Positions 1-64,000 of a stretch of DNA of 64,000 nucleotides are shown here, one piece after another. Position 1 is the first letter of the stretch; each line of letters starts with the position of its first letter. Where the stretch lies: positions 1 through 64,000 of the forward strand of contig JAFYLH010000026.1 of assembly GCA_017537175.1 (NCBI GenBank). Direction: 5' to 3'. The notes beneath the pieces were generated by a model. That model ran no database searches. It was not told where the DNA came from and saw nothing but the letters and a program-made list of their open reading frames with translations. The stretch comes from Clostridia bacterium. GTDB lineage: Bacteria; Bacillota; Clostridia; Oscillospirales; CAG-272. Made by a program: the position numbers and the translations under genes.

Positions 1-39
1 ATCCTCGTGTCGTTGGTTCGATTCCGACCGGAGGCACCA
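1..39 (+). tRNA. Partial tRNA (3' end only)
   Basis: The T arm (GTTGG / TTCGATT loop / CCGAC), the acceptor 3' strand CGGAGGC, discriminator A and encoded CCA are visible. The 5' half and anticodon lie outside the window, so the amino acid cannot be assigned. It is the first visible member of a tRNA cluster with the Gly and Cys tRNAs that follow. Confidence 0.85.
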
Positions 40-42
40 TAT

Positions 43-118
43 GCGGATTTAGCTCATTTGGTAGAGCGCGACCTTGCCAAGGTCGAGGTGGCGGGTTCGA
101 GACCCGTAATCCGCTCCA
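43..118 (+). tRNA. tRNA-Gly (GCC)
   Basis: A full cloverleaf: acceptor GCGGATT/AATCCGC, anticodon loop TTGCCAA giving anticodon GCC, T loop TTCGAGA, and encoded CCA. Its sequence is identical to the tRNA-Gly at 1753-1828. Confidence 0.97.
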
Positions 119-128
119 GCCTAAAGGC

Positions 129-155
129 TTGAGGGACAGTAGATCTGTCCCTCAA
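129..155 (+). other. Perfect hairpin between tRNA genes
   Basis: TTGAGGGACAG and CTGTCCCTCAA form an 11-bp perfect stem around the loop TAGAT, between tRNA-Gly and tRNA-Cys. No T-run follows, so this is more likely a processing or spacer hairpin than an intrinsic terminator. Confidence 0.6.
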
Positions 156-162
156 ACAATAT

Positions 163-236
<74 letters not shown>

Positions 237-237
<1 letters not shown>

Positions 238-272
238 ACGCAAAGCACATCGTAAGGTGTGCTTTTTGCGTT
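237..272 (+). terminator. Hairpin terminator after tRNA-Cys
   Basis: AACGCAAAGCACATC pairs with GGTGTGCTTTTTGCGTT around GTAA. The T-run is inside the 3' arm rather than after it. It probably ends the first tRNA transcript, but the surrounding inverted repeat (see findings) makes it unusual. Confidence 0.55.
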
Positions 273-532
273 GGAGCGACACTATTGAACCGCTCACCGA
301 AGGTGATCGGTTCAAATGGCTCGCGCATCCGCGCTGCCTGTGGCGGATTCAGCGGATGTGAGAGTACGGCAGGTACCCAGTGAATTCAAGCGACTTTAGG
401 AGCGCAGAATGAATCGCAGGTGTCAATGAGTTGTCGCCTCCTGCATCGTAGATGCAGAAAAACAAGGCTGTTCGGTATAAGATATTGCATATTTAATCTG
501 ATTGTGCTATGCTGATTCCGAGAGGTGATTTT
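273..532. other. Palindrome-rich intergenic region
   Basis: No gene seen. The first part (273-292) is an imperfect reverse complement of the tRNA-Cys 3' half. A hairpin with arms TTGAACCG (285-292) and CGGTTCAA (308-315) follows, then a perfect hairpin CTGCATC-GTA-GATGCAG (441-457). GTCGCCTCC at 433-441 again matches the tRNA-Cys 3' end and could pair with GGAGCGAC near 273. The segment may be a structured RNA or tRNA-derived debris. Confidence 0.5.
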
Positions 533-1030
533 ATGAAAAAATTACTTGCATTAATTCTATCGTTATTGGTGTTTCTTTCATTTTGCTCTTGCGATGTTAA
601 TGAGCATATAAACTCACTCATTCCCGAACCGCAATATGATGAAAATGCAGAGTCTATGCTTGAATATTTAAAGAGCAGCATATCAACAGACAATACTTTG
701 GATGAGATTATAGACATTTTCGCGGAAATGTGCCAAATGCCTTTGGAGGACGATATTTTGTTAAATGAATACGGTGTTTATTATTTTACGGGCAAGGGAA
801 TGTTTCATTATGATCTTGTGAGACAATACCCTGACGGAGCAGGGGGGTATTACCAGATCAGGGTGAGCGTTATGTTCTCTCCTGACAAAGATAACCTCCT
901 TCTCTATGATGCCTTGTGGAGTGATGAAACCGACGGTGATTTTTTTGATTATATACGCAAGTCTAAAGGATATAGCTATGCAGAGAATCATAAAATCATG
1001 TCTATTGATATAAGGATAGACCAAACCTAA
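533..1030 (+). CDS. Small hypothetical lipoprotein
   Basis: 165 residues. The start at 533 (ATG AAA AAA) is chosen over an in-frame ATG at 509 because GAGAGGTGA lies just upstream. The N terminus is a short lysine-rich segment, a hydrophobic stretch and a cysteine pair (SFCSC), which looks like a lipoprotein signal peptide although the lipobox is not canonical. The mature part is acidic and rich in Tyr and Asp, and I recognise no domain. It lies alone between two tRNA clusters, followed 71 bp later by a small membrane protein. The function is unknown; a surface-exposed lipoprotein is an inference from the signal peptide only. Confidence 0.7.
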   Translation: MKKLLALILSLLVFLSFCSCDVNEHINSLIPEPQYDENAESMLEYLKSSISTDNTLDEIIDIFAEMCQMPLEDDILLNEYGVYYFTGKGMFHYDLVRQYPDGAGGYYQIRVSVMFSPDKDNLLLYDALWSDETDGDFFDYIRKSKGYSYAENHKIMSIDIRIDQT

Positions 1031-1101
1031 GACAGCGGTTGGATATTCTTTTAGTTTTAAAAAATAATGCTATAAAACGATAAATAACATAAGGAAAAAC
1101 T

Positions 1102-1503
1102 ATGCTGAACAAAATTACCAAATACACAAAGACTATAACATACATTATGATAGGTATATTTGCTATATTATGGATATTGACCTTGATTTTTGCCGATATG
1201 GCCAATAAGCTGCAGATTCTTATATTATCGGCGGTATTGTTGCTTGTACTTTACGGTATGTTTAGGTTTATGTATAAGATGCTTATACCCTCTATGTCTC
1301 TTTGGGTGATGAAGTTATACTTATATTTTTTCATTATAGTACCAACTATTTTCTGTGTTGCCGATACAGTCAGCTTTGTGATCGAGTTCCCCAACGGACT
1401 CACACCGACCCTTGGAGCTTGCATAGGTGTTATTGCCGCAACGCTCCATACAGCGAAGAAGAATATGCCGAATTATAATAAAAAAATTTCAAAAAGCCCT
1501 TGA
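1102..1503 (+). CDS. Small hypothetical membrane protein
   Basis: 133 residues with about four hydrophobic segments (near residues 13-32, 36-55, 68-90 and 106-122) and a basic C terminus. The start ATG follows AAGGAAAAAC. No family is recognised. The last codons overlap the -35 box of the downstream tRNA promoter (1500-1505). Together with the preceding lipoprotein it is enclosed by two identical tRNA-Gly genes, so this pair may be an accessory insert. The function is unknown. Confidence 0.65.
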   Translation: MLNKITKYTKTITYIMIGIFAILWILTLIFADMANKLQILILSAVLLLVLYGMFRFMYKMLIPSMSLWVMKLYLYFFIIVPTIFCVADTVSFVIEFPNGLTPTLGACIGVIAATLHTAKKNMPNYNKKISKSP

Positions 1504-1528
1504 CAAACCTTTTTCAATCTGTTATAAT
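1500..1528 (+). promoter_or_regulatory. Consensus sigma-A promoter of tRNA operon
   Basis: TTGACA (1500-1505), a 17-bp spacer and TATAAT (1523-1528): a perfect consensus promoter about 40 bp upstream of tRNA-Val. It overlaps the end of the preceding gene. Confidence 0.9.
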
Positions 1529-1573
1529 ACCATCTGTTGTGAGCGCAATAGTGCATACAGCCAAGGAAAATGT

Positions 1574-1649
1574 GGGAGCATAGCTCAGCTGGGAGAGCAT
1601 CTGCCTTACAAGCAGAGGGTCATAGGTTCGAGCCCTATTGTTCCCACCA
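1574..1649 (+). tRNA. tRNA-Val (UAC)
   Basis: Acceptor GGGAGCA/TGTTCCC, anticodon loop CTTACAA giving anticodon TAC, encoded CCA. First gene of the Val-Asp-Gly tRNA operon. Confidence 0.97.
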
Positions 1650-1654
1650 CATTT

Positions 1655-1731
1655 GGCCTGGTAGCTCAGTTGGTTAGAGCGCTAGCCTGTCACGCTAGAG
1701 GTCGAGGGTTCGAGCCCCTTCCGGGTCGCCA
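1655..1731 (+). tRNA. tRNA-Asp (GUC)
   Basis: Acceptor GGCCTGG/CCGGGTC, anticodon loop CTGTCAC giving anticodon GTC, discriminator G, encoded CCA. Lies 5 nt after tRNA-Val. Confidence 0.97.
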
Positions 1732-1752
1732 ATTTTCCTTTCAATTAAATAT

Positions 1753-1828
1753 GCGGATTTAGCTCATTTGGTAGAGCGCGACCTTGCCAAGGTCGAGGTG
1801 GCGGGTTCGAGACCCGTAATCCGCTCCA
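1753..1828 (+). tRNA. tRNA-Gly (GCC), second copy
   Basis: Identical over its whole length, and in the two preceding bases, to the tRNA-Gly at 43-118. Last gene of the Val-Asp-Gly operon, with a terminator directly behind the CCA. Confidence 0.97.
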
Positions 1829-1863
1829 AAAAAATAACGAAGCTGATGCTTCGTTATTTTTTT
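1829..1863 (+). terminator. Intrinsic terminator of tRNA operon
   Basis: A-rich 5' side, stem AATAACGAAGC / GCTTCGTTATT around TGAT, then a run of Ts. The A-run upstream would allow it to work on both strands. Confidence 0.92.
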
Positions 1864-1865
1864 AT

Positions 1866-2047
1866 CCAAGCCGACTGGCTTGGTATATCATCACCGCGCA
1901 AAGTGCGGTGTATATCATCAGCCTCTATAGGGCTGTATCTCATCACGCATCAGCGTGTATCTACTGCGGCTTGATGATATGCAAAACTTCGTTTTGGTGA
2001 TATACAATTCCTTTGTAATTGATGATATACAAGGCTCCGCCTTGATG
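1866..2047. repeat. Hairpin array A (linker TATATCATCA / TGATGATATA)
   Basis: A chain of short, unrelated hairpins joined by a conserved linker. Hairpins include CCAAGCC-GACT-GGCTTGG (1866-1883), CACCGC..GCGGTG (1892-1910), CACGC-ATCA-GCGTG (1944-1957), CAAAAC-TTC-GTTTTG (1982-1996), CAATT..AATTG (2005-2021) and AAGGC-TCC-GCCTT (2031-2043). In the left half the linker reads TATATCATCA (1884, 1911, and 1936 with one change). In the right half it reads as the reverse complement TGATGATATA (1972, about 1996, 2020, each with small variations). The direction flips near 1965. The array lies between the tRNA terminator and the ROK-gene promoter. Confidence 0.85.
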
Positions 2048-2094
2048 TTAATGTAGGTCTGAATATTCTTCTTATAACTTTATCCTTTCAGATA

Positions 2095-2123
2095 TTGCTA
2101 TTATATCTTCTTTATGTTATAAT
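2095..2123 (+). promoter_or_regulatory. Promoter of ROK kinase gene
   Basis: TTGCTA (2095-2100), a 17-bp spacer and TATAAT (2118-2123), 32 bp upstream of the start codon. Confidence 0.7.
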
Positions 2124-2155
2124 CAAGGTATCAAATTTTTTGAGGAATAAAGCCT

Positions 2156-3058
2156 ATGAAAAAAGTAATCTTTGCCTGTGATATAGGCGGCAGCAAATTA
2201 TTGTGCGGACTTGTTACACCTGAAGGAGAGATCATCGATAAAGAAGCGACGCCCTTTCCCGGTGATGTTACTACCGATATTATAGAAGAGTATATAATGT
2301 CCTTTTATACCAAGCTGACCCAACGCAATCCCAAATTCGTACCCTATGTATGCGGTATGACCATCCCCGGACTTGCAAATGCAGCAAAAGGAATCTGGGT
2401 CTATGCCTGCTTTTCGGGGATAAGCGATTATCCCATAGTAGAGCGGATGTCCAAAAAGCTTGATATGCCCGTATATATCGAAAATGACGTCAATGCCTGT
2501 GCTTTTGCCGAAAAGGTCTTCGGCGCTTGCCGTGACTGCGACGATTTTCTCTGGATGACCGTATCCAACGGAGTAGGCGGAGGACTTGTTCTTGAGGGCA
2601 AGGTCTACGGCGGTGCCTTTGGCGGCTCGGGAGAGATAGGCCATGTTATAGTAGAGGATAACGGCCCTGTGTGTCCCTGCGGACATCTCGGATGTATGGA
2701 GGCGGTAGCAGCGGGCCCCGGTATTGCAAGACGGTATGAAGTCATAACAGGGAAGTGGCTTTCGGCCAAGGATATCTCTGACCTTGCAAGGCAGGGAGAT
2801 GAGACTGCTATGGCGGTAATGGCAAAGACCGGAGAGTATATAGGCAAGGGTCTGGGTAAGGCTGCCAGCCTTCTCAATCTTCGCAGATATGTATTGGGCG
2901 GCGGTGTGATGCAGAGCTTTGACCTGATGGAGCCGTATATCCGTGAAGCCTTTGCAAAGGAGGCCTTTGCTTCTCCCAACAAAAATGCCGAGATTATCAC
3001 AACAGCTCTCAAATATGAGGCAGGACTTATGGGAGCGACGGCAATAGCATTGCGATAA
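2156..3058 (+). CDS. ROK family sugar kinase (glucokinase-like)
   Basis: 300 residues, the usual length for ROK kinases; no DNA-binding domain, so an enzyme rather than a NagC/XylR-type repressor. The N-terminal phosphate loop DIGGSK is at residues 9-14, the sugar-binding END motif near residue 105, GxGGG near 140, and the zinc-binding ROK signature CPCGHLGCME near 172-181. The expected reaction is ATP-dependent phosphorylation of glucose or a related hexose in the cytoplasm; glucokinase is the likeliest but ManNAc or fructose kinase cannot be excluded. It is monocistronic, with its own promoter, and is bracketed by hairpin arrays A and B. Its last codons and stop lie within a 12-bp stem hairpin (3041-3070). 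Confidence 0.9.
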   Translation: MKKVIFACDIGGSKLLCGLVTPEGEIIDKEATPFPGDVTTDIIEEYIMSFYTKLTQRNPKFVPYVCGMTIPGLANAAKGIWVYACFSGISDYPIVERMSKKLDMPVYIENDVNACAFAEKVFGACRDCDDFLWMTVSNGVGGGLVLEGKVYGGAFGGSGEIGHVIVEDNGPVCPCGHLGCMEAVAAGPGIARRYEVITGKWLSAKDISDLARQGDETAMAVMAKTGEYIGKGLGKAASLLNLRRYVLGGGVMQSFDLMEPYIREAFAKEAFASPNKNAEIITTALKYEAGLMGATAIALR

Positions 3059-3070
3059 CAATGCTATTGC
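3041..3070 (+). other. Hairpin overlapping the ROK stop codon
   Basis: GCAATAGCATTG and CAATGCTATTGC form a perfect 12-bp stem; the loop CGATAA contains the stop codon TAA. No T-run follows, so it is probably an mRNA 3'-end stabiliser or the first unit of hairpin array B. Confidence 0.75.
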
Positions 3071-3154
3071 AATGAAATGAATCCTTACGGATTCGTGAAA
3101 TGGCCTTCGGTCATAAAATAACATCTACGATGTTATGAAATGCAACTATGTTGC
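3071..3154. repeat. Hairpin array B (linker RTGAAAT)
   Basis: Four unrelated small hairpins: GAATCC-TTAC-GGATTC (3079-3094), TGGCC-TTC-GGTCA (3101-3113), TAACATC-TAC-GATGTTA (3119-3135) and GCAAC-TAT-GTTGC (3142-3154). They are separated by a linker close to ATGAAAT. Unlike arrays A and C, all linkers read in one direction. Confidence 0.8.
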
Positions 3155-3163
3155 GTTAAGGTA

Positions 3164-3203
3164 GCTTTTAGCCTTGCTTTGCGGCAAGGCTAAAAGCATT
3201 TTT
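3164..3203 (+). terminator. Intrinsic terminator after ROK gene
   Basis: Stem GCTTTTAGCCTTGC / GCAAGGCTAAAAGC followed by ATTTTTG. It ends the ROK transcript downstream of array B. Confidence 0.88.
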
Positions 3204-3310
3204 GTTATATAATTGTGTTAAACTTCAAGTATATTCACATCTAAAAAGTGTTATATTACAAGGCTTTTTACATTATTTTAGTCATAATGAATATTTTTTC
3301 AAAAAAACTA

Positions 3311-3339
3311 TTGACAAATTTGTTTATATGTGCTATACT
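3311..3339 (+). promoter_or_regulatory. Promoter of candidate structured RNA
   Basis: TTGACA (3311-3316), a 17-bp spacer and TATACT (3334-3339): near-consensus and not followed by any convincing coding region. Confidence 0.85.
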
Positions 3340-3345
3340 ACAGTC

Positions 3346-3815
3346 AGAAAGAGGAAGACAACCTCCCAAACAAAAGATCACTTACATGGATGCCATGTAC
3401 GGCAGCGGTGATAAAGAAACGAAGTGGAAGTTGAAAAAGGGAAGACAGTCGGAATCTTTGTTAGATAAAGTTGCATGAAGGAACAACTTATAATACAAGA
3501 AAGGTCAGGTGAGTCCGGTGTACTAAGCTCCTTCGGTAATTAATATGTTAAATAAGCTTTGCAATTATAGTTTGTGAGTTTCGTTGGTGTATATAAAGTG
3601 GGTTTAGGTTGATATAAATAGGTGTTTGCAAAGCATATGATACAATAATTACCTTAACAAATAACAAAATAAAGGTTTTAAAACTAAGATCTAATAAAAT
3701 AAGGTTAGAGTTGTTTGCAGAAGCGAACAACGAAAAGGTGAAAAATGATCATCCAGTTTTAGCGACCGTCCTTTGTTTGATGTTCAGACAAGAGGGCGGT
3801 CGCATTGTTTTGGTT
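3346..3815 (+). ncRNA. Candidate large structured non-coding RNA (~470 nt)
   Basis: The interval starts about 7 nt after a strong promoter and ends at a hairpin terminator, with no good ORF. Visible helices include ACATGG-ATG-CCATGT (3384-3398). There is a nested long-range set in which GGTAATTA (3535-3542) pairs with TAATTACC (3646-3653) and, inside it, GCTTTGCAA (3556-3564) pairs with TTGCAAAGC (3626-3634). A hairpin with tetraloop AGAA lies at 3710-3731, and the terminator stem closes the 3' end. Length and setting recall large Firmicute RNAs such as ROOL or raiA, but I cannot assign a family by eye. A 30-codon ORF inside has no ribosome site. Confidence 0.65.
3762..3810 (+). terminator. 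Terminator stem of the structured RNA
   Basis: GCGACCGTCC (3762-3771) pairs with GGGCGGTCGC (3794-3803) and the stem continues inward through TTTGT/ACAAG. It is followed by ATTGTTTTGG, a modest T-run. Confidence 0.75.
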
Positions 3816-3849
3816 AGGAGGTTGTGCTAAATATTAATTAAATCATTCC

Positions 3850-3878
3850 TTGACATATAAATGTGATTTTGGTACAAT
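3850..3878 (+). promoter_or_regulatory. Promoter of the symporter operon
   Basis: TTGACA (3850-3855), a 17-bp spacer and TACAAT (3873-3878), 33 bp upstream of the symporter start. Confidence 0.85.
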
Positions 3879-3911
3879 ATATTATCAAAATCTAATCTAT
3901 CGGAGAAGCTT

Positions 3912-5336
3912 ATGGAGAGAGAAAAATTCGGGTCCCGTTTGGGATTTATCCTTATTTCTGCAGGCTGTGCCATAGGGCTCGGCAATGTGTGGAGATTCCC
4001 TTATATCACAGCTGAGCACGGCGGTGCGGCATTTATACTTGTATATCTTTTGTTCCTTGTCATTTTCGGCTTGCCTATTATGACTATGGAGTTTGCGGTA
4101 GGCAGAGCGTCACAGAAGAGTATAGTAGATTCATTTGAGACTCTTGAGCCAAAGGGCACAAAATGGCATCTGTTTGGTTGGATAGGTGCGGCAGGTAACT
4201 ATCTGCTTATGATGTTCTATACAACCGTATCCGGCTGGATGTTTATATACTTTATTAAGAGCATCAGAGGTGATTTTGTAGGGGATTCCTCACAGGAAAG
4301 CATTAAGGTTATCAGTGATCAGTTCTTTTCTGTGTCGGGAAACTTTTGGCTTCAGCTGGGATTTATGGTTTTCATCGTTGTTCTCGGTTTTCTTATCTGT
4401 TCTCTCGGACTTAAGAACGGTGTAGAGAAGGTAACCAAGGTTATGATGCTTGGATTGCTTGTTCTTCTTTTGGCTGTTGCGATCATCGTTGTTGTTCAGC
4501 CCGAATCAAAGGAAGGTGTAATAAAATACCTTGTTCCCGATTTTAGTGTATTTAAGACCGGAAACCCGGGGCAGATGATCTTTGATGCAATGGGACAGGC
4601 GTTCTTTACTCTGTCGCTGGGTATGGGTTCTATGGCGATCTTCGGAAGCTATATACAGAAGGACAGAAGCCTCTTGGGCGAATCTGTAACCATAGCCGGT
4701 CTTGATACCTTTGTGGCACTTATGGCAGGTCTTATCATTGTTCCCGCAAGTACAATGTTCTCTGAAAAGGTACAGGCTATTCTTCCCGAGGGTGCCAGCG
4801 CCTTTGAGGGTCCGGGACTTTTGTTCCAGGTAACTCCCAATATCTTTAACGGTATCCCCGGCGGCCGTATATGGTGTACACTTTTCTTTTTGTTTATGAT
4901 GTTTGCGGCACTCTCTACCGTGGTTGCGGTGTTTGAAAATATCGTATCATTTGCGGTTGATAAGTGGGGCTGGTCAAGAAAAAAGAGCTGTTTTGTAAAT
5001 ATATTTGTAGTCATCCTGCTTTCTGTGCCCTGTGTTTTAGGCTTTACTTATCTGTCTGACTTTAAGGTGCTGGGTAAGGATATCCAGGGTATAGAGGATT
5101 TTATCATCAGTAACAACATCCTTCCTCTCGGATCTCTTGTATATGTGCTTTTCTGTACATCAAAGAAATTTGGCTGGGGCTGGAAGCCTTTTATCGAGGA
5201 GGCTAACACAGGCAACGGTATTAAGTTCCCCAAATGGCTTTACGGTTATTGTAAATTTGTAATTCCCGTTCTCATATTAGTTCTTTGGGCGTGGGGAATC
5301 TGGGGTGTTATATCACCTTATATAATAACAAAATGA
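3912..5336 (+). CDS. Neurotransmitter:sodium symporter family transporter
   Basis: 474 residues with about 11-12 membrane segments, as in bacterial NSS/SNF proteins such as MhsT and TnaT. The N terminus carries the family hallmark GLGNVWRFPY in the first helix, which forms part of the sodium and substrate sites. The expected role is sodium-driven uptake of an amino acid at the cytoplasmic membrane; the substrate cannot be read from sequence. It is the first gene of a tightly coupled operon: its stop codon overlaps the start of the HAD gene (ATGA). The start follows GGAGAAGCTT. Confidence 0.93.
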   Translation: MEREKFGSRLGFILISAGCAIGLGNVWRFPYITAEHGGAAFILVYLLFLVIFGLPIMTMEFAVGRASQKSIVDSFETLEPKGTKWHLFGWIGAAGNYLLMMFYTTVSGWMFIYFIKSIRGDFVGDSSQESIKVISDQFFSVSGNFWLQLGFMVFIVVLGFLICSLGLKNGVEKVTKVMMLGLLVLLLAVAIIVVVQPESKEGVIKYLVPDFSVFKTGNPGQMIFDAMGQAFFTLSLGMGSMAIFGSYIQKDRSLLGESVTIAGLDTFVALMAGLIIVPASTMFSEKVQAILPEGASAFEGPGLLFQVTPNIFNGIPGGRIWCTLFFLFMMFAALSTVVAVFENIVSFAVDKWGWSRKKSCFVNIFVVILLSVPCVLGFTYLSDFKVLGKDIQGIEDFIISNNILPLGSLVYVLFCTSKKFGWGWKPFIEEANTGNGIKFPKWLYGYCKFVIPVLILVLWAWGIWGVISPYIITK

Positions 5337-5983
5337 AATATACTGAAATATTTTTCGACCTTGACGGAACTCTGACCGATCCCTTTGAGGGTATAACAAA
5401 GTCGGTTCAGCATTCCCTTGAGTATTTTGATATCCATATCGCTGACCGAAATGAGCTAAAATGCTTTATAGGGCCTCCCCTGTGGGAAAGCTATATGAAA
5501 TATTACGGCTTTACCAAAGAGGATGCCGACGAGGCGGTAAGGAGATACCGTGAATACTTCTCGGTAACGGGACTTTTTGAAAACGAGGTCTACGAGGGTA
5601 TACACACCCTCCTGCAGGAGCTTAAGGACAAAGGACTCCGCCTCTCTGTTGCTACAAGTAAGCCTGCCATCTTCTCGCAAAAGATACTGGATAAATTTGA
5701 CATTTCACAATATTTTGACTTTCTCTCAGGCTCTGAACTTGACGGAACAAGGGTCAACAAGGCAGAGGTTATTGAGTACGCAATATCGAGCCTCGGCATC
5801 ACCGACCGCTCATCTATCCTTATGATAGGCGACCGCCTCCACGATATCGAGGGCGCCCACAAATGCGGAGTTGATGCCTGCGGTGTCCTCTGGGGCTACG
5901 GAGACCGGGCAGAGCATATCGACTGCGGCGCAGACTACATCGCCGAAACACTTGACGAACTAAAAGAGATAATTTTACAATGA
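5333..5983 (+). CDS. HAD family phosphatase (PGP/PpaX-like)
   Basis: 216 residues. HAD motif I DLDGTLTD is near the N terminus, motif II (ATSKP) is in the middle, and the C-terminal motif GDRLHDIEGA matches motif IV. An alpha-helical cap follows motif I, as in phosphoglycolate phosphatase and PpaX. The start at 5333 is chosen because it overlaps the symporter stop by ATGA; an upstream in-frame start at 5285 would extend 48 bp into the symporter gene. Predicted to be a cytosolic Mg2+-dependent phosphatase; the substrate is unknown. Its stop overlaps the next start (ATGA at 5980), indicating translational coupling. Confidence 0.88.
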   Translation: MKYTEIFFDLDGTLTDPFEGITKSVQHSLEYFDIHIADRNELKCFIGPPLWESYMKYYGFTKEDADEAVRRYREYFSVTGLFENEVYEGIHTLLQELKDKGLRLSVATSKPAIFSQKILDKFDISQYFDFLSGSELDGTRVNKAEVIEYAISSLGITDRSSILMIGDRLHDIEGAHKCGVDACGVLWGYGDRAEHIDCGADYIAETLDELKEIILQ

Positions 5984-6363
5984 CACAGAATGACGTAAAG
6001 GAATACTGTCTTAGTAAGCCAAAGACATATATCGACTACCCCTTTGGGGATATCTCAATGTGCATAAGAATTGATGGGGGTAAGCATACCCCCATTTTTG
6101 CACAGATCGACTTTCCCAAGGGCAAAAACAAAATAACCATCCGTTGCAATCCCGACCTTGCACTCTTTTACCGATCCGAATATCCGGAACAGGTAACAAG
6201 AGGATATTACTGTCCGCCGGTACAGCAGCCATACTGGAATACCGTCAGCCTTGAGCTTCCCGACGAGACAATATACGCAATGCTTGACGAAGCCTACCGC
6301 AGCGGAATATCAAAGCTGCCAAAGTACTTACAAAAGGAGATCTACGGCCGTGCGGTACTATAG
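5980..6363 (+). CDS. MmcQ/YjbR family protein
   Basis: 127 residues, the full length of MmcQ/YjbR (DUF419) proteins. It has the typical early segment (KPKTYIDYPFG) and the conserved late pattern around PYWNTVSL and a C-terminal helix. This family has a double-wing DNA-binding-like fold; its biological role is not settled. It is coupled to the HAD gene upstream and overlaps the radical SAM gene downstream by 14 bp, so it belongs to the same operon. Confidence 0.85.
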   Translation: MTQNDVKEYCLSKPKTYIDYPFGDISMCIRIDGGKHTPIFAQIDFPKGKNKITIRCNPDLALFYRSEYPEQVTRGYYCPPVQQPYWNTVSLELPDETIYAMLDEAYRSGISKLPKYLQKEIYGRAVL

Positions 6364-7237
6364 CTGTGACCTCTGTCCCCGTGAGTGCGGTGTTGACCGC
6401 ACAAAGACCGTAGGTGTCTGCGGAATGACCGACAAGCCCGCTTTAGCCCGTGCCGCCCTTCACTTCTGGGAAGAGCCTTGTATCTCGGGCGAAAAGGGTT
6501 CGGGTACCGTTTTCTTTTCGGGATGCGCTATGCGGTGCGTTTACTGTCAGAACCGTAATATCGCCACAGGCGAGGTAGCAAAAGAGGTTGACGCAAAAAG
6601 GCTCACCGAGATATATTTTGAATTAAAAGAAAAGGGCGCACATAACATAAACCTGGTCACCGCCGCCCACTTTCTGCCCCATGTGGTCGAGAGCATTACG
6701 GACGCCAAAAAGCAGGGAATAGACATTCCCTTTGTATATAATTCAAGCGGCTACGAAAAGGTTGAATCTATAAAACAGCTTGACGGTCTTATAGATATCT
6801 ACCTGCCAGATTATAAATACGCCCTTTCAAGGGATGCAAAAAAATATTCATCCGCTCCCGACTATCCGGATGTAGCCCTCAAAGCTATTGACGAAATGAT
6901 AAGACAACAGCCTGAATACATTATAGAAAACGGCATAATGAAAAAGGGTGTTATCATCCGTCATATGATGCTTCCCGGTAAGATAATAGAATCAAAGATG
7001 GCAATTAAACGCCTCTATGACCGCTACGGCGATAAGGTCTACTACAGCCTTATGAGTCAGTATACACCCTTACCCCACGTCCGTGATTACCCCGAGCTTA
7101 CAAGGGCTGTAACTCCCGCCGAATATGACAGCCTTATCGACTATGCGGTAGAGCTGGGCATAGAAAAAGCCTTCACCCAAACAGGCGAAAGCGTAGGCGA
7201 GAGCTTTATCCCGAGCTTTGATTTTGAAGGAATATAA
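6350..7237 (+). CDS. Radical SAM protein, PflX-like
   Basis: 295 residues if read from GTG at 6350, which sits 9 nt after AAGGAGA and inside the end of the MmcQ gene. An upstream start would add about 33 unrelated residues. The N terminus CDLCPREC (Cys 6, 9, 13) followed by GVCG matches PflX-type proteins. The radical SAM cluster motif CAMRCVYC (Cys 59, 63, 66) is intact, and a TIM-barrel follows. PflX proteins resemble pyruvate formate-lyase activases but their true substrate is uncertain. No glycyl-radical enzyme gene is next to it. It is the last gene of the symporter operon, followed by a bidirectional terminator. Confidence 0.88.
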   Translation: MRYYSCDLCPRECGVDRTKTVGVCGMTDKPALARAALHFWEEPCISGEKGSGTVFFSGCAMRCVYCQNRNIATGEVAKEVDAKRLTEIYFELKEKGAHNINLVTAAHFLPHVVESITDAKKQGIDIPFVYNSSGYEKVESIKQLDGLIDIYLPDYKYALSRDAKKYSSAPDYPDVALKAIDEMIRQQPEYIIENGIMKKGVIIRHMMLPGKIIESKMAIKRLYDRYGDKVYYSLMSQYTPLPHVRDYPELTRAVTPAEYDSLIDYAVELGIEKAFTQTGESVGESFIPSFDFEGI

Positions 7238-7240
7238 CGA

Positions 7241-7270
7241 AGAAAACCGTGTCTTTCGACACGGTTTTCT
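7241..7270. terminator. Bidirectional terminator
   Basis: AGAAAACCGTGTC / GACACGGTTTTCT around TTTC, between the converging radical SAM and SLH genes; A- and T-rich flanks serve both strands. Confidence 0.9.
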
Positions 7271-7276
7271 GTATTC

Positions 7277-8422
7277 TTATTCAACTGTAGGGATTTTATA
7301 AAATTCTTCTGCTGTAACGTTACACTTAGTAAGGAAATCTTCAACGAAATCCATAAGCTTTCCACGTACTTCATCAGCTTCGGCAATAGCATCTGCTTCT
7401 TCATAGCCTTCGTATTCAAACATATATTCCGCAAAACCGTCTGCTTTCATATATCCGATCTGTTCAACAGACTTGTCTTCTACGGAATGATTATAAAACA
7501 TATATCCGTATGCAGTACGCAGACCGTCAACTGATAATGATGCATATTTAAGGTAATAAGTATCTCCGATATAATCTTCTAACACGTTGGTACCGTAATT
7601 AAAGGTGATAAACTCCATTTCTGGTTCATAAAAAGCCTCGTAGGTTACCCCGTCTATAACTTGGGTATATGAATAGCAGGTCTGGAAATACTCATCTGCT
7701 TTACCGTTCTCCATGATATATTCAGCCATTACCTTAAATGCGCCTTCGGTATCCTTTGGACCACCGCTTATGAGGTATTTGTCAAAGCACATTATCATAC
7801 GGCAAGCCTGTGCACGGGTAGCAGTCTCGCGGGGAGCGATGGTAGTTTCGGTTATACCGCTGATTATACCTGCGGCAACACACCACTTTACTCCGTCAAG
7901 CGCCCAATCGGATACGGTATCTGCATCCTCGAAGGCAGACAGATCGTCACTTGCAGACATATCAAAACCTAATTCTACGTAACTGAGACCGTAGGTATAG
8001 AAGAATCTTGCAAGCTGTTCACGGGTCACGGGGTCGTTGGGAGCAAAGCGGGTCTCGGATACGCCTGCTGCATACTCGTTTTCCTTTACCCAACATACGG
8101 CGGCATTGTACCACGCGCCGACCGAAACGTCCTCAAAGCCTGACTCTGTTTCTGTATATTCGGACAGGTCTGCGCCGTCAAGTCCTGCAAGCATCTGTAC
8201 GAACTGTGCTCTTGTGAGAGTTCCGTTGGGAACGAAGGTGGTTTCGGTCATACCGTTGACTATTCCGTAGTCATAACAGTATTCTATCCCCTCCATATAC
8301 CACGCGCCTTCTACCAGATCCTCGAAGGGAAGTACAAAAGGGTCTAATTCTGCGGATGTCGCTGTACTCATAACTGAGAGCAACATAACCAATGTGATAA
8401 TGGAACTGATGATTCTTTTCAT
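7277..8422 (-). CDS. SLH-domain surface protein with unknown C-terminal domain
   Basis: 381 residues. A signal peptide (about residues 1-25) is followed by three SLH repeats (roughly 32-75, 95-140 and 165-215) with TRAQ/TREQ motifs typical of binding to pyruvylated secondary wall polymer. The C-terminal half (about 225-381) is acidic, rich in Tyr and Glu, and unrecognised. The start at 8422 gives an 8-nt spacing from GGAGG; ATG at 8428 would be too close. It lies 49 bp downstream of another SLH gene on the same strand, so the two are probably co-transcribed from the LytTR-site promoter region near 9190. Predicted to sit on the cell wall; its function beyond attachment is unknown. Confidence 0.88.
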   Translation of the reverse strand: MKRIISSIITLVMLLSVMSTATSAELDPFVLPFEDLVEGAWYMEGIEYCYDYGIVNGMTETTFVPNGTLTRAQFVQMLAGLDGADLSEYTETESGFEDVSVGAWYNAAVCWVKENEYAAGVSETRFAPNDPVTREQLARFFYTYGLSYVELGFDMSASDDLSAFEDADTVSDWALDGVKWCVAAGIISGITETTIAPRETATRAQACRMIMCFDKYLISGGPKDTEGAFKVMAEYIMENGKADEYFQTCYSYTQVIDGVTYEAFYEPEMEFITFNYGTNVLEDYIGDTYYLKYASLSVDGLRTAYGYMFYNHSVEDKSVEQIGYMKADGFAEYMFEYEGYEEADAIAEADEVRGKLMDFVEDFLTKCNVTAEEFYKIPTVE

Positions 8423-8471
8423 TTTCATTTCCTCCTCAAAATATATTATAAAAATTATTTACTTATACAGA

Positions 8472-9155
8472 TTAAGCGTAATATGTCAATAGACGGTTTA
8501 CGTTTCCGAATATCACCGAGGCTTCAGCTCTGGTACAATAATCACGGGGACGCAGCATATTGTTATGACCTACCATTATTTGATGATTAACCTCTACCAT
8601 AGCCCAATTATCTCCGGTTATAACAAAAGCAAGCCTGCAGGCAAAGAGCATAGGAACTTGAGCATAGTCGGCTATCTCGTTTCTATCCTTAAACTTTTCA
8701 AGACCGCCGCTTGTCATATACTTTCGGTCACCGCCCCTGTAGCTTTCCCATTCGCTCTGATATACCCTGTATATGAGACACATAAGATCCTGTCTGGTAA
8801 CGTACTGTCCTACACCGTAGAGGTCTTCGCTAACTCCGGCGGTATATCCGTTCTGATACAGCCATTCCACTGCGTCGGCGTACCACGCTCCCGTCTTTAC
8901 GTCGTCAAAGCTGTAGCTGTCGTACTTTTCACCGTTGCCCTCATGAGTATAGAGTATCTGCGCTGCCATTTCACGGGTGAGGTTTTCCTTTGGTCTGAAG
9001 CTTCCGTCGGGATAACCTTTTATATAGCGTTGTGTCGCTATGATAGAATTATAATACCAGTCGCTTTCCTTAACGTCGGAAAAAGCGACTTCTTCGGCGT
9101 ATATATTCAGCGCCATAGCCAACAGTACCAAAAAAATGCAGATAATTCTTTTCAT
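8472..9155 (-). CDS. Short SLH-only surface protein
   Basis: 227 residues: a signal peptide (about 1-20) and three SLH modules that fill the rest, the last one divergent, with no separate cargo domain. The start at 9155 follows AGGAGGAACTGAA; the longer form from 9188 is unlikely. It faces the LytTR two-component operon across a 244-bp region with LytTR-type direct repeats, which suggests control by that system. It may act as a structural S-layer element or a wall-polymer cap. It is the first gene of the minus-strand SLH pair. Confidence 0.88.
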   Translation of the reverse strand: MKRIICIFLVLLAMALNIYAEEVAFSDVKESDWYYNSIIATQRYIKGYPDGSFRPKENLTREMAAQILYTHEGNGEKYDSYSFDDVKTGAWYADAVEWLYQNGYTAGVSEDLYGVGQYVTRQDLMCLIYRVYQSEWESYRGGDRKYMTSGGLEKFKDRNEIADYAQVPMLFACRLAFVITGDNWAMVEVNHQIMVGHNNMLRPRDYCTRAEASVIFGNVNRLLTYYA

Positions 9156-9187
9156 TTCAGTTCCTCCTGAATATTTAAATGTGATCA

Positions 9188-9217
9188 TACTATAGCACCA
9201 AAAAGTCTTATCTGCGA
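9188..9217 (-). promoter_or_regulatory. Putative promoter of the SLH gene pair
   Basis: On the minus strand TATAGT (9189-9194) is a good -10, but the -35 position (about TCGCAG at 9212-9217) is poor. This would fit a promoter that needs an activator, and TGGTGC repeats lie just beyond it. An inverted TGGTGCTA copy (9193-9200) overlaps the -10. Confidence 0.45.
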
Positions 9218-9221
9218 AAAA

Positions 9222-9331
9222 TGGTGCAACATATCCCTTTTTTGGTGCAATTTGATCCTTTGTCTATAAGTACACGTGCAGAACGTCGTTTACTACAAGT
9301 ATTGGTGCAAACAGTGACTTTTCTGGTGCGG
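9222..9331 (+). promoter_or_regulatory. LytTR-type direct-repeat operators (two pairs)
   Basis: TGGTGCAA occurs at 9222-9229, 9243-9250 and 9303-9310, and TGGTGCGG at 9324-9331. Within each pair the repeats start exactly 21 bp apart (two helical turns), the spacing known for LytTR regulators such as AgrA and ComE. The second pair ends 6 bp before the -35 of the response-regulator promoter; the first pair is nearer the divergent SLH promoter. Confidence 0.8.
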
Positions 9332-9337
9332 AAAAAA

Positions 9338-9366
9338 TTGCATATAACGGATCGATATGCTATAAT
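9338..9366 (+). promoter_or_regulatory. Promoter of LytTR two-component operon
   Basis: TTGCAT (9338-9343), a 17-bp spacer and TATAAT (9361-9366), directly downstream of the second repeat pair; consistent with autoregulation. Confidence 0.8.
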
Positions 9367-9399
9367 GGACTCATAAATCACACTGCGAGAGGTAAAAAA

Positions 9400-10136
9400 G
9401 TGAAGATAGTCATATGTGATGATAACAAAGAATTCTCGGCTATGCTTGCCGATGAGGTTAAGCAGATAATCAGAAATAATGAGCGATATACCTCACTTGA
9501 TATAGAGTGCCGTACTATATATCAAGTGAGGTTATAAAATATGCCGAAAACGAGCATGTTGATATCCTTTTCCTTGACATCAATATGCCCGAGACCGACG
9601 GCTTTGAAACAGCTGAAAGGTTTTATAACGAGCATAAGGATACCTACATAATTTTTGTATCCGATCTTGAAAACTACGTGTTCTACGCTATCCGCTTCAA
9701 TCCCTTCCGTTTTATCCGTAAGCCGAATTTAAAAAACGAGCTTACCGAGGCTCTGACCTCTGCCCTTGATGAGATACTTATCTCCGATAGACAGATAGAG
9801 GTATCTAACCGTGACGAATGCCTTTGCGTTAACGTCAGCCGTATACTGTATATCGAAAAGGAAAAGCGCGGCAACTATCTGAATATACATTCTATCGACG
9901 GCAACTACCGTATGCGCCGTAACCTCGCCCAGATAACCGAGGAATTAAGCGATGCATATTTTATCAAGATCAACAGCGGAACTATAGTAAATATGAAGCA
10001 TATAATGACCATCCAGCAGGACGGTATAGTTCTTTTGTCAGATAACTCAATGCTCACCGTTTCAAAAAAATACTTAAGCGATCTTACCGCAAGCTATATC
10101 AAATATATGCGGAACAAAAAGGGCGGGGTGAGATAA
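9400..10136 (+). CDS. LytTR response regulator (AgrA-like), frameshifted
   Basis: Reading from GTG at 9400 (after GAGAGG) gives a good receiver start, VKIVICDDNKEF, with the acidic pair, but stops at 9535-9537. The rest is open in another frame from 9507 with LDINMP (phospho-acceptor Asp) and a LytTR DNA-binding domain to 10136 (YIEKEKRGNYL, KINSGTIVN). Removing one TA from TATATAT (about 9516-9522) would join the frames into a normal regulator of about 244 residues. The break lies in a 15-bp inverted repeat (9490-9504 and 9518-9532). It could be a real inactivating or phase-variable indel, or a sequencing error. Together with the downstream kinase it forms an Agr-like system, but no agrB or agrD is nearby. 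Confidence 0.8.
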
Positions 10137-11422
10137 TGATAGGCTTACTATTTGAATACGGAGCCAATCTCTACGATTCTGTCCTTGAAATATGGTTTGT
10201 TACCCGCTTTTGCGGATATAGGGTAAGGGATAAAAAGCAATCTTATATTGCTATGTTCCTTCTTTTTATAATTCAATGCTTGTTGACTGAGTTTGCATAC
10301 AGCTCTCTTATACTTTCGGTAATTATTCCTTGGGCTTTTGTGTTTGCATATAGCTTCACTTTACCTAACTCCAATATAATTAAGAGAATACTTTCTCCTA
10401 CTATTTTTCTTTTGTGCTTGGTATTGTTAAACAGCTTGGTACTGTACAGTACTACCTGGCTTCTTAAAACCGATATAGAAGATCTGTGGCTTGTTTCGTC
10501 TATCAACAGATATATATATCTTATTATCGCAAAGATAGTCCTTACGGTAGCAGTCGTTATATTAGAAAAGATCACCGATGTGGACTATTCCTTTTCACTG
10601 ATGGATCTGGTCCTGTATTTTATATCACCCATGGTTACCATGGTGGTGCTGTATATGTTTTTGAATATGTCGGTACGCTACGATATTTCATCATATAACA
10701 GCTTGATTATCGTGGTTATCGTTTCGCTTTTGTCTATTAACGTGATAATGCTCGTTCTCTTCCGCCGTGCTATGCAAAACACCTCTGCAAAGCACGAGCT
10801 GGAGCTTCTAAACAGCCGTAGCGAGCTTGAGGAAAAACGGTACAGCGAGATAGGGAATATGTATCAGCAGCTCCAGATTACCCGCCACGACTTAAAGGAT
10901 CATCTTGTCTATATAGACAGCCTTATAGCGCAGAAGCGTTATGACGAGGTCGAAAAATATATCTCCGACCGACGTAGCGAGCTTGAATCCACCCGCTCGG
11001 TACGTCATACCGGCAATAGAGTTCTTGACTATATCATCAACTCCAAGCTTGACGAGGCAGGGAATATTCCCTTTGTTATCACAGGCGAGTTAAGAGAGCT
11101 TAGAGGCATCGATGACCTTGACGTTGCATCCCTGTTCGGCAATATCCTCGATAACGCAATCGAAGCAACCAAGAATGCACCCGATCCCGCAATAACCCTT
11201 GAGTTCTCGGTTACGGGTAACTATCAGAACATACTGTGTAAAAACACGGTTGCAGCTTCTGTCCTCAAAGACAACCCCGACTTAAAGACCTCAAAGAACG
11301 ACCGCCGCAGACACGGCTATGGCATACAGAGCATCCGCCGTATCGTAGCAAAGCATAACGGTATGATAGAGTTCTACGAGGAGGACGGCTTCTTCTGCGT
11401 TCACATCGCGTTGAACTGCTGA
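10136..11422 (+). CDS. GHKL sensor histidine kinase (AgrC-like)
   Basis: 428 residues. About six to seven membrane segments fill residues 1-215, followed by a coiled-coil linker, the H-box TRHDLKDH (His near 250) and a GHKL ATPase domain with N-box NILDNAIEAT (near 336) and a G-box (GYGIQSIRR). This is the layout of AgrC and FsrC peptide-sensing kinases of the HPK10 type. It is coupled to the regulator gene by a TAATG overlap. The signal is unknown; no pheromone precursor gene was found in the neighbourhood. It would phosphorylate the LytTR regulator at its receiver Asp. Confidence 0.9.
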   Translation: MIGLLFEYGANLYDSVLEIWFVTRFCGYRVRDKKQSYIAMFLLFIIQCLLTEFAYSSLILSVIIPWAFVFAYSFTLPNSNIIKRILSPTIFLLCLVLLNSLVLYSTTWLLKTDIEDLWLVSSINRYIYLIIAKIVLTVAVVILEKITDVDYSFSLMDLVLYFISPMVTMVVLYMFLNMSVRYDISSYNSLIIVVIVSLLSINVIMLVLFRRAMQNTSAKHELELLNSRSELEEKRYSEIGNMYQQLQITRHDLKDHLVYIDSLIAQKRYDEVEKYISDRRSELESTRSVRHTGNRVLDYIINSKLDEAGNIPFVITGELRELRGIDDLDVASLFGNILDNAIEATKNAPDPAITLEFSVTGNYQNILCKNTVAASVLKDNPDLKTSKNDRRRHGYGIQSIRRIVAKHNGMIEFYEEDGFFCVHIALNC

Positions 11423-11473
11423 CACATATTAAAATAGTTTGTAAACTAACTTTTAAATCAAAAGAGAAGTCCT

Positions 11474-11522
11474 TGACGGGCTTTTCTTTTTTTGTTAGAA
11501 TTCTAATCATTAGAAGTCTAAC
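11474..11522 (+). promoter_or_regulatory. MarR operator and promoter
   Basis: The promoter TTGACG (11474-11479), 17 bp, TAGAAT (11497-11502) overlaps two 12-bp palindromes, TTAGAATTCTAA (11496-11507) and TTAGAAGTCTAA (11511-11522), three bases apart. This is a typical MarR-type site; binding would cover the -10 and start point, giving autorepression. Confidence 0.8.
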
Positions 11523-11543
11523 TGTTTTAAGAAAGGAATAAAT

Positions 11544-12089
11544 ATGAAGAAAAGAGACGACAGACCTATGCGCCGCGCTCCCATGAAGATAAACGAGGCA
11601 GGCGAGGTAGTGTTTTGCGAGCCTCCTGCGGCTGCCGCAGACGACCGCAAAAGAGATATGCATAACAGAAAGCCTACCGCTCTTATGCTCTGTAACGAGA
11701 TATCAAGGATGTTTAGTAACACTATGAGAGAGAATGCCGAGGCGCAGGACCTTCACGGCAGCCATCGTGAAATACTCTTTCACCTGTCCCATAAGGACGG
11801 CAGGACTCAGCTTGAGATAGCAAATCTTATTCACTTAAAGCCTCCTACGGTAAGTGTAGCTTTGGGTAAATTAGAGGACGAGGGCTATGTGACAAGAAAA
11901 GCAGACACTATGGATGCCCGCTGTACCCGTGTATATCTTACCGATAAGGGTAAATCGGTACACGAAAAGGCACACGAGGTCATCCGTACCTTAGAGCAGG
12001 ATGCGGTCAAGGGCTTCAGCGAGGACGAGATCAAGCAGCTTGCGGTATTATTGTTCAGATTGAGGGAGAATATTGCAGATGAAGAATAA
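11544..12089 (+). CDS. MarR family transcriptional regulator
   Basis: 181 residues. An unusual, basic and Pro/Ala-rich N-terminal extension (about 1-45) precedes a winged-helix domain (roughly 50-165) with the recognition region around PPTVSVALGKLEDEGYV and the wing DARCTRVYLTDKG. It is predicted to repress its own operon, which encodes an ABC exporter, and to release DNA on binding a toxic ligand. The gene overlaps the first exporter gene by 11 bp, so the proteins are translationally linked. The operator palindromes in the promoter fit. Confidence 0.9.
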   Translation: MKKRDDRPMRRAPMKINEAGEVVFCEPPAAAADDRKRDMHNRKPTALMLCNEISRMFSNTMRENAEAQDLHGSHREILFHLSHKDGRTQLEIANLIHLKPPTVSVALGKLEDEGYVTRKADTMDARCTRVYLTDKGKSVHEKAHEVIRTLEQDAVKGFSEDEIKQLAVLLFRLRENIADEE

Positions 12090-13833
12090 GAAGAAAAGCA
12101 ATAAGATAAGGCTTTCAAAATACATAAAGCCATACCTGTTTTTTGCCATTCTTGCCCCCTTGTTTATGGTGGGCGAGGTAATGATGGACCTTCAGCAGCC
12201 GGACCTTATGTCAAGAATAGTTGACGAGGGCGTTCTTAACAACCAGATGTCCGTGGTCTGGGAGCTGGGTCTGCGTATGATAATATTTACCGTTATAGGC
12301 GGTGTCTGCGGTGTAGCCTGCGGATATTTTGCCAACTATGCATCCCTGAGCTTTGGCTCGGATCTGCGTAATGCGGTATTTTCAAAGGTTATGAGCCTGT
12401 CTATAGAGCAGACAGATAAGTTTACCACAGGCTCGCTTATTACCAGACTGACCAACGATATCACCATGTGTCAGGACTTTGTGGCAATGTTGCTGCGTAT
12501 GTTTGTACGATCTCCTTTGCTGTTTATAGGCGGTCTTATAATGGCACTCAAGCTGGATCTCAGCTTTGCTTTGATACTGGCGGTATCATTGCCTGTTGAG
12601 ATATTGGCTATAGTGCTTGTTTTGAGAAAAGCCAAGCCTCTCTTTACACAGGTACAGACCAAGCTTGACTCGGTAAACGCGGTTATGCAGGAGAATGTAA
12701 ACGGTGCAAGAGTGGTCAAGGCATATGTAAGCGAGGATCACGAAATAAACCGCTTTGATAAAGCAAACACCGAGCTTCGCGATACCAATCTCAAGGTTAT
12801 GACCCTTATTTCAAGACTCGCGCCTGTTATGATGCTTATACTCAATTTCAGTATAGTTGCGGTTATCCTTATCGGTAACCTGCAGGTTAAGCTCAACGGC
12901 TTTGATGTGGGTAAAATAATGGCGGCGGTAAACTATGTTACTATGATCATGATGTCGCTTATGATGATATCCATGTCCTTCCAGTCTATTACCCGTGCAT
13001 CCGCCTCCGCCCGCCGTATACGCGAGGTGCTGGCGTGTGAGCCTAAGATCTCAAACGGTTATATAAAGGAGGATGAGGGCAACGGAAGCGTTGAATTTAA
13101 AAATGTAAGCTTCCATTATCCCGGAACCAAGGGCAGACCTGTACTTAACAAGGTAAATCTTAAGGTAAACGGAGGCGAATATCTTGCCGTGCTTGGAGCT
13201 ACAGGCTCGGGCAAGACCTCTCTTGTTAATCTTATAACCCGATTCTATGATGTTAATGAGGGCGAGGTCCTTGTTGACGGTATGGATGTCCGTGATTATG
13301 ACCTTGATACCCTTCGCGGTAAGGCGGCATATATATTGCAGAAGAGCGAGCTCTTTGCGGGAACCGTTGCCGAAAACATCCGTTGGGGTAACGAAAACGC
13401 CACCGACGAGGAGGTTCGCCGCGCGGCAGAGATCGCCTGTGCAGACGAGTTTATAAATGAGTTTGCCGACGGCTACGATACATATATCGACGAAAAGGGA
13501 ACATCCCTCTCAGGCGGACAGAAGCAGCGTCTTTCTATAGCAAGAGCAATACTTCGCCGTCCCAAGATAATGATATTTGATGACTCCACCTCTGCGCTTG
13601 ATATCAAGACCGAGGCAAAGCTCCGTCAGGCATTGCGTACAGAGCTTAAGGATACAACAGTTATTATGATAGCACAGCGAGTTGCCTCTGTTATGACAGC
13701 AGACCGTATTGCTATTATCGAAAAGGGCTCTATCACCGACTGCGCTCCTCACGCAGAGCTGCTTGTCAAGAGCGCTACCTACCGTGATATCTACGATTCC
13801 CAGCTGAAGGGAGGTAATGTCAATGTCGGCTAA
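12079..13833 (+). CDS. ABC exporter half-transporter, degenerate NBD
   Basis: 584 residues: a six-helix membrane domain (about 1-310) and an ATPase domain with Walker A GATGSGKTS (about 372), signature LSGGQ and Walker B IMIFDDSTSALD (about 497). The residue after the Walker B Asp is Asp instead of the catalytic Glu, which marks the degenerate site seen in heterodimeric exporters (BmrCD, TM287/288). The start at 12079 follows GGGAGA; a TTG six bases upstream is less likely. It would form a heterodimer with the next gene's product and export drugs, peptides or lipids. It overlaps both neighbours in the MarR operon. Confidence 0.92.
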   Translation: MKNKKKSNKIRLSKYIKPYLFFAILAPLFMVGEVMMDLQQPDLMSRIVDEGVLNNQMSVVWELGLRMIIFTVIGGVCGVACGYFANYASLSFGSDLRNAVFSKVMSLSIEQTDKFTTGSLITRLTNDITMCQDFVAMLLRMFVRSPLLFIGGLIMALKLDLSFALILAVSLPVEILAIVLVLRKAKPLFTQVQTKLDSVNAVMQENVNGARVVKAYVSEDHEINRFDKANTELRDTNLKVMTLISRLAPVMMLILNFSIVAVILIGNLQVKLNGFDVGKIMAAVNYVTMIMMSLMMISMSFQSITRASASARRIREVLACEPKISNGYIKEDEGNGSVEFKNVSFHYPGTKGRPVLNKVNLKVNGGEYLAVLGATGSGKTSLVNLITRFYDVNEGEVLVDGMDVRDYDLDTLRGKAAYILQKSELFAGTVAENIRWGNENATDEEVRRAAEIACADEFINEFADGYDTYIDEKGTSLSGGQKQRLSIARAILRRPKIMIFDDSTSALDIKTEAKLRQALRTELKDTTVIMIAQRVASVMTADRIAIIEKGSITDCAPHAELLVKSATYRDIYDSQLKGGNVNVG

Positions 13834-15703
13834 GAAACAGCATCACGACGATAACGAAATGCTCCGCCGCCACGAGGCACAGCGCGGACAGGGCGGGGGA
13901 CATATGGGCCCTCCCGGCAGACGCGGCCCCGGACCTATGATGTATAAGGAAAAGCCCAAGAATATGTGGGGCACCTTAAAGCGTCTTGTAAAGTATATCG
14001 GTAAGAGCAAATACCTTCTCTTCGCCCTGCTTTTGGTAATGATACTTATATCCCTTTTGGGACTTGCCGCACCCGCCCTTCAGGGTAAGGCAATAGATGC
14101 CATAACCGACGGTAAGTATGAGCATGTGTTTACACTCCTTGCAATTCTTGCAGGCAGCTATCTTTTAAGCTCGGCTCTTACCTATTTTCAGGGTATCTAT
14201 GCGGCAAAACTGGCGCAGAAGACGGTCTATACCCTTCGTAACGACCTGTTTTCCAAGATAGCATATCTGCCTATCCGCTTTACCGATACCCATAAGCACG
14301 GCGATATAATGAGCCGTATGACAAACGATGTAGAAAATGTTTCCAACACCGTTTCAACCTCTATAGCATCCCTGTTCTCGGCAGTCATTACCCTTGTGGG
14401 AACCCTTGCGGTAATGCTTTACTACAGCTGGCAGCTTACCCTTGTGGCTCTTGTGTCTGTACCTCTGACTATATGCTGTACCGCAATAATGTCAAAGATC
14501 ATGCGTAAGTACTTTATCCGTCAGCAGAGGATCTTAGGCAGCCTTAACTCCCATGTTGAGGAGATGGTGAGCGGCTATAAGACCGTGGTTGCCTACGGCA
14601 GAGAGGGTAAGTCCAAGGAGCAGTTTGCCGATATCAACCGTCAGTACAAAAAGACTGCCATTATGGCAAACTTCTTTGGCGGAACCATGGGACCTATGAT
14701 GAATATGATAGGTAACATCGGTTATCTCCTTGTTGCGGTGGTAGGCGGTTATCTTGCCTTTAACTCTATAGAGACCGGCGTAACCATCGGTGTTGTTCAG
14801 GCGTTTATTCTTTATACCAAGCAGTTCACACGACCCATAAACGAGATAGGAAGCCAGTATTCTATGATCATCAACGCAATTGCAGGTGCAGAGCGTGTGT
14901 TTGAGATAATGGATACCACTCCCGAAAACGCAGAGGATACTCACGATATAGATGTAGAGTCTGTCAAGGGTAATGTAAGCTTCCGCGATGTTCATTTTGC
15001 ATACAAAAAGGATGAGCCTGTATTAAAGGGCTTTGACCTTGAGGTAAAGGCGGGCGAAAAGATCGCAATCGTAGGTAAAACAGGCTCGGGTAAGACTACC
15101 ATAGTTAATCTGCTCACACGGTTCTATGATATTGACAGCGGAGAGATCCTGCTTGACGGCGAGAATATCAATAATATCTCCAAGTCCTCGCTTCGCCGCA
15201 GCATCGGTATAGTACTGCAGGATACGGTTCTTTTCTCTGATACCGTTGAAGCCAATGTAAAGTACGGCAGAAGAGATGCTACCCGTGAGCAGTTGGAATA
15301 CGCATTGGAATTTGCCGAGGCGGATGTCTTTGTAGAGAGATTGCCCGAGGGCAAGGATACCAAGCTTACCGAGTCGGGCTCTAACCTGAGTGTGGGTCAG
15401 AGACAGCTTCTCTCTATTGCAAGAGCAGTGCTTCTTGATCCCAAGATCCTTATCCTTGACGAGGCGACCAGTAGCGTTGATACCCGAACCGAGATGCAGA
15501 TACAGTCTGCTATGCAAAAGCTGATGGAGGGCAGAACCAGCCTTATTATCGCTCACCGACTTTCTACCATCCGTGATGCGGATAAGATAATAGTTTTGGC
15601 GGACGGCGAGGTTGCCGAATGCGGTAATCACGATGAGCTTCTTAAGCTTAAGGGTGAATACTATAACCTCTATATGACCCAGTTCTCGGGACTTAAGACC
15701 TAA
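13823..15703 (+). CDS. ABC exporter half-transporter, catalytic NBD
   Basis: 626 residues. A basic, Gly/Pro/His-rich N-terminal tail (about 1-45) leads to a six-helix membrane domain and an ATPase domain with Walker A GKTGSGKTT (about 416), signature LSVGQ and Walker B ILILDEATSSVD (about 543) with the catalytic Glu intact. It pairs with the preceding degenerate half. The start at 13823 is 8 nt after GGGAGG; ATG at 13817 would be only 2 nt away. The operon ends at the strong terminator downstream. The substrate is unknown; control by a MarR repressor suggests multidrug efflux. Confidence 0.92.
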   Translation: MSAKKQHHDDNEMLRRHEAQRGQGGGHMGPPGRRGPGPMMYKEKPKNMWGTLKRLVKYIGKSKYLLFALLLVMILISLLGLAAPALQGKAIDAITDGKYEHVFTLLAILAGSYLLSSALTYFQGIYAAKLAQKTVYTLRNDLFSKIAYLPIRFTDTHKHGDIMSRMTNDVENVSNTVSTSIASLFSAVITLVGTLAVMLYYSWQLTLVALVSVPLTICCTAIMSKIMRKYFIRQQRILGSLNSHVEEMVSGYKTVVAYGREGKSKEQFADINRQYKKTAIMANFFGGTMGPMMNMIGNIGYLLVAVVGGYLAFNSIETGVTIGVVQAFILYTKQFTRPINEIGSQYSMIINAIAGAERVFEIMDTTPENAEDTHDIDVESVKGNVSFRDVHFAYKKDEPVLKGFDLEVKAGEKIAIVGKTGSGKTTIVNLLTRFYDIDSGEILLDGENINNISKSSLRRSIGIVLQDTVLFSDTVEANVKYGRRDATREQLEYALEFAEADVFVERLPEGKDTKLTESGSNLSVGQRQLLSIARAVLLDPKILILDEATSSVDTRTEMQIQSAMQKLMEGRTSLIIAHRLSTIRDADKIIVLADGEVAECGNHDELLKLKGEYYNLYMTQFSGLKT

Positions 15704-15714
15704 AATACCAAAAT

Positions 15715-15750
15715 ATACAAAAAGGATGCCAAACGGCATCCTTTTTGTAT
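15715..15750 (+). terminator. Intrinsic terminator of the exporter operon
   Basis: A 16-bp perfect stem (ATACAAAAAGGATGCC at 15715-15730 with its complement at 15735-15750) and loop AAAC, with Ts in the 3' arm. Confidence 0.92.
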
Positions 15751-15832
15751 GTATGTTTACAAATAAATGTAGATTTTTTTTGACATAAATGTTAATATAA
15801 TTGGAGCGATTTATTCAAAGGAGAACCGGCAA

Positions 15833-18172
15833 ATGAAAAAAATCAGGATTATTGCTATGCTTATATGTATTGTAAGCATTATTTGTGTATTGGCATTGAC
15901 CGCAAATGCTAAATTCTGGGATGAAAATCCTTTTACAGATGTAAAGAGTACTCATTGGTACTACGATGCGGTTCGTATCTGTAACGAAAATGATATTTTC
16001 AGCGGTACTGCTGCTGACAAGTATTCTCCATCTGTTAAGATGACAAGAGCCATGCTTGTAAAGGCACTTGCCAACCTTGACGGCTATACCGAGGAGTTTA
16101 AGGGTACAACACCCTTTACCGATGTTAAGTCTAATCATTGGTTTGCTTCTGCCGTAGAGTGGGCATATACCAACGGTATTACCTCGGGTAAGACCGATAC
16201 AGTTTTTGCTCCCAACGAAAACATTACCCGTGAGCAGCTTGCGGCTATGCTTTACAGATATGCAAGCTACAAGGGAATGACTATAGAAAACTCCAAGTCC
16301 ATCACCGAATTTCCCGATGCAGGCAAGGTTGCATCCTATGCGGTAGCAAACTTTGAGTGGGCATACGGTAACGGAATCATCAACGGTTCAAAGTCGGGTG
16401 ATACACTTTACCTCAATCCCCGCAATCCCGCAACAAGAGCAGAGTGCGCAACAATGTTCTCAAAGTACCTCTATCTTGAACCTATATACGAGATAAACGG
16501 AAACGATCTTTCTCTTTACAATATCGTTTATTCCGAAAATGAGATAGAAAGCGTAGCAAAGGCCGCAAACGACCTTTCTAAGTATATAGAGCATAGCGTT
16601 GGTATTTCTCTTCCCGTAGTTACCGATTCTGTCGAAAGGACAGATTATGAGATCCTTGTGGGCAAGACCAACCGCGAGGTCAAGGCAGATATATCTACAC
16701 TTGCTTCAGACACAGAGTTTATCTGTACTGTAGAGGATAACACCCTTGTACTTATGGGTACAGATGACACCACCGAATTTAACACCGTTGAGGACAAAAG
16801 CCACCACAATGTGGACGGCAGTAAGAATGCCGTGTACTATTTCCTCGAAAAGGAATTCGGCTTTGAATTCTATTATGACGGTGAGGGTACGCTTACCACC
16901 CCCGATCCTGTTATATCCCTTGATAACGGTTATAAGTATATAGACGGTCCTGCTCTTGAAACTATCGGAATGTATATAACCGATGCAGGTGCTGAGTGTT
17001 ATCTCCATAATGATTATTATAAGGAGTGGGGCTGCGGAATGCCTCATCAGCTTGTTAACCTTATCGAAAAGGGTGAGGGCGATACCAATAACACTATGGA
17101 TAACATCTGCTATTCCGACCCCGAAAATAAAGAAAAGCTGATTACCAACATAAGAGCCCTTCTTGCAAGAAAGCCGGAGTTAAATCTTATCGGTCTTATA
17201 CAGAGCGACAGCGACGGATACTGTAAATGTACCGATTGTGGCGCAATCTACCGTGAACACGGCAGAGCGGGAACGCTTATTCAGCTTGTAAATTTAGCAG
17301 CCGAGACCTTTGAGACCGAAGCCCCCGATGTTCGCTTTGCTACCTGGGCATACGGCTGGAGTGCTACACCTCCCAAGACAGACCTTGGATATCACAAAAA
17401 TGTTATACTTTATTACAACACCATAAAGCTTTGTCCCTGCCACGAATATACAGATGCCACCTGTAAGGGCAATAAGGATTCTGCTTCTACCTTAAAGACC
17501 TGGGCAGAGAAGGCAGGCAAGCTCTATCTTTGGGAGCATACCGGCAGCTTTGGTGATGCTATGGTTCCCGCATTTGACCTTGATTCTATTCGTGCCAATG
17601 CCGAGTATTTCTATAATAACGGTGTTAAGGGCGTATTCCTCAACGGCAGAACAGGTAATGCCTCTGATCTTTATGTGCTTCGTGCATACCTCTATACTCA
17701 GGTATACCGTGATCCCACAATGTCCGAGGAGGAGTACAGCTACCGTATGAACGGCTTCCTCAAGACCTATTTCGGTGACGGTTACACCTATATCAGACAG
17801 TATATTGATGCCCTTAATACCATAGGCAACGAGAGCTGCACAGGTACTCATGTTCCGATCACGGCTACCTATAATTTTGACCTTATCACCGAGGAAGGTG
17901 CAAAGATCAACGATATGTGGGATAAGGCCGAAGCGGCAGCAAAGACAGAGGATCAGCTTGACCGTGTAAAGATGCACCGCCTGTCCTGGACATACCTCTG
18001 GCAGTCTGCAAGATATGAAAAGGACTATACCAACGGCACAAACGCCTCCCGCGAGGCATACAAAGCTGTAAGCCAAGAGCTTTACGAGGAGATACTTTCC
18101 TATAATGTAAAGTGGGACGGATTTCAGGAGGAGCCTTCGGGCGATCTTACAAAGCCGCCCTATCAGTGGTAA
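15833..18172 (+). CDS. SLH-DUF4838 surface protein 1
   Basis: 779 residues: signal peptide (about 1-26), three SLH repeats (about 30-215) and a long C-terminal region of the DUF4838 type with an N-terminal alpha-glucuronidase-like part. A conserved Cys pair motif YCKCTDC lies near residue 465. DUF4838 proteins are related to glycoside hydrolase folds and are often found with polysaccharide genes, so a wall-attached glycan-acting enzyme is likely but unproven. RBS AAAGGAGA. The SLH part is about 95% identical in DNA to that of the gene at 20819. First of three tandem SLH-DUF4838 genes. Confidence 0.88.
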   Translation: MKKIRIIAMLICIVSIICVLALTANAKFWDENPFTDVKSTHWYYDAVRICNENDIFSGTAADKYSPSVKMTRAMLVKALANLDGYTEEFKGTTPFTDVKSNHWFASAVEWAYTNGITSGKTDTVFAPNENITREQLAAMLYRYASYKGMTIENSKSITEFPDAGKVASYAVANFEWAYGNGIINGSKSGDTLYLNPRNPATRAECATMFSKYLYLEPIYEINGNDLSLYNIVYSENEIESVAKAANDLSKYIEHSVGISLPVVTDSVERTDYEILVGKTNREVKADISTLASDTEFICTVEDNTLVLMGTDDTTEFNTVEDKSHHNVDGSKNAVYYFLEKEFGFEFYYDGEGTLTTPDPVISLDNGYKYIDGPALETIGMYITDAGAECYLHNDYYKEWGCGMPHQLVNLIEKGEGDTNNTMDNICYSDPENKEKLITNIRALLARKPELNLIGLIQSDSDGYCKCTDCGAIYREHGRAGTLIQLVNLAAETFETEAPDVRFATWAYGWSATPPKTDLGYHKNVILYYNTIKLCPCHEYTDATCKGNKDSASTLKTWAEKAGKLYLWEHTGSFGDAMVPAFDLDSIRANAEYFYNNGVKGVFLNGRTGNASDLYVLRAYLYTQVYRDPTMSEEEYSYRMNGFLKTYFGDGYTYIRQYIDALNTIGNESCTGTHVPITATYNFDLITEEGAKINDMWDKAEAAAKTEDQLDRVKMHRLSWTYLWQSARYEKDYTNGTNASREAYKAVSQELYEEILSYNVKWDGFQEEPSGDLTKPPYQW

Positions 18173-18229
18173 TAATTTTAAATTCGCAATTCGCAATTCT
18201 CAATTCTCAATTGAAGGCAGAAAGGTTAT
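18173..18229. repeat. Short tandem AATTCGC/AATTCTC repeats
   Basis: AATTCGC twice, then AATTCTC twice, then AATTGAAGG, in the 60-bp gap between two SLH-DUF4838 genes, directly before the ribosome site. A low-complexity spacer. Confidence 0.7.
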
Positions 18230-18232
18230 ATG

Positions 18233-20701
18233 ATGAAAAGATTAATTGCACTTTTACTTACGGTATTTACACTTATATCCGTAATACCCTTTAGTGTTAC
18301 CGCGGCAGAAATGCCCTTCAAGGATGTAAAGCAGAGCCATTGGTTCTATAATGCGGTAAAGTATACCTATGACAGGGGTATCTTTTCAGCCAACAACTCT
18401 GCGGGCGACCTTTTCGCTCCTAACGCATCCATGACCAGAGCTATGTTTGTAACCGTTCTGTTCAGACTCTCGGGTGTGGATCAGAGTACATATACAGGCA
18501 AGACCGTGTTCACCGATGTGCCCCAAAACCAGTGGTATGCAAAGGCTGTACAGTGGGCAAACGAAAAGGGCTATGTAGCAGGTATGACCGAGACTACCTT
18601 CAGCCCTAACGGCAAGGTAACAAGATCGCAGATGGCGCGTATACTTTCTCTTTATGCAGCGGATCAGGATGGCTATGACCTTACCTATGCAAGAGAATCA
18701 GCCTTCAATAAGTTTGCCGACAAAAATAAGGTTCAGGACTGGGCAAAGGAGGGCATCACCTGGATGTCTACCACAGGACTTATCAACGGTATGGGTACAG
18801 AAAATGGCGCACCCGTTCTTAACCCCAACGGTACGGCAACAAGAGCTCAGGCGGCACAGATCCTTATGGGCTATATGGAATATCATAACGGCGAGTATCC
18901 CGTAGGCTCCCTTACCCTTGGTGACACAAACCTTTCCGAATTTACCATCGTATACGGTGAGACCGCATTTAATCAGAAGGAAAGCGACCGTCCCGACTGC
19001 AAGGAGATTGCAGATTTTATAAACGGTCAGTTCAAGGAGGCTCTTGGTATAGAGCTTTCTGTATACCGTGATACAGATCACCCTTATGCAGAGGGTGCCA
19101 AGGAGATTCTCATCGGCAAGACTAACCGAGAGGATGCTGCGGTTACTATCGACCGAAAGGGTATAGATCACAACACCTTTATATATGAAATGAAGGGTGA
19201 CTTCCTTATCCTTACCTCAAACGAAGAAATGTTTGCCACCTATTATGCGGCAACTATGTTCCTTGAGGACGTGCTTGGCATAACCTACTACGGACTGGAG
19301 CGCTTTGGATATACCAATATGAAGTCGGCTCACATTGCCAACGGTACACGCGTTGTAAGAAGCATGGACTTTGACTACTGCGCCAACACACAGTACGGCG
19401 GTTGGGATTATTTCCTCGGCAGCTTTACCGAGAATGATGTATTCATTAACGCAAGCCATAACCTTAATGCTCTTGGCTGTATCGACCCCGACTGTCCCTA
19501 TGCTACCGAGAATACTATTTCACATGCTCACCATGTGGAGCACTACCTCCGCGCAGACCCCTGCTTTACAGATGACGATGTTATCGACAAGGTTATTGAG
19601 AACGTAAGACTTAACCTTGAGGACGAGCTGGGCGATGATAAGGACAGATACGTTCACGTATGGCTCAATCAGGATGATCTGGGTGACTACTGTAAGTGCA
19701 GCGAGTGTCAGAAGGTCTACCGCCTCTGGGGACGTTCTGCACCCTACGTGCAGATAATGACCTACGTTTGCGAGGCACTCAATGACGAATACCCCAACGT
19801 AGAATATTTCTCATATTCATTCAGACAGACTGCTACCGCACCCAAGACCGCAGATCAGATAAGCGATGCGGACTATAAGAAATTTGTTGACAGCTGGAAT
19901 CATAAGCATATCCCCCCTAAGGATATTACACCTCCTTCCAACTGTACCGTTATGGTCAAGACAGACGATACCGCCTGCTCCTCCCATGACAGATTCGATA
20001 CCACTTGTAAGAAAAATTCAGATTACATCAAGCGCTTTGAGGGCTGGTGCAATGTTTTTGACAACGTATGTCTGCACCACTTCCTTGTAAGCGACAGCTC
20101 ACCCTATAACACATTTCCCAACATCCGTGAGCTTTGGTCAGACTTTGCCTTTATCTCCCGTTATCCCCAGGCAACCTCTGTCAGAGTAGGTGCACAGTAC
20201 GGCGATGATTCCAGTGACTTTGCAGGTATGCGTGCATACTTAAGCTCCAGACTTTACTGGGACAAGGATATGACCGAAGCTCAGTATTACGCTCTTGTAG
20301 ACGACTATCTCAAGAACGTTTACGGTGACGGTTGGACCTATATCCGTGAGTTTATCGACCTCACCGAGGAGCTGTCCTCCGATAACCACTGGTGGACATA
20401 CGGCGAGATGAACGACTGGTATGAGATCATAACCGAAGCCCAGTGGCGTGACGGCAACTTTGAATATGCAAAGGAGCTTCTCTATACCGCCCTTGATCTT
20501 GCATCTACCGAATCTCAGAGAAGGGAAGCCGAGGTACTGACCCTCAGTATCGACTTTATCGAATGTCAGCTTGCATATCGTGAAGGTGCAAAGAACTTTG
20601 CCGAGCTCAGCACTGCATTTACCGAGAAGCTTACAAGGCTGGGCTATGATATTCCCGATAACTGGACCGCTGATCTTGACCCCGATAAGTGGGAATATTA
20701 A
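18233..20701 (+). CDS. SLH-DUF4838 surface protein 2
   Basis: 822 residues: signal peptide (about 1-24), three SLH repeats (about 27-215) and a DUF4838-type C-terminal region with the CKCSEC motif near residue 486. The C terminus adds helical segments. It is more diverged from its neighbours than they are from each other in the SLH part. The start at 18233 is 7 nt from AAAGG; an ATG directly before it is an alternative. Predicted to be wall-bound and to act on a carbohydrate; the substrate is unknown. Confidence 0.87.
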   Translation: MKRLIALLLTVFTLISVIPFSVTAAEMPFKDVKQSHWFYNAVKYTYDRGIFSANNSAGDLFAPNASMTRAMFVTVLFRLSGVDQSTYTGKTVFTDVPQNQWYAKAVQWANEKGYVAGMTETTFSPNGKVTRSQMARILSLYAADQDGYDLTYARESAFNKFADKNKVQDWAKEGITWMSTTGLINGMGTENGAPVLNPNGTATRAQAAQILMGYMEYHNGEYPVGSLTLGDTNLSEFTIVYGETAFNQKESDRPDCKEIADFINGQFKEALGIELSVYRDTDHPYAEGAKEILIGKTNREDAAVTIDRKGIDHNTFIYEMKGDFLILTSNEEMFATYYAATMFLEDVLGITYYGLERFGYTNMKSAHIANGTRVVRSMDFDYCANTQYGGWDYFLGSFTENDVFINASHNLNALGCIDPDCPYATENTISHAHHVEHYLRADPCFTDDDVIDKVIENVRLNLEDELGDDKDRYVHVWLNQDDLGDYCKCSECQKVYRLWGRSAPYVQIMTYVCEALNDEYPNVEYFSYSFRQTATAPKTADQISDADYKKFVDSWNHKHIPPKDITPPSNCTVMVKTDDTACSSHDRFDTTCKKNSDYIKRFEGWCNVFDNVCLHHFLVSDSSPYNTFPNIRELWSDFAFISRYPQATSVRVGAQYGDDSSDFAGMRAYLSSRLYWDKDMTEAQYYALVDDYLKNVYGDGWTYIREFIDLTEELSSDNHWWTYGEMNDWYEIITEAQWRDGNFEYAKELLYTALDLASTESQRREAEVLTLSIDFIECQLAYREGAKNFAELSTAFTEKLTRLGYDIPDNWTADLDPDKWEY

Positions 20702-20818
20702 GAATGCAGAGTGCAGAATGCAGATCCATGACACCCCGTATCTTTGATACGGTTGGTGGAATTATGCAAGGAGTTTGCGGAACGCAAACTGTCGCAATGC
20801 AGAATTAAGGTTAAACAA
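20702..20818. repeat. Intergenic hairpins with AATGCAGA linkers
   Basis: AATGCAGA-like words (20703, 20717, 20796) flank two small hairpins, CCGTATC-TTT-GATACGG and GTTTGC-GGAAC-GCAAAC. The layout resembles the larger hairpin arrays in this window on a small scale. Confidence 0.6.
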
Positions 20819-23185
20819 ATGAGAAATTTTAAGATTATTTCAATTTTAATTTGTACTATAACAATAATTTCAGCTCTCGCCATATCAACGAGTGCAAAAT
20901 GGTGGGAGGATAATCCCTTTACCGATGTGAAGAGTACTCATTGGTATTATGATGCGGTTCGTATCTGTAATGAGAATGATATTTTCAGCGGTACTGCTGC
21001 TGACAAGTATTCTCCATCTGTTAAGATGACAAGAGCTATGCTTGTAAAGGCACTTGCTAACCTTGACGGTTACACCGAGGAGTTTAAGGGTACAACTCCC
21101 TTTACAGATGTAAAGGCAAACCATTGGTTTGCTTCTGCCGTTGAGTGGGCATACACCAACGGCATTACCTCAGGTAAGACCGATACAGCTTTTGCTCCCA
21201 ACGAAAACATCACCCGTGAGCAGCTTGCGGCTATGCTCTACAGATATGCAAGCTACAAGGGTATGACTATTGAAAACTCCAAGTCAATAACCGATTTTCC
21301 TGATGCAGGTAAGGTTGCATCCTATGCAGTAGCCAACTTTGAGTGGGCATACGGTAACGGAATCATCAACGGATCAAAGTCGGGGGATACCCTTTACCTC
21401 AACCCCCGCAATCCCGCAACAAGAGCAGAGTGTGCCACAATGTTCTCAAAGTACCTCTATCTTGAGCCTGTATACGAGATCAACGGTAATGACCTTTCTC
21501 TCTATACCATAGTTTACAACGCAAATGAGATAGACACGGTAATTCAGTCTGCCTCCGATTTTGCAAAGTATATCGAGCAGAGTATCGGTATTACTCTTCC
21601 CGTTGTAACCGACGATACCCCCGTATCCGAGTATGAGATCCTTGTAGGTAAGACCAACCGAGAGGAACAGGGTCTTGTATCTGTTGACCGCACCGCCTTT
21701 GAGGACGATCAGAATTTCATCTGCACGGTGCAGGGAAATTACCTTATCATAACCGGTATAGATTCTGATTCCGAACAGGATATGGGAGACCGTACTACCT
21801 ATAATATAGACGGTACACAGAATGCAACATACTACTTCCTTGAGGAAGCATTCGGACTTAACTTCTATTACGCAGACGAGGGAACAATAGCCGAGCCTGA
21901 TCCCGTAATTTCCCTTGAGGAGGGCTACACCTACATAGATGGTCCCGCCTTTGAGACCCGAACCCTCTATATCCACAGTCAGGGTGACGATTCCTACCTT
22001 GAATGCGGATACTACTATGACGAGTGGGGCTGCGGACTTCCTCACCAGCTTGGTAACCTTATGACAGGCAAGTGGAAGTACACCTACGAAAACACCTGGA
22101 CCACCCCCTGTCTTTCCGACCCCGACAATATTCAGAGTCTTATTGACAACATAAGAGAGCTGATTGCGACAAAGGATCCTTCTCTCAACCTTATAGGTCT
22201 TATCCAGAATGACAGCGGTGACTACTGCCGTTGCGACCTCTGTGCCAAGGCTTACCGTGAGGAGGGAACCCGCGGCGGTGCACTTATCCGTATCCTCAAC
22301 ACCGTTGCCGAGACCTTTGAGGAGGAGCAGCCCAACATCAAGTTTGCCACCTGGTCCTACAACTGGAGCATCAACCCTCCCAAGTCGGGAACCAAGCTTC
22401 ACGACAATATCATACTCCACTATAACACACTTCATCTCTGTCCCGCTCATGCTTATTCTGATACAAGCTGTGAGTTCAATAAGGACTCTGCAACCCAGAT
22501 CAAGCAGTGGGGCGAGCTTGTAAACCAGCTTTATCTCTGGGAGCATACAGGCTGCTTTACAGATGCCCTGACTCCCTTTACCGACTTTGATACCATACTT
22601 ACCAACGCCAAGTACTTTGACGACAACGGCTGTGAGGGAGTATTCCTTAACAGTATGTCGGGCAGAGTTGCCGATTTCCCCGAGCTTCGCTCATATCTCT
22701 TTGCCCATGTATACCGTGATCCTCAGATGTCCGAGGAGGAATACTACTACCGTATGAACGGCTTCCTTGAAGCTTATTACGGTGACGGCTGGAAGAATAT
22801 CAGAAATTATATTGACACCATTACCGAGCTTGGTAATGAGAAATGTCATAACTTCCATACCACCACATCCGGTTATTATGATTACTCCCATGTAAGAGAT
22901 GTAGCAGAGAAGATAGAGGCCTGGTGGGACGAGGCTGAGGCAAAGGCCGCTACCCCCGAGCAGCTTGAAAACATCCGTGTAACACGCATTTCCTGGACAT
23001 ACCTTCGTCAGTGCGCGTTCTACGAGACCGAATATACCAACGGTACAGAGGCACAGAAGAAGGCCTATGAAGCAAGAACCCAGGCTATGCTTGATATGAT
23101 CAAGAAGTACGATATCCATATCACCGAAAACTATGACGGTGACTATGACCTTAACATATCCCTCAATCCCGAGGTTTGGTTCTGA
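20819..23185 (+). CDS. SLH-DUF4838 surface protein 3
   Basis: 788 residues. The start at 20819 (ATG AGA AAT) follows TAAGG and begins a normal signal peptide; an in-frame ATG at 20744 would place 25 charged residues before it and is rejected. The three SLH repeats (about 30-215) differ from those of protein 1 at only a handful of positions, while the signal peptide and DUF4838 region are clearly diverged. This points to recent exchange of the SLH block. The Cys motif YCRCDLC is near residue 470. Predicted to be a wall-bound carbohydrate-active protein. Followed by a bidirectional terminator. Confidence 0.88.
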   Translation: MRNFKIISILICTITIISALAISTSAKWWEDNPFTDVKSTHWYYDAVRICNENDIFSGTAADKYSPSVKMTRAMLVKALANLDGYTEEFKGTTPFTDVKANHWFASAVEWAYTNGITSGKTDTAFAPNENITREQLAAMLYRYASYKGMTIENSKSITDFPDAGKVASYAVANFEWAYGNGIINGSKSGDTLYLNPRNPATRAECATMFSKYLYLEPVYEINGNDLSLYTIVYNANEIDTVIQSASDFAKYIEQSIGITLPVVTDDTPVSEYEILVGKTNREEQGLVSVDRTAFEDDQNFICTVQGNYLIITGIDSDSEQDMGDRTTYNIDGTQNATYYFLEEAFGLNFYYADEGTIAEPDPVISLEEGYTYIDGPAFETRTLYIHSQGDDSYLECGYYYDEWGCGLPHQLGNLMTGKWKYTYENTWTTPCLSDPDNIQSLIDNIRELIATKDPSLNLIGLIQNDSGDYCRCDLCAKAYREEGTRGGALIRILNTVAETFEEEQPNIKFATWSYNWSINPPKSGTKLHDNIILHYNTLHLCPAHAYSDTSCEFNKDSATQIKQWGELVNQLYLWEHTGCFTDALTPFTDFDTILTNAKYFDDNGCEGVFLNSMSGRVADFPELRSYLFAHVYRDPQMSEEEYYYRMNGFLEAYYGDGWKNIRNYIDTITELGNEKCHNFHTTTSGYYDYSHVRDVAEKIEAWWDEAEAKAATPEQLENIRVTRISWTYLRQCAFYETEYTNGTEAQKKAYEARTQAMLDMIKKYDIHITENYDGDYDLNISLNPEVWF

Positions 23186-23204
23186 AAATACAGAGTTAAT
23201 GAAG

Positions 23205-23239
23205 AAAGCCACGCTTGGTTTTAAACCAAGCGTGGCTTT
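23205..23239. terminator. Bidirectional terminator
   Basis: A 17-bp perfect inverted repeat, AAAGCCACGCTTGGTTT and its complement, between the converging SLH and ribU genes. Confidence 0.92.
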
Positions 23240-23260
23240 TGAATTTCAATTGTTTATATA

Positions 23261-23926
23261 TTATATCTTTCCGTTTATAACAAGAATTATAAGCACACAG
23301 GTTGCAATAATCACAGCAGATATAAGAGCAGTACCAAGCCAAACGCTGAACTTACCCTTGCTCTTTGCGGGAGGCATCAGCTTTGCTTTTCTCAATGCCG
23401 TTGTAAGAGGCTTATACAGGGAGAGGGCAATCGCTGCGTTGAGCGAACCCTTTAAAAGATTGAAGGGAAGGAATACAGGGACAAGCATACCGGTAACGAT
23501 CTCCCTGTCAACATGCATATATATAGGTGTCATGGTATAGTTCCAAAGCACCATAAGTCCTGTCATAACGATTACACCGGAGCATAGACCCACACCGGCA
23601 CCGGGCATATTTCTGTATTTACGGTATATACTGGATGCTACACAGGTAAAGGCACCTGTTGACAGTATATTCATTACAAAACCTATGATACCGTCTGGAC
23701 TGACTGTACACATTTCTATCAATGCCACCAGCGCGGTTACAGCTATGGCGGCAAGGGGCCCGTAAATAAATCCTACTATTACGATTATGGTATCCTTGAA
23801 GTCCAGATTAAGGAAACGGGCGGCCGGCATAATAGCCGGAAGATATGTGCATAAGGCTGCGACAACAAATGCAACAGCACTCAGCATTGCCAATACAACA
23901 ATTTTTTTGGTTCTTTCTTTTTGCAT
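23261..23926 (-). CDS. ribU: ECF transporter S component, RibU-like
   Basis: 221 residues with about six membrane segments. The pattern near the end of helix 1 (PAARFLNLDFKDT), the following GFIYGP, and LLKGSLNAAIALSLYKPL resemble RibU, the riboflavin-binding S component that works with a shared EcfAA'T module. No FMN riboswitch is visible upstream, so the riboflavin assignment is probable rather than sure. It is monocistronic and converges on the SLH gene. The ECF module at 56.7-60 kb could in principle serve it. Confidence 0.75.
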   Translation of the reverse strand: MQKERTKKIVVLAMLSAVAFVVAALCTYLPAIMPAARFLNLDFKDTIIVIVGFIYGPLAAIAVTALVALIEMCTVSPDGIIGFVMNILSTGAFTCVASSIYRKYRNMPGAGVGLCSGVIVMTGLMVLWNYTMTPIYMHVDREIVTGMLVPVFLPFNLLKGSLNAAIALSLYKPLTTALRKAKLMPPAKSKGKFSVWLGTALISAVIIATCVLIILVINGKI

Positions 23927-24041
23927 AATGAACTCCGATGGTATGTAATATTAATATTATATTACAGCATCTGATTTTTGTCAACATAAATTCTAAACAC
24001 CGCAGACGGGTGTTTTATTTGTTATAATTCTTTATTAAATA

Positions 24042-24070
24042 TTGACATCTATTTCTACTTGTTATATAAT
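24042..24070 (+). promoter_or_regulatory. Promoter of lepA-hemW
   Basis: TTGACA (24042-24047), a 17-bp spacer and TATAAT (24065-24070): perfect consensus. The 120-nt leader holds a small GGGC-GCCC hairpin near 24105. Confidence 0.88.
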
Positions 24071-24193
24071 TAATTAAATATAGTTTGTTATAAAAAAGGG
24101 GGGGCAAGTTGCCCACCCGAAAACGCTCGTTAGTTTGGTTTTACAAATCACACGGAATGAAGCAATTTCCTATACATTAAAAAAGGAGCTTGT

Positions 24194-26002
24194 ATGTCAG
24201 ACAGACAGAAGAGGATCAGAAATTTTTCGATCATAGCACATATAGACCACGGTAAGTCTACACTTGCCGACAGATTACTTGAAAATACCCAGACCCTGAC
24301 CAGCCGTGAAATGGAAGATCAGGTGCTGGATAATATGGATCTTGAAAGGGAAAGAGGCATCACCATCAAGGCAAGAGCGGTAAATCTGCAGTATAAGGCG
24401 GAGGATGGCGAGACCTATTCTCTTAACCTTATCGACACCCCCGGCCATGTTGACTTTAACTATGAGGTCAGCCGCAGCCTTAATGCCTGTGACGGCGCAC
24501 TTTTGGTTGTGGATGCTTCCCAGGGTATAGAGGCGCAGACCCTTGCCAACGCTTATCTTGCAATAGATGCAGATCTTGAGATAGTTCCTGTTGTCAATAA
24601 GATCGACCTTCCCGCAGCCGACCCCGACAGGGTAAGAGCAGAGATAGAGGATGTTATCGGTATTCCTGCCGAGGACTGTCCCTGCATTTCCGCAAAGACA
24701 GGTGTCAATATCCCCGATGTTTTAAAGCGCATAGTAACAGATGTTCCCGCACCTAAAGGAGACGAGAACGCACCCCTTAAATGCCTTATATTCGACTCAT
24801 ACTATGACTCTTATCTCGGAGTTGTGGTATATGTCCGTGTCTTTGACGGTAAGTTAAAGGCGGGTCAGCGCATCCGTATGATGAATACAGGTGCGGAGTT
24901 TGATGTTATAGAGGTTGGCTATATGGCACCCTTTGGACTGCAGAAGGCAACCGAGCTTGCCGCAGGCGAGGTTGGTTATATTACAGCCAGCATCAAGAAT
25001 GTCCGCGATACACAGGTAGGCGATACCATTACCACAGTTGAAAATGGCATCACCGAGCCTCTGCCCGGCTTTAAGCAGGCGCTGCCCATGGTTTATTCGG
25101 GTATCTATCCCGAGGACGGTGCAAAGTACGATGACCTCCGCGACGCCCTTGAAAAGCTTCAGCTCAACGATGCCTCCCTTATGTTCGAGCCCGAGACCTC
25201 GGCGGCTCTGGGATTCGGCTTCCGTTGCGGCTTCCTCGGACTTTTGCATATGGAGATCATACAGGAAAGACTTGAACGTGAGTTCAACCTTGATATCATC
25301 ACCACCGCCCCCTCGGTTATATATAAGATAACCAAGACCGACGGCGAGGTGCTGTATATAGACAACCCCTCAAACTACCCCGATCAGGGCGAGATTGCCG
25401 AATCCGCCGAGCCTATGGTCAAGGCTAATATCATTACTCCCACCGAGTATGTTGGCGGTATTATGGATCTCTGCCAGGACAGACGAGGTATCTTCCACGA
25501 TATGAAGTACCTTGACTCCACCCGTGCCGAGCTTCATTATGAGCTTCCCTTGAACGAGATAGTATACGACTTCTTTGATGCATTAAAGAGCCGCAGCCGC
25601 GGATACGCCTCCCTTGACTATGAGCTTATAGGTCATAAGCCCTCTAAGCTTGTCAAGCTCGATATTCTCCTTAACGGAGAGGTAGTGGATGCGTTGTCCT
25701 TTATAGTTCATACCGATAAGGCATACGGCAGAGGCCGTAAGATCGCAGAGAAGCTCAAGGAAAATATTCCGAGACAGCTTTTTGAGGTGCCTGTACAGGC
25801 GGCCATCGGCGGCAAGGTAATTGCAAGAGAAACCGTAAAGGCACTTCGTAAGGATGTACTTGCAAAGTGCTACGGCGGTGATATTACCCGTAAGAAGAAG
25901 CTGCTTGAAAAGCAGAAAGAGGGTAAAAAGAAGATGCGTAAGTTAGGCTCGGTAGAGGTAACTCCCGAGGCATTTATGGCAGTTCTTAAGCTTGATGAGT
26001 GA
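24194..26002 (+). CDS. lepA: Elongation factor 4 (LepA)
   Basis: 602 residues, full length. G1 AHIDHGKST (about 15-23), the [10 protein letters not shown] switch, DTPGHVDF and NKIDLP are intact. Domain II, the EF-G-like domains and the LepA-specific C-terminal domain ending near [17 protein letters not shown] follow. LepA is a ribosome-associated GTPase that affects elongation or initiation and 30S assembly. It overlaps no gene but hemW starts 8 bp later, a very common lepA-hemW pairing. Confidence 0.98.
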
Positions 26003-26009
26003 GGATAAG

Positions 26010-27191
26010 ATGAAAAGATTAGGATTGTATTTACATTTCCCCTTCTGTAAGAATAAATGTGCATACTGTGACTTTTATTCGGTGGTAGGGTATGATAAAG
26101 TAGAAAAATATATGGATGCGCTGATGCTTCAGTGCGAGGATTATTCTGTTTCCTGCGAGCCCTATGCAATAGACAGTATATTCCTTGGCGGCGGCACACC
26201 TACAATAGTTCCCCAAAAGCAGATGTGTGACCTTGTGGACTGTATATATGACAATTTCAATGTTACCGTGGATGCAGAGGTAACCATTGAGGCAAATCCC
26301 GCAACCGTGACACAGGGACAGCTTAAGAGCTATGTCAAGGCGGGCATCAACCGTCTCAGCATCGGTGCCCAGTCTGCCTGCAACAATGAGCTTAAGGCAC
26401 TCAGCCGTATACACACCTTTGAGGAGTTTGAGCATACCTTCAAAATGGCGCGTAAGGCAGGCTTTAAGAATATAAATATTGACCTTATGTACGGCATTCC
26501 CGAGCAGACTATGGAGTCCTTCAAAAAGAGTCTCAAGGAGATCGTTTCGTTGGATGCCGAGCATATATCCCTGTATAATCTTAAGATAGAGGATTCCACC
26601 CCCTTTGGTGCTATCCGCGATTCACTTCCTTTGCCGGACGAGGATGTGGAGTTTGCAATGTACGAGTATGCTATCGATTACCTTACCCGCAAGGGCTATG
26701 TTCAGTATGAGATCAGCAACTTTGCAAAGAAGGGCTATGAATGTAAGCATAATATGAAGTACTGGACCTGTCAGGAATATCTGGGTCTGGGTACTGCGGC
26801 ACACTCTTATTTCCGTAACACCCGTTTCTCCTTTATCAAGGATATAGACAGCTTTGTGGCGGCTATAGAGGATCCGGATAACGGCAATGTTATAACCGAC
26901 GAAAACTATACCATTTCACCAAGCGAAAGGGTAGGAGAGTATATAATGCTCAGCCTTCGTCTTAACAGGGGCATCAATATAAACGAGTTCAAGCGTCTGT
27001 TTGATATGGATTTTGAAAAGATGTTTGAGGATCTGCTCCCTGCATATGTGGGCAGCGGCTTTATGGATAAGACGGCTGTGGGTTATGCCTTTACTCCAAA
27101 GGGAATGTATGTTTCCAACTATATTCTTTCCTCTATGCTGGAGTTTTCCTCCGAGATAGATAAGAATATCGCTAACGGAAAAGACAAATAA
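26010..27191 (+). CDS. hemW: Radical SAM heme chaperone HemW
   Basis: 393 residues from ATG at 26010, which follows GTGAGGAT; in-frame starts at 25992 and 25995 lie inside lepA. The radical SAM cluster CKNKCAYCDF (Cys 13, 17, 20) is followed by GGGTPT and the HemW C-terminal domain. The CNLCxxC-type cysteine of oxygen-independent HemN is absent, supporting HemW, which transfers heme to membrane or respiratory proteins. The gene is co-transcribed with lepA and ends at a terminator. Confidence 0.93.
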   Translation: MKRLGLYLHFPFCKNKCAYCDFYSVVGYDKVEKYMDALMLQCEDYSVSCEPYAIDSIFLGGGTPTIVPQKQMCDLVDCIYDNFNVTVDAEVTIEANPATVTQGQLKSYVKAGINRLSIGAQSACNNELKALSRIHTFEEFEHTFKMARKAGFKNINIDLMYGIPEQTMESFKKSLKEIVSLDAEHISLYNLKIEDSTPFGAIRDSLPLPDEDVEFAMYEYAIDYLTRKGYVQYEISNFAKKGYECKHNMKYWTCQEYLGLGTAAHSYFRNTRFSFIKDIDSFVAAIEDPDNGNVITDENYTISPSERVGEYIMLSLRLNRGININEFKRLFDMDFEKMFEDLLPAYVGSGFMDKTAVGYAFTPKGMYVSNYILSSMLEFSSEIDKNIANGKDK

Positions 27192-27203
27192 AGCTTATAA
27201 CCG

Positions 27204-27233
27204 AGGAATAGCTGCATGACAGCTATTCCTTTT
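27204..27233 (+). terminator. Intrinsic terminator of lepA-hemW
   Basis: AGGAATAGCTG / CAGCTATTCCT with loop CATGA, followed by TTTT. Confidence 0.88.
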
Positions 27234-27265
27234 GGATAGATGATTATGAGATACGGAGACAAAAG

Positions 27266-28786
27266 ATGAAAAAACTGCTTAGATTTTTTCTGAACAGAAG
27301 ATTTATCGTTATACTCCTTCTTTTGGTTCAGATAGTTATCCTTGGCGGAGTTATCCTTGGCAGAGCAGGCAAGGTGATCCCTTTCCTTGAAGTGCTGAGT
27401 GTTATTATGGTGCTCTATGTGGTAAACCGCAGGGATAATCCCGCATATAAGATAGCTTGGATAATACTGATGCTTGCTGTACCCGTTTTTGGCGGACTAT
27501 TGTATATAATTATTACATGGCAAACAAGGCTTGGATCATTCCGTAAGCGTATCAAAGAGTACGAGGATCACGCAAGACAGTATATCCCAATAGATCCTGA
27601 GGTGGTACAACGCTTCAATGCCGCAATACCCGGTCATCTGCCGCAGGTAAATTATCTTACCCGATTTGGCCGTTTTCCTATGTATGACGGCTCTACAACC
27701 GAATATTTTTCTCCCGGTGAGAAGTTTTTGCCCGTATATCTGGACGAGCTTGAAAAAGCGGAAAAATATATCTTTATAGAGTATTTTATTATAGATAACG
27801 ATGACGGAATGTGGCTTGAGATCCTTGATATTCTTGAACGCAAGGTAAAAGAGGGTGTCGAGGTAAGAGTTATGTACGACGATGTGGGCTGTGCAGGTAC
27901 AGTTCCCGCTGTGTACAAAAAGCAATTGCGTGCAAAGGGCATCAAGGTAACTGTTTTTAACCCCTTTGTTCCGCTTATGTCATCTGTACAGAACAACCGT
28001 AACCACCGTAAAATAACGGTTATAGACGGCAAGGTGGCGTTTACCGGCGGCTTGAATCTTGCAGATGAGTATATAAACAAAAAGCAAAGATTCGGTTATT
28101 GGCTTGATTGTGCCATTATGGTCAAGGGTGATGCTGTCAAGAGCTTTTGTACCATATTTCTTGAGCTTTGGAATGCCTATAACAAGACCAAGGAGAATTT
28201 TCAGCCTTATCTTGATCCGGTCAGCCCGTGCCCGAATGGAGACGGATATGTTATTCCTTATTCCGACGCGCCCACAGATGACGAAAATGTTTGTGAGCAT
28301 GTTTATATGCAGATAATCAACAATGCAAAGCATTATGTATATATAGAGACCCCCTATTTTATTGTTGACCATTCTATGCTTTCGGCATTTATACTTGCAG
28401 CAAAAAGCGGAGTGGATATCCGTATTATAACTCCCGCAATTCCCGATAAAAAGCTTGTGCATATGACGACGCGTTCATATTATAAGGCACTTGTAACGGC
28501 AGGGGTCAGGGTATATGAATATACTCCGGGATTTGTTCATTCAAAAATAGTTGTTTCGGACGATGACACCGCAACCGTTGGCTCGGCAAACTTTGATTTC
28601 CGCAGTCTGTATCTTAATTATGAGTGCGGTGAGCTGATCTTTGATTCATCGGTGATAGGTGTGATCAAGCAGGATTTTCTTGACACATTGGAGCATTGCC
28701 GCGAGATAAAGGCAGAGGATATCAAACGAAATATATTTGTCCGTATAGGACAGAGCTTACTGAGAATAATTGCACCTTTGTTATAA
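27266..28786 (+). CDS. cls: Cardiolipin synthase
   Basis: 506 residues: two N-terminal membrane helices (about 12-32 and 40-85), then two phospholipase D domains with HKD motifs HRKITVIDG (about 246) and HSKIVVSDD (about 423). It condenses two phosphatidylglycerol molecules to cardiolipin at the membrane. The length and domain layout are those of Firmicute Cls. It is monocistronic; the next gene has its own promoter. Confidence 0.96.
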   Translation: MKKLLRFFLNRRFIVILLLLVQIVILGGVILGRAGKVIPFLEVLSVIMVLYVVNRRDNPAYKIAWIILMLAVPVFGGLLYIIITWQTRLGSFRKRIKEYEDHARQYIPIDPEVVQRFNAAIPGHLPQVNYLTRFGRFPMYDGSTTEYFSPGEKFLPVYLDELEKAEKYIFIEYFIIDNDDGMWLEILDILERKVKEGVEVRVMYDDVGCAGTVPAVYKKQLRAKGIKVTVFNPFVPLMSSVQNNRNHRKITVIDGKVAFTGGLNLADEYINKKQRFGYWLDCAIMVKGDAVKSFCTIFLELWNAYNKTKENFQPYLDPVSPCPNGDGYVIPYSDAPTDDENVCEHVYMQIINNAKHYVYIETPYFIVDHSMLSAFILAAKSGVDIRIITPAIPDKKLVHMTTRSYYKALVTAGVRVYEYTPGFVHSKIVVSDDDTATVGSANFDFRSLYLNYECGELIFDSSVIGVIKQDFLDTLEHCREIKAEDIKRNIFVRIGQSLLRIIAPLL

Positions 28787-28831
28787 ATTTAACAAACTTA
28801 CGGTTTTGTCATAATTATTTCGGTTTTTATC

Positions 28832-28860
28832 TTTACAGTATCATAAAAGTATGTTAAAAT
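28832..28860 (+). promoter_or_regulatory. Promoter of phosphatase-MutS operon
   Basis: TTTACA (28832-28837), a 17-bp spacer and TAAAAT (28855-28860), 24 bp before the start codon of the PHP phosphatase. Confidence 0.7.
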
Positions 28861-28883
28861 ATAGTTGAGAGGAGTGGATCCCT

Positions 28884-29564
28884 ATGATAGTTGATATGCA
28901 TTCACATATACTGCCGGGTGCTGACCACGGGTCGGATTCGGTAGAGAGTTCTGTCGCTATGGTAAAGCGTGCCCTTGAGGCAGGTGTTACGGCTATCCAC
29001 TTAAGCTCTCATTTTTATCATCACAGCGATACGGTCGAGGATTTTCTTCAGCGCAGACAAAAGGCTTATGACAAGCTTATGGCTGCTCTTGATGAGGATA
29101 TAAAGTCAAAGATAACCTTTGTGTTGGGTGCAGAGGTTACTCTTGAGGTAGACTTAAAGGACGAGCCCCGCTTAAGGGAGCTGTGTATCGGAGAGACCGA
29201 TAATATACTTATAGAAATGCCTAATATGAAATGGACCGACTGGACCTTCAATGCGCTCTATGATATGAGCGCAAGGCATAATGTAAGACCTCTTATAGCC
29301 CATGTTGACCGTTATGATGAAAAGCAATGTAAAAAGCTGTACGAATACGGATATAACTGTCAGCTCAATGCTTCGGCATTCAGAGGGCTTATGAGCCGTC
29401 ACAAGGCAATGAAACTGCTTATGGAAGGCAATGCCCATGTTATAGGCAGCGATGTCCACGGCAAAGAGGCTAAGGAATACGACAATTACGAAAAGGCGCT
29501 CAAATGCATTTCACCCTTCAAGGATGAGCTGATGGAATATGCCGCAGAGCTGTTGGGGTTATAA
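28884..29564 (+). CDS. CpsB/CapC-type protein tyrosine phosphatase (PHP fold)
   Basis: 226 residues. The PHP metal motif DMHSHILPGADHG is at the N terminus, a conserved Glu follows in LGAEVTL, then HVDRY, and GSDVHG is near the C terminus. These are the residues of the manganese-dependent tyrosine phosphatases CpsB, CapC and YwqE, which dephosphorylate the BY-kinase that controls capsule export. No BY-kinase gene is adjacent; instead the gene is coupled (TAATG) to two MutS-like ATPase genes, so the natural substrate may differ. Confidence 0.88.
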   Translation: MIVDMHSHILPGADHGSDSVESSVAMVKRALEAGVTAIHLSSHFYHHSDTVEDFLQRRQKAYDKLMAALDEDIKSKITFVLGAEVTLEVDLKDEPRLRELCIGETDNILIEMPNMKWTDWTFNALYDMSARHNVRPLIAHVDRYDEKQCKKLYEYGYNCQLNASAFRGLMSRHKAMKLLMEGNAHVIGSDVHGKEAKEYDNYEKALKCISPFKDELMEYAAELLGL

Positions 29565-30976
29565 TGGAGCATATCAGTATAATTTATTCGTTACCCACAG
29601 GCACGGCTCATATCCCATACACTACCTTTGAGGATATAAAAATGACGGGTATTCTCCCCGCAAATGTGCTCGAGCTTATGCAGGAGCTGCCCTCCAAGGA
29701 TGATATCAGGCTCCGTCAGGAGACATTTAGGTATCTTACCGAGCAGGGAACAGCGGAGCTGGAGAGCCTGTCAGTGCAGCTCTATGAGCTGTCGGAGCTG
29801 TACTGTGCTTACGATAGTGCGGCGAACGATGCAGTAAAGAAATATATCTTTGCCGCAATTCTCTATAGACAGTACCGTTTTTATAAGAGTTCGGCTGAGC
29901 TTACCCTGAAAGAAGGCTTTTTTGAAGGCTACAGAAGGCATTTTGAACAGCTTTATGATGAGGGTGTGGCATCCGAGGTAAAAAGGGTATATGACAGCCT
30001 TGTAACAAGTATAAATATAGGTATTAAAGAAGACTCGCTTACGCTTAAGGCCGCAGAAGGCAAGGGCTATATCACCGATATTTGCCATCATGCCACCGAA
30101 ATGGGTATAGAGCTTGTTGACAGCGGATTTTCCCAAAAGGAGCTTGGTGCCGATATTGCTTTAGCTCTTGAAGGGCTTTTTGCCCGTGAGTGGAACGAGC
30201 TTTCCTCTCACTATGAAAAAAACAAGACTTTGCTTGACAGAGATCTTCTTGATTATATCGATCAGTTTGACTTTTATATATACAATACAAAATTAGCACT
30301 TGAATATACCGCTCATTGCATACCGTTATGCTATGCGCACTACGGTGAGGATATCTCGATTGTCGAGGGGTATGATATAACCCTTATGGCAAAAAAGTGC
30401 TATGACATAATTCCAAACGATATAAGCTTTACCGCAGATGAATCTGTATACTTCCTTGCGGGAGCAAACGGAGGCGGTAAGACCACATATTTGCGTACTG
30501 TGGGTGTGTGTGTTATAATGTCCCTGTGGGGATGTCCCGTACCTGCAAGACACGCACGAGTGTGCGCTCTTGATTCTGTTCAGACCCATTTCCCGCGGGA
30601 TGAGCGCTTTGAGCTTGAGGGCAGATTACTTGACGAGCAAAACCGTGTGGATAGGATACTTTCGGATATGGGAGAGCGCAGTCTCATTCTCTTAAACGAG
30701 ACCTATGCCACCACAAATGAAGAAAAGGCATCGGCTATGACCTGTGAGCTGGCAGCACGGCTCAAGACGGAGGGTCAGCTTGCGGTTTATGTTACCCATC
30801 AGAAAAAGGCGCAGGAGACAGATATTCCTATGCTTACCTGTATAGTTGACGAGGGTGAGGGTACGCGCACCTATAAAATAAAGCCGCTTAAGGCTTCTGT
30901 TCGTTCCCATGCCGAGGACATACTGAAAAAATATTCGCTGTCAAGAGCCGATCTTGAAGAAAGGTTCGGTATATGA
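29564..30976 (+). CDS. MutS-family ATPase A (divergent)
   Basis: 470 residues. The N-terminal 290 residues look like the helical core and lever domains of MutS; the mismatch-recognition domain is absent. The C-terminal ATPase has Walker A GANGGGKTTYLRT (about 300) and a Walker B-like LILLNETYATT (about 376-386) in which the usual Asp of DE is Asn. A phenylalanine/arginine-rich segment before it (THFPRDERFELEG) replaces the usual MutS signature loop. No nuclease (Smr) domain is seen. It starts within the phosphatase stop and its own stop overlaps the next start (ATGA). Probably works as a heterodimer with product B; role unknown, possibly DNA-structure binding. Confidence 0.85.
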   Translation: MEHISIIYSLPTGTAHIPYTTFEDIKMTGILPANVLELMQELPSKDDIRLRQETFRYLTEQGTAELESLSVQLYELSELYCAYDSAANDAVKKYIFAAILYRQYRFYKSSAELTLKEGFFEGYRRHFEQLYDEGVASEVKRVYDSLVTSINIGIKEDSLTLKAAEGKGYITDICHHATEMGIELVDSGFSQKELGADIALALEGLFAREWNELSSHYEKNKTLLDRDLLDYIDQFDFYIYNTKLALEYTAHCIPLCYAHYGEDISIVEGYDITLMAKKCYDIIPNDISFTADESVYFLAGANGGGKTTYLRTVGVCVIMSLWGCPVPARHARVCALDSVQTHFPRDERFELEGRLLDEQNRVDRILSDMGERSLILLNETYATTNEEKASAMTCELAARLKTEGQLAVYVTHQKKAQETDIPMLTCIVDEGEGTRTYKIKPLKASVRSHAEDILKKYSLSRADLEERFGI

Positions 30977-32418
30977 AGCACAGTATATTATATAAGATAC
31001 CCGAGCATACCGAGGGAGGCTCTCTTATATACGATCTGTCTGTAGACAGGTGTATAGCCAACATTTCGTCCGATACCCGAAAAAACGAGTATTTCTGTCA
31101 TGTTGTATCAAGCCCCCTCAAAAACGCCGAAAACATCCTTTACCGCAGAGCCATACTTGAGGATCTTTGCGAAAACAAAGGACTTTTGGCAGAGCTTAAA
31201 ACACTTTTCAGCCGTTACGATAAGCTTAAGGCAGATTGGCTTGAGCTTAAGGGAACGGGGGAGCGGGTGTCGGCAGACCGAGGCTCGGAGGCAATGCTTG
31301 ATTATATCTATTCCTCCCTTAAGGTCACGGCTCTTTTCCCAAAGACCATAATTTCCTTCTTTTCTTCAATAGCAGAGGTGTTTGACGGCTACTCTGTAAG
31401 CTCGGAGGGACTTTTATCTCTTCGCGACTATGCAAGGGAGCTGCTTGAAAACAAGTCCTTAAAGGAGATAGAGACCATAGCCTCTCACTTTGCCTACAAC
31501 AGTCCCGAGGACTATGATTTTGAGCTGGTGTGCAGTATCGGAGATTCGCTAAGCTGTATATCCGCCGAGATTTCTTCGGTCAGGGAAAGAGAAAAGAAGA
31601 AAAATCCCCTGCTTTCTATCCTAACAAAGAAAAAGAAGACAGAGGGCGAAGCTAATATAACATCTCCCGAGGCAAGAGCATATTCTCTTGAAATACTTGG
31701 CGAGGCGATGTACCGTACCGATCGGATGCTGTCCGAGATAACAGATTCTGTATACGACAGCTTCTACGGACTTTCCCGCGAGCTTGACTTTTATGAGATA
31801 GCTCTTAAGTATGCCGACTTTCTTATGCAAAGCGGTAAGTCTTACTGCTATCCCGGGCTTGGGGCAGAGGCGGTTAAGGTAAGCGGACTTTATGATCTGT
31901 TCCTGTTGACCGAGGACAAATGTGAGGTATACCCCAATGATGCAGACTTTACAGGCTACACGGGTGTGCTTATCCGAGGCAAAAACAATACCGGTAAGAC
32001 CACATTTCTTCGCTCTGTTGCCATAGCACAGCTTTTCGCTCAGGCAGGACTGCCCATAGCGGCAAGTCAGGCAGAGCTACCTGTATACGGCGGCATATAT
32101 ACTCACTTTTCCAGTGCTGAGGAGGAGTTCACCCGGGGTGATATCTCTGGCAGATTTGAGGGTGAGGTCAAGGCTATAGCCGGGATAATGGATAAGCTCC
32201 AAAGGGGCAGCCTTGTGATACTCAACGAGACCTTCCAGACCACAGCCTATGACGAGGGAAGCGTTGCTATTGAGGGAATACTCAGAGCTTTGAATGCTTT
32301 AGGCTGTCAGTATATATTCGTAACCCATCTGACACAGCTTTTTGATATGTTGGGTGAGGATACGGCAAAATTAGAAAGTGCAAACGGAGACACTCCGTTT
32401 ACAATAAAAAAATTATAA
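30973..32418 (+). CDS. MutS-family ATPase B (divergent partner)
   Basis: 481 residues. It shares the plan of ATPase A: a helical N-terminal region with a Lys-rich insertion near 218, Walker A GKNNTGKTTFLRS (about 336) and LVILNETFQTT (about 414-424), again with Asn for the Walker B Asp. Two paralogues of similar length made from overlapping genes suggest an obligate heterodimer, as for eukaryotic MSH pairs. There is no mismatch-binding domain. Just 12 bp downstream the first SLH-SGNH gene begins, so the surface gene may be co-transcribed. Confidence 0.85.
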   Translation: MKHSILYKIPEHTEGGSLIYDLSVDRCIANISSDTRKNEYFCHVVSSPLKNAENILYRRAILEDLCENKGLLAELKTLFSRYDKLKADWLELKGTGERVSADRGSEAMLDYIYSSLKVTALFPKTIISFFSSIAEVFDGYSVSSEGLLSLRDYARELLENKSLKEIETIASHFAYNSPEDYDFELVCSIGDSLSCISAEISSVREREKKKNPLLSILTKKKKTEGEANITSPEARAYSLEILGEAMYRTDRMLSEITDSVYDSFYGLSRELDFYEIALKYADFLMQSGKSYCYPGLGAEAVKVSGLYDLFLLTEDKCEVYPNDADFTGYTGVLIRGKNNTGKTTFLRSVAIAQLFAQAGLPIAASQAELPVYGGIYTHFSSAEEEFTRGDISGRFEGEVKAIAGIMDKLQRGSLVILNETFQTTAYDEGSVAIEGILRALNALGCQYIFVTHLTQLFDMLGEDTAKLESANGDTPFTIKKL

Positions 32419-32430
32419 GGAGATAAGAAC

Positions 32431-34035
32431 ATGAAGAGATTAGTTTGTTTCTTATTAACAATGATCATGCTTGTTGGTATGATCCCCGCAGCGGCAATTG
32501 CAGAGGACGGCGGTCTTGCATTTACCGATGTTCAGGAAAAGCATTGGTTCTATGATGCAGTTAAGTACTGCGTAGACAAGGGTTATATTGCAGGTATGGA
32601 TGAGACCACATTTGCACCCAACAAGAACCTTACAAGAGCACAGTTCGTTACCATTCTTGCTAAGTTTGACGGTGTTGACCTTACTCAGTATGAGAATAAG
32701 GACGCAGGCTTTGAGGATGTAAAGACCTCTCATTGGTACAACGAGGTTGTATGCTGGGCGGTAGAGAACAGCATTACCAGCGGCCTTAGTGCAACTGCGT
32801 TTGGCCCCAATGCTGATGTAACCAGAGCACAGCTCGCAAGATTCTTCTACGTTTATACCGAGAAGACCGGCAGCCTTACCAACGGTGCCGATATTTCTGA
32901 GTATCCCGATGCAGCAAAGGTTGCAGACTGGGCAAAGGCTCCTATCGAATGGGCAGTAGCAGCAGGTCTTATCTCCGGCGTTAAGAAGGACGGTGTAAAC
33001 TATCTTGATCCTAACGGCAAGGCTACAAGAGCACAGGCAGCTGTTATGTTTATGAACTACGATCAGATGGAGACAGAGATCGTATATCCCGACTATGACG
33101 GTCGTATCGTATTCTGGGGCGACTCTCTCACCCAGGGTATCCTTACAGGCTTTAACGATGTAGTAGAGGTTCCTTATCCCGAAAGAATAGGCGAGCTTCT
33201 TAACTGTGAGGTTAAGAACTACGGTATCGGTTCCGAGATGGCTTATCAGATCGCAGGCCGTCAGGGTGGTCTTCCTTGCTATGCATATGCAACCGAAAGT
33301 GAGCCCTTCGTAATCCCCGCAGATACCACACCTGTTGAGATCTGTATCTACAATGAGTTTGTTGACGAGATGTATTCTACCACTAACTTTATAGGTATCG
33401 GTAATCAGGGTCTCTTCCAGGGTATCAACCCCATCACCGTAGGCGGTGTTGAAGGTGAGATCAAGTGGGTTACAGGCTCCAACTATACCTTTACCCGTCT
33501 TGAGGCAGGCGAAGAGGTTACACTTACCGAGATGACCCTCATCGAGACCTTCGGTATGAAGGACAAGAAAGAAGATGACATCGTTGTTATCTGGATCGGT
33601 CACAATGATGTTCCCGCACCCGAGGATACCGAAAAGTTTGATGAGATCATCGGCTATATCGACGCTATGATCGAGTACGCAGGTACTGAGAAGTATGTTG
33701 TTATGGGTCTTATGGCAGAGCGTTACTGCCCCGGCTATGCTGAGATCAACGCAGCTATCAAGGCTCATATGGACGAGAAGGGTGTTGGCGAAAAGTTCCT
33801 TGACATCCGTACCTACCTTGCAGATCCCGCACATCTTGACAGACTCGGCATCGAGCCTAACCAGGGTGACAATACCATGGACCTTGAGTATATGGAAAAG
33901 GGCTGGATCCCCGAATCTCTCCAGGCAGAGAAGCAGTCTATCCAGGGTTACTCTCTCCACCTTAACCAGATGGGTTATAACCTTGTTGCAGAGAAGCTTG
34001 CACAGACCTTTATGGAGCTTGGTTATCTTGACTAA
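32431..34035 (+). CDS. SLH-SGNH hydrolase 1
   Basis: 534 residues: signal peptide (about 1-24), three SLH repeats (about 27-210) and an SGNH/GDSL hydrolase domain. Block I WGDSLTQG (Ser near 232), block II YGIGSE, block III GHND and block V HLNQMGY are present; the Asp three residues before the His is replaced (YSLH). An extra domain of about 120 residues is inserted between blocks II and III. Such enzymes remove acyl groups from polysaccharides or lipids; here probably at the cell wall. RBS AAGGAGAT. First of four related genes. Confidence 0.9.
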   Translation: MKRLVCFLLTMIMLVGMIPAAAIAEDGGLAFTDVQEKHWFYDAVKYCVDKGYIAGMDETTFAPNKNLTRAQFVTILAKFDGVDLTQYENKDAGFEDVKTSHWYNEVVCWAVENSITSGLSATAFGPNADVTRAQLARFFYVYTEKTGSLTNGADISEYPDAAKVADWAKAPIEWAVAAGLISGVKKDGVNYLDPNGKATRAQAAVMFMNYDQMETEIVYPDYDGRIVFWGDSLTQGILTGFNDVVEVPYPERIGELLNCEVKNYGIGSEMAYQIAGRQGGLPCYAYATESEPFVIPADTTPVEICIYNEFVDEMYSTTNFIGIGNQGLFQGINPITVGGVEGEIKWVTGSNYTFTRLEAGEEVTLTEMTLIETFGMKDKKEDDIVVIWIGHNDVPAPEDTEKFDEIIGYIDAMIEYAGTEKYVVMGLMAERYCPGYAEINAAIKAHMDEKGVGEKFLDIRTYLADPAHLDRLGIEPNQGDNTMDLEYMEKGWIPESLQAEKQSIQGYSLHLNQMGYNLVAEKLAQTFMELGYLD

Positions 34036-34044
34036 TTAAATAAT

Positions 34045-34076
34045 AACAAAAAGGCGGATTTTCCGCCTTTTTTGTT
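34045..34076 (+). terminator. Intrinsic terminator
   Basis: AACAAAAAGGCGG / CCGCCTTTTTTGTT, with a T-run inside the 3' arm. Confidence 0.88.
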
Positions 34077-34103
34077 GCTTTTATATCGCTTTTATGATAG
34101 AAT
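34075..34103 (+). promoter_or_regulatory. Putative promoter of SLH-SGNH gene 2
   Basis: TTGCTT (34075-34080), 17 bp, TAGAAT (34098-34103), 28 bp before the start codon. Confidence 0.5.
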
Positions 34104-34130
34104 TAAACTATCAAATACAAGGAGAGACCT

Positions 34131-35666
34131 ATGAGAAAATTTATCTCTTTATTACTTATCTTAACAATGCTTATTCCTATGAGCATATTTGCAGTTGAGG
34201 AAGGTGACCTTTTATTTACCGATGTCAAGGAAAGCCATTGGTTCTATGATTCGGTAAAATACTGTGTGGAAAAGGGTTATATCAAGGGTATGGATGAAAC
34301 CACATTCGCACCTAACTCCAACCTTACAAGAGCACAGTTTGTTACTATTCTCGCTAAGCTCGACGGTGTTGATCTTACACAGTACGATACAACAGAATCC
34401 GGCTTTACGGATGTAAAGACCTCTCATTGGTACAACGAGGTGGTATGTTGGGCGGTAGAGCAGGGCATTACCAGCGGTCTTTCTGAGACTGAGTTTGGTC
34501 CCAATGCGGATGTAACCAGAGCACAGCTTGCGAGATTTTTCTATGTATATACAGAGAAGAAGGGAACAGTCAGCGGCTCTGCTGATATTTCCGAATATCC
34601 CGATGCCTCAAAGGTTCCTGATTGGGCAAAGACACCGGTAGAATGGGCGGTAGCAGCCGGTCTTATCTCGGGTGTTAAGAAGGACGGTGTAAACTACCTT
34701 GACCCTAACGGTAAGGCTACAAGAGCACAGGCGGCAAGAATGTTTATGCAGTATGACAGCCTTACTCCGGTCGAATACAAGGGACGCATAGTCTGCTGGG
34801 GTGACTCTGTGACACAGGGCATCTTTACAGGCTTTGAGGATGTAGCCGAGGTTCCTTATCCCGAAAGAGTGGGCGAGATTCTCGGTGTAGAAAGCCTTAA
34901 CTATGGTATCGGCGGTGAGATAGGACAGCAGATAGCCTGCCGTCAGGGCGGTATACCCTTTTATGCTTACGCAAGCGAGTCTATGCCCTTTACCATTCCT
35001 GCGGACAGAACCCCTGCTGTGATCGACCTTGTATTAAACGAGGACGGTGACCCTGCCGAGATAGGTAACAACTATATATATTCCGCAGTTAACCCTATGC
35101 GCATAGCAGGTGTGTGGGGAGAGCTTTCTAAGGTTGAGGATGCAAACATCTATCACTTTACCCGCCTTGAGGAGGGTGAGGAGGTAACCTTGACCGAGCT
35201 TACACAGGTTGAGACCTTTGCTATGACAGATAAGCGGGAGGACGATATAACAGTCCTCTGGATTTGCCATAACGATATTTATCCCGCAGCGGCTCTGCCC
35301 GATCTGCTCCAGACCCTTGATGCTATGATAGCAGCCTGTCCCAGTGACGAATATGTGGTATTGGGTCTTATGGGTGAGAGATATGTAAGAGACTATGCCG
35401 CACTTAACGCAGGAATCAAGGCTCACCTTGAGGAGCTGGGCGTCGGTGAGAAATTCCTTGATGTAAGAAGCTATCTTGCAGATCCCGTACATCTTACCAA
35501 CTTAGGTATTACACCTAACGAGCGCGATCTCTACTTTATGTCAAACGGCTGGATCCCCGCGTCTCTTCAGGCAGAGGACGAGCTTCACTTAAACCAGCAG
35601 GGCTATGATCTCTTGGCACAGTATGTTGCGGATAAGATCATAGAGCTGGGATATTTGACTAATTAA
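34131..35666 (+). CDS. SLH-SGNH hydrolase 2
   Basis: 511 residues with signal peptide, three SLH repeats very similar to those of hydrolase 1, and an SGNH domain. Block I is WGDSVTQG, block III reads CHND, and block V is intact as DELHLNQQG with both catalytic Asp and His. It therefore looks the most complete catalytically of the four. RBS AAGGAGAG. It lies between two terminator-like hairpins and is probably monocistronic. Function inferred: wall-attached esterase acting on an acylated glycan or wall polymer. Confidence 0.9.
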   Translation: MRKFISLLLILTMLIPMSIFAVEEGDLLFTDVKESHWFYDSVKYCVEKGYIKGMDETTFAPNSNLTRAQFVTILAKLDGVDLTQYDTTESGFTDVKTSHWYNEVVCWAVEQGITSGLSETEFGPNADVTRAQLARFFYVYTEKKGTVSGSADISEYPDASKVPDWAKTPVEWAVAAGLISGVKKDGVNYLDPNGKATRAQAARMFMQYDSLTPVEYKGRIVCWGDSVTQGIFTGFEDVAEVPYPERVGEILGVESLNYGIGGEIGQQIACRQGGIPFYAYASESMPFTIPADRTPAVIDLVLNEDGDPAEIGNNYIYSAVNPMRIAGVWGELSKVEDANIYHFTRLEEGEEVTLTELTQVETFAMTDKREDDITVLWICHNDIYPAAALPDLLQTLDAMIAACPSDEYVVLGLMGERYVRDYAALNAGIKAHLEELGVGEKFLDVRSYLADPVHLTNLGITPNERDLYFMSNGWIPASLQAEDELHLNQQGYDLLAQYVADKIIELGYLTN

Positions 35667-35672
35667 TTGTAG

Positions 35673-35725
35673 GGCAGGGGCTTGCTCCTGCCGAATTAAG
35701 GAAGAAAACCGCCAAAGCGGTTTTC
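35673..35725. repeat. Two intergenic palindromes
   Basis: GGCAGG..CCTGCC (35673-35692), preceded by GTAG as in many Firmicute intergenic palindromes, and GAAAACCGC-CAAA-GCGGTTTTC (35704-35725). The second may act as a weak terminator. Confidence 0.6.
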
Positions 35726-35767
35726 AGCAATAATTATTCATTATTCATTAAATATGGAGAACAGCAT

Positions 35768-37276
35768 ATGAAAAAGATTATATGTATATTATTGACCGTA
35801 TTAATGCTCATCCCCTTCAGCATCAATGCAGCAACAGCAGAGTACGATCCCGCAGTACCCTTTAGTGATGCCAAGGTCGGTGCTTGGTACTACAGCGCAG
35901 TTAAATACTGCAAGACAAACGGTCTTCTTAACGGCATGTCCGACACAGCCTTCGGTCTTAATACCACCGTTTCAAGAGCGATGTTCGTTCAGGCGCTTGC
36001 TAACTTTGAGGGTGTTACTGCCGATATGCTTAAAAAAGAGCCTACACCCTTTACCGATATCAAGCCTGACCATTGGTTCTACGTAGCGGTAGAGTGGGCA
36101 AGACAGCAGGGAATAGTAGGCGGTATGACCGATACCACCTTTGAGCCCAACGGTGCGCTTACCCGTTCACAGATGGCAAGACTCTTCTGTCAGTACGCAA
36201 AGTTCAAGGGTCTTGATACCGCAAAGTCCGCAGATCTTTCAAGCTTCAGCGATGCCGCAAAGGTTCAGAGCTGGGCAAAGGAGGGTATGGAATACTGTGT
36301 AGCTACAGGTCTTTTTGTAGGTGACGGTGGCAAGCTTGACCCCAATGCAAAGGCTACAAGAGCACAGCTTGCAGTAGTGCTTTATAAATTTGATTATCAG
36401 AACAAATACGGTCACGCTATACCCGATTCAACCGCAGCAGATTCCTGCCTTGTAGAGGCGGGCACCAAGAACAGAGTTGTTATATTTGGCGACAGTATGG
36501 CACAGCGCCTTGAAAAGGATCCCTTAAGAAGCGAATACCTCAAAATACCTGTACAGAACTACGGCATAGGCGGTGAAATGGCAGAGGCAGGAGGCTTCAG
36601 ACAGGGAAGCATTGCAATCTATGCCGAGCCTATGACTATTCCTGCAGACAAGACTCCCGTAGCTATCACTCTTGTTACCGATAGTGGTGACGAAAAGGAT
36701 CTGGGACACTTCGGTGACGGAGTTTCAAATGAGTTTATCATCGCAGGTGTCAAGGGCAAGGTAACCCACGGGGATGACGGAGCCTACTTTACACGCAACA
36801 CCGAGGGTGAGGCGGTAGAGGTAACGACCCGTACACGCATCATTACTCCCGCAATGCAGGACAGACGCGAAAACGATATCCTCGTTATCTGGACAGGCTC
36901 TAACAATCGCTATAGTGCCTCCACCGCTTACAAGCTTGTGGATACTATAAACGAGATGATAAAATATCATCCCAATGACGAGTATGTAATAGTCGGTCTT
37001 ACCTCAAAGGACTATATGCCCGAGGTCGACGGTGTAAATGATGTGCTTCGTGAGGCCTACGGTGAGCATTTTGTGGATGTAAGAGCTTACCTTATGACCG
37101 AGCAGTGCCTTATTGACAACGGCATTACCCCCACCGAGGCAGACTATGACAATATGGAAAAGGGCGAGATTCCCGCATCTCTTCTTGCAGATACCATCCA
37201 CGGAACGGCGACTTTCTATGATATCGTATCAAAAATGATAGCGGATAAGATCAAAGAAAACGGTTATTTGTCATAA
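35768..37276 (+). CDS. SLH-SGNH-like protein 3 (altered active site)
   Basis: 502 residues: signal peptide, three SLH repeats and an SGNH-type domain. Block I is FGDSMAQR (Ser kept), block III reads GSNNR, and block V is DTIHGTATFYD, where the His is kept but the following NxxG turn is lost. It may have changed specificity or be a non-catalytic binding protein. RBS ATGGAGAAC. It is flanked by a palindromic spacer upstream and the SIS-domain gene downstream. Confidence 0.85.
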   Translation: MKKIICILLTVLMLIPFSINAATAEYDPAVPFSDAKVGAWYYSAVKYCKTNGLLNGMSDTAFGLNTTVSRAMFVQALANFEGVTADMLKKEPTPFTDIKPDHWFYVAVEWARQQGIVGGMTDTTFEPNGALTRSQMARLFCQYAKFKGLDTAKSADLSSFSDAAKVQSWAKEGMEYCVATGLFVGDGGKLDPNAKATRAQLAVVLYKFDYQNKYGHAIPDSTAADSCLVEAGTKNRVVIFGDSMAQRLEKDPLRSEYLKIPVQNYGIGGEMAEAGGFRQGSIAIYAEPMTIPADKTPVAITLVTDSGDEKDLGHFGDGVSNEFIIAGVKGKVTHGDDGAYFTRNTEGEAVEVTTRTRIITPAMQDRRENDILVIWTGSNNRYSASTAYKLVDTINEMIKYHPNDEYVIVGLTSKDYMPEVDGVNDVLREAYGEHFVDVRAYLMTEQCLIDNGITPTEADYDNMEKGEIPASLLADTIHGTATFYDIVSKMIADKIKENGYLS

Positions 37277-37281
37277 ACCTA

Positions 37282-37310
37282 TTGCAAAATATTAAGAAAT
37301 ATTGTATAAT
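37282..37310 (+). promoter_or_regulatory. Promoter of SIS-domain gene
   Basis: TTGCAA (37282-37287), 17 bp, TATAAT (37305-37310), followed by AAGGAG 13 bp before the start codon. Confidence 0.8.
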
Positions 37311-37341
37311 GAATTAATCATTCTTAAGGAGAATTACACCC

Positions 37342-38079
37342 ATGAACATTATTGAAGCTTATCAGAAAAAAGTAGACGAGCTCTTTGCTACCGTAAGAGA
37401 GACTCAGATGGACAAGATCAGAGAAGCAGGCAAGATGATGGCTGATGCTATGTGCGCTAAGAAGAACATAGTTATTCACGATACAGGCCACATCATCAAT
37501 GGCGAAATGATCCAGCGTTCCGGCGGTCTTGTAGCACCCCAGCACCTCAGATATTACCTCGTTACCGAGGACGGCGGTCTTGTAACTCCCGAGTTCAAGG
37601 CAAAGAACCTCAATATGGAGGGTATGGCGGAGCTTGTTTACCGTTGTTCACATATGACAGGCGACGGCGACGTGCTTATTATCGGTTCTGTATCCGGCCG
37701 TAGCGACCAGGTAGTTGACCTTGCACTTACCTGTAAGAGCCATGGTGTTAAGATCATCGCTGTTACATCCATGGATTATACCACTCAGGTTAAGTCTGCT
37801 CACACAAGTGGGCTCAGACTCTTTGAGGTAGCTGACCTCGTTATCGACAACTGCGCACCTCTTGGTGACGGTATGATGGATCTCCCCGGCTTTGAAATGC
37901 CCTTCGGTCCTGCATCCGGTCTCAGCGCAGTATACATCATGTGGCAGGTTTATGCTGCTTGTATCGAGGAAATGGATAAGAGAGGCCTTAAGCCCGGTAT
38001 CCTTAAGTCCTCCAACACTCCCGGCGGCGACGAGTATAACCTCAAGCTCGAGCATCTTTACCAGGAGCGCGGGTATTAA
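37342..38079 (+). CDS. SIS-domain sugar isomerase-like protein (UPF0309-like)
   Basis: 245 residues with one SIS domain. The phosphosugar-binding serines are in IIGSVSGRSDQVVDLAL (about 115-131), and KIIAVTS follows. The length and pattern match UPF0309-type proteins found with sugar uptake or amino-sugar genes. The reaction is unknown; SIS proteins bind or isomerise phosphosugars in the cytoplasm. It sits in the middle of secreted SLH-SGNH genes and has its own promoter, so it may process a sugar released by them. Its stop codon lies at the edge of hairpin array C. Confidence 0.85.
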   Translation: MNIIEAYQKKVDELFATVRETQMDKIREAGKMMADAMCAKKNIVIHDTGHIINGEMIQRSGGLVAPQHLRYYLVTEDGGLVTPEFKAKNLNMEGMAELVYRCSHMTGDGDVLIIGSVSGRSDQVVDLALTCKSHGVKIIAVTSMDYTTQVKSAHTSGLRLFEVADLVIDNCAPLGDGMMDLPGFEMPFGPASGLSAVYIMWQVYAACIEEMDKRGLKPGILKSSNTPGGDEYNLKLEHLYQERGY

Positions 38080-38264
38080 TAATCTGCAAAGCAGATTATT
38101 AGCTAAATTCGCCACAGCTACGGCGAGCTAAATTGACCTTCGGTCAGCTAAATTACTGTGTAGCTAAATCTGCTTCGCAGGCTAAGGCGAATTTAATTTA
38201 GCTTCACGGAGTGAAATTTAGCTATGCTTGCATAATTTAGCTGTTGCGAAGCAACTATTTAGCT
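38078..38264. repeat. Hairpin array C (linker AGCTAAATT / AATTTAGCT)
   Basis: Left half: hairpins AATAATCTGC-AAA-GCAGATTATT (38078-38100), CGCC..GGCG (38110-38125), GACC-TTC-GGTC (38135-38145), a tiny AC-TGT-GT and CTGC-TTC-GCAG (38170-38180), joined by AGCTAAATT (38101, 38126, 38146, 38162). Right half: TTCAC-GGA-GTGAA (38203-38215), TATGC-TT-GCATA (38223-38234), GTTGC-GAA-GCAAC (38243-38255), joined by AATTTAGCT (38195, 38215, 38234, 38256). The linker flips to its reverse complement at the centre, with four copies on each side. Confidence 0.88.
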
Positions 38265-38266
38265 AT

Positions 38267-38297
38267 AAAAAGACGGCATCGCATTGCCGTCTTTTTT
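38267..38297 (+). terminator. Intrinsic terminator after array C
   Basis: AAAAAGACGGCA / TGCCGTCTTTTT with loop TCGCAT and a T-run; ends the SIS-gene transcript beyond the array. Confidence 0.9.
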
Positions 38298-38314
38298 AGA
38301 CAAAGGAGAATCAT

Positions 38315-39814
38315 ATGAAAAGAATTATATCATTGTTGTTAGCCATATTAACAATTATATCTGTATGTGTATTTACCACATCAGCCGCTGAACCCTTTGA
38401 CGATGTAAAGGAATCTCATTGGTATTACCGAGCAGTTGAATACTGCTTTGAAAACGGTCTTATGAGCGGTATGAGCGAGACCGCCTTTGCTCCTACAGGA
38501 AAGGTTACCCGTGAGCAGTTTGTCAAGACCCTTGCAAATATGGAGGGTATAAACGAAGCCGATTATAAGGTTACCGAATCCCCCTTTAAGGATGTTAGAC
38601 TTGACCTTTGGTATGCTCCCGCAGTAGAGTGGGCAAGACAGACAGGTATCGTTGCAGGTCTGTCTGCTGACAGTTTTGGTATCGGTAAGCCCGTTACCCG
38701 TGAGCAGATAGCAAGACTTCTTCGCGGCTATGCCGAGTACAAGGGCAAGGAGATCAAGGAGACAAGCGACCTCTCCGCATTTGTAGATGCAGATAAGATA
38801 AGCGACTGGGCACTTGACGGGGTAAAGTATGCTATTGCCAACGGCATATTCAAGGGTAACGCAAAGAACGAGCTTAATCCCCGAGGCGGTGCAACCAGAG
38901 CCGAGCTTGCGACTATTCTTAAGGCTGTAAGAGCCTATGAAAACAATAAGCTTGTGGCTTGGGGCGACAGCTTTACACAGGGTATTATCGAGGGCTTCCA
39001 CGATATCTCTGACTATCCCTATGTCAGAACAGCAGCCGAGACCCTTAACACTCCCTATTATAACTTCGGTATCGGCGGCGACACAGCCGAGGCCGTAGCC
39101 ATCCGTCAGGGCGGTATTGCTATCTTCGTTGACAGTCTTACCATTCCTGCCGATAAGACTCCCGTTGCAATCGAGATCAGAGCCGAGGAAGGCTATACCA
39201 CCAAGAACATCAATGAAAACGGCGACAACGGTCTTAATCCCGTAACCATCGACGGTGTCAAGGGCAATATCTCGGGCGACTATCAGGAAGGCTATATGTT
39301 TACCCGTCTTGAAGAGGGTGAGGAAAAGGTTATCACCTCCGAGACCCGTATAATTACCGACGGTATGGGCTTTGACTATACAAATGCTATTATGGTCATC
39401 TGTTCGGGTGCCAACAACACTAAGGAAGAGGCTTGGCATAACGAGCCCGAAAAGCATATGCAGTACCTCTGCGAGATCCAGCAGAAGATGGTTGACTATG
39501 CAGGTACCGATAACTTTGTTATCATCGGTCTTCCCAAGGTAAGATTTATGCAGAAAATCCCTAACTACAACACAGTTCTTGAAGAGTACTGGGGTGAGCA
39601 TTACCTTGACGTAAACGAGTATATGATGTCTGAACAGGCATTTATCGATAACGGTCTTGAGATGAAGGGCAAGGATAAAAAGGACATAGCCGAAGGCTAT
39701 ATCCCCAGAACCTTCCTCGATGCTCTCCAGCAGCTCCATCCCAACCAAATGGGCTACGACATAATCGCAAAGCTCCTCTCCGACAAGATCTACGAATTAG
39801 ATTATCTTAAATAA
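38315..39814 (+). CDS. SLH-SGNH hydrolase 4
   Basis: 499 residues: signal peptide (about 1-24), three SLH repeats and an SGNH domain with block I WGDSFTQG, block II FGIGGD, block III SGANN and block V QQLHPNQMGYD. The Ser and His remain but the Asp before the His is Gln. It is closest to hydrolases 1 and 2 in block V and to protein 3 in the SLH part (WARQTGIV/WARQQGIV). RBS AAAGGAGAATC. The stop overlaps a strong terminator. Confidence 0.88.
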   Translation: MKRIISLLLAILTIISVCVFTTSAAEPFDDVKESHWYYRAVEYCFENGLMSGMSETAFAPTGKVTREQFVKTLANMEGINEADYKVTESPFKDVRLDLWYAPAVEWARQTGIVAGLSADSFGIGKPVTREQIARLLRGYAEYKGKEIKETSDLSAFVDADKISDWALDGVKYAIANGIFKGNAKNELNPRGGATRAELATILKAVRAYENNKLVAWGDSFTQGIIEGFHDISDYPYVRTAAETLNTPYYNFGIGGDTAEAVAIRQGGIAIFVDSLTIPADKTPVAIEIRAEEGYTTKNINENGDNGLNPVTIDGVKGNISGDYQEGYMFTRLEEGEEKVITSETRIITDGMGFDYTNAIMVICSGANNTKEEAWHNEPEKHMQYLCEIQQKMVDYAGTDNFVIIGLPKVRFMQKIPNYNTVLEEYWGEHYLDVNEYMMSEQAFIDNGLEMKGKDKKDIAEGYIPRTFLDALQQLHPNQMGYDIIAKLLSDKIYELDYLK

Positions 39815-39846
39815 GAAAAAGCCCAATTAGGGCTTTTTTCTTATTT
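39809..39846 (+). terminator. Intrinsic terminator
   Basis: AAATAAGAAAAAGCCC / GGGCTTTTTTCTTATTT around AATTA; it includes the stop codon of the SLH-SGNH gene. Confidence 0.9.
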
Positions 39847-39874
39847 AAGAACGTAATATAAGTAGTATAAAAGG

Positions 39875-39943
39875 AAATAGCTGACTTTGACAATGGTGTT
39901 CTCCTTAATGATAAGGGCTTAACCAGTTCGCCGTCAGCTATTT
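39875..39943 (-). other. Structured element between convergent genes
   Basis: An 11-bp closing stem AAATAGCTGAC (39875-39885) / GTCAGCTATTT (39933-39943) encloses 47 nt with an inner hairpin CCTTA-ATGA-TAAGG (39903-39916). On the minus strand it lies downstream of the TIM-barrel gene and is followed by CCTTTT, so it may be that operon's terminator. The large branched loop is unusual for a simple terminator. Confidence 0.5.
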
Positions 39944-39965
39944 ATATTATTATATCAAAAAGTCA

Positions 39966-40760
39966 TTATATTGTCAACAAACTTACTATCTTATGACCTC
40001 GTCTGTAAGCCTCGCAGAAATATTCCTCATAGCTCATATGAGAATATCTTTCACCGAACTTAAGCTCAAAGTTAATTATATCCTGCTGCTTTGCCTTTTT
40101 AAGACGGGATACGGCATTATCCCAGTCAACAGTACCGTCAAAGGGCAGCATATGGAGATCATCTGTCCAGAAAATACGGTCTCCCGTCATACTCATATTG
40201 TCGTTAAGATGTGTCATAATGAGCCTGTCTCCGTAGAGGGCAAGGAGATCCTTACGGTTATAGCAGTTTTCGTGACCCGAATCCCAGCAAAATCCTACGG
40301 TATCATCATCCTTGAAAAACTCAAAGAGAGCATCGAGGTATTCATCTCCCTCGGTATTTTCAAAGGCTATTTTTACACCGTACTCGCGGGCGGTATCCAC
40401 AACCTCTTTATAGTTTTCAAGTCCGTATTTGGTCTCACCAAAGGTATAGTCAAACCCAAGCCATATATGGGTGACCATTGTGGGGATATTATATTTACGG
40501 CAGACACTAAGAGCCTCGATAAGCTCTTCCTTTCCCGGGTCGGACTTGTGTTTGTCCCGGCGCCACATTCCCACACAGGATGCATAAGGTCCGTGAAGGG
40601 ACTGAACAGTTAATCCAAGCTCCTTTGCCCGCTCTATGACCTCGCAGACATCAGGAGTCCATTGAGGCGACACCGCATCAAACCCTGCTTCTTTAACTAT
40701 ATCCAAGACCTCAACTATAGGCCTGTCATATTCTTTAAGTAAAGATATTCCTATTTTCAT
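39966..40760 (-). CDS. Sugar phosphate isomerase/epimerase (TIM barrel)
   Basis: 264 residues of the AP endonuclease family 2 fold. Conserved metal ligands are suggested by SLHGPY, THIWLG, FENTEGD, WDSGHEN and HLND. Likely a cytosolic isomerase or epimerase of a sugar derivative; the substrate is unknown. The start at 40760 begins the natural MKIGISLL strand; the 7-codon longer form begins at TTG. The AAGGAG ribosome site is separated from the ATG by a perfect hairpin (see findings). It lies downstream of lysA on the same strand. Confidence 0.85.
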   Translation of the reverse strand: MKIGISLLKEYDRPIVEVLDIVKEAGFDAVSPQWTPDVCEVIERAKELGLTVQSLHGPYASCVGMWRRDKHKSDPGKEELIEALSVCRKYNIPTMVTHIWLGFDYTFGETKYGLENYKEVVDTAREYGVKIAFENTEGDEYLDALFEFFKDDDTVGFCWDSGHENCYNRKDLLALYGDRLIMTHLNDNMSMTGDRIFWTDDLHMLPFDGTVDWDNAVSRLKKAKQQDIINFELKFGERYSHMSYEEYFCEAYRRGHKIVSLLTI

Positions 40761-40770
40761 TTTAAATGTA

Positions 40771-40799
40771 ACTTTCTGCAACGCAGAAAGTCTCCTTAA
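40771..40799 (-). promoter_or_regulatory. Ribosome site separated from start by a hairpin
   Basis: On the minus strand AAGGAG is followed by ACTTTCTGC-GTT-GCAGAAAGT (a perfect 9-bp stem) and then TACATTTAAA and the ATG at 40760. Folding of the hairpin would shorten the spacing from about 31 to about 10 nt. Confidence 0.6.
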
Positions 40800-40858
40800 T
40801 TCCTAATTCCTAACTCCTAATTCCTAATTAATTTAAGCCTGTCATAGACAGGCTTAAA
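40797..40858. repeat. TTAGGAA tandem repeats and palindrome after lysA
   Basis: On the minus strand the heptamer TTAGGAA is repeated with small changes about five times (40797-40830), next to a palindrome TTAAGCCTGTC-ATA-GACAGGCTTAA that directly follows lysA. The palindrome may be a terminator or mRNA stabiliser. Confidence 0.65.
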
Positions 40859-40859
40859 T

Positions 40860-42158
40860 TTATATCTCATTTTTACACAGATCCTCAAATGTCTCCCGCT
40901 TAACCGCAAGATAGGGACCGCTCTTGCTTATCATAACGATAGGAGCCTTGGGTATACGGTTGTAGTGGGATGCCATAGCATAGTTGTATGCTCCTGTTAC
41001 AAATACCGCAACAATGTCACCTCTTACAGGCTTAGTGAGCATCATACCCTCACCGATAAGGTCGCCGCTTTCGCAGCAACGGCCCGCAAGGGTACACTCA
41101 TAATCTGCGGGAAGGGAAGCCTTGTTCGCCACCACCGCGTCATATCTTGACTGATAGAGGGCATAACGGGGATTATCCGGCATGCCGCCATCGATAGAAA
41201 CATAGTTCTTAAAGCCGGGGATCTCCTTTACTCCGCCCACGGTGTAGAGGGTAATGCCTGAATCCGCTACAATGCTTCTGCCGGGCTCAAGTAAGAACTT
41301 GGGCTGATTTAAGCCGAGATCCTTGCAGATCTTCTTGCAGAGGGTAGCAATACCAGCAATATTTGAAGCATAGTTTATCTCGGGGTCGGTGTTAACATAC
41401 TTAACACCCATACCGCCGCCAAGGTTCATAATCTCAGCCTCAAAGTCGTACTTTACCTTCATATCACGCATAAAGGTCAGCATAATGGTAGCGGCATCCA
41501 CAAAGGGCTCGTACTCAAATATCTGTGAGCCGATGTGACAGTGGTAGCCGTCGAGAACAAGGTTCTCAAGGGAGAGGGCAAGAGCCACAAGCTCGTCCGC
41601 CTGTCCTGTTTCGATTGCTGCACCGAACTTGGAATCCACCTTACCTGTATTGATAGCCGCAAGGGTGTGAGGATCAATACCGGGGGTGATACGCAGGAGT
41701 ATATGCTGACGGATACGGTTAGCACCTGCGATCTCGTTTATAGCACGAAGCTCGTCCGCATTGTCGCACACAAAGTGACCTATGCCGTTTTCGATACCGT
41801 ATTTAATGTCAAAGTCTGTCTTGTTATTCCCATGGAAATAAGCCTTAGAGAGGTCAAAGCCTGCCTTGATGGCTGTATAAAGCTCGCCTGAGGAAACTAT
41901 ATCTATACCCATACCCTCCTCAGCCATTATCTCATAAATTCTCTTGACTGACAATGACTTTGAGGCAAAGAGGGGAATAGAGCCCTCGCCAAAATGCTCT
42001 GCCATAGTGTCGCGGTATATACGGCAGCGCTCTCTGATTCTTTCTTCATCCATAATGTATGCGGGAGTGCCGTACTGCTTAGCCAGCTCCACGGTGTCCT
42101 GACCTGCAAACACAAGATGACCCTGTTCGTTTATTGAAATGTTACTACTGTTGTACAT
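40860..42158 (-). CDS. lysA: Diaminopimelate decarboxylase
   Basis: 432 residues, fold-type III PLP enzyme. The PLP lysine lies in FASKSL (about 66), HIGSQI near 213, a glycine-rich phosphate site NLGGGMG near 245, EPGRS near 295 and the substrate-binding region CESGD near 364. It converts meso-diaminopimelate to lysine, the last step of the pathway. The gene starts 2 bp after the dapB stop, so the three genes form one operon under the lysine riboswitch. Confidence 0.97.
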   Translation of the reverse strand: MYNSSNISINEQGHLVFAGQDTVELAKQYGTPAYIMDEERIRERCRIYRDTMAEHFGEGSIPLFASKSLSVKRIYEIMAEEGMGIDIVSSGELYTAIKAGFDLSKAYFHGNNKTDFDIKYGIENGIGHFVCDNADELRAINEIAGANRIRQHILLRITPGIDPHTLAAINTGKVDSKFGAAIETGQADELVALALSLENLVLDGYHCHIGSQIFEYEPFVDAATIMLTFMRDMKVKYDFEAEIMNLGGGMGVKYVNTDPEINYASNIAGIATLCKKICKDLGLNQPKFLLEPGRSIVADSGITLYTVGGVKEIPGFKNYVSIDGGMPDNPRYALYQSRYDAVVANKASLPADYECTLAGRCCESGDLIGEGMMLTKPVRGDIVAVFVTGAYNYAMASHYNRIPKAPIVMISKSGPYLAVKRETFEDLCKNEI

Positions 42159-42160
42159 AA

Positions 42161-42904
42161 TTAATCCTTGAGTATATCTGTCATATCATAGAAGCCTGCG
42201 CCCTTGCCGTTTAAGAACTTAGCCGCAGATATAGCACCCTCGGCAAAGAGGGAACGGTCGTGAGCCTCGTGCTTAATTGTAAGTGTCTGTGTGCCTGTGT
42301 TGATTATAACCTCGTGCTCACCTACTACATTGCCCATTCTTAAGGAATGTATGCCTATCTCTTCCTCTGTACGCTTGCCGTTTTCGTGTCTGCCTACATT
42401 GTATACGGCTGTGGGTCTTACAGATTTTATGCCGTCAGCAAGCAGAAGTGCGGTTCCGCTTGGTACATCAAGCTTCTGATTGTGATGCTTTTCTATTATT
42501 TCTATATTTGCTCCGGGGAACATCTTAGCCGCAGTCTTGCAGATATCGTTCATAACCGCAATACCGAGAGACATATTGGCAGAGAAGAACACGGCGATCT
42601 TTTCAGATGCCGCCTTGATCATAGCCTTTTCCTCATCGGTGTGGGCGGTAGTGCAGATGACCACGGGGGTATTTCTTGCAACTGCATATTCAAGCAGAGC
42701 CTCGGTGCAGGTGTGATGGCTGAAGTCGATTATACAGTCAGCCTCGCCTGTAAAATCGGTAAGCTTTTCGTATATGGGATCGTCGCTTGCGGCTACATTG
42801 TTGACATCAACAAAGGCAACTGCAGACATATCCGCATCCTGTTCTATAAAACGGGCAACAGCCTTGCCCATACGGCCGTTTGAGCCATTGATTATTATCT
42901 TCAT
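42161..42904 (-). CDS. dapB: 4-hydroxy-tetrahydrodipicolinate reductase
   Basis: 247 residues. The N-terminal NAD(P)H site GSNGRMGKAV is at 8-17, and the catalytic region E-HHNQKLDVPSGTAL near 140-153 contains the conserved His-His and Lys. It reduces the DapA product to tetrahydrodipicolinate. Its start overlaps the dapA stop by 4 bp, showing translational coupling. Confidence 0.97.
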   Translation of the reverse strand: MKIIINGSNGRMGKAVARFIEQDADMSAVAFVDVNNVAASDDPIYEKLTDFTGEADCIIDFSHHTCTEALLEYAVARNTPVVICTTAHTDEEKAMIKAASEKIAVFFSANMSLGIAVMNDICKTAAKMFPGANIEIIEKHHNQKLDVPSGTALLLADGIKSVRPTAVYNVGRHENGKRTEEEIGIHSLRMGNVVGEHEVIINTGTQTLTIKHEAHDRSLFAEGAISAAKFLNGKGAGFYDMTDILKD

Positions 42905-43791
42905 ATCTTGATACCGACTTCCTTCATGCAGCGCACAAGCACTTCCTCGTGAGGTGCCTCCATAGGAGTAAGGGGCAGACGGAGATAGTTGTCGCAGAAG
43001 CCCATATGAGCCATAGCAGCCTTAACGGGAATGGGGTTTACCTCGCAGAAAAGAGCATTGCAGAGATCAAGATACTTGAACTGCATCTCTCTTGCGCCTG
43101 CCACATCACCCTCAAAGAACTTCTTGCACATAAGAGAGGTCTCGTAGGGAACAAGGTTGGAAAGAACCGAGATAACACCCTTACCGCCGCAGGCAAGAAC
43201 GGGAACTATCTGGTCGTCGTTGCCCGAATAGATATCAAGCTTGTCGCCCACTAACTTTGCGGTCTCAATGATCTTTGAGATATCGCCGTTAGCTTCCTTG
43301 ATAGCCGCGATCATGGGATGCTCTGCAAGCTCCACATAGGTAGAGGTAGCAATAGCACAGCCTGTTCTGGAAGGTACGTTGTAAAGGATAATAGGCTTGT
43401 CAGAGGCGTCTGCAATAGTATTGAACATCTTTACAAGACCCTTCTGGGTAGCCTTGTTGTAGTAGGGGGTAACAACAAGCATAGCATCGGCACCAACCTC
43501 GCAGGAGAACTTGGTCAGATCAACTGCATATGCAGTGTCGTTGGAGCCTGTTCCTGCAATTACGGGAACGCGCTTTGCGGTGCGTTCAACCGCATAGCGG
43601 ATGCACTCGCGGTGCTCCTCGTCTGTAAGAGTTGAGCCCTCACCTGTAGTACCGCAGATAACAAGGGCATCAATGCCGGATTCTATCTGCCAGTCGATGA
43701 GCTTACCAAATTGCTCGTAGTCAACTCCGTTTTCGTTAAGAGGGGTTACAAGGGCGGTAGCCGCACCTGTGAAAATAGTTTCTTTCTTCAT
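42901..43791 (-). CDS. dapA: 4-hydroxy-tetrahydrodipicolinate synthase
   Basis: 296 residues, full length. GTTGEGSTLT (about 47-56), the catalytic Tyr in ILYNVPSRTG (about 135) and the Schiff-base Lys in AIKEANGD (about 164) are present. It condenses pyruvate with aspartate semialdehyde, the first committed step to lysine and diaminopimelate for cell wall. First gene of the dapA-dapB-lysA operon. Confidence 0.97.
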   Translation of the reverse strand: MKKETIFTGAATALVTPLNENGVDYEQFGKLIDWQIESGIDALVICGTTGEGSTLTDEEHRECIRYAVERTAKRVPVIAGTGSNDTAYAVDLTKFSCEVGADAMLVVTPYYNKATQKGLVKMFNTIADASDKPIILYNVPSRTGCAIATSTYVELAEHPMIAAIKEANGDISKIIETAKLVGDKLDIYSGNDDQIVPVLACGGKGVISVLSNLVPYETSLMCKKFFEGDVAGAREMQFKYLDLCNALFCEVNPIPVKAAMAHMGFCDNYLRLPLTPMEAPHEEVLVRCMKEVGIKI

Positions 43792-43807
43792 TTTAAACTC
43801 CTATATA

Positions 43808-43834
43808 GTAAAAAATAGCCGATGATATCGGCTA
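43808..43834 (-). terminator. Riboswitch-controlled terminator
   Basis: On the minus strand TAGCCGAT-ATC-ATCGGCTA followed by a run of six or more Ts, between the lysine aptamer and dapA. It should form when lysine is bound. Confidence 0.88.
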
Positions 43835-43867
43835 CCATAAAAATCTGTCCATATATAGTGAACGATT

Positions 43868-44032
43868 ATTATGATAGCACTCCGCCCGATTGGGCGACAG
43901 TACAGAGGATATTATCCCAAGTACCAGTTCAGCACCGCCGTACATCCCTTCGGCACCTATCCCTTTCACTTCCGTCAGCTTTGCGAAAGCCCTGAGCCGT
44001 AAGCTACTCTTGATACAGTGCGCCTCTATCAA
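43868..44032 (-). promoter_or_regulatory. Lysine riboswitch (L box)
   Basis: Read on the minus strand, the conserved blocks GATAGAGGCGCA, CAAGAGTAG, GAAAGGG, GCCGAAGG and CTGG occur in the order and spacing of the L-box aptamer. The closing stem GATAG/CTATC is present, and a terminator follows before dapA. It should switch off dapA-dapB-lysA when lysine is plentiful. Confidence 0.95.
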
Positions 44033-44041
44033 TCACAAAAT

Positions 44042-44070
44042 ATATTAACATATCATTACTTATTTGTCAA
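44042..44070 (-). promoter_or_regulatory. Promoter of the lysine operon
   Basis: On the minus strand TTGACA (44065-44070), a 17-bp spacer and TAATAT (44042-44047), just before the lysine aptamer. Confidence 0.85.
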
Positions 44071-44081
44071 TATAAAAAGAA

Positions 44082-44109
44082 GAAAATAGTGCTATCAAGC
44101 ACTATTTTC
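44082..44109. terminator. Terminator after U32 peptidase gene
   Basis: GAAAATAGTGC / GCACTATTTTC with loop TATCAA. On the minus strand it ends the peptidase transcript before the lysine operon promoter. Confidence 0.85.
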
Positions 44110-44126
44110 AACCATAATTCTGCATT

Positions 44127-45353
44127 TTAGCCTAATCTTATTATATCCCCCGGCAAAATCTCAAAGGGCGCATTTATCTTGAATATCATCCCGGGATGAG
44201 GAGCAGAAGCGATGTCCTCGCCGTTTTCGTTCTTCATCCACTCTATATCAAAAGCCACACCGCATTTACCGGGAGAGATGACCTCGACCTTGTCACCCAC
44301 ACAGACCTTGTTTCGCTGAATGAATGTCGCAACACCGTTTTCATAGGAAAGGGCCTGTGCTATATAAGCCTTTTCACGGAGATATCCGTTAAACTCACAG
44401 ACATTTGCATCAAGTATGGGATTACCAAAGAAATAGCCTGTATTATACTCACGGTGGCTTACCGACTCAAGCTCGTTCTTCCAGGCGGGATCGTAAGCAT
44501 AATTTTCGGGATCTGCCATATAGCGGTCAAAAGCCATACGGTAGGCATTTGTAGTTACGGCGGTATAATATGCACTCTTCATGCGTCCCTCTATCTTAAA
44601 GGATTTGATACCCGCTTCAAGTAACTCGGGAATATGCTCAATCATACACATATCCTTTGAGGACATAATAAATGTGCCGTGCTCGGTCTGCTCGATGGGC
44701 AGGGGAGCATCGGGGCGCTTGTCCTCAATTATCTCATAGAGCTTGTAGCTCCAGCGGCAGGGCTGGGTGCAGGCACCGCAGTTGGCATCACGGCCTGTGA
44801 GATGCTCGGAGAGAAGACATCTGCCACTCCAGGAAACACACATAGAGCCATGGATAAATACCTCAAGCTCAAGATCCTCGGGAATAGTCTTTCTTATCTC
44901 TATTATTTCTTTAAGACTTAATTCTCTTGCAAGAACAACGCGCTTTGCACCCATACGGTAATAAGCCATACAGGTCTGGGGACTGACTATGCTTGTCTGT
45001 GTGGATATATGAAGCTCCACCTCGGGCAGAACTCTCTTTACAAGATCTATAACACCGAGATCCGCAACTATAACTGCATCAATACCGCTTTCACGCAGAG
45101 AAGAAAGATACGCCTCAAGTGCTTCATATTCCCCAACCTTGGGCATAGTGTTTACGGTAACATATACCTTAACACCTCTTTCGTGGGCATATTTTACCGC
45201 TTCGTATATTTCTTCAACACTAAAGTTATCAGCCGCCGCACGCATACCAAAGCGGTTACCCGCAAGGTATACCGCATCTGCTCCGTAGAGTATGGCTGCC
45301 TTCATTTTTTCAAAATTCCCCGCAGGGGAAAGGATCTCCGGTGTATAAGTCAT
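44127..45353 (-). CDS. Peptidase U32 family protein
   Basis: 408 residues. The U32 signature region is seen as EVFIHGSMCVSWSGRCLLSEHLTGRDANCGACTQPCRW, written here only as key parts: HGSMC and the cysteine set SGRC, NCGAC and QPC near 165-210. Family members include collagenase-like proteases and RNA hydroxylation factors (RlhA, TrhP), so the role may be in tRNA or rRNA modification rather than proteolysis. The start at 45353 follows AAGGAGCTGAAATA; the longer form adds 19 unlikely residues. Monocistronic with a terminator. Confidence 0.92.
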   Translation of the reverse strand: MTYTPEILSPAGNFEKMKAAILYGADAVYLAGNRFGMRAAADNFSVEEIYEAVKYAHERGVKVYVTVNTMPKVGEYEALEAYLSSLRESGIDAVIVADLGVIDLVKRVLPEVELHISTQTSIVSPQTCMAYYRMGAKRVVLARELSLKEIIEIRKTIPEDLELEVFIHGSMCVSWSGRCLLSEHLTGRDANCGACTQPCRWSYKLYEIIEDKRPDAPLPIEQTEHGTFIMSSKDMCMIEHIPELLEAGIKSFKIEGRMKSAYYTAVTTNAYRMAFDRYMADPENYAYDPAWKNELESVSHREYNTGYFFGNPILDANVCEFNGYLREKAYIAQALSYENGVATFIQRNKVCVGDKVEVISPGKCGVAFDIEWMKNENGEDIASAPHPGMIFKINAPFEILPGDIIRLG

Positions 45354-45465
45354 TATTTCAGCTCCTTGATATATTGAGTATATTATAGCTTTTAGATATG
45401 AAAAAATCAAGACAAAATCATAATTATATACGAGTGCAAAAACTTACTAAAATTTTGCTAAAATC

Positions 45466-45494
45466 TTGAATATGGCTTTATATTGTGATATAAT
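45466..45494 (+). promoter_or_regulatory. Promoter of zinc-ribbon/amidase operon
   Basis: TTGAAT (45466-45471), 17 bp, TATAAT (45489-45494), 41 bp before the start codon. Confidence 0.75.
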
Positions 45495-45535
45495 TCTTAT
45501 ATATTTTAATACGTTACGAAAGGGCGGAAAAAGCC

Positions 45536-47053
45536 ATGTTATGTAAAAAATGCGGATTTGAATTGGATTCCGGTGTCAAATTCTGTCCCAAATGCGGTGA
45601 AAGAATAGTTGATAACTCAGCTTCTGACACCAATACACCCGCACCCGAAATGAGAAAATCAAAAAGAAAAAAGAAAAAGGGAAAGGGCAAGGTGATCATT
45701 GCAATTATTCTTGTTCTTCTTTTGATAGGAGGCTTTCTTGTTGTTGCGGGCCTGGGTACTGTTGGCGGAGTGTTGTTCTTTACAAGTCCCGGATACAAGG
45801 TAATGAACAATATGAACAAGGGTGACTATGATCAGGCTGTTTTGATATATACCGAGGATGTGGCAAACAACGCTCTTAACAAGACCATACTTAATTTTCT
45901 TATGGGCGGCAAGGCTGACTCTGTTGCAAAGGATGTTATAAAGGATAAAATGGATATAGACACTGCATTGAACGAGCTTATGATACTTGAGTATATGGGC
46001 TTTGACAATGTAAATGAAGCGCGCCAAAGCATTGCCGAGAATCTGGTTTCTGACTACAACGAGGGAGCTATCGATTACAAAACTGTTATATCAGAGCTTG
46101 AAATACTTTATGTTAACGGTTTTTTGGGAGCAGAGGATTATATCAACAGTATAAATTCAGATAACGGCGGTGCCGCCGCTGTTTCGAGAGGTGATTCCTT
46201 TAGAGAAGACGGTGACTATGCCTCTGCCATAGAAGCATACAACTCGGTGGACAGTTTTGACAGCTATTACTCCGATGCACAGCAAAAGCTTGCTACGGTA
46301 TGCGGTCTCTATATTGATGCGGTAGCCGAAGAGGTGGAAAAGGCTACAAGGCAGGATGATTATGCTTCGGCCTTTGAGGCTATAAAAGCAGCATACAAGA
46401 TTATCCCCGATACCCAAAGTACCGCCGCACTTGACACCGTGCTCGATGCTTGTGAGGAGGATCACAAGGACTATGTCAAGGGTAAGGCAGAATCCAAGGC
46501 AAGAGCAGACAAGTACGAGGAAGCACTTGAGCTTATAGATGAGGCTATAGAGCTTAACAGCAGTACATATTTGAGTGATCTGCGTTCCGAATACGAAGAA
46601 AAGTATATCGAGTATGTAACCAAAAAAGTAGAGCAGTATGTTACCGACAACAAGGACGAGGATGCGGCAACCCTTTTGGAAAAGGCTCTTGGCATAATTC
46701 CCGGCAACAGAGAGCTTACCCAACTCAAAAACGATCTTGATGACGGAACACTTGCCGAAAAGCTGGGTCGTTCCAAGCTTGAGAGTTTTATCCTTAATTC
46801 CGACAAAAAGTATTTCACCAAGGATGACATCAAGGATTTCACCTCAGAGGAATTAAGAATAGCCCGCAACGGAATATATGCCATTATGGGCAGAAAGTTC
46901 AATGACAAAGCACTTACCGACTACTTTAACAAGTTTGATTGGTATAAACCTGTTTACGATCCCGATCACTTCCCCGAGGAAATACTCAACGATTATCAGG
47001 TAGCAAACAGAGATCTTATTATAGCTTACGAAGAGGAAAAGGGCCGTCAGTAA
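45536..47053 (+). CDS. Zinc-ribbon membrane protein with YARHG domain
   Basis: 505 residues. An N-terminal zinc ribbon (Cys pairs CKKCG and CPKCG, residues 3-22) is followed by a very basic stretch and one membrane helix (about 52-78). A long acidic helical region with TPR-like repeats (about 85-415) and a C-terminal YARHG domain ([22 protein letters not shown]) follow. The topology is therefore a cytoplasmic zinc ribbon and an extracellular TPR-YARHG part. YARHG domains are extracellular and thought to act in wall or peptidoglycan contexts. The amidase gene starts 2 bp after its stop, supporting a shared wall function. Confidence 0.88.
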
Positions 47054-47055
47054 TA

Positions 47056-48111
47056 ATGAAAAATAAAATTACAATTATAGCTTCAATGCTTATACTTATT
47101 GCCCTTATTCTTTGCGGATGCGGCAATACGGTCAATAAAACCGAAAAGCAGACCCTTGACTGGAGCAGCATATATACAGGAGATCAGACCGACGAAACCG
47201 AGGAGATCACGGATACATTACCCCTTGATACAGAGGAAGCAAATGACAGTACAGAGGATAAGATAATGCTCCGCGCCACAGAGGATGTAAGGGTCAGAAC
47301 CGAGCCCTCCACGGGAGCCGAGGTATATACCACCCTCAAAAAGGGAGAAGAGGTAGAAAAGATCGAAACGGTAGATGAAAAATGGATCAAGGTGCGCCTT
47401 GATGGAGGCATCTACTATATCCATTCCGGTTACCTTGAAGAGGTCAAGCCAATAACCGAGGATGAGCCCGAGCCCGAGGGCGAGGGCAAGCTTGTTGTTA
47501 TAGATGCAGGGCATCAGAGATACGGAAATTCCGCTCAGGAGCCCATAGGTCCGGGTGCGAGCCAGACTAAGGCCAAGGTATCAAGCGGTACAACAGGTGT
47601 TGCAAGCGGCTTATGGGAATACGAGCTTAATTTGCAGGTGTCCCTTAAGCTTGAGGCGGAGCTTTTAGCTCGCGGATACCGTGTAATTATGGTACGTACT
47701 ACCCACGACGTGGATATGAGTAATTCAGAGCGTGCCGCAATAGCCAACAATGCAAATGCCGATGCCTTTATCCGTATTCACGCCAACGGCTCTGAGGACA
47801 GCTCTGTCAACGGAGCAATGACCATATGCCAGACCCCCTCTAATCCCTATAACGGAAATTTATATTCGGCTTCAAGACAGCTCAGCGATCTTGTACTTGA
47901 CGAGATGGTCAAGGCTACAGGCTGCCGTAAGCAGCATGTATGGGAAACAGATACAATGAGCGGAATCAACTGGTGTCAGGTGCCTGTTACCATAGTTGAG
48001 ATGGGGTATATGTCCAATGCCGCAGAGGATCTGCGTATGGCGGACGAAAACAATCAGTATAAGATAGTCGAGGGTATTGCAAACGGCATTGATAAGTTTT
48101 TCGGAAATTAA
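47056..48111 (+). CDS. SH3-domain N-acetylmuramoyl-L-alanine amidase lipoprotein
   Basis: 351 residues. A lipoprotein-type signal (LILCGCGN) is followed by an acidic Thr/Glu linker, a bacterial SH3 domain (about 75-130, [13 protein letters not shown]) and an Amidase_3 domain (about 145-351) with zinc ligands in DAGHQ, E in WEYELN, and HANG near 243. It cuts the bond between MurNAc and the stem peptide of peptidoglycan outside the membrane. The gene is coupled to the zinc-ribbon/YARHG gene and ends at a terminator. Confidence 0.93.
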
Positions 48112-48117
48112 TATAGC

Positions 48118-48150
48118 AAAAAAGAGACGGATCGCATCCGTCTCTTTTAA
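48118..48150. terminator. Bidirectional terminator
   Basis: AAAAGAGACGGAT / ATCCGTCTCTTTT with loop CGC, between converging genes. Confidence 0.92.
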
Positions 48151-48160
48151 TATACTTTGA

Positions 48161-48913
48161 TTATGCTTCAACAGTTTTTGTTTCTGTCTCTGCTTCTGTA
48201 ACCTTTTCAATTGCATACTGCTTGTTTTCTTTGTTAAGACTCATACAGTAGAGGGCTATGCCAACTGTAAGTACAATATCTATTACTGAATAAAGTATTA
48301 TGCCGATCAAGTATAAAAAATCGACCTCATAGATAGCATTTGAGATAAGAGAACAAATAAGACCGGCTACTGTAGCTATAAAGTATACCGCACAGGGAAT
48401 GAACCAAAGGGAAAGTATCTTTGAACGCTTGTTCTTTTTATTAGATATCCACGCAATCAGAATATAGAGGGTGAATACAGCAATGGCAAGTGATAATACA
48501 ATATCAAAAGGATCGGCGATAATATCTGCAATAAAATATTTTATACTGTAGATTCCGTCACCGAAATAGTTATCGGGATCGTTGAGCAAACCTTCAATAA
48601 TATAGGCCAAATTACTAAGACCGATAAAGAAATATGCAACGCTTACAATACCGCCCATAATAAGTGCGGGAGCAGGATTATCCTTCACCAAAAAGAGCAT
48701 AATACTAAATCCGATAAAAATAAGACCAAGGAAGAGAAAATAATAGCTGATGCTTGAAAGAATGGAAGGCAAAATGTTAAGTAACGGAGTTTTGTACATA
48801 ACTACACTTACAATGCTGTAGTAAAGATCCATAGCTAAAAGAAGGATACCGTAAAGGGCAAAAAATATGCCGGCAATGGGAAAAGATTTTTTTACTTTTG
48901 AGTTTTTGTTCAT
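48161..48913 (-). CDS. Hypothetical multi-pass membrane protein
   Basis: 250 residues with about six membrane segments, a short basic N terminus and an acidic Thr/Glu-rich tail at the C terminus. No family recognised. RBS GGAGGTCATT. It lies upstream of nothing on its strand and next to a second membrane protein gene of similar style at 49041, with which it shares a small Lys-Asn loop before helix 5; the two may be distant paralogues. Confidence 0.75.
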   Translation of the reverse strand: MNKNSKVKKSFPIAGIFFALYGILLLAMDLYYSIVSVVMYKTPLLNILPSILSSISYYFLFLGLIFIGFSIMLFLVKDNPAPALIMGGIVSVAYFFIGLSNLAYIIEGLLNDPDNYFGDGIYSIKYFIADIIADPFDIVLSLAIAVFTLYILIAWISNKKNKRSKILSLWFIPCAVYFIATVAGLICSLISNAIYEVDFLYLIGIILYSVIDIVLTVGIALYCMSLNKENKQYAIEKVTEAETETKTVEA

Positions 48914-49003
48914 AATGACCTCCGGATTATTTTTTTGTATTATAACATATCAGGAAAAAAATATCAATTGTTATTGTAAAAAATATCAAATAATATCAAA
49001 AAA

Positions 49004-49036
49004 GACAAGGCTTTCAAAAAGATAACCTTGTCCTTT
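49004..49036 (-). terminator. Terminator-like hairpin after SHOCT gene
   Basis: GACAAGG (49004-49010) / CCTTGTC (49026-49032) with a long loop; on the minus strand it is followed by a T-rich stretch. Confidence 0.55.
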
Positions 49037-49040
49037 ATGC

Positions 49041-50084
49041 TTATAAGTCCAAAATCTGCTTTTTCTTTGTGTCAAATTCCTCTTTTGTGATGATTCCTTC
49101 ATCAAGCAGCCTTTTGTATTTCAATATTTCATCACAGGGATGCAGATCCTCAGCTGTGGGATGCTTTGCCGTAGGGACAGAGCATTTTACTACAGTCTCA
49201 ACCGGTTTTGTCTCAACGGTTTCGGGTTCAGCAGGCTCTGTAGACATAATATCATTTGCAGCAAAACCCTCGCGGCTGTCATCACTTACTTCATTCGTTA
49301 CAGTATTCTCGGTATCCTCAGACATTTCCGACTCCTGCTCTCGCTGTTCTGCAAGCTCCGCCTTTTGCTTATTTGCTTTATAAAGTGCAAAGCACAGCAG
49401 GAATGTTGCTGCCACTCCAAGCAAACCGACTAATTTGATTGAAATATTTAATATGGAAAAATAGACATTGCGTGATAGAAATGAATCGTATATGATAGAA
49501 AAATTAATTTTTCGCCCATATACTACAGCAAAATATAAGTTTCTAAATATCGGTCCAAGGATAGTTAACAACCAATATCCTGCGTGAATTATTACAGGAA
49601 CAAACCAAGCCGACAACAGCTTACATCTTTTGTTTTTGTACACCAAGGACAGGATACACAAAAGAAGGACTGACAGAGCTAATAGTACCGAAAGGGGAAT
49701 AGGAAGCACCTGTATGCCGTAATAACCTAAATAATCTAATATTTCGCCCGAATAGTCGTCGAAAAGTATTATTATATGACCAATGATAAGAAAAAGGTTA
49801 TAACCGAGGGTTATTAATGTGTTTAATGAGTATGTAATAACAAATGGAACAGAATTATCCCTTTTGGTAATAAGCAGTATGGCAGATACCAAATCAGGTA
49901 ACACGGTTATGCCTAATAGAACACAAAATATGATTGAAACAAGCAATACCTGCCAGTTAAACCTGTCCCAAACATAATCACTAATTCGGTAAATTAAATT
50001 GAGGGTTGTACTAAAGAATGCCGATATTGCTATAAAAATACCCGCTGTCAAAAACCATTTCTTATACGAAAGTGACTTATCCAT
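49041..50084 (-). CDS. Membrane protein with C-terminal SHOCT domain
   Basis: 347 residues: about six membrane segments (residues 8-260), an acidic Glu/Thr/Val-rich linker and a C-terminal SHOCT motif (LDEGIITKEEFDTKKKQIL, about 328-346). SHOCT is a short helical oligomerisation module found at the ends of many membrane or stress proteins. The start at 50084 follows GGAGGTCGTT; the form from 50138 has no ribosome site. The function is unknown. Divergent from tadA. Confidence 0.8.
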   Translation of the reverse strand: MDKSLSYKKWFLTAGIFIAISAFFSTTLNLIYRISDYVWDRFNWQVLLVSIIFCVLLGITVLPDLVSAILLITKRDNSVPFVITYSLNTLITLGYNLFLIIGHIIILFDDYSGEILDYLGYYGIQVLPIPLSVLLALSVLLLCILSLVYKNKRCKLLSAWFVPVIIHAGYWLLTILGPIFRNLYFAVVYGRKINFSIIYDSFLSRNVYFSILNISIKLVGLLGVAATFLLCFALYKANKQKAELAEQREQESEMSEDTENTVTNEVSDDSREGFAANDIMSTEPAEPETVETKPVETVVKCSVPTAKHPTAEDLHPCDEILKYKRLLDEGIITKEEFDTKKKQILDL

Positions 50085-50110
50085 AACGACCTCCTGCCTG
50101 TGATAATTTA

Positions 50111-50138
50111 AGTATAGCACAAAAAAAGAAAATGTCAA
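50111..50138 (-). promoter_or_regulatory. Promoter of SHOCT membrane protein gene
   Basis: On the minus strand TTGACA (50133-50138), 16 bp, TATACT (50111-50116). Confidence 0.75.
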
Positions 50139-50144
50139 TTAATC

Positions 50145-50173
50145 TTGCAAAATATCCGAATATAGTGTATCAT
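50145..50173 (+). promoter_or_regulatory. Promoter of tadA operon
   Basis: TTGCAA (50145-50150), 17 bp, TATCAT (50168-50173). The short leader contains the hairpin GACAGGCC / GGCCTGTC (50190-50213) just before the ribosome site. Confidence 0.6.
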
Positions 50174-50226
50174 ATTGTATTATTGCAGGGACAGGCCTTC
50201 CGCGCGGCCTGTCGAAAGGTGAAATA

Positions 50227-50685
50227 ATGAACGATAAATATTATATGGATATAGCTCTCGAGGAGGCCCGTAAGGCCTTTGACGAGGGCGAGGTTCCCAT
50301 AGGTGCAGTCGTGGTGGACGATCTGGGAAATATCATCTCCAAGGCGCATAACCGCCGCGAAAACGATAAGAACGCAACATATCACGCCGAGCTTATGGCA
50401 ATAGACTCTGCCTGCGGGGTGTTGGGCGGCTGGAGGCTGCATATGTGTACCCTCTATGTTACCCTTGAGCCCTGTCCCATGTGCGGCGGTGCTATTATCA
50501 ACTCCCGCATAAAGCGCGTGGTATATGCCGCAAAGGACCCCAAGGCAGGAGCCTTTGGGTCGGTTCTCAACTTTAATTCCTACCCCCTCAATCATAAGCC
50601 CGAGGTGGAACAGGGTCTTTGCGAAAAGGAAAGCCTTGAGCTTATGTCAAAATTCTTTCAGAAATTAAGAGATAAAAGAAAATGA
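50227..50685 (+). CDS. tadA: tRNA-specific adenosine deaminase
   Basis: 152 residues, cytidine-deaminase fold. HAE with the catalytic Glu is near residue 57, and PCPMC with two zinc cysteines is near 86-90. The residues after (GxxxSRI, DPKAGAFGS) are typical of TadA, which makes inosine at the wobble position of tRNA-Arg(ACG). A GC-rich hairpin precedes the ribosome site AAAGGTGA. The stop overlaps the transporter start (ATGA). Confidence 0.95.
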   Translation: MNDKYYMDIALEEARKAFDEGEVPIGAVVVDDLGNIISKAHNRRENDKNATYHAELMAIDSACGVLGGWRLHMCTLYVTLEPCPMCGGAIINSRIKRVVYAAKDPKAGAFGSVLNFNSYPLNHKPEVEQGLCEKESLELMSKFFQKLRDKRK

Positions 50686-51563
50686 CCAAATTTAAAAATC
50701 CCGCTTTAATGCTGGCGCTGTCCATGCTTGTGTTCGGTACGATCGCGCCTTTTGTAGAGATGACGGGACTTGCATCCGGCGAGGTCGCACTCTACCGTGC
50801 CGTAATGGGCGCGCTGCTTATTGCTGTATTCTTACTTGTAACAAGGCAAAAAATACCCTTTAAGCAGATAAAAAAGCAGATCCCCTTGCTTATGATATCC
50901 GGCGGCGCTATGGGCTTTAACTGGATACTGCTTTTTGAGGCATATAAGTATTGCGCATCAAAGGCTGTTGCAACTCTGTGCTATTATTTTGCCCCTGTTA
51001 TAGTAACACTTGTTTGTCCTATACTCTTTAAGGAAAAAATGACTCTCAAAGCATGGATATGCTTTGTTATGTCCACCCTTGGCCTTGCACTTATTACAGG
51101 TATTGGAAGGGTGGGGGACTATATAGGCATCGTTTTTGGCATAGGTGCGGCGGTGCTCTACGCGTCTGTGGTGCTGCTCAACAAATATATCAAGGGTGTT
51201 GACGGTATCCACCGTACATTTCTTCAGTTTATTGCCGCAATAGTTGTTCTTATACCTTATGTGGCTTTTACAGACGGATTCAATTTTACCACACTTGATA
51301 CCAAGGGCTTGACGGCTCTGCTTGTTATAGGCTTTGTACATACGGGTATAACCTACTGTGTATATTTCTCCACTATCAGTATGCTTTCGGGACAGAAGGC
51401 CTCCATACTCAGCTACATAGACCCCCTTGTGGCTGTTATTATCTCGGTTGCATATCTGAAAGAACCCATGGAATGGTACCAATGGGTAGGCGGAGCGCTG
51501 ATATTGGGCTTTACTCTGCTCAACGAAATTAAATTCAAAAAAACTATTGCAAATTCAAAATAA
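50682..51563 (+). CDS. EamA/DMT family transporter
   Basis: 293 residues with ten membrane segments made of two EamA repeats (about 8-140 and 150-283). The second repeat ends in the typical EPMEWYQWVGGALILGF pattern. Drug/metabolite transporters of this type usually export or import small amino acids or metabolites; the substrate is unknown. It is coupled to tadA and has no terminator of its own before the cobalamin aptamer. Confidence 0.9.
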   Translation: MTKFKNPALMLALSMLVFGTIAPFVEMTGLASGEVALYRAVMGALLIAVFLLVTRQKIPFKQIKKQIPLLMISGGAMGFNWILLFEAYKYCASKAVATLCYYFAPVIVTLVCPILFKEKMTLKAWICFVMSTLGLALITGIGRVGDYIGIVFGIGAAVLYASVVLLNKYIKGVDGIHRTFLQFIAAIVVLIPYVAFTDGFNFTTLDTKGLTALLVIGFVHTGITYCVYFSTISMLSGQKASILSYIDPLVAVIISVAYLKEPMEWYQWVGGALILGFTLLNEIKFKKTIANSK

Positions 51564-51600
51564 CTGTGATAATATAATCACGTAAACCGAATATTATATT

Positions 51601-51720
51601 GCTGTGGTTCTGCTGAGCAGATAATTGGGAATAATGTGCAAATCATTAGCAACCGTCATTACCGTAAGTCTTTATGACGAGCCGGAATACTCCCACAGTA
51701 GTAGGTTAACGCAATCTTGG
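51601..51720 (+). promoter_or_regulatory. Cobalamin riboswitch (aptamer)
   Basis: Conserved core: GGGAA (51627), GTG-AAATC (51636-51644) flanked by TAAT/ATTA, GCAACC, TTACCGTAAG, and AGCCGGAATAC-CCC (about 51679). This is the order of the B12 riboswitch blocks (GGGAA, GGTG-AA, CCGC-ACTGTAA, AGxCAGGATAC). The closing stem CTGTGG/CCACAG joins 51602 to 51698. The central B12 box is shortened, so it may be an atypical class. An intrinsic terminator follows 75 bp later, before a long transport operon. Confidence 0.8.
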
Positions 51721-51793
51721 ACAAGAAGAGGTGCAGCCGGTCACTATACCCGTACTGTACCTGTACGGCTTTGTCCCTATGTTTTGACCAGTT

Positions 51794-51827
51794 GTGCTTC
51801 TCTTTGACGAGAAGCACTTTTTATTTT
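51794..51827 (+). terminator. Riboswitch terminator
   Basis: GTGCTTCTC / GAGAAGCAC with loop TTTGAC, followed by TTTTTATTTT; lies between the aptamer and the first gene of the operon. Confidence 0.93.
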
Positions 51828-51841
51828 ACAAAGGAGGGAAT

Positions 51842-52105
51842 ATGGACAAAAAAGAGTATGCAATTCAGCTATTAATCAACAGAGCAACCGAGCTCGGCAG
51901 ATTGCCCAAGCGAGCAGATTTTGCTGACAATGACGTGTGTCTGATCAAGCAGAAGCTTGGACCCTGGCCGAGAGCGTTAGAGGCTGCAGGGCTCAAGGAG
52001 CCTCCCGAGGTCAGCCGTATAGATAAGAACCGTGCAAGACGTGCACGGGCAAAACAAAGACGAAAGGAAGCAAAGATAAATGAAAAAGACAATGAAAGCA
52101 CTTAG
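51842..52105 (+). CDS. Small HNH-endonuclease-associated repeat protein
   Basis: 87 residues. The core LGRLPKRADF...IKQKLGPWPRALEAAGL matches the short helical homing-endonuclease-associated repeat, a DNA-binding module, without any nuclease domain. A highly basic C-terminal tail (Arg/Lys-rich, 58-80) would add nucleic-acid affinity. RBS AAAGGAGGGAAT is ideal. It is the first gene behind the cobalamin riboswitch and overlaps the next gene by 26 bp. A regulatory or nucleoid role is possible but speculative. Confidence 0.8.
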   Translation: MDKKEYAIQLLINRATELGRLPKRADFADNDVCLIKQKLGPWPRALEAAGLKEPPEVSRIDKNRARRARAKQRRKEAKINEKDNEST

Positions 52106-54014
52106 CATTATAGCTATAGTAGCAGCTCTGTCGGTTATTATGGTGTTTGCCGTTATGGCAGACGAAGGTGATACCGTTTATATCTCTATAAGCGATGACA
52201 GCTATTTTGTAACCGATATCAACAATAACCCCGTAGCGTATACAGGCATCAAGATCGACGACCTTAAGTCTATCGACCTCTGTGACTACGGTCTTGATCA
52301 GTACCGTTATGACTCGGATTGGGACGGTGAGTACGACATTACCGCACTTCATCTTTACATCTACATACACGAGAATCTTATGGGTCTTGATTGGTCTGAC
52401 GTTACCGTTACAGGCGGTGTGGGCAGTATCTATTTTGAGTCCTCTATGTTCGGCTTTGAGGACGAAAACCTCCGTTATGACCTTAACGGTGCTTACCCAA
52501 ATGTAGACGGATGGGGTGTTACCGCAGATCAGATCGTTCTCCACGACGGTGATTTTCTCAATATTGCTCACTATACCGATTGGGCATTCTGGGGGGACAG
52601 CCTCACAGGCTTCCACTATTTTACCGACACTGACGGCAAGCTTATCCGCGAGGTGAGCGTTACCGAGGGCGAGAGCCTTACGCTCGGTCTTGTGCGCAGC
52701 TTTTCCGACTGGTCAAATGGCGGAGAGGCAGCCTTTGAGAGCGAATATTATTATAACGTATACTACGGCAGAAGCTATGGGAATGCCGAGGGCGAGCTCT
52801 GTACCGATGATAACGGTTATATAGAGTTTACACTTCCCGAAGAGGGTATGTGGTATGTATGGGCTGACGGCGGCTACGGTGAGTATTACCCCGAGGCTGT
52901 AGTTTCAGCTCCCGCCTTTGCTTATATTAACGTTGAAGCAGCTGCTATACCTGTTCCCGAACCCGAGATCACAGCTATTGACAACTACACCCTTACCATG
53001 GCCAATATGAACGATGTTAAGGAAGTTCGTTTCGCTATCGGTAGATACACCACAGGAACACAGATCAAGAATGCCGAAAAGAATCTGACTCTTTCCGCCT
53101 CTGTTGTTAACAGTAATACCGTTGACGGAGTATTCACCTACGATCTGCCTTGGGTTGGTGAGTATACCTTCTGGGTAAGAGCCAACGACGGCTCAAGCTA
53201 CTTCCTCTACACAGCAGTTGAAAACATTCAGCCTTATGTAACCTCTTACGGTGTAAAGCTTACAGTAAATGACTTTGGCGAAAACTACAAGGATGCATGG
53301 CTTGCAAAGGGTACATTCAATTCCTACAGCGAGATCAAGGCTTCTTCCGAGTTTAAGTATCAGGCTTCCGCAAACAAGCTTGCAAACTACGCAAAGACCA
53401 CCCATGACTTCACATACACCATGGAAGATCCCGGCGACTACACAGTACTTATCAGATATAATGACGGTACATTTGATGTAATTCATCACACCCTTACCGT
53501 TACAACTCCCGTGCTTGTAGAAAACGGTCTCCAGGCAATAATCACAAATATCCCCGATATCAAGATCATAAGAACCGCATACGGTCATTATGAGTCCGTA
53601 GCTGATATCAAGAATGCATCCACAGTCCGTTACTTTAATAACAAGACAGCGATCAAGGATGCAGAGGAGTATATGATCCAGTACCGTGAAGAAGGTGAAG
53701 TAACCATCATCGTTGAGTATAACGATGGTTATAAGCACTACTTCTACTACAATGTACAGAAGAAGGTTCCTACCTATACTCTTGAGGGCGACAAGATCAC
53801 CTTTGGTAATCTCGATGACCTCTATATCATCAGATATGCTCCCGGTAAGTATACAACCTCTAACAATATCAAGAATGCTCCTAACTCACAGTTTATAAAG
53901 ACTGTTGACGAAAACGGTGAGATCGTAATTGACGGTCTTACCACCGGTCGTTGGAGCTTTATGGTTCAGTACAACGATGATTCATATAACTTCTATGTTA
54001 TAGATGTGAAATAA
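52080..54014 (+). CDS. Secreted multi-repeat protein with DUF4430-like N-terminal domain
   Basis: 644 residues. Signal peptide (about 1-27); an N-terminal beta-rich domain (about 30-185) whose LHLYIYIHE, NLRYDLNGAYP and DGDFLNIAHYTDW segments resemble the DUF4430/transcobalamin beta-domain class; a linker domain with SVTEGESLTL (about 190-290). Four repeats of about 80 residues follow, each with a pattern near R-A-G-Y-T-S-IKNA and ending in a YNDG-like strand pair (about 300-640). There is no LPXTG motif at the end. Predicted to be secreted or loosely wall-bound, and inferred to help capture a ligand for the ECF transporter. Confidence 0.75.
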   Translation: MKKTMKALSIIAIVAALSVIMVFAVMADEGDTVYISISDDSYFVTDINNNPVAYTGIKIDDLKSIDLCDYGLDQYRYDSDWDGEYDITALHLYIYIHENLMGLDWSDVTVTGGVGSIYFESSMFGFEDENLRYDLNGAYPNVDGWGVTADQIVLHDGDFLNIAHYTDWAFWGDSLTGFHYFTDTDGKLIREVSVTEGESLTLGLVRSFSDWSNGGEAAFESEYYYNVYYGRSYGNAEGELCTDDNGYIEFTLPEEGMWYVWADGGYGEYYPEAVVSAPAFAYINVEAAAIPVPEPEITAIDNYTLTMANMNDVKEVRFAIGRYTTGTQIKNAEKNLTLSASVVNSNTVDGVFTYDLPWVGEYTFWVRANDGSSYFLYTAVENIQPYVTSYGVKLTVNDFGENYKDAWLAKGTFNSYSEIKASSEFKYQASANKLANYAKTTHDFTYTMEDPGDYTVLIRYNDGTFDVIHHTLTVTTPVLVENGLQAIITNIPDIKIIRTAYGHYESVADIKNASTVRYFNNKTAIKDAEEYMIQYREEGEVTIIVEYNDGYKHYFYYNVQKKVPTYTLEGDKITFGNLDDLYIIRYAPGKYTTSNNIKNAPNSQFIKTVDENGEIVIDGLTTGRWSFMVQYNDDSYNFYVIDVK

Positions 54015-54020
54015 GGAAAA

Positions 54021-55361
54021 ATGATGACTTATACCAAAAGAATAACAATACTTTTAACTGTAATATCACTTTTACTTTCTCTTGCCATTGGCATATCCGG
54101 TTCGGATGCCGAGCACAGGGCGATATATGAAGCCACAAGAGAATATATTAAAAATCTCGGCACTCCCTCGGTTGGCTCTGTTGGCGGCGAGTGGATGGTA
54201 ATAGCACTCTGCCGTGACGGTGTTGAGTGTCCCGATGGATATTACGAAAATGTAGTAAGCTATGTTACCTCAAAGATAAACGAAAAGAGCCAGCTTCATA
54301 AGTCAAAGTCTACCGACAACTCCCGTGTTATCCTCGGTCTTACCGCCGCTGGCTATGACGTAACCGATGTTGGCGGTCACAACCTGCTCAAAGGTCTGAC
54401 CGATATGACCTATCTCAAAAAGCAGGGAATAAACGGTCCTATCTGGGCACTCATTGCTCTTGACTGTAAGAACTATGATATCCCCGAGGATCTCACAGCC
54501 TCCGAGCAGGCAACAAGAGAGGGAATCATTTCCTATATCCTTGAAAAGCAGCTTGAGGATGGTGGCTGGGCTATGTCGGGCATGACTGCAGACCCGGATA
54601 TGACGGGTATGGCTATACAAGCTCTTGCACCGTACTATGACACAAACGAGACGGTTAAGGAAGCCGTTGATAAAGCAATCGTCCGTTTAAGCGAGCTCCA
54701 GAAGGAGGACGGCGGCTACGGATCTATAGACGGCATATGCAGCGAGTCCTGCGCGCAGGTCATTGTGGCACTGACCTCTCTTGGTATCGATCCCCACACC
54801 GATGAGCGTTTTATAAAGAACGGAATGTCTGTGGTGGATGCTATGTGTACCTTTGCTATTGAGGGCGGCGGCTTTGCCCATATTCCCAATGCTACACTTA
54901 ACGGTATGGCAACCGAGCAGGGACAGTATGCCCTTGTGTCATATTTCAGATTTCTTGAGGGCAAGACCCCTATCTATGATATGACCGATGTCACCGCAGA
55001 AGAGATTATTCCTCCCGCAGAAGAGGATACTACATCCCCGGAAGATGATACCACAGCTCCGGAGGATGATACCACAGCCTCGGAGGAGCAGGAAACAACC
55101 GCTCCAATAGAGGAAGATACTACTGTTCCCGAGGACAGCAGCACGGTAACGGATAAGAGTACAGACACTTCCGATACAACCGCTGATAAGGTAACTACAG
55201 CTGCTGTGACCACCAAAAAGGATAAGAGCACCACAGCGACAACCAAGCCTGTGGTTTCGCCTCAGACTATGGATGGCGGTATAGCCTTGTATATTACATT
55301 GGCGATTATTACCGCTCTTGGTGTAATATTTACGGTATACAGAAGATACAGAGTAAACTGA
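54021..55361 (+). CDS. Wall-anchored alpha/alpha-barrel protein (prenyltransferase/IF-like)
   Basis: 446 residues. Signal peptide (about 1-27); an alpha/alpha toroid (about 30-310) with terpenoid-cyclase type repeats QLEDGGWAMSG and QKEDGGYGSIDG; a Thr/Glu/Asp/Pro-rich repeat stalk (about 320-405); and a C-terminal sorting-like signal SPQTMDGG, hydrophobic stretch and RRYR tail. Vertebrate intrinsic factor and transcobalamin use the same toroid for cobalamin. With DUF4430 genes and ECF genes beside it under a B12-type riboswitch, a cobalamin-capture role is the best inference. No catalytic Asp cluster of prenyltransferases is evident. Confidence 0.82.
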   Translation: MMTYTKRITILLTVISLLLSLAIGISGSDAEHRAIYEATREYIKNLGTPSVGSVGGEWMVIALCRDGVECPDGYYENVVSYVTSKINEKSQLHKSKSTDNSRVILGLTAAGYDVTDVGGHNLLKGLTDMTYLKKQGINGPIWALIALDCKNYDIPEDLTASEQATREGIISYILEKQLEDGGWAMSGMTADPDMTGMAIQALAPYYDTNETVKEAVDKAIVRLSELQKEDGGYGSIDGICSESCAQVIVALTSLGIDPHTDERFIKNGMSVVDAMCTFAIEGGGFAHIPNATLNGMATEQGQYALVSYFRFLEGKTPIYDMTDVTAEEIIPPAEEDTTSPEDDTTAPEDDTTASEEQETTAPIEEDTTVPEDSSTVTDKSTDTSDTTADKVTTAAVTTKKDKSTTATTKPVVSPQTMDGGIALYITLAIITALGVIFTVYRRYRVN

Positions 55362-55368
55362 CAAAAAA

Positions 55369-55392
55369 GGCATCGTCCCCCGGGACGGTGCC
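55369..55392 (+). other. Operon-internal hairpin
   Basis: GGCATCGTCCC / GGGACGGTGCC with a very short loop, followed by TGTTTATGG; possible attenuator or mRNA stabiliser between two genes of the operon. Confidence 0.6.
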
Positions 55393-55408
55393 TGTTTATG
55401 GAGATGCT

Positions 55409-56746
55409 ATGAAGAAAAAGAAGTTAGCCAATATATTGATGGTGGTCATTATACTTGCCATTGTTATAAGCGGAGTACTGACCGCAGGCTTTATCAAGGG
55501 TTGGTTCGATACCGGTAAGGATGGGGCTCTGCTTACAGAGCATACAGGCATCATTACCCTTGAACGAAACGGAGTTTCCTATACCGTAAGTAAGGATACC
55601 GTACTTAGAAAGGGTGACAGGATAAGCTGTGATACCGGTGCTTTTGTCAAGGTCTCGGTAAGCGGAGGATATCTTACCTTAGGGCAGAATGTCACCGCAT
55701 ATGTAAATGATCCCGATCCGTCAAGGACCGATATCGGAATAGAAAGAGGAGAGGTGTTCATCAATACCACAAAAGGTGTTACCCTTGGATTTGATGATAT
55801 ATCGGTGTTTGCCGAGGATGCCGTTGCCACTCTTAGTGTACGCAAGGGCGCTTCTTCCTTAAGCATTTATTACGGCTCGGTCGACGGAGCAAACAAGGGC
55901 GAAATGATAGAGTGGATAGGTGAAGAGCGTTCTGTCATTAGTCTTGATATTAACAGCTTAAACGATTTTAATATCAGACAGCTTAAGTCTGTGGGAGACA
56001 CAAGAGCACTTATATTTACTCTTGAAATGCTTGACGAGCTTGTGCTTATGCGTCAGGCTGAGCTATATAATATCGAAGTCGATCAAATGCCGGAGTCAAC
56101 CGAGGATGCAGTAGAAACAGCAGATACCACAGATACTACCGCGTCACCTGATACCGACGAGCCCGAGCCCGAAACGGAGCTTGAGCAGGATATACCCGAG
56201 GACACCGAGCCTATACCCGAAAGTGAAAAGACCACCGAAAAGGTTACAGAAAAAGTTACCGAAAAGGTAACCGAAAAGGCTACGGAAAAGGTAACCGAAA
56301 AGGTGACCGAGGCTCCCAAGCCTGACGGGCCTGTACCTGCAGGCAGCTGCAATATAACCATACGCTGTGACACCATACTTGACAATATGTCCGACCTTGA
56401 GGCCGCCAAAGCCCCCTTTGTGCCCGCGGACGGATGCATATTACCTATGATAACCGTAGATTTTTACGATGGAGAGACGGTGTTTGATGTTCTCAACCGT
56501 GTTTGCAAGCAGTATGGAATACAGATAGAATACAGCTGGACTCCTCTGTATGACAGCTATTATATAGAGGGTATCAATAATCTTTATGAGTTTGACTGCG
56601 GATACGAGTCGGGCTGGATGTACAAGGTCAACGGTTGGTTTCCCAACTACGGATGCTCAAGCTACAGCCTTTCAGACGGTGAGACTGTTGTTTGGTGCTT
56701 TACCTGTAAGGGGCTGGGTAAGGATGTAGGCGCATCCGGATGGTAA
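55409..56746 (+). CDS. FecR-like and DUF4430 domain surface protein
   Basis: 445 residues from ATG at 55409 (after TGGAGATGCT; an upstream GTG is unlikely). An N-terminal membrane anchor (about 7-30) is followed by a FecR-like domain (about 40-165), an acidic Thr/Pro linker with a TEKV repeat (about 275-300) and a C-terminal DUF4430 domain (about 310-445). DUF4430 is the beta-domain class that closes the ligand site in transcobalamin-type proteins. It is coded directly between the toroid protein and the ECF ATPases; probably the partner half of the capture system. Confidence 0.85.
   Translation: MKKKKLANILMVVIILAIVISGVLTAGFIKGWFDTGKDGALLTEHTGIITLERNGVSYTVSKDTVLRKGDRISCDTGAFVKVSVSGGYLTLGQNVTAYVNDPDPSRTDIGIERGEVFINTTKGVTLGFDDISVFAEDAVATLSVRKGASSLSIYYGSVDGANKGEMIEWIGEERSVISLDINSLNDFNIRQLKSVGDTRALIFTLEMLDELVLMRQAELYNIEVDQMPESTEDAVETADTTDTTASPDTDEPEPETELEQDIPEDTEPIPESEKTTEKVTEKVTEKVTEKATEKVTEKVTEAPKPDGPVPAGSCNITIRCDTILDNMSDLEAAKAPFVPADGCILPMITVDFYDGETVFDVLNRVCKQYGIQIEYSWTPLYDSYYIEGINNLYEFDCGYESGWMYKVNGWFPNYGCSSYSLSDGETVVWCFTCKGLGKDVGASGW
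56230..56311 (+). repeat. In-frame 12-bp tandem repeats
   Basis: Seven imperfect copies of ACCGAAAAGGTT encode the TEKV stalk of the FecR-DUF4430 protein. Such a tract can vary in length by slippage. Confidence 0.85.
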
Positions 56747-56760
56747 TTAAGGAGAATAAT

Positions 56761-58419
56761 TTGGAACAGTTTAAAACAGACGGCTTTAGCTTCCGTTATC
56801 CCACTATGACTAAGCCCAGCTTAGAGGATATATCCTTTTCGGTAAAAAAGGGAGAGTATCTGCTTATCTGCGGAAGCTCAGGCAGCGGTAAGACAACGCT
56901 TTTACGGCATCTTAAATCCTGCCTTGCACCAAAGGGCGCAAAAAAGGGTGTTATATATTTTAACGGTAAGCCTTTAGACGAGGTCTTTGAGCGTGAACAG
57001 GCATCAAAGATAGGCTTTGTAATGCAGTCACCCGATGATCAGATAGTCACCGATAAGGTGTGGCACGAGCTTGCCTTCGGACTTGAGAGTCTTGGATGTG
57101 ACAAGCGCTCTATGCGTGGCCGTGTTGCCGAGATGGCTTGTTATTTTGGTATTCAGGACTGGTTTCACCGAAATGTTGCAGAGCTCTCGGGGGGACAAAA
57201 GCAGTTATTGAATCTCGCCTCTGTTATGGCAATGCGCCCCGAGGTGCTTATACTTGACGAGCCTACAAGTCAGCTTGATCCTATTGCGGCATCCGATTTT
57301 CTTAACACGGTACGCCGTATCAACAGGGAGCTGGGTACCACGGTTATCATCACCGAGCACCGCCTTGAGGATATCCTTCCTCATGCAGACCGTGTTATTG
57401 TAATGGAAAGGGGCAGGATCATATCCGACTCTATGCCCCGTACTACAGGCAAGGTACTTTATGAGCAGGGCTCGCCTATGCTCTATGCTATGCCTACCTC
57501 AATGCGTGTCTTTTATGACCTTGACTGTAAGGGCGATGCTCCCCTCACCGTAAGAGAGGGCAGAGAGTGGCTTGAGGGGGAAAATAAAAAAGAACCTATA
57601 CAGCGGTCTATTGAATCGCCCAAAATGGAGGAATATACCGATGACCCCGTTCTGTCATTGAAGGAGGTCTGGTTCAGATATCAGAAGAAGTCTCCCGATG
57701 TGCTTCGCGGAGTAAGTCTTGATGTAAAAAAGGGAACTCTTCACGCCATAGTAGGCGGTAATGGAGCAGGAAAATCTACAACCTTAAAAGCCATATGCAA
57801 TATCTGCCGACCCTATCGCGGCAGCATAAGGGTGTTTGGTAAGGATGTGCGTAAATATAAGGGAAAAGAGCTTTTTTCCGGCTGCATTTCAATGCTGCCG
57901 CAGGATCCTAAGTCTCTTTTTGTCAAGGGAAGTGTTTTAAGGGAGCTGTCCGAGATGACAGGCGACAAGGCAGAGATAGAACGGGTAACCGGGCTTTGCC
58001 GTATAGAGGAGCTGTTGGATAAGCACCCCTATGACCTGTCGGGCGGAGAAAGTCAGCGCGTCGCTCTTGCAAAGATACTTTTGACAAAGCCTAAGCTTCT
58101 TTTACTTGATGAGCCTACCAAGGGTATGGACAGCTTCTTTAAACGCAGCTTTGCGGCAATCATCAAGGAGCTGACCCAAAGCGGAGTCAGCTGTGTTATG
58201 GTCTCCCATGATATTGAGTTCTGTGCCGAATATGCCGACAGGGTCAGTATGTTCTTTGACGGCGGTATCGTTACCACCGATACACCAAGGAGCTTTTTCT
58301 CACAGAACAGCTTTTATACCACAGCGGCAAACCGTATGAGCCGTCATATCTTTACAAACGCGGTAACAGCAGAGGATATAGTTAAGCTTTGCCGTATCAA
58401 CAGGGAGGCAGACCTATGA
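56761..58419 (+). CDS. Fused ECF transporter ATPase (EcfA-EcfA')
   Basis: 552 residues with two ABC domains in one chain. Domain 1: Walker A GSSGSGKTT (about 45), LSGGQKQ and ILDEPTSQLD. Domain 2: Walker A GGNGAGKST (about 340), LSGGESQRVALAK and LLDEPTKGMD. This equals EcfA plus EcfA' and powers the ECF transporter. The start TTG at 56761 follows AAGGAG with 6-nt spacing; ATG at 56740 overlaps the preceding gene and lacks a site. The stop overlaps the S-component start (ATGA). Confidence 0.92.
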   Translation: MEQFKTDGFSFRYPTMTKPSLEDISFSVKKGEYLLICGSSGSGKTTLLRHLKSCLAPKGAKKGVIYFNGKPLDEVFEREQASKIGFVMQSPDDQIVTDKVWHELAFGLESLGCDKRSMRGRVAEMACYFGIQDWFHRNVAELSGGQKQLLNLASVMAMRPEVLILDEPTSQLDPIAASDFLNTVRRINRELGTTVIITEHRLEDILPHADRVIVMERGRIISDSMPRTTGKVLYEQGSPMLYAMPTSMRVFYDLDCKGDAPLTVREGREWLEGENKKEPIQRSIESPKMEEYTDDPVLSLKEVWFRYQKKSPDVLRGVSLDVKKGTLHAIVGGNGAGKSTTLKAICNICRPYRGSIRVFGKDVRKYKGKELFSGCISMLPQDPKSLFVKGSVLRELSEMTGDKAEIERVTGLCRIEELLDKHPYDLSGGESQRVALAKILLTKPKLLLLDEPTKGMDSFFKRSFAAIIKELTQSGVSCVMVSHDIEFCAEYADRVSMFFDGGIVTTDTPRSFFSQNSFYTTAANRMSRHIFTNAVTAEDIVKLCRINREADL

Positions 58420-59108
58420 AAAAAACAGATATACTTCTCATCTGCCAATGCCTTGTGCTTTTTCCGCTGACCGTATATTTACTCGGAGAGCATTATTATA
58501 TAGCTGCTGTACTGATATTAGCAGAGCTTCTTTTACCTTATCTGCTCAGCTTCAAAAAATGTAAGCCTCCTACAGGAGAGGTAATAACCTTACTTGTAAT
58601 GTGTGTCCTTTGTGTCATAGGCAGAGTTGCCATTCCCATACCCAACTTTAAGGCCACATATGCAATTATTATGCTTACAGGAATAGCCTTTGGCGCGCCT
58701 GCAGGCTTTATTGTGGGAGCTGTATCTGCTCTTATAAGCAACTTTTTTTACGGACAGGGCGTATATACTCCTTGGCAAATGCTTTGCTACGGCGCAGGCG
58801 GTATGCTTGCGGGTCTTGTGTTTTCAAAGAACCGGGTAAGACCCGGGCGCATTTATCTTGCGATCTTCGGCTTTTCCGGGGTGGTTTTGTGGTTGGGACC
58901 CTTGCTTGATGTGACACAGCATATTGTTATGACACCTGATGCTACGATCAAGTCGGTATTGTCATTCTTACGCTCCGGATTCCCTGTCAATATAAGTCAG
59001 GGTATTGCAAGCTTGCTTATAATGCTCTTGCTTGGAAGATTTATACTTGAAAAGCTTGACCGTGTCAAAACAAAATATACGGTAACGGAGGATGTCTATG
59101 GGCTTTGA
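58416..59108 (+). CDS. ECF transporter S component (probable cobalamin)
   Basis: 230 residues with about six membrane helices. The middle part GRVAIPIPNFKATYAIIMLTGIAFG, cited by its parts PIPNFK and GIAFGAPAGF, then SNFFYGQGVYTPWQM and AGGMLAGL, is typical of S components that contact EcfT. The start at 58416 follows GGAGG. Its place between EcfAA' and EcfT in an operon behind a B12-type riboswitch points to cobalamin or a precursor; the ligand is not readable from sequence. Confidence 0.82.
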   Translation: MKKTDILLICQCLVLFPLTVYLLGEHYYIAAVLILAELLLPYLLSFKKCKPPTGEVITLLVMCVLCVIGRVAIPIPNFKATYAIIMLTGIAFGAPAGFIVGAVSALISNFFYGQGVYTPWQMLCYGAGGMLAGLVFSKNRVRPGRIYLAIFGFSGVVLWLGPLLDVTQHIVMTPDATIKSVLSFLRSGFPVNISQGIASLLIMLLLGRFILEKLDRVKTKYTVTEDVYGL

Positions 59109-59985
59109 GCAATGTCATCCTACAGTCAATCTGATCTATTTTGCGGTGGCTTTTTATACTACATTCATCTTCAAGCACCCTGTTTTTTTGATAATATCGT
59201 TTATATCCGCCTTTGCCTACAGCATAAAACGTAACGGCATAAGATCGTTTATCTTCAATATGGTATTGTTGCCCCTTGGTATAGCCTTTGCACTTTATTA
59301 CAGCAGCTATAATCATTTTGGTGTAACCGTGCTTGAACAAAATCTTATAGGTAACAGTATTACCCTTGAATCAATTGTGTACGGTGGATTGCTTTCTATT
59401 AAGGTAATGACTGCACTTATGTGGTTAACTTCATTATACTCGGTATTTACATCTGACAAGGTGGTATACCTCTTTGGTGCAATAAGCCCCAAGTTGTCGC
59501 TGGTATTATCTATACTTTTAAGACTTTTGCCGAGGCTGAAAAGACAGAGCATCATCATAAACAATGCCCGCAAGGGTATAGGCAGAGGTATAGGGCAGGG
59601 GAATATATTCAAGAGGATATTAAACCTTTTTTCTGTAATATCCATACTCATCACATGGATGATAGAGACCCTTGGTCAATCGTCTGTGTCCATGCACAGC
59701 CGAGGTTCTTCGCTCCGCGGCAGACGGGCATATTCAATATACCGCTTTGACAGCCGAGACCGTGCTTACGTTGTAGCTATGTTCTTCTGTATGACCCTTG
59801 TGCTGATGGCTGTTATGCTGGGTCAATGTGATGCGGTATATGATCCGATGATACGCATATCAATGCCCACGGCAGTATCCTGGGTATTCTACGGGGGATA
59901 TTTCTGCTTTGCTGTGATGCCTATGGCATTGGAATTATGGACAGAGTATAGCTTTTACCGCAGCCGTAAGGCTATAAAGGGTTGA
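59098..59985 (+). CDS. ecfT: ECF transporter T component
   Basis: 295 residues with about five to six membrane helices. The cytoplasmic coupling motif HSRGSSLRGRR (about 199-209) corresponds to the conserved A/S-R-G helices that dock on the ATPases. The start at 59098 is 7 nt after GGAGG and overlaps the S-component end by 11 bp. It links the S component to the double ATPase. Confidence 0.9.
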   Translation: MGFEQCHPTVNLIYFAVAFYTTFIFKHPVFLIISFISAFAYSIKRNGIRSFIFNMVLLPLGIAFALYYSSYNHFGVTVLEQNLIGNSITLESIVYGGLLSIKVMTALMWLTSLYSVFTSDKVVYLFGAISPKLSLVLSILLRLLPRLKRQSIIINNARKGIGRGIGQGNIFKRILNLFSVISILITWMIETLGQSSVSMHSRGSSLRGRRAYSIYRFDSRDRAYVVAMFFCMTLVLMAVMLGQCDAVYDPMIRISMPTAVSWVFYGGYFCFAVMPMALELWTEYSFYRSRKAIKG

Positions 59986-60031
59986 AAAATATCTTTTACT
60001 GTGATATAATCACAAAAAAGGAGTTGATGTC

Positions 60032-60412
60032 ATGAAGATAGCTATAGCAGTAATCGCATTTATTCTCGTTATAGGTTTGGTTGCAGGAGCTTATTTTGCA
60101 TTTGGACCTAAGACTATAGAAGGATCAAAGTCGGTTACTGTAATTTTTACCGATAACAGCGGTGTTCCCGATACATATGTTATTGATACAGATGCATTAT
60201 ATCTTGCCGGTGCTATGACTCAGGCGGGACTTAAATATGAGACCAAAGATACCTACGTTACCGCAATCAACGGTATTACTGCCGACTATGATAAGGACAA
60301 AAGCTACTGGGCCTTTTATGTAAATGACGAATACTGTAACTACGGCATCTTTGAACAGCCCGTCAAGGACGGTGACATCTTCAGGATAGAATACACGATT
60401 TATGAAGGCTAA
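60032..60412 (+). CDS. Membrane-tethered DUF4430 protein
   Basis: 126 residues: an N-terminal membrane anchor (about 3-24) and one DUF4430 domain with the pattern KSYWAFYVNDEYCNYGIFEQPVKDGD, cited here by its parts YWAFYVNDEY and KDGD. It is a minimal, stalkless version of the beta-domain. RBS AAGGAGTTGATGTC. Its end overlaps the next S-component gene by 11 bp, so the two are probably a functional pair that delivers a ligand at the membrane surface. Confidence 0.88.
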   Translation: MKIAIAVIAFILVIGLVAGAYFAFGPKTIEGSKSVTVIFTDNSGVPDTYVIDTDALYLAGAMTQAGLKYETKDTYVTAINGITADYDKDKSYWAFYVNDEYCNYGIFEQPVKDGDIFRIEYTIYEG

Positions 60413-60935
60413 AAAATTTCGCATTCTTGATATCGCTGTCATAGGAATAATGGTGGCGATAATGCTGGCGGCAAAGGTTGCACTTGATGTGCTTCCAAAT
60501 ATAGAGCTTGTCAGCTTTCTTGTGATAATATACGCCCTTTGCTTTCGATGGAGGGTAATATTTGTTATTATCATATTTGTGGCACTACAGGCGCTGCTCT
60601 ATCCCCCGGGGGACTGGATCATAATGTATATCTACATATGGTGGATACCTGCGGTCATAGGGCTTGTCTTCAAAAAGGTAGATAATATCTGGATATGGAG
60701 TATGATAAGCGGCTTGTACGGTCTCTTCTTCGGAGCGCTGTGCTCACTTACCTATTTTGCCTTTGGGTATATCGAGGGCGGTTTATCCTTCGGACTTTCC
60801 ACCGCATTTGCCAAGTGGATATCAGGCATCCCCTTTGACCTGACCCATTGTGCGGGTAACTTTGTTGTAATGCTGGTGCTCTATATCCCCATACGCAAGG
60901 CATTAACAGGCATTAAAAAAACACTGTCGATCTGA
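60402..60935 (+). CDS. Second ECF transporter S component
   Basis: 177 residues with about five to six membrane helices, an N-terminal MKAKKFRILDIAVIGIMVAIMLAAK start typical of S components (described here by its basic N terminus and first helix), and YPPGDWIIMYIYIWWIPAVIG. It is different in sequence from the S component at 58416. Coupled to the DUF4430 gene. It may bind the same family of ligand or use the EcfAA'T module for another. A terminator overlaps the stop. Confidence 0.82.
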   Translation: MKAKKFRILDIAVIGIMVAIMLAAKVALDVLPNIELVSFLVIIYALCFRWRVIFVIIIFVALQALLYPPGDWIIMYIYIWWIPAVIGLVFKKVDNIWIWSMISGLYGLFFGALCSLTYFAFGYIEGGLSFGLSTAFAKWISGIPFDLTHCAGNFVVMLVLYIPIRKALTGIKKTLSI

Positions 60936-60945
60936 CAGTGTTTTT
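60916..60945 (+). terminator. Terminator of the ECF/DUF4430 operon
   Basis: AAAAACACTGTC / GACAGTGTTTTT with loop GATCT; overlaps the last stop codon and can also serve the converging gene. Confidence 0.9.
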
Positions 60946-61270
60946 ATATTAAAACCCCTTTGCTTCTCATCTTATCGTATTTTATATTACGGAAATAAAG
61001 GATGATGTCTATAGAAATTTCTATGAAATTGAGTGCGTAGAAAAAGAAACCAAGGTAGAACACAAACCCTGTGCAGTTAAGAGAGCTTACCTGAATTATT
61101 TTACGCATAATGCCTAATGCATAACCCACAAGCAGAAACACCTCAAAGAAAAGGCTTTTACCTTTGCCTGTTTTTGATATCAGAGATTTGCGTATTGAAA
61201 TAGGCCAGGACAGACCGAAGCAGATTATTGTGAATGCCTCCAAAAGCTCGCTTAAAACTGTAATATTCAT
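60944..61270 (-). CDS. Small hypothetical membrane protein
   Basis: 108 residues with three membrane segments; GLSWPISIRKSLISK and GYALGIMRK resemble small bacterial PQ-loop (SemiSWEET-like) proteins, but the match is weak. RBS GGAGGTAATT supports the start at 61270. It is divergent from the LysR gene, whose operator-like palindrome lies between them, so it may be a LysR target. Confidence 0.7.
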   Translation of the reverse strand: MNITVLSELLEAFTIICFGLSWPISIRKSLISKTGKGKSLFFEVFLLVGYALGIMRKIIQVSSLNCTGFVFYLGFFFYALNFIEISIDIILYFRNIKYDKMRSKGVLI

Positions 61271-61290
61271 AATTACCTCCAAAAAAACAT

Positions 61291-61319
61291 TTGACATATT
61301 TCTTGGTTAGTATTATAAT
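61291..61319 (+). promoter_or_regulatory. Consensus promoter of lysR-type gene
   Basis: TTGACA (61291-61296), 17 bp, TATAAT (61314-61319): perfect consensus. Confidence 0.88.
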
Positions 61320-61348
61320 ACATACGACGCTATATGTAAAATATATAG

Positions 61349-61369
61349 TTGGTATGTTGTATATACCAA
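61349..61369 (+). promoter_or_regulatory. Palindrome, possible LysR operator
   Basis: TTGGTAT and ATACCAA (7-bp arms, 7-bp spacer) lie in the leader of the LysR-type gene, about 23 bp after the expected start point. The T-N11-A pattern of LysR boxes is met. Binding there would block elongation rather than activate. Confidence 0.6.
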
Positions 61370-61386
61370 ATTGATATGGGGATATT

Positions 61387-62277
61387 ATGAACATAAGCTA
61401 CGATCATTACAGAATATTTTACTATGTTGCAAAATACAAGAGCTTTACCAGAGCCGCAGAAATAATGTACAGTAATCAGCCTAATCTGACCAGGGCTATC
61501 AAGAATCTGGAAAAGCAACTGGACTGTACTTTATTTGAACGCACCAACAAAGGCGTAGTGCTTACAGAAGAGGGCGCGGAGCTGTATGAGCATATTTCGG
61601 CAGCCTTTAAGCATATTCGGGCAGGGGAAGAATCGATATCCTTAAAAAACAGTCTTCAGAACGGTGTGTTATCCTTGGGTGCAACCGAAATTGCTTTGCG
61701 ATGTTATCTGTTACCAATACTGGGCAGATATCACAAGCTATATCCGGGCATACGCATAAAGATACTCAATATTTCAACTCCCCAGGCTGTCAGAATGATC
61801 GATAACAGATTGATAGACTTGGCTGTTGTAACAACGCCCATAGAACCAAATGACAAAATAACTACAATCACCTTGCGTGAATTGACAGAGGTTCCGGTAT
61901 GCAGTACAGAGTTTGATGCAGAACAGGACATTACTTTAAAAGAATTAGCAGGATATCCCATAATTTCCTTAGGTAAGGGCTCGTCTACCTATGATATGTA
62001 CTTTAAGCTCTTCACAGAAGAGGGTCTCGACTTTTCGCCGGATATAGAAGCGGCAACGGCTGACCAAATACTTCCTTTGGTCAAGCACGGACTTGGGGTG
62101 GGATTTGTTCCTGAAGAATTTTTAGATACAGAGACAGGTATAAAGAGAATATCACTTTCTCGGCCTCTGCCAATGAGGGAAATAACATTGGTCAGGAAGA
62201 AGCGCAGTTCTCTTGCCCTTCCCGCAAAGGAACTTTTAAGACTAATAAACGAGCAAAAAACGACTCACGGTAAGTGA
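61387..62277 (+). CDS. LysR family transcriptional regulator
   Basis: 296 residues: an N-terminal winged helix (about 1-62, FTRAAEIMYSNQPNLTRAIKNLE with the usual Ser replaced in part) and a periplasmic-binding-protein-like effector domain (about 88-290). The target is unknown; the divergent small membrane protein and its own gene are the nearest candidates. Its stop codon lies inside the terminator that also ends the adenosine deaminase gene. Confidence 0.92.
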   Translation: MNISYDHYRIFYYVAKYKSFTRAAEIMYSNQPNLTRAIKNLEKQLDCTLFERTNKGVVLTEEGAELYEHISAAFKHIRAGEESISLKNSLQNGVLSLGATEIALRCYLLPILGRYHKLYPGIRIKILNISTPQAVRMIDNRLIDLAVVTTPIEPNDKITTITLRELTEVPVCSTEFDAEQDITLKELAGYPIISLGKGSSTYDMYFKLFTEEGLDFSPDIEAATADQILPLVKHGLGVGFVPEEFLDTETGIKRISLSRPLPMREITLVRKKRSSLALPAKELLRLINEQKTTHGK

Positions 62278-62285
62278 GTCGTTTT
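62257..62285. terminator. Bidirectional terminator
   Basis: AAAACGACTCAC / GTGAGTCGTTTT with loop GGTAA; includes the LysR stop and touches the end of the converging adenosine deaminase gene. Confidence 0.9.
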
Positions 62286-63166
62286 CAGTTAAACGCCGCA
62301 TCCAGCGAATTATTCAATAACAGAGACTCATCAATGCCAAATACCTCATTTATTAATCTAAGCTCTTTTTTGATATCGGTATCAGACACAGACATATTAT
62401 CCGAGTTTACGGTCACGGTAATACCGTAATCAATATATTTTTTAATAGGATAATCTCTTATATTACCTATAACACGGGTATTCAGATTGCTTGTGGGACA
62501 CATTTCAAGAGGAACAGAGCTATACCTTAACAGCTTCATTACAGCCTCGTCCTCTATTGCTCTGACACCGTGACCTATACGGCTTGCTCCCATATTTATT
62601 GCATCCCGTATGCTCTCGGGTCCGTCAGCCTCGCCTGCGTGGATTGTATATGGAACACCCATCCTCTGTGCCGCCTCAAAGAGATGCTTATAGCCACAGG
62701 TAGGGAAGAGAGCTTCTGCTCCTGCAAGGTCAAGAGCAACTACGCCTTTGCCCATATAATCGCCGCAAAGCCTGAGGGTCTCCTCGTTTTCACCGCCTCG
62801 CATACAGCAGAGTATCAGGCGGTAATTTTCTTTTAAACCCTTGCGGGCGGCCTCTATGACCTGGCTTTGTGTCAGCCCCCTTTTGCAATGCAGCTGCGGA
62901 GCAAAACGAATCTCGCAGTAGCGGTAATCGGTCTCATAGCAGAGCTTTTCGACTGCATAGGTTATGGCATCCTCTGTCTGCAAAAGGGTAAGCGGAAACT
63001 CAAAGCACCTCAAATACTCATTGAGATCACGGCAGTCCTTGGGACACCTAAGCATACTTATTAAATTTTTCGGAATTTCTATATCCTGCATACGGCAAAG
63101 CTCTTTTACGCAATTCTCTGACAAAGAGCCGTCAAGATGCAGGTGGAGATCAATATATTTATTCAT
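62285..63166 (-). CDS. add: Adenosine deaminase
   Basis: 293 residues from ATG at 63166. Zinc ligands HLHLDGS are at 8-14, HAGEADG near 175, the catalytic Glu and His in IGHGVRA near 198, and NSDNMS near 252-257. It converts adenosine to inosine, or adenine to hypoxanthine in close relatives. A longer ORF reaches 63364 but its extra part covers a consensus promoter and a repeat, so the short form is chosen. The promoter places the transcript start at the ATG (leaderless). Confidence 0.9.
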   Translation of the reverse strand: MNKYIDLHLHLDGSLSENCVKELCRMQDIEIPKNLISMLRCPKDCRDLNEYLRCFEFPLTLLQTEDAITYAVEKLCYETDYRYCEIRFAPQLHCKRGLTQSQVIEAARKGLKENYRLILCCMRGGENEETLRLCGDYMGKGVVALDLAGAEALFPTCGYKHLFEAAQRMGVPYTIHAGEADGPESIRDAINMGASRIGHGVRAIEDEAVMKLLRYSSVPLEMCPTSNLNTRVIGNIRDYPIKKYIDYGITVTVNSDNMSVSDTDIKKELRLINEVFGIDESLLLNNSLDAAFN

Positions 63167-63172
63167 AGCTTT

Positions 63173-63201
63173 ATTATATCCAATATCTTCACCTCTGTCA
63201 A
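63173..63201 (-). promoter_or_regulatory. Leaderless promoter of add
   Basis: On the minus strand TTGACA (63196-63201), 17 bp, TATAAT (63173-63178), only 6 nt before the ATG, so transcription should begin at or next to the start codon. Confidence 0.8.
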
Positions 63202-63228
63202 CAGATTTCATATATTGATAATAGCAGA

Positions 63229-63274
63229 AGCCTCCCTTGCCTAAAGGGAGGGGGACCGCTTGCGGTTGAGGGAT
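63229..63274. repeat. CCTCCC palindromic intergenic repeat
   Basis: CCTCCCTT / AAGGGAGG (63231-63251) followed by ACCGC-TT-GCGGT and GAGGGATA. This is the layout of a common dispersed repeat in gut Clostridia; a small non-autonomous element is possible. Confidence 0.6.
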
Positions 63275-63318
63275 ATCTGACCGTATAGGTCCTCTGCAAT
63301 AAACCACGGAGAAAAATA

Positions 63319-63546
63319 ATGGATAGATATAACAGATATACCCCCAGGGTCTGCCCCTGCCCAAGGCCTATGCCCAGGGAGGATGCCGAATACTGTGTAT
63401 GCACCTCACAGCCCATATCTCTTGCTATGGGATATGTACCTGTACAGGAATTTAAAAACATCTACAGGTGCTGCGAGGGACTTGACAAGGGAACGCTCTT
63501 TGCAGACCTGTATAAGCCTTACTGTATGGGAGGATGCCGCCGATGA
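63319..63546 (+). CDS. cotJA: Spore coat protein CotJA
   Basis: 75 residues, the usual length. MGYVPVQEFKNIY and GTLFADLYKPY are the characteristic CotJA patterns. CotJA is part of the inner spore coat and needs CotJC. First gene of cotJABC; the stop overlaps cotJB (ATGA). RBS ACGGAGAAAAATA. Proof that the organism sporulates or descends from sporulators. Confidence 0.93.
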   Translation: MDRYNRYTPRVCPCPRPMPREDAEYCVCTSQPISLAMGYVPVQEFKNIYRCCEGLDKGTLFADLYKPYCMGGCRR

Positions 63547-63788
63547 GAGAGGAAATTATGAGAGAGCTGCAATGTGTCAGCTTTGCTATGGATGAGCTGA
63601 GGCTCTTTATCGACACCCACCCCGACTGCACCGAGGCAATAGCCCTGTTTAACGAATATGCCGCTAAGCGCGAGGAGCTCAAATGCCGTCACAATACCGA
63701 GATATCCCCCTTGGGCGGATATGACGCAGAGGAAAGCGATTGTTGGCGCTGGGTAGATAACAGCGCCTGGAAGGGAGGATACAACTGA
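63543..63788 (+). CDS. cotJB: Spore coat protein CotJB
   Basis: 81 residues. FAMDELRLFIDTHPDCTEAIALF-NEY (given in parts: DELRLFIDTHP and ALFNEY) and GGYD are typical of CotJB. The start at 63543 is 8-9 nt after GGGAGG and overlaps the cotJA stop. Its own stop overlaps the cotJC start (TGATG). Confidence 0.93.
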   Translation: MREEIMRELQCVSFAMDELRLFIDTHPDCTEAIALFNEYAAKREELKCRHNTEISPLGGYDAEESDCWRWVDNSAWKGGYN

Positions 63789-64000
63789 TGTGGGAGTATG
63801 AAAAGCGATTACAGTTCCCTGTGAACATCAAAACCCCCGATGCACGGGCGGCAAAGGTGATATGCAGTCAGTACGGAGGTCCCGATGGTGAGCTTGGTGC
63901 ATCACTCAGATATTTTTCGCAGAGCTATGCTATGTCTAACAATAAGGTAGCAAACTTACTGCGAGACATAGCTACCGAAGAGCTTGCTCACCTCGAAATG
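63788..64000 (+). CDS. cotJC: CotJC, manganese catalase-like spore coat protein (partial)
   Basis: The first 71 residues are visible before the window ends. MWEYEKRLQFPV, QYGGPDGELGASLRYFSQ (parts GGPDGELGA and LRYFSQ) and ATEELAHLEM match CotJC, a manganese-catalase-family protein; the Glu of EELAHLEM is a metal ligand. Coupled to cotJB. Confidence 0.93.
   Translation, partial: MWEYEKRLQFPVNIKTPDARAAKVICSQYGGPDGELGASLRYFSQSYAMSNNKVANLLRDIATEELAHLEM

Follow-up and report, generated by a model that had tools for sequence, protein, structure and literature searches.

A mirrored array of short hairpins lies directly behind a gene for a SIS-domain protein in the window, the 64,000-nucleotide stretch of clostridial DNA that was analysed. 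An earlier note on this DNA regarded the array as one of a general class of elements that might be built by replication slippage or by a dedicated enzyme. In this study, we asked what kind of element this is, how widely it occurs, and how its hairpins are made and kept.

Layout of the array in the window

The window copy spans approximately 38077-38265. It consists of a palindrome followed by four forward and four reverse linkers, with small hairpins between all of them. Its parts, its host surroundings and the other arrays in the window are listed below.

37342-38079, plus strand: upstream host gene, SIS-domain protein of 245 aa (PF13580, E 1.9e-17)
38077-38101, no strand assigned: border palindrome TAATAATCTGC-AAA-GCAGATTATTA; left arm from the SIS stop codon TAA (38077-38079), right arm abutting the first linker
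38101-38170, plus strand: four forward linkers AGCTAAATT with hairpins CGCCACAGCTACGGCG, GACCTTCGGTC and ACTGTGT, the last degenerate
38104-38113, plus strand: head segment TAAATTCGCC, the first linker joined to the 5' arm of the first hairpin
38170-38180, plus strand: hairpin CTGCTTCGCAG, placed after the fourth forward linker and before the core
38186-38195, plus strand: core GGCGAATTTA, 85 nt into the element; exact inverted repeat of the head segment
38195-38264, plus strand: four reverse linkers AATTTAGCT with hairpins TCACGGAGTGA, ATGCTTGCAT and GTTGCGAAGCAAC
38267-38296, plus strand: likely intrinsic terminator AAAAAGACGGCATCGCATTGCCGTCTTTTT of the SIS gene, directly past the element
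about 1878-2055, no strand assigned: array A, a second element of the class, mirrored, linkers GTATATCATCA / TGATGATATAC
3041-3160, no strand assigned: half-array with linker ATGAAAT/GTGAAAT

The earlier note had described four linkers on each side, those on the right being the exact reverse complement of those on the left. The mirrored order stood, and both the hairpins between the linkers and the palindrome at 38077-38101 were confirmed as real. However, three linkers per side are exact and one carries a mismatch. The forward linkers at 38101, 38126 and 38146 are exact copies of AGCTAAATT and that at 38162 is AGCTAAATC; the reverse linkers at 38195, 38215 and 38234 are exact copies of AATTTAGCT and that at 38256 is TATTTAGCT. 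One 8-mer, counted on both strands, occurred 8 times within 190 bp, compared to at most 3 times in 20 dinucleotide shuffles of the whole window. A single strand of the window copy was predicted to fold far more strongly than shuffled sequences (RNA z -5.7, DNA z -5.9). In the predicted DNA fold, the forward linkers are stacked on the reverse ones and the hairpins bulge on either side.

The array had also been placed just downstream of a transcript end. This was wrong for the window copy, which runs from the SIS stop codon to the likely terminator. Because it starts at the stop codon and ends before that terminator, the window copy probably lies inside the 3' UTR of the SIS gene. The terminator is host sequence and is also present in the sister species G004, which does not have this element there. 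The next gene, beyond the terminator, encodes an SLH-domain protein. As the earlier note had said, array A has the same mirrored layout with different linkers. The half-array begins with a border palindrome, GCAATAGCATTG-CGATAA-CAATGCTATTGC (3041-3071), that exactly repeats, in inverted form, the last coding bases of the ORF at 2156-3058; the stop codon of this ORF sits in the palindrome loop, and CAATGCTATTGC is followed by the linker array.

Copies, distribution and shared plan

In the genome from which the window was taken, 63 spaced linker pairs were found, compared to none in a reversed-pattern control. These gave 15 elements, one of them split across the ends of two overlapping contigs, and every one had the forward linkers first and the reverse linkers after. 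The linker pair was present in 7/59 genomes of relatives and, with a patchy distribution, in 25/291 sampled genomes of the class Clostridia. A search of GTDB contigs (85,000 species genomes) gave at least 113 stretches; the 80 that were listed were all from Clostridia, mostly herbivore-gut metagenome assemblies. The array is therefore not a single-genome oddity, the outcome that would have contradicted the idea of a class. In a scan for any 7-mer recurring at least 3+3 times within 260 bp, 27 of the 28 clusters in the fetched loci were perfectly mirrored and none appeared in shuffled sequence; most of these loci were chosen for holding the linker, and hence the scan is a test of order, not of frequency.

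Phage and plasmid records searched for the array gave no match. Viral contigs gave 120 stretches, nearly all of them one chance-like linker pair. A real-looking mirrored array was seen in one viral contig (L163, 4150-4435), near the end of this short contig, where it possibly belongs to the host flank of a prophage. Most of the genomes are metagenome assemblies, and that of the window is 93% complete (roughly 6.5% unassembled). An assembly artefact is unlikely, because separate assemblies show the same features. Genomes of several different families (G118, G145, G193, G228 and G330) carried the identical hairpins TTGCAACAAGTTGCAA and GAACAAGTTC, which suggests recent horizontal spread or strong constraint.

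The elements are about 160-210 bp long and share one plan, in which a core separates four linkers from four inverted ones and small perfect palindromes lie between the units. Among 54 complete 4+4 elements, the number of units, the hairpin length at each position and the core length varied little. The hairpin sequences were highly variable and nearly always perfectly paired, and the linkers were constant. Counted from the border palindrome, the first linker and first hairpin arm recur inverted in the core. The core repeated at least 3 nt of the head hairpin arm in 40/54 elements, compared to 5/54 or fewer for any other hairpin. In a separate search, the inverted head copy was found at 78-91 nt in 38/54 elements, and the neighbouring hairpin arm, used as a control, in 8/54. 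Families with unrelated linkers (AGTTATGA, ATGATAT and GCGATAT), identified partly by eye, had the inverted head copy at 83-87 nt; in one AGTTATGA copy (C9 in G004) it carried a mismatch. The idea that one mirrored design with varying linkers defines a general class is thus strongly supported, given 15 copies in one genome, a patchy occurrence throughout the class Clostridia, at least four other linkers and a shared core geometry.

Pairing of forward with reverse linkers is suggested by their complementarity across families and by the predicted folds; covariation between them within the first family gave no support (0/1 double change). Hairpin length is conserved at each position, possibly through selection for the binding of a protein or an RNA.

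Several variants of the plan were also observed. In L012, L019 and L033 (G000:C17, G000:C35 and G003:C30, G000 being the window genome), a different repeat, about 48 nt long and similar to CCCCGAAGCGAGCTTGCCGAGCTTTGGGGAATGGGG, replaced or interrupted one hairpin; this repeat had four matches in the window genome. Longer hairpin composites with the successive linkers TGAATTA, ATGATGT, ATTTCAC and AATTTACC were found in L043, L052, L059 and L060 (G056 and G015), and those in G015 adjoined larger G-rich repeats. A complete element in L056 (G015:C127) was in tandem duplicate, including about 26 bp of the left flank. At L237 (1255-1469), ten reverse linkers without a forward half lay beside a complete element, and therefore the unit number can expand.

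Host junctions and orthologous sites

The elements lie at gene ends. We examined their orientation relative to host genes that were called by a simple longest-ORF rule. By these calls, the border-side gene pointed into the element in 64/91 cases (p 1e-4), and where the flanking genes were co-directional one strand was favoured, 37 to 10. The contexts were varied and included convergent genes. In some loci (C14, L240 and L277, the latter two by eye), the border followed a promoter-like -10 box.

The orthologous sites of 14 copies were retrieved, where findable, in five species of the genus. A separate clustering of orthologues by their flanks produced a single large cluster, joined mostly through a conserved left flank of about 350 bp; only the close pairs in it were used. 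In G003 the window site had an orthologous copy; in G004 a different family lay beyond the terminator. At the terminator of GroEL, the linker was AGCTAAATT in the window genome, AGTTATGA in G003 and ATGATAT in G004. At C9, it was AGCTAAATT in the window genome, AGTTATGA in G004 and ATGATAT in G003; the other three species had no recognised element. C35c had a AGCTAAATT element followed by the remains of a AGTTATGA element, which is intact in G003. Unoccupied orthologous sites were seen in G001, G002 and G005. As presence and absence differ at orthologous sites, these results show that the element is gained or lost there. No excision or insertion event was observed in these comparisons, and exact excision was not seen. 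Comparison of occupied with unoccupied sites gave no consistent target-site duplication; inverted copies of the flank were found instead.

A palindrome usually adjoins the end of the element that bears the first linker. Its inner arm repeats host sequence in inverted form, and in many cases the stem extends into a stop codon, into coding sequence or into the 3' end of a tRNA. The reach past the stop codon was 16 nt at C9, 18 at C25, 20 at GroEL in G004 and 6 at C17, and at C12 the palindrome reached the GCACCA 3' end of a tRNA. Where the upstream arm lies in a conserved gene and is thereby fixed, it is the downstream arm that must have been copied. The border stem entered the gene in 12/18 occupied compared to 1/23 unoccupied sites (Fisher p 2.5e-5), or 6/9 compared to 0/9 by locus (p 0.009); in these counts orthologues are non-independent, and sites at non-coding genes and ambiguous stops were excluded by hand. 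The sole unoccupied site with a stem into the gene had a weak 5-bp hairpin.

Differences between host sequences were mirrored in the far arm. The stop codon beside the window copy is TAA in the window genome and TGA in G003, where the right arm has the matching change (TGATAATCTGC..GCAGATTATCA). The same was found for an ACA/ACC codon at C17 and for TTT/TAT at C21a. Several occupied borders showed no copying into the gene (C35c, C9 in G003 and G004, and the window copy at -1), and therefore host copying may be secondary to insertion. At C33 (L018, G000:C33), the insertion apparently altered the C-terminus of the upstream protein, whose stop codon is now part of the border palindrome.

Origin of the element and comparison with known systems

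We consider it probable that the array is a non-autonomous mobile DNA element, and that fold-back template switching both makes and repairs its hairpins and its junction with the host. The stems contained 1177 Watson-Crick, 11 G.T and 13 A.C pairs among 1201. Because the stems tolerate G.T no more than A.C, their composition argues for upkeep at the DNA rather than the RNA level. Close copies could differ by paired changes at adjacent positions, as in TTGCAACAAGTTGCAA compared to TTGAACTAAAGTTCAA with 91% flank identity. That perfect stems can arise and persist through template switching has been documented (PMC8794818), and quasipalindrome template switching can yield paired changes without G.T intermediates (PMC8794818, PMC7202029). 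Judged from sequence comparison, the elements bear the marks of template-switch palindromes, namely perfect arms, paired changes and inverted copies of adjacent sequence.

A single strand, exposed during replication or transcription, would form hairpins as well as helices between linkers. If a nascent 3' end stalled at the border of the element, it would fold back onto itself, use 0-20 or more bases of its upstream strand as template, and then return to the element. Such a fold-back by the nascent 3' end is proposed because the copy is the reverse complement of the upstream sequence and stops at the border of the element. Intrastrand template switching of this kind may also keep the arms of the internal hairpins fully complementary as their sequence changes. 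Spread to new gene ends may occur through a MITE-like enzyme in trans or through template switching to a distant copy. The replication slippage suggested earlier was near to this; the traces fit fold-back template switching, which gives inverted copies. The dedicated enzyme was not found. The Y1 transposase (PF01797) was undetected in the 93% complete, copy-rich window genome, and G015, which is also copy-rich, had only a match below cut-off. Reverse transcriptase (PF00078) was detected in neither genome, and a retroelement was therefore rejected. No autonomous partner or gene was found between separated linker half-arrays in the fetched loci.

The array could also be an ordinary MITE, that is, a deletion derivative of a transposon with joined multi-site ends that is moved by a transposase in trans, the border palindromes reflecting a target preference for terminator hairpins. 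The elements are short, non-coding, intergenic and multi-copy, they have terminal inverted repeats (AGCTAAATT ... AATTTAGCT), and they lie in fixed orientation beside terminators. However, this reading lacks a gene between the separated half-arrays, a Y1 transposase in the window genome and a consistent target-site duplication. Palindrome arms that lie in GroEL codons or at the 3' end of a tRNA are no natural target, and they are absent from most unoccupied orthologues. Target preference also leaves several linker families with one geometry unexplained. We therefore regard an ordinary MITE as rather unlikely. The element is MITE-like in being small, dispersed and protein-free; with no consistent target duplication and no partner in the fetched loci, it is at most a putative classical MITE.

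A structured regulatory or 3'-UTR RNA, selected for its RNA fold, would agree with the strong folding, with the probable 3' UTR position of the window copy and with the strand bias between co-directional genes. Such a role is improbable, since stem G.T pairs were no commoner than A.C, the element was absent from orthologous genes in sister species, and its contexts were varied. In an Rfam search, the array had no match above the gathering score and the matches nearby were only known RNAs. Palindromes in arrays also recall REP/REPIN-type elements, which a RAYT/IS200-type Y1 (HUH) transposase or one of its relatives would mobilise by acting on hairpins in a single strand. Hairpin-based recognition is typical of this group (PMC3733652, PMC6006769). 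Here, the linkers are constant and the palindromes differ between copies, which is the reverse of REPs, and with no PF01797 match above cut-off in either copy-rich genome we consider this origin highly improbable. Membership of the REP/REPIN group was rejected on the variable palindromes and the undetected Y1 transposase.

Besides the fold-back template switching that we favour, a broader proposal may be offered tentatively. The arrays might form a class of mobile DNA not known before, which encodes no protein, has no dedicated transposase and is defined by geometry and not by sequence (four linkers, core and four inverted linkers, with an inverted copy of the head at about 85 nt). Such a class would owe its spread and the rewriting of its host junctions to fold-back and template switching by the replication machinery, and at a given site one linker could be replaced by another.

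No published description of such arrays was found in the open-access literature searched, and this dispersed, hairpin-rich, protein-free element of many Clostridia is apparently undescribed so far. The arrays provide many natural replicates of putative DNA fold-back self-copying beside, and into, coding genes, and they make the creation and upkeep of hairpins by template switching directly testable. Some copies, such as C33, seem to have altered the end of a protein. In this widespread element of gut Clostridia, the architecture is conserved and the sequence is not, so that ordinary sequence searches and repeat annotation would miss it.

Like REP, BIME and REPIN elements with RAYT, the arrays are short, intergenic, dispersed and palindromic, and they form small arrays with inverted order. 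The palindrome is conserved in those elements, whereas here it varies and the linker is constant. The arrays differ further in that no Y1 transposase was found, the core repeats the head and an inverted host copy stands at the border. Like MITEs, including the pneumococcal BOX, RUP and SPRITE, they are small, non-coding and multi-copy with inverted ends near gene ends, and elements replace or nest in one another (here C35c). In contrast to these, they have no partner transposase that we could find and no clear target-site duplication, and sequence-unrelated families share one geometry and the same sites. Group IIC introns insert directly downstream of terminator hairpins in fixed orientation. 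The arrays differ from them in having no intron-like sequence, and in the absence of a PF00078 match from the window genome and G015. The perfect inverted repeats resemble those of quasipalindrome template-switch mutation, which are created and repaired by copying the nascent or complementary strand (PMC8794818, PMC7202029). That process is known as a source of mutation, whereas here it would be a feature of a dispersed element and of its junction with the host.
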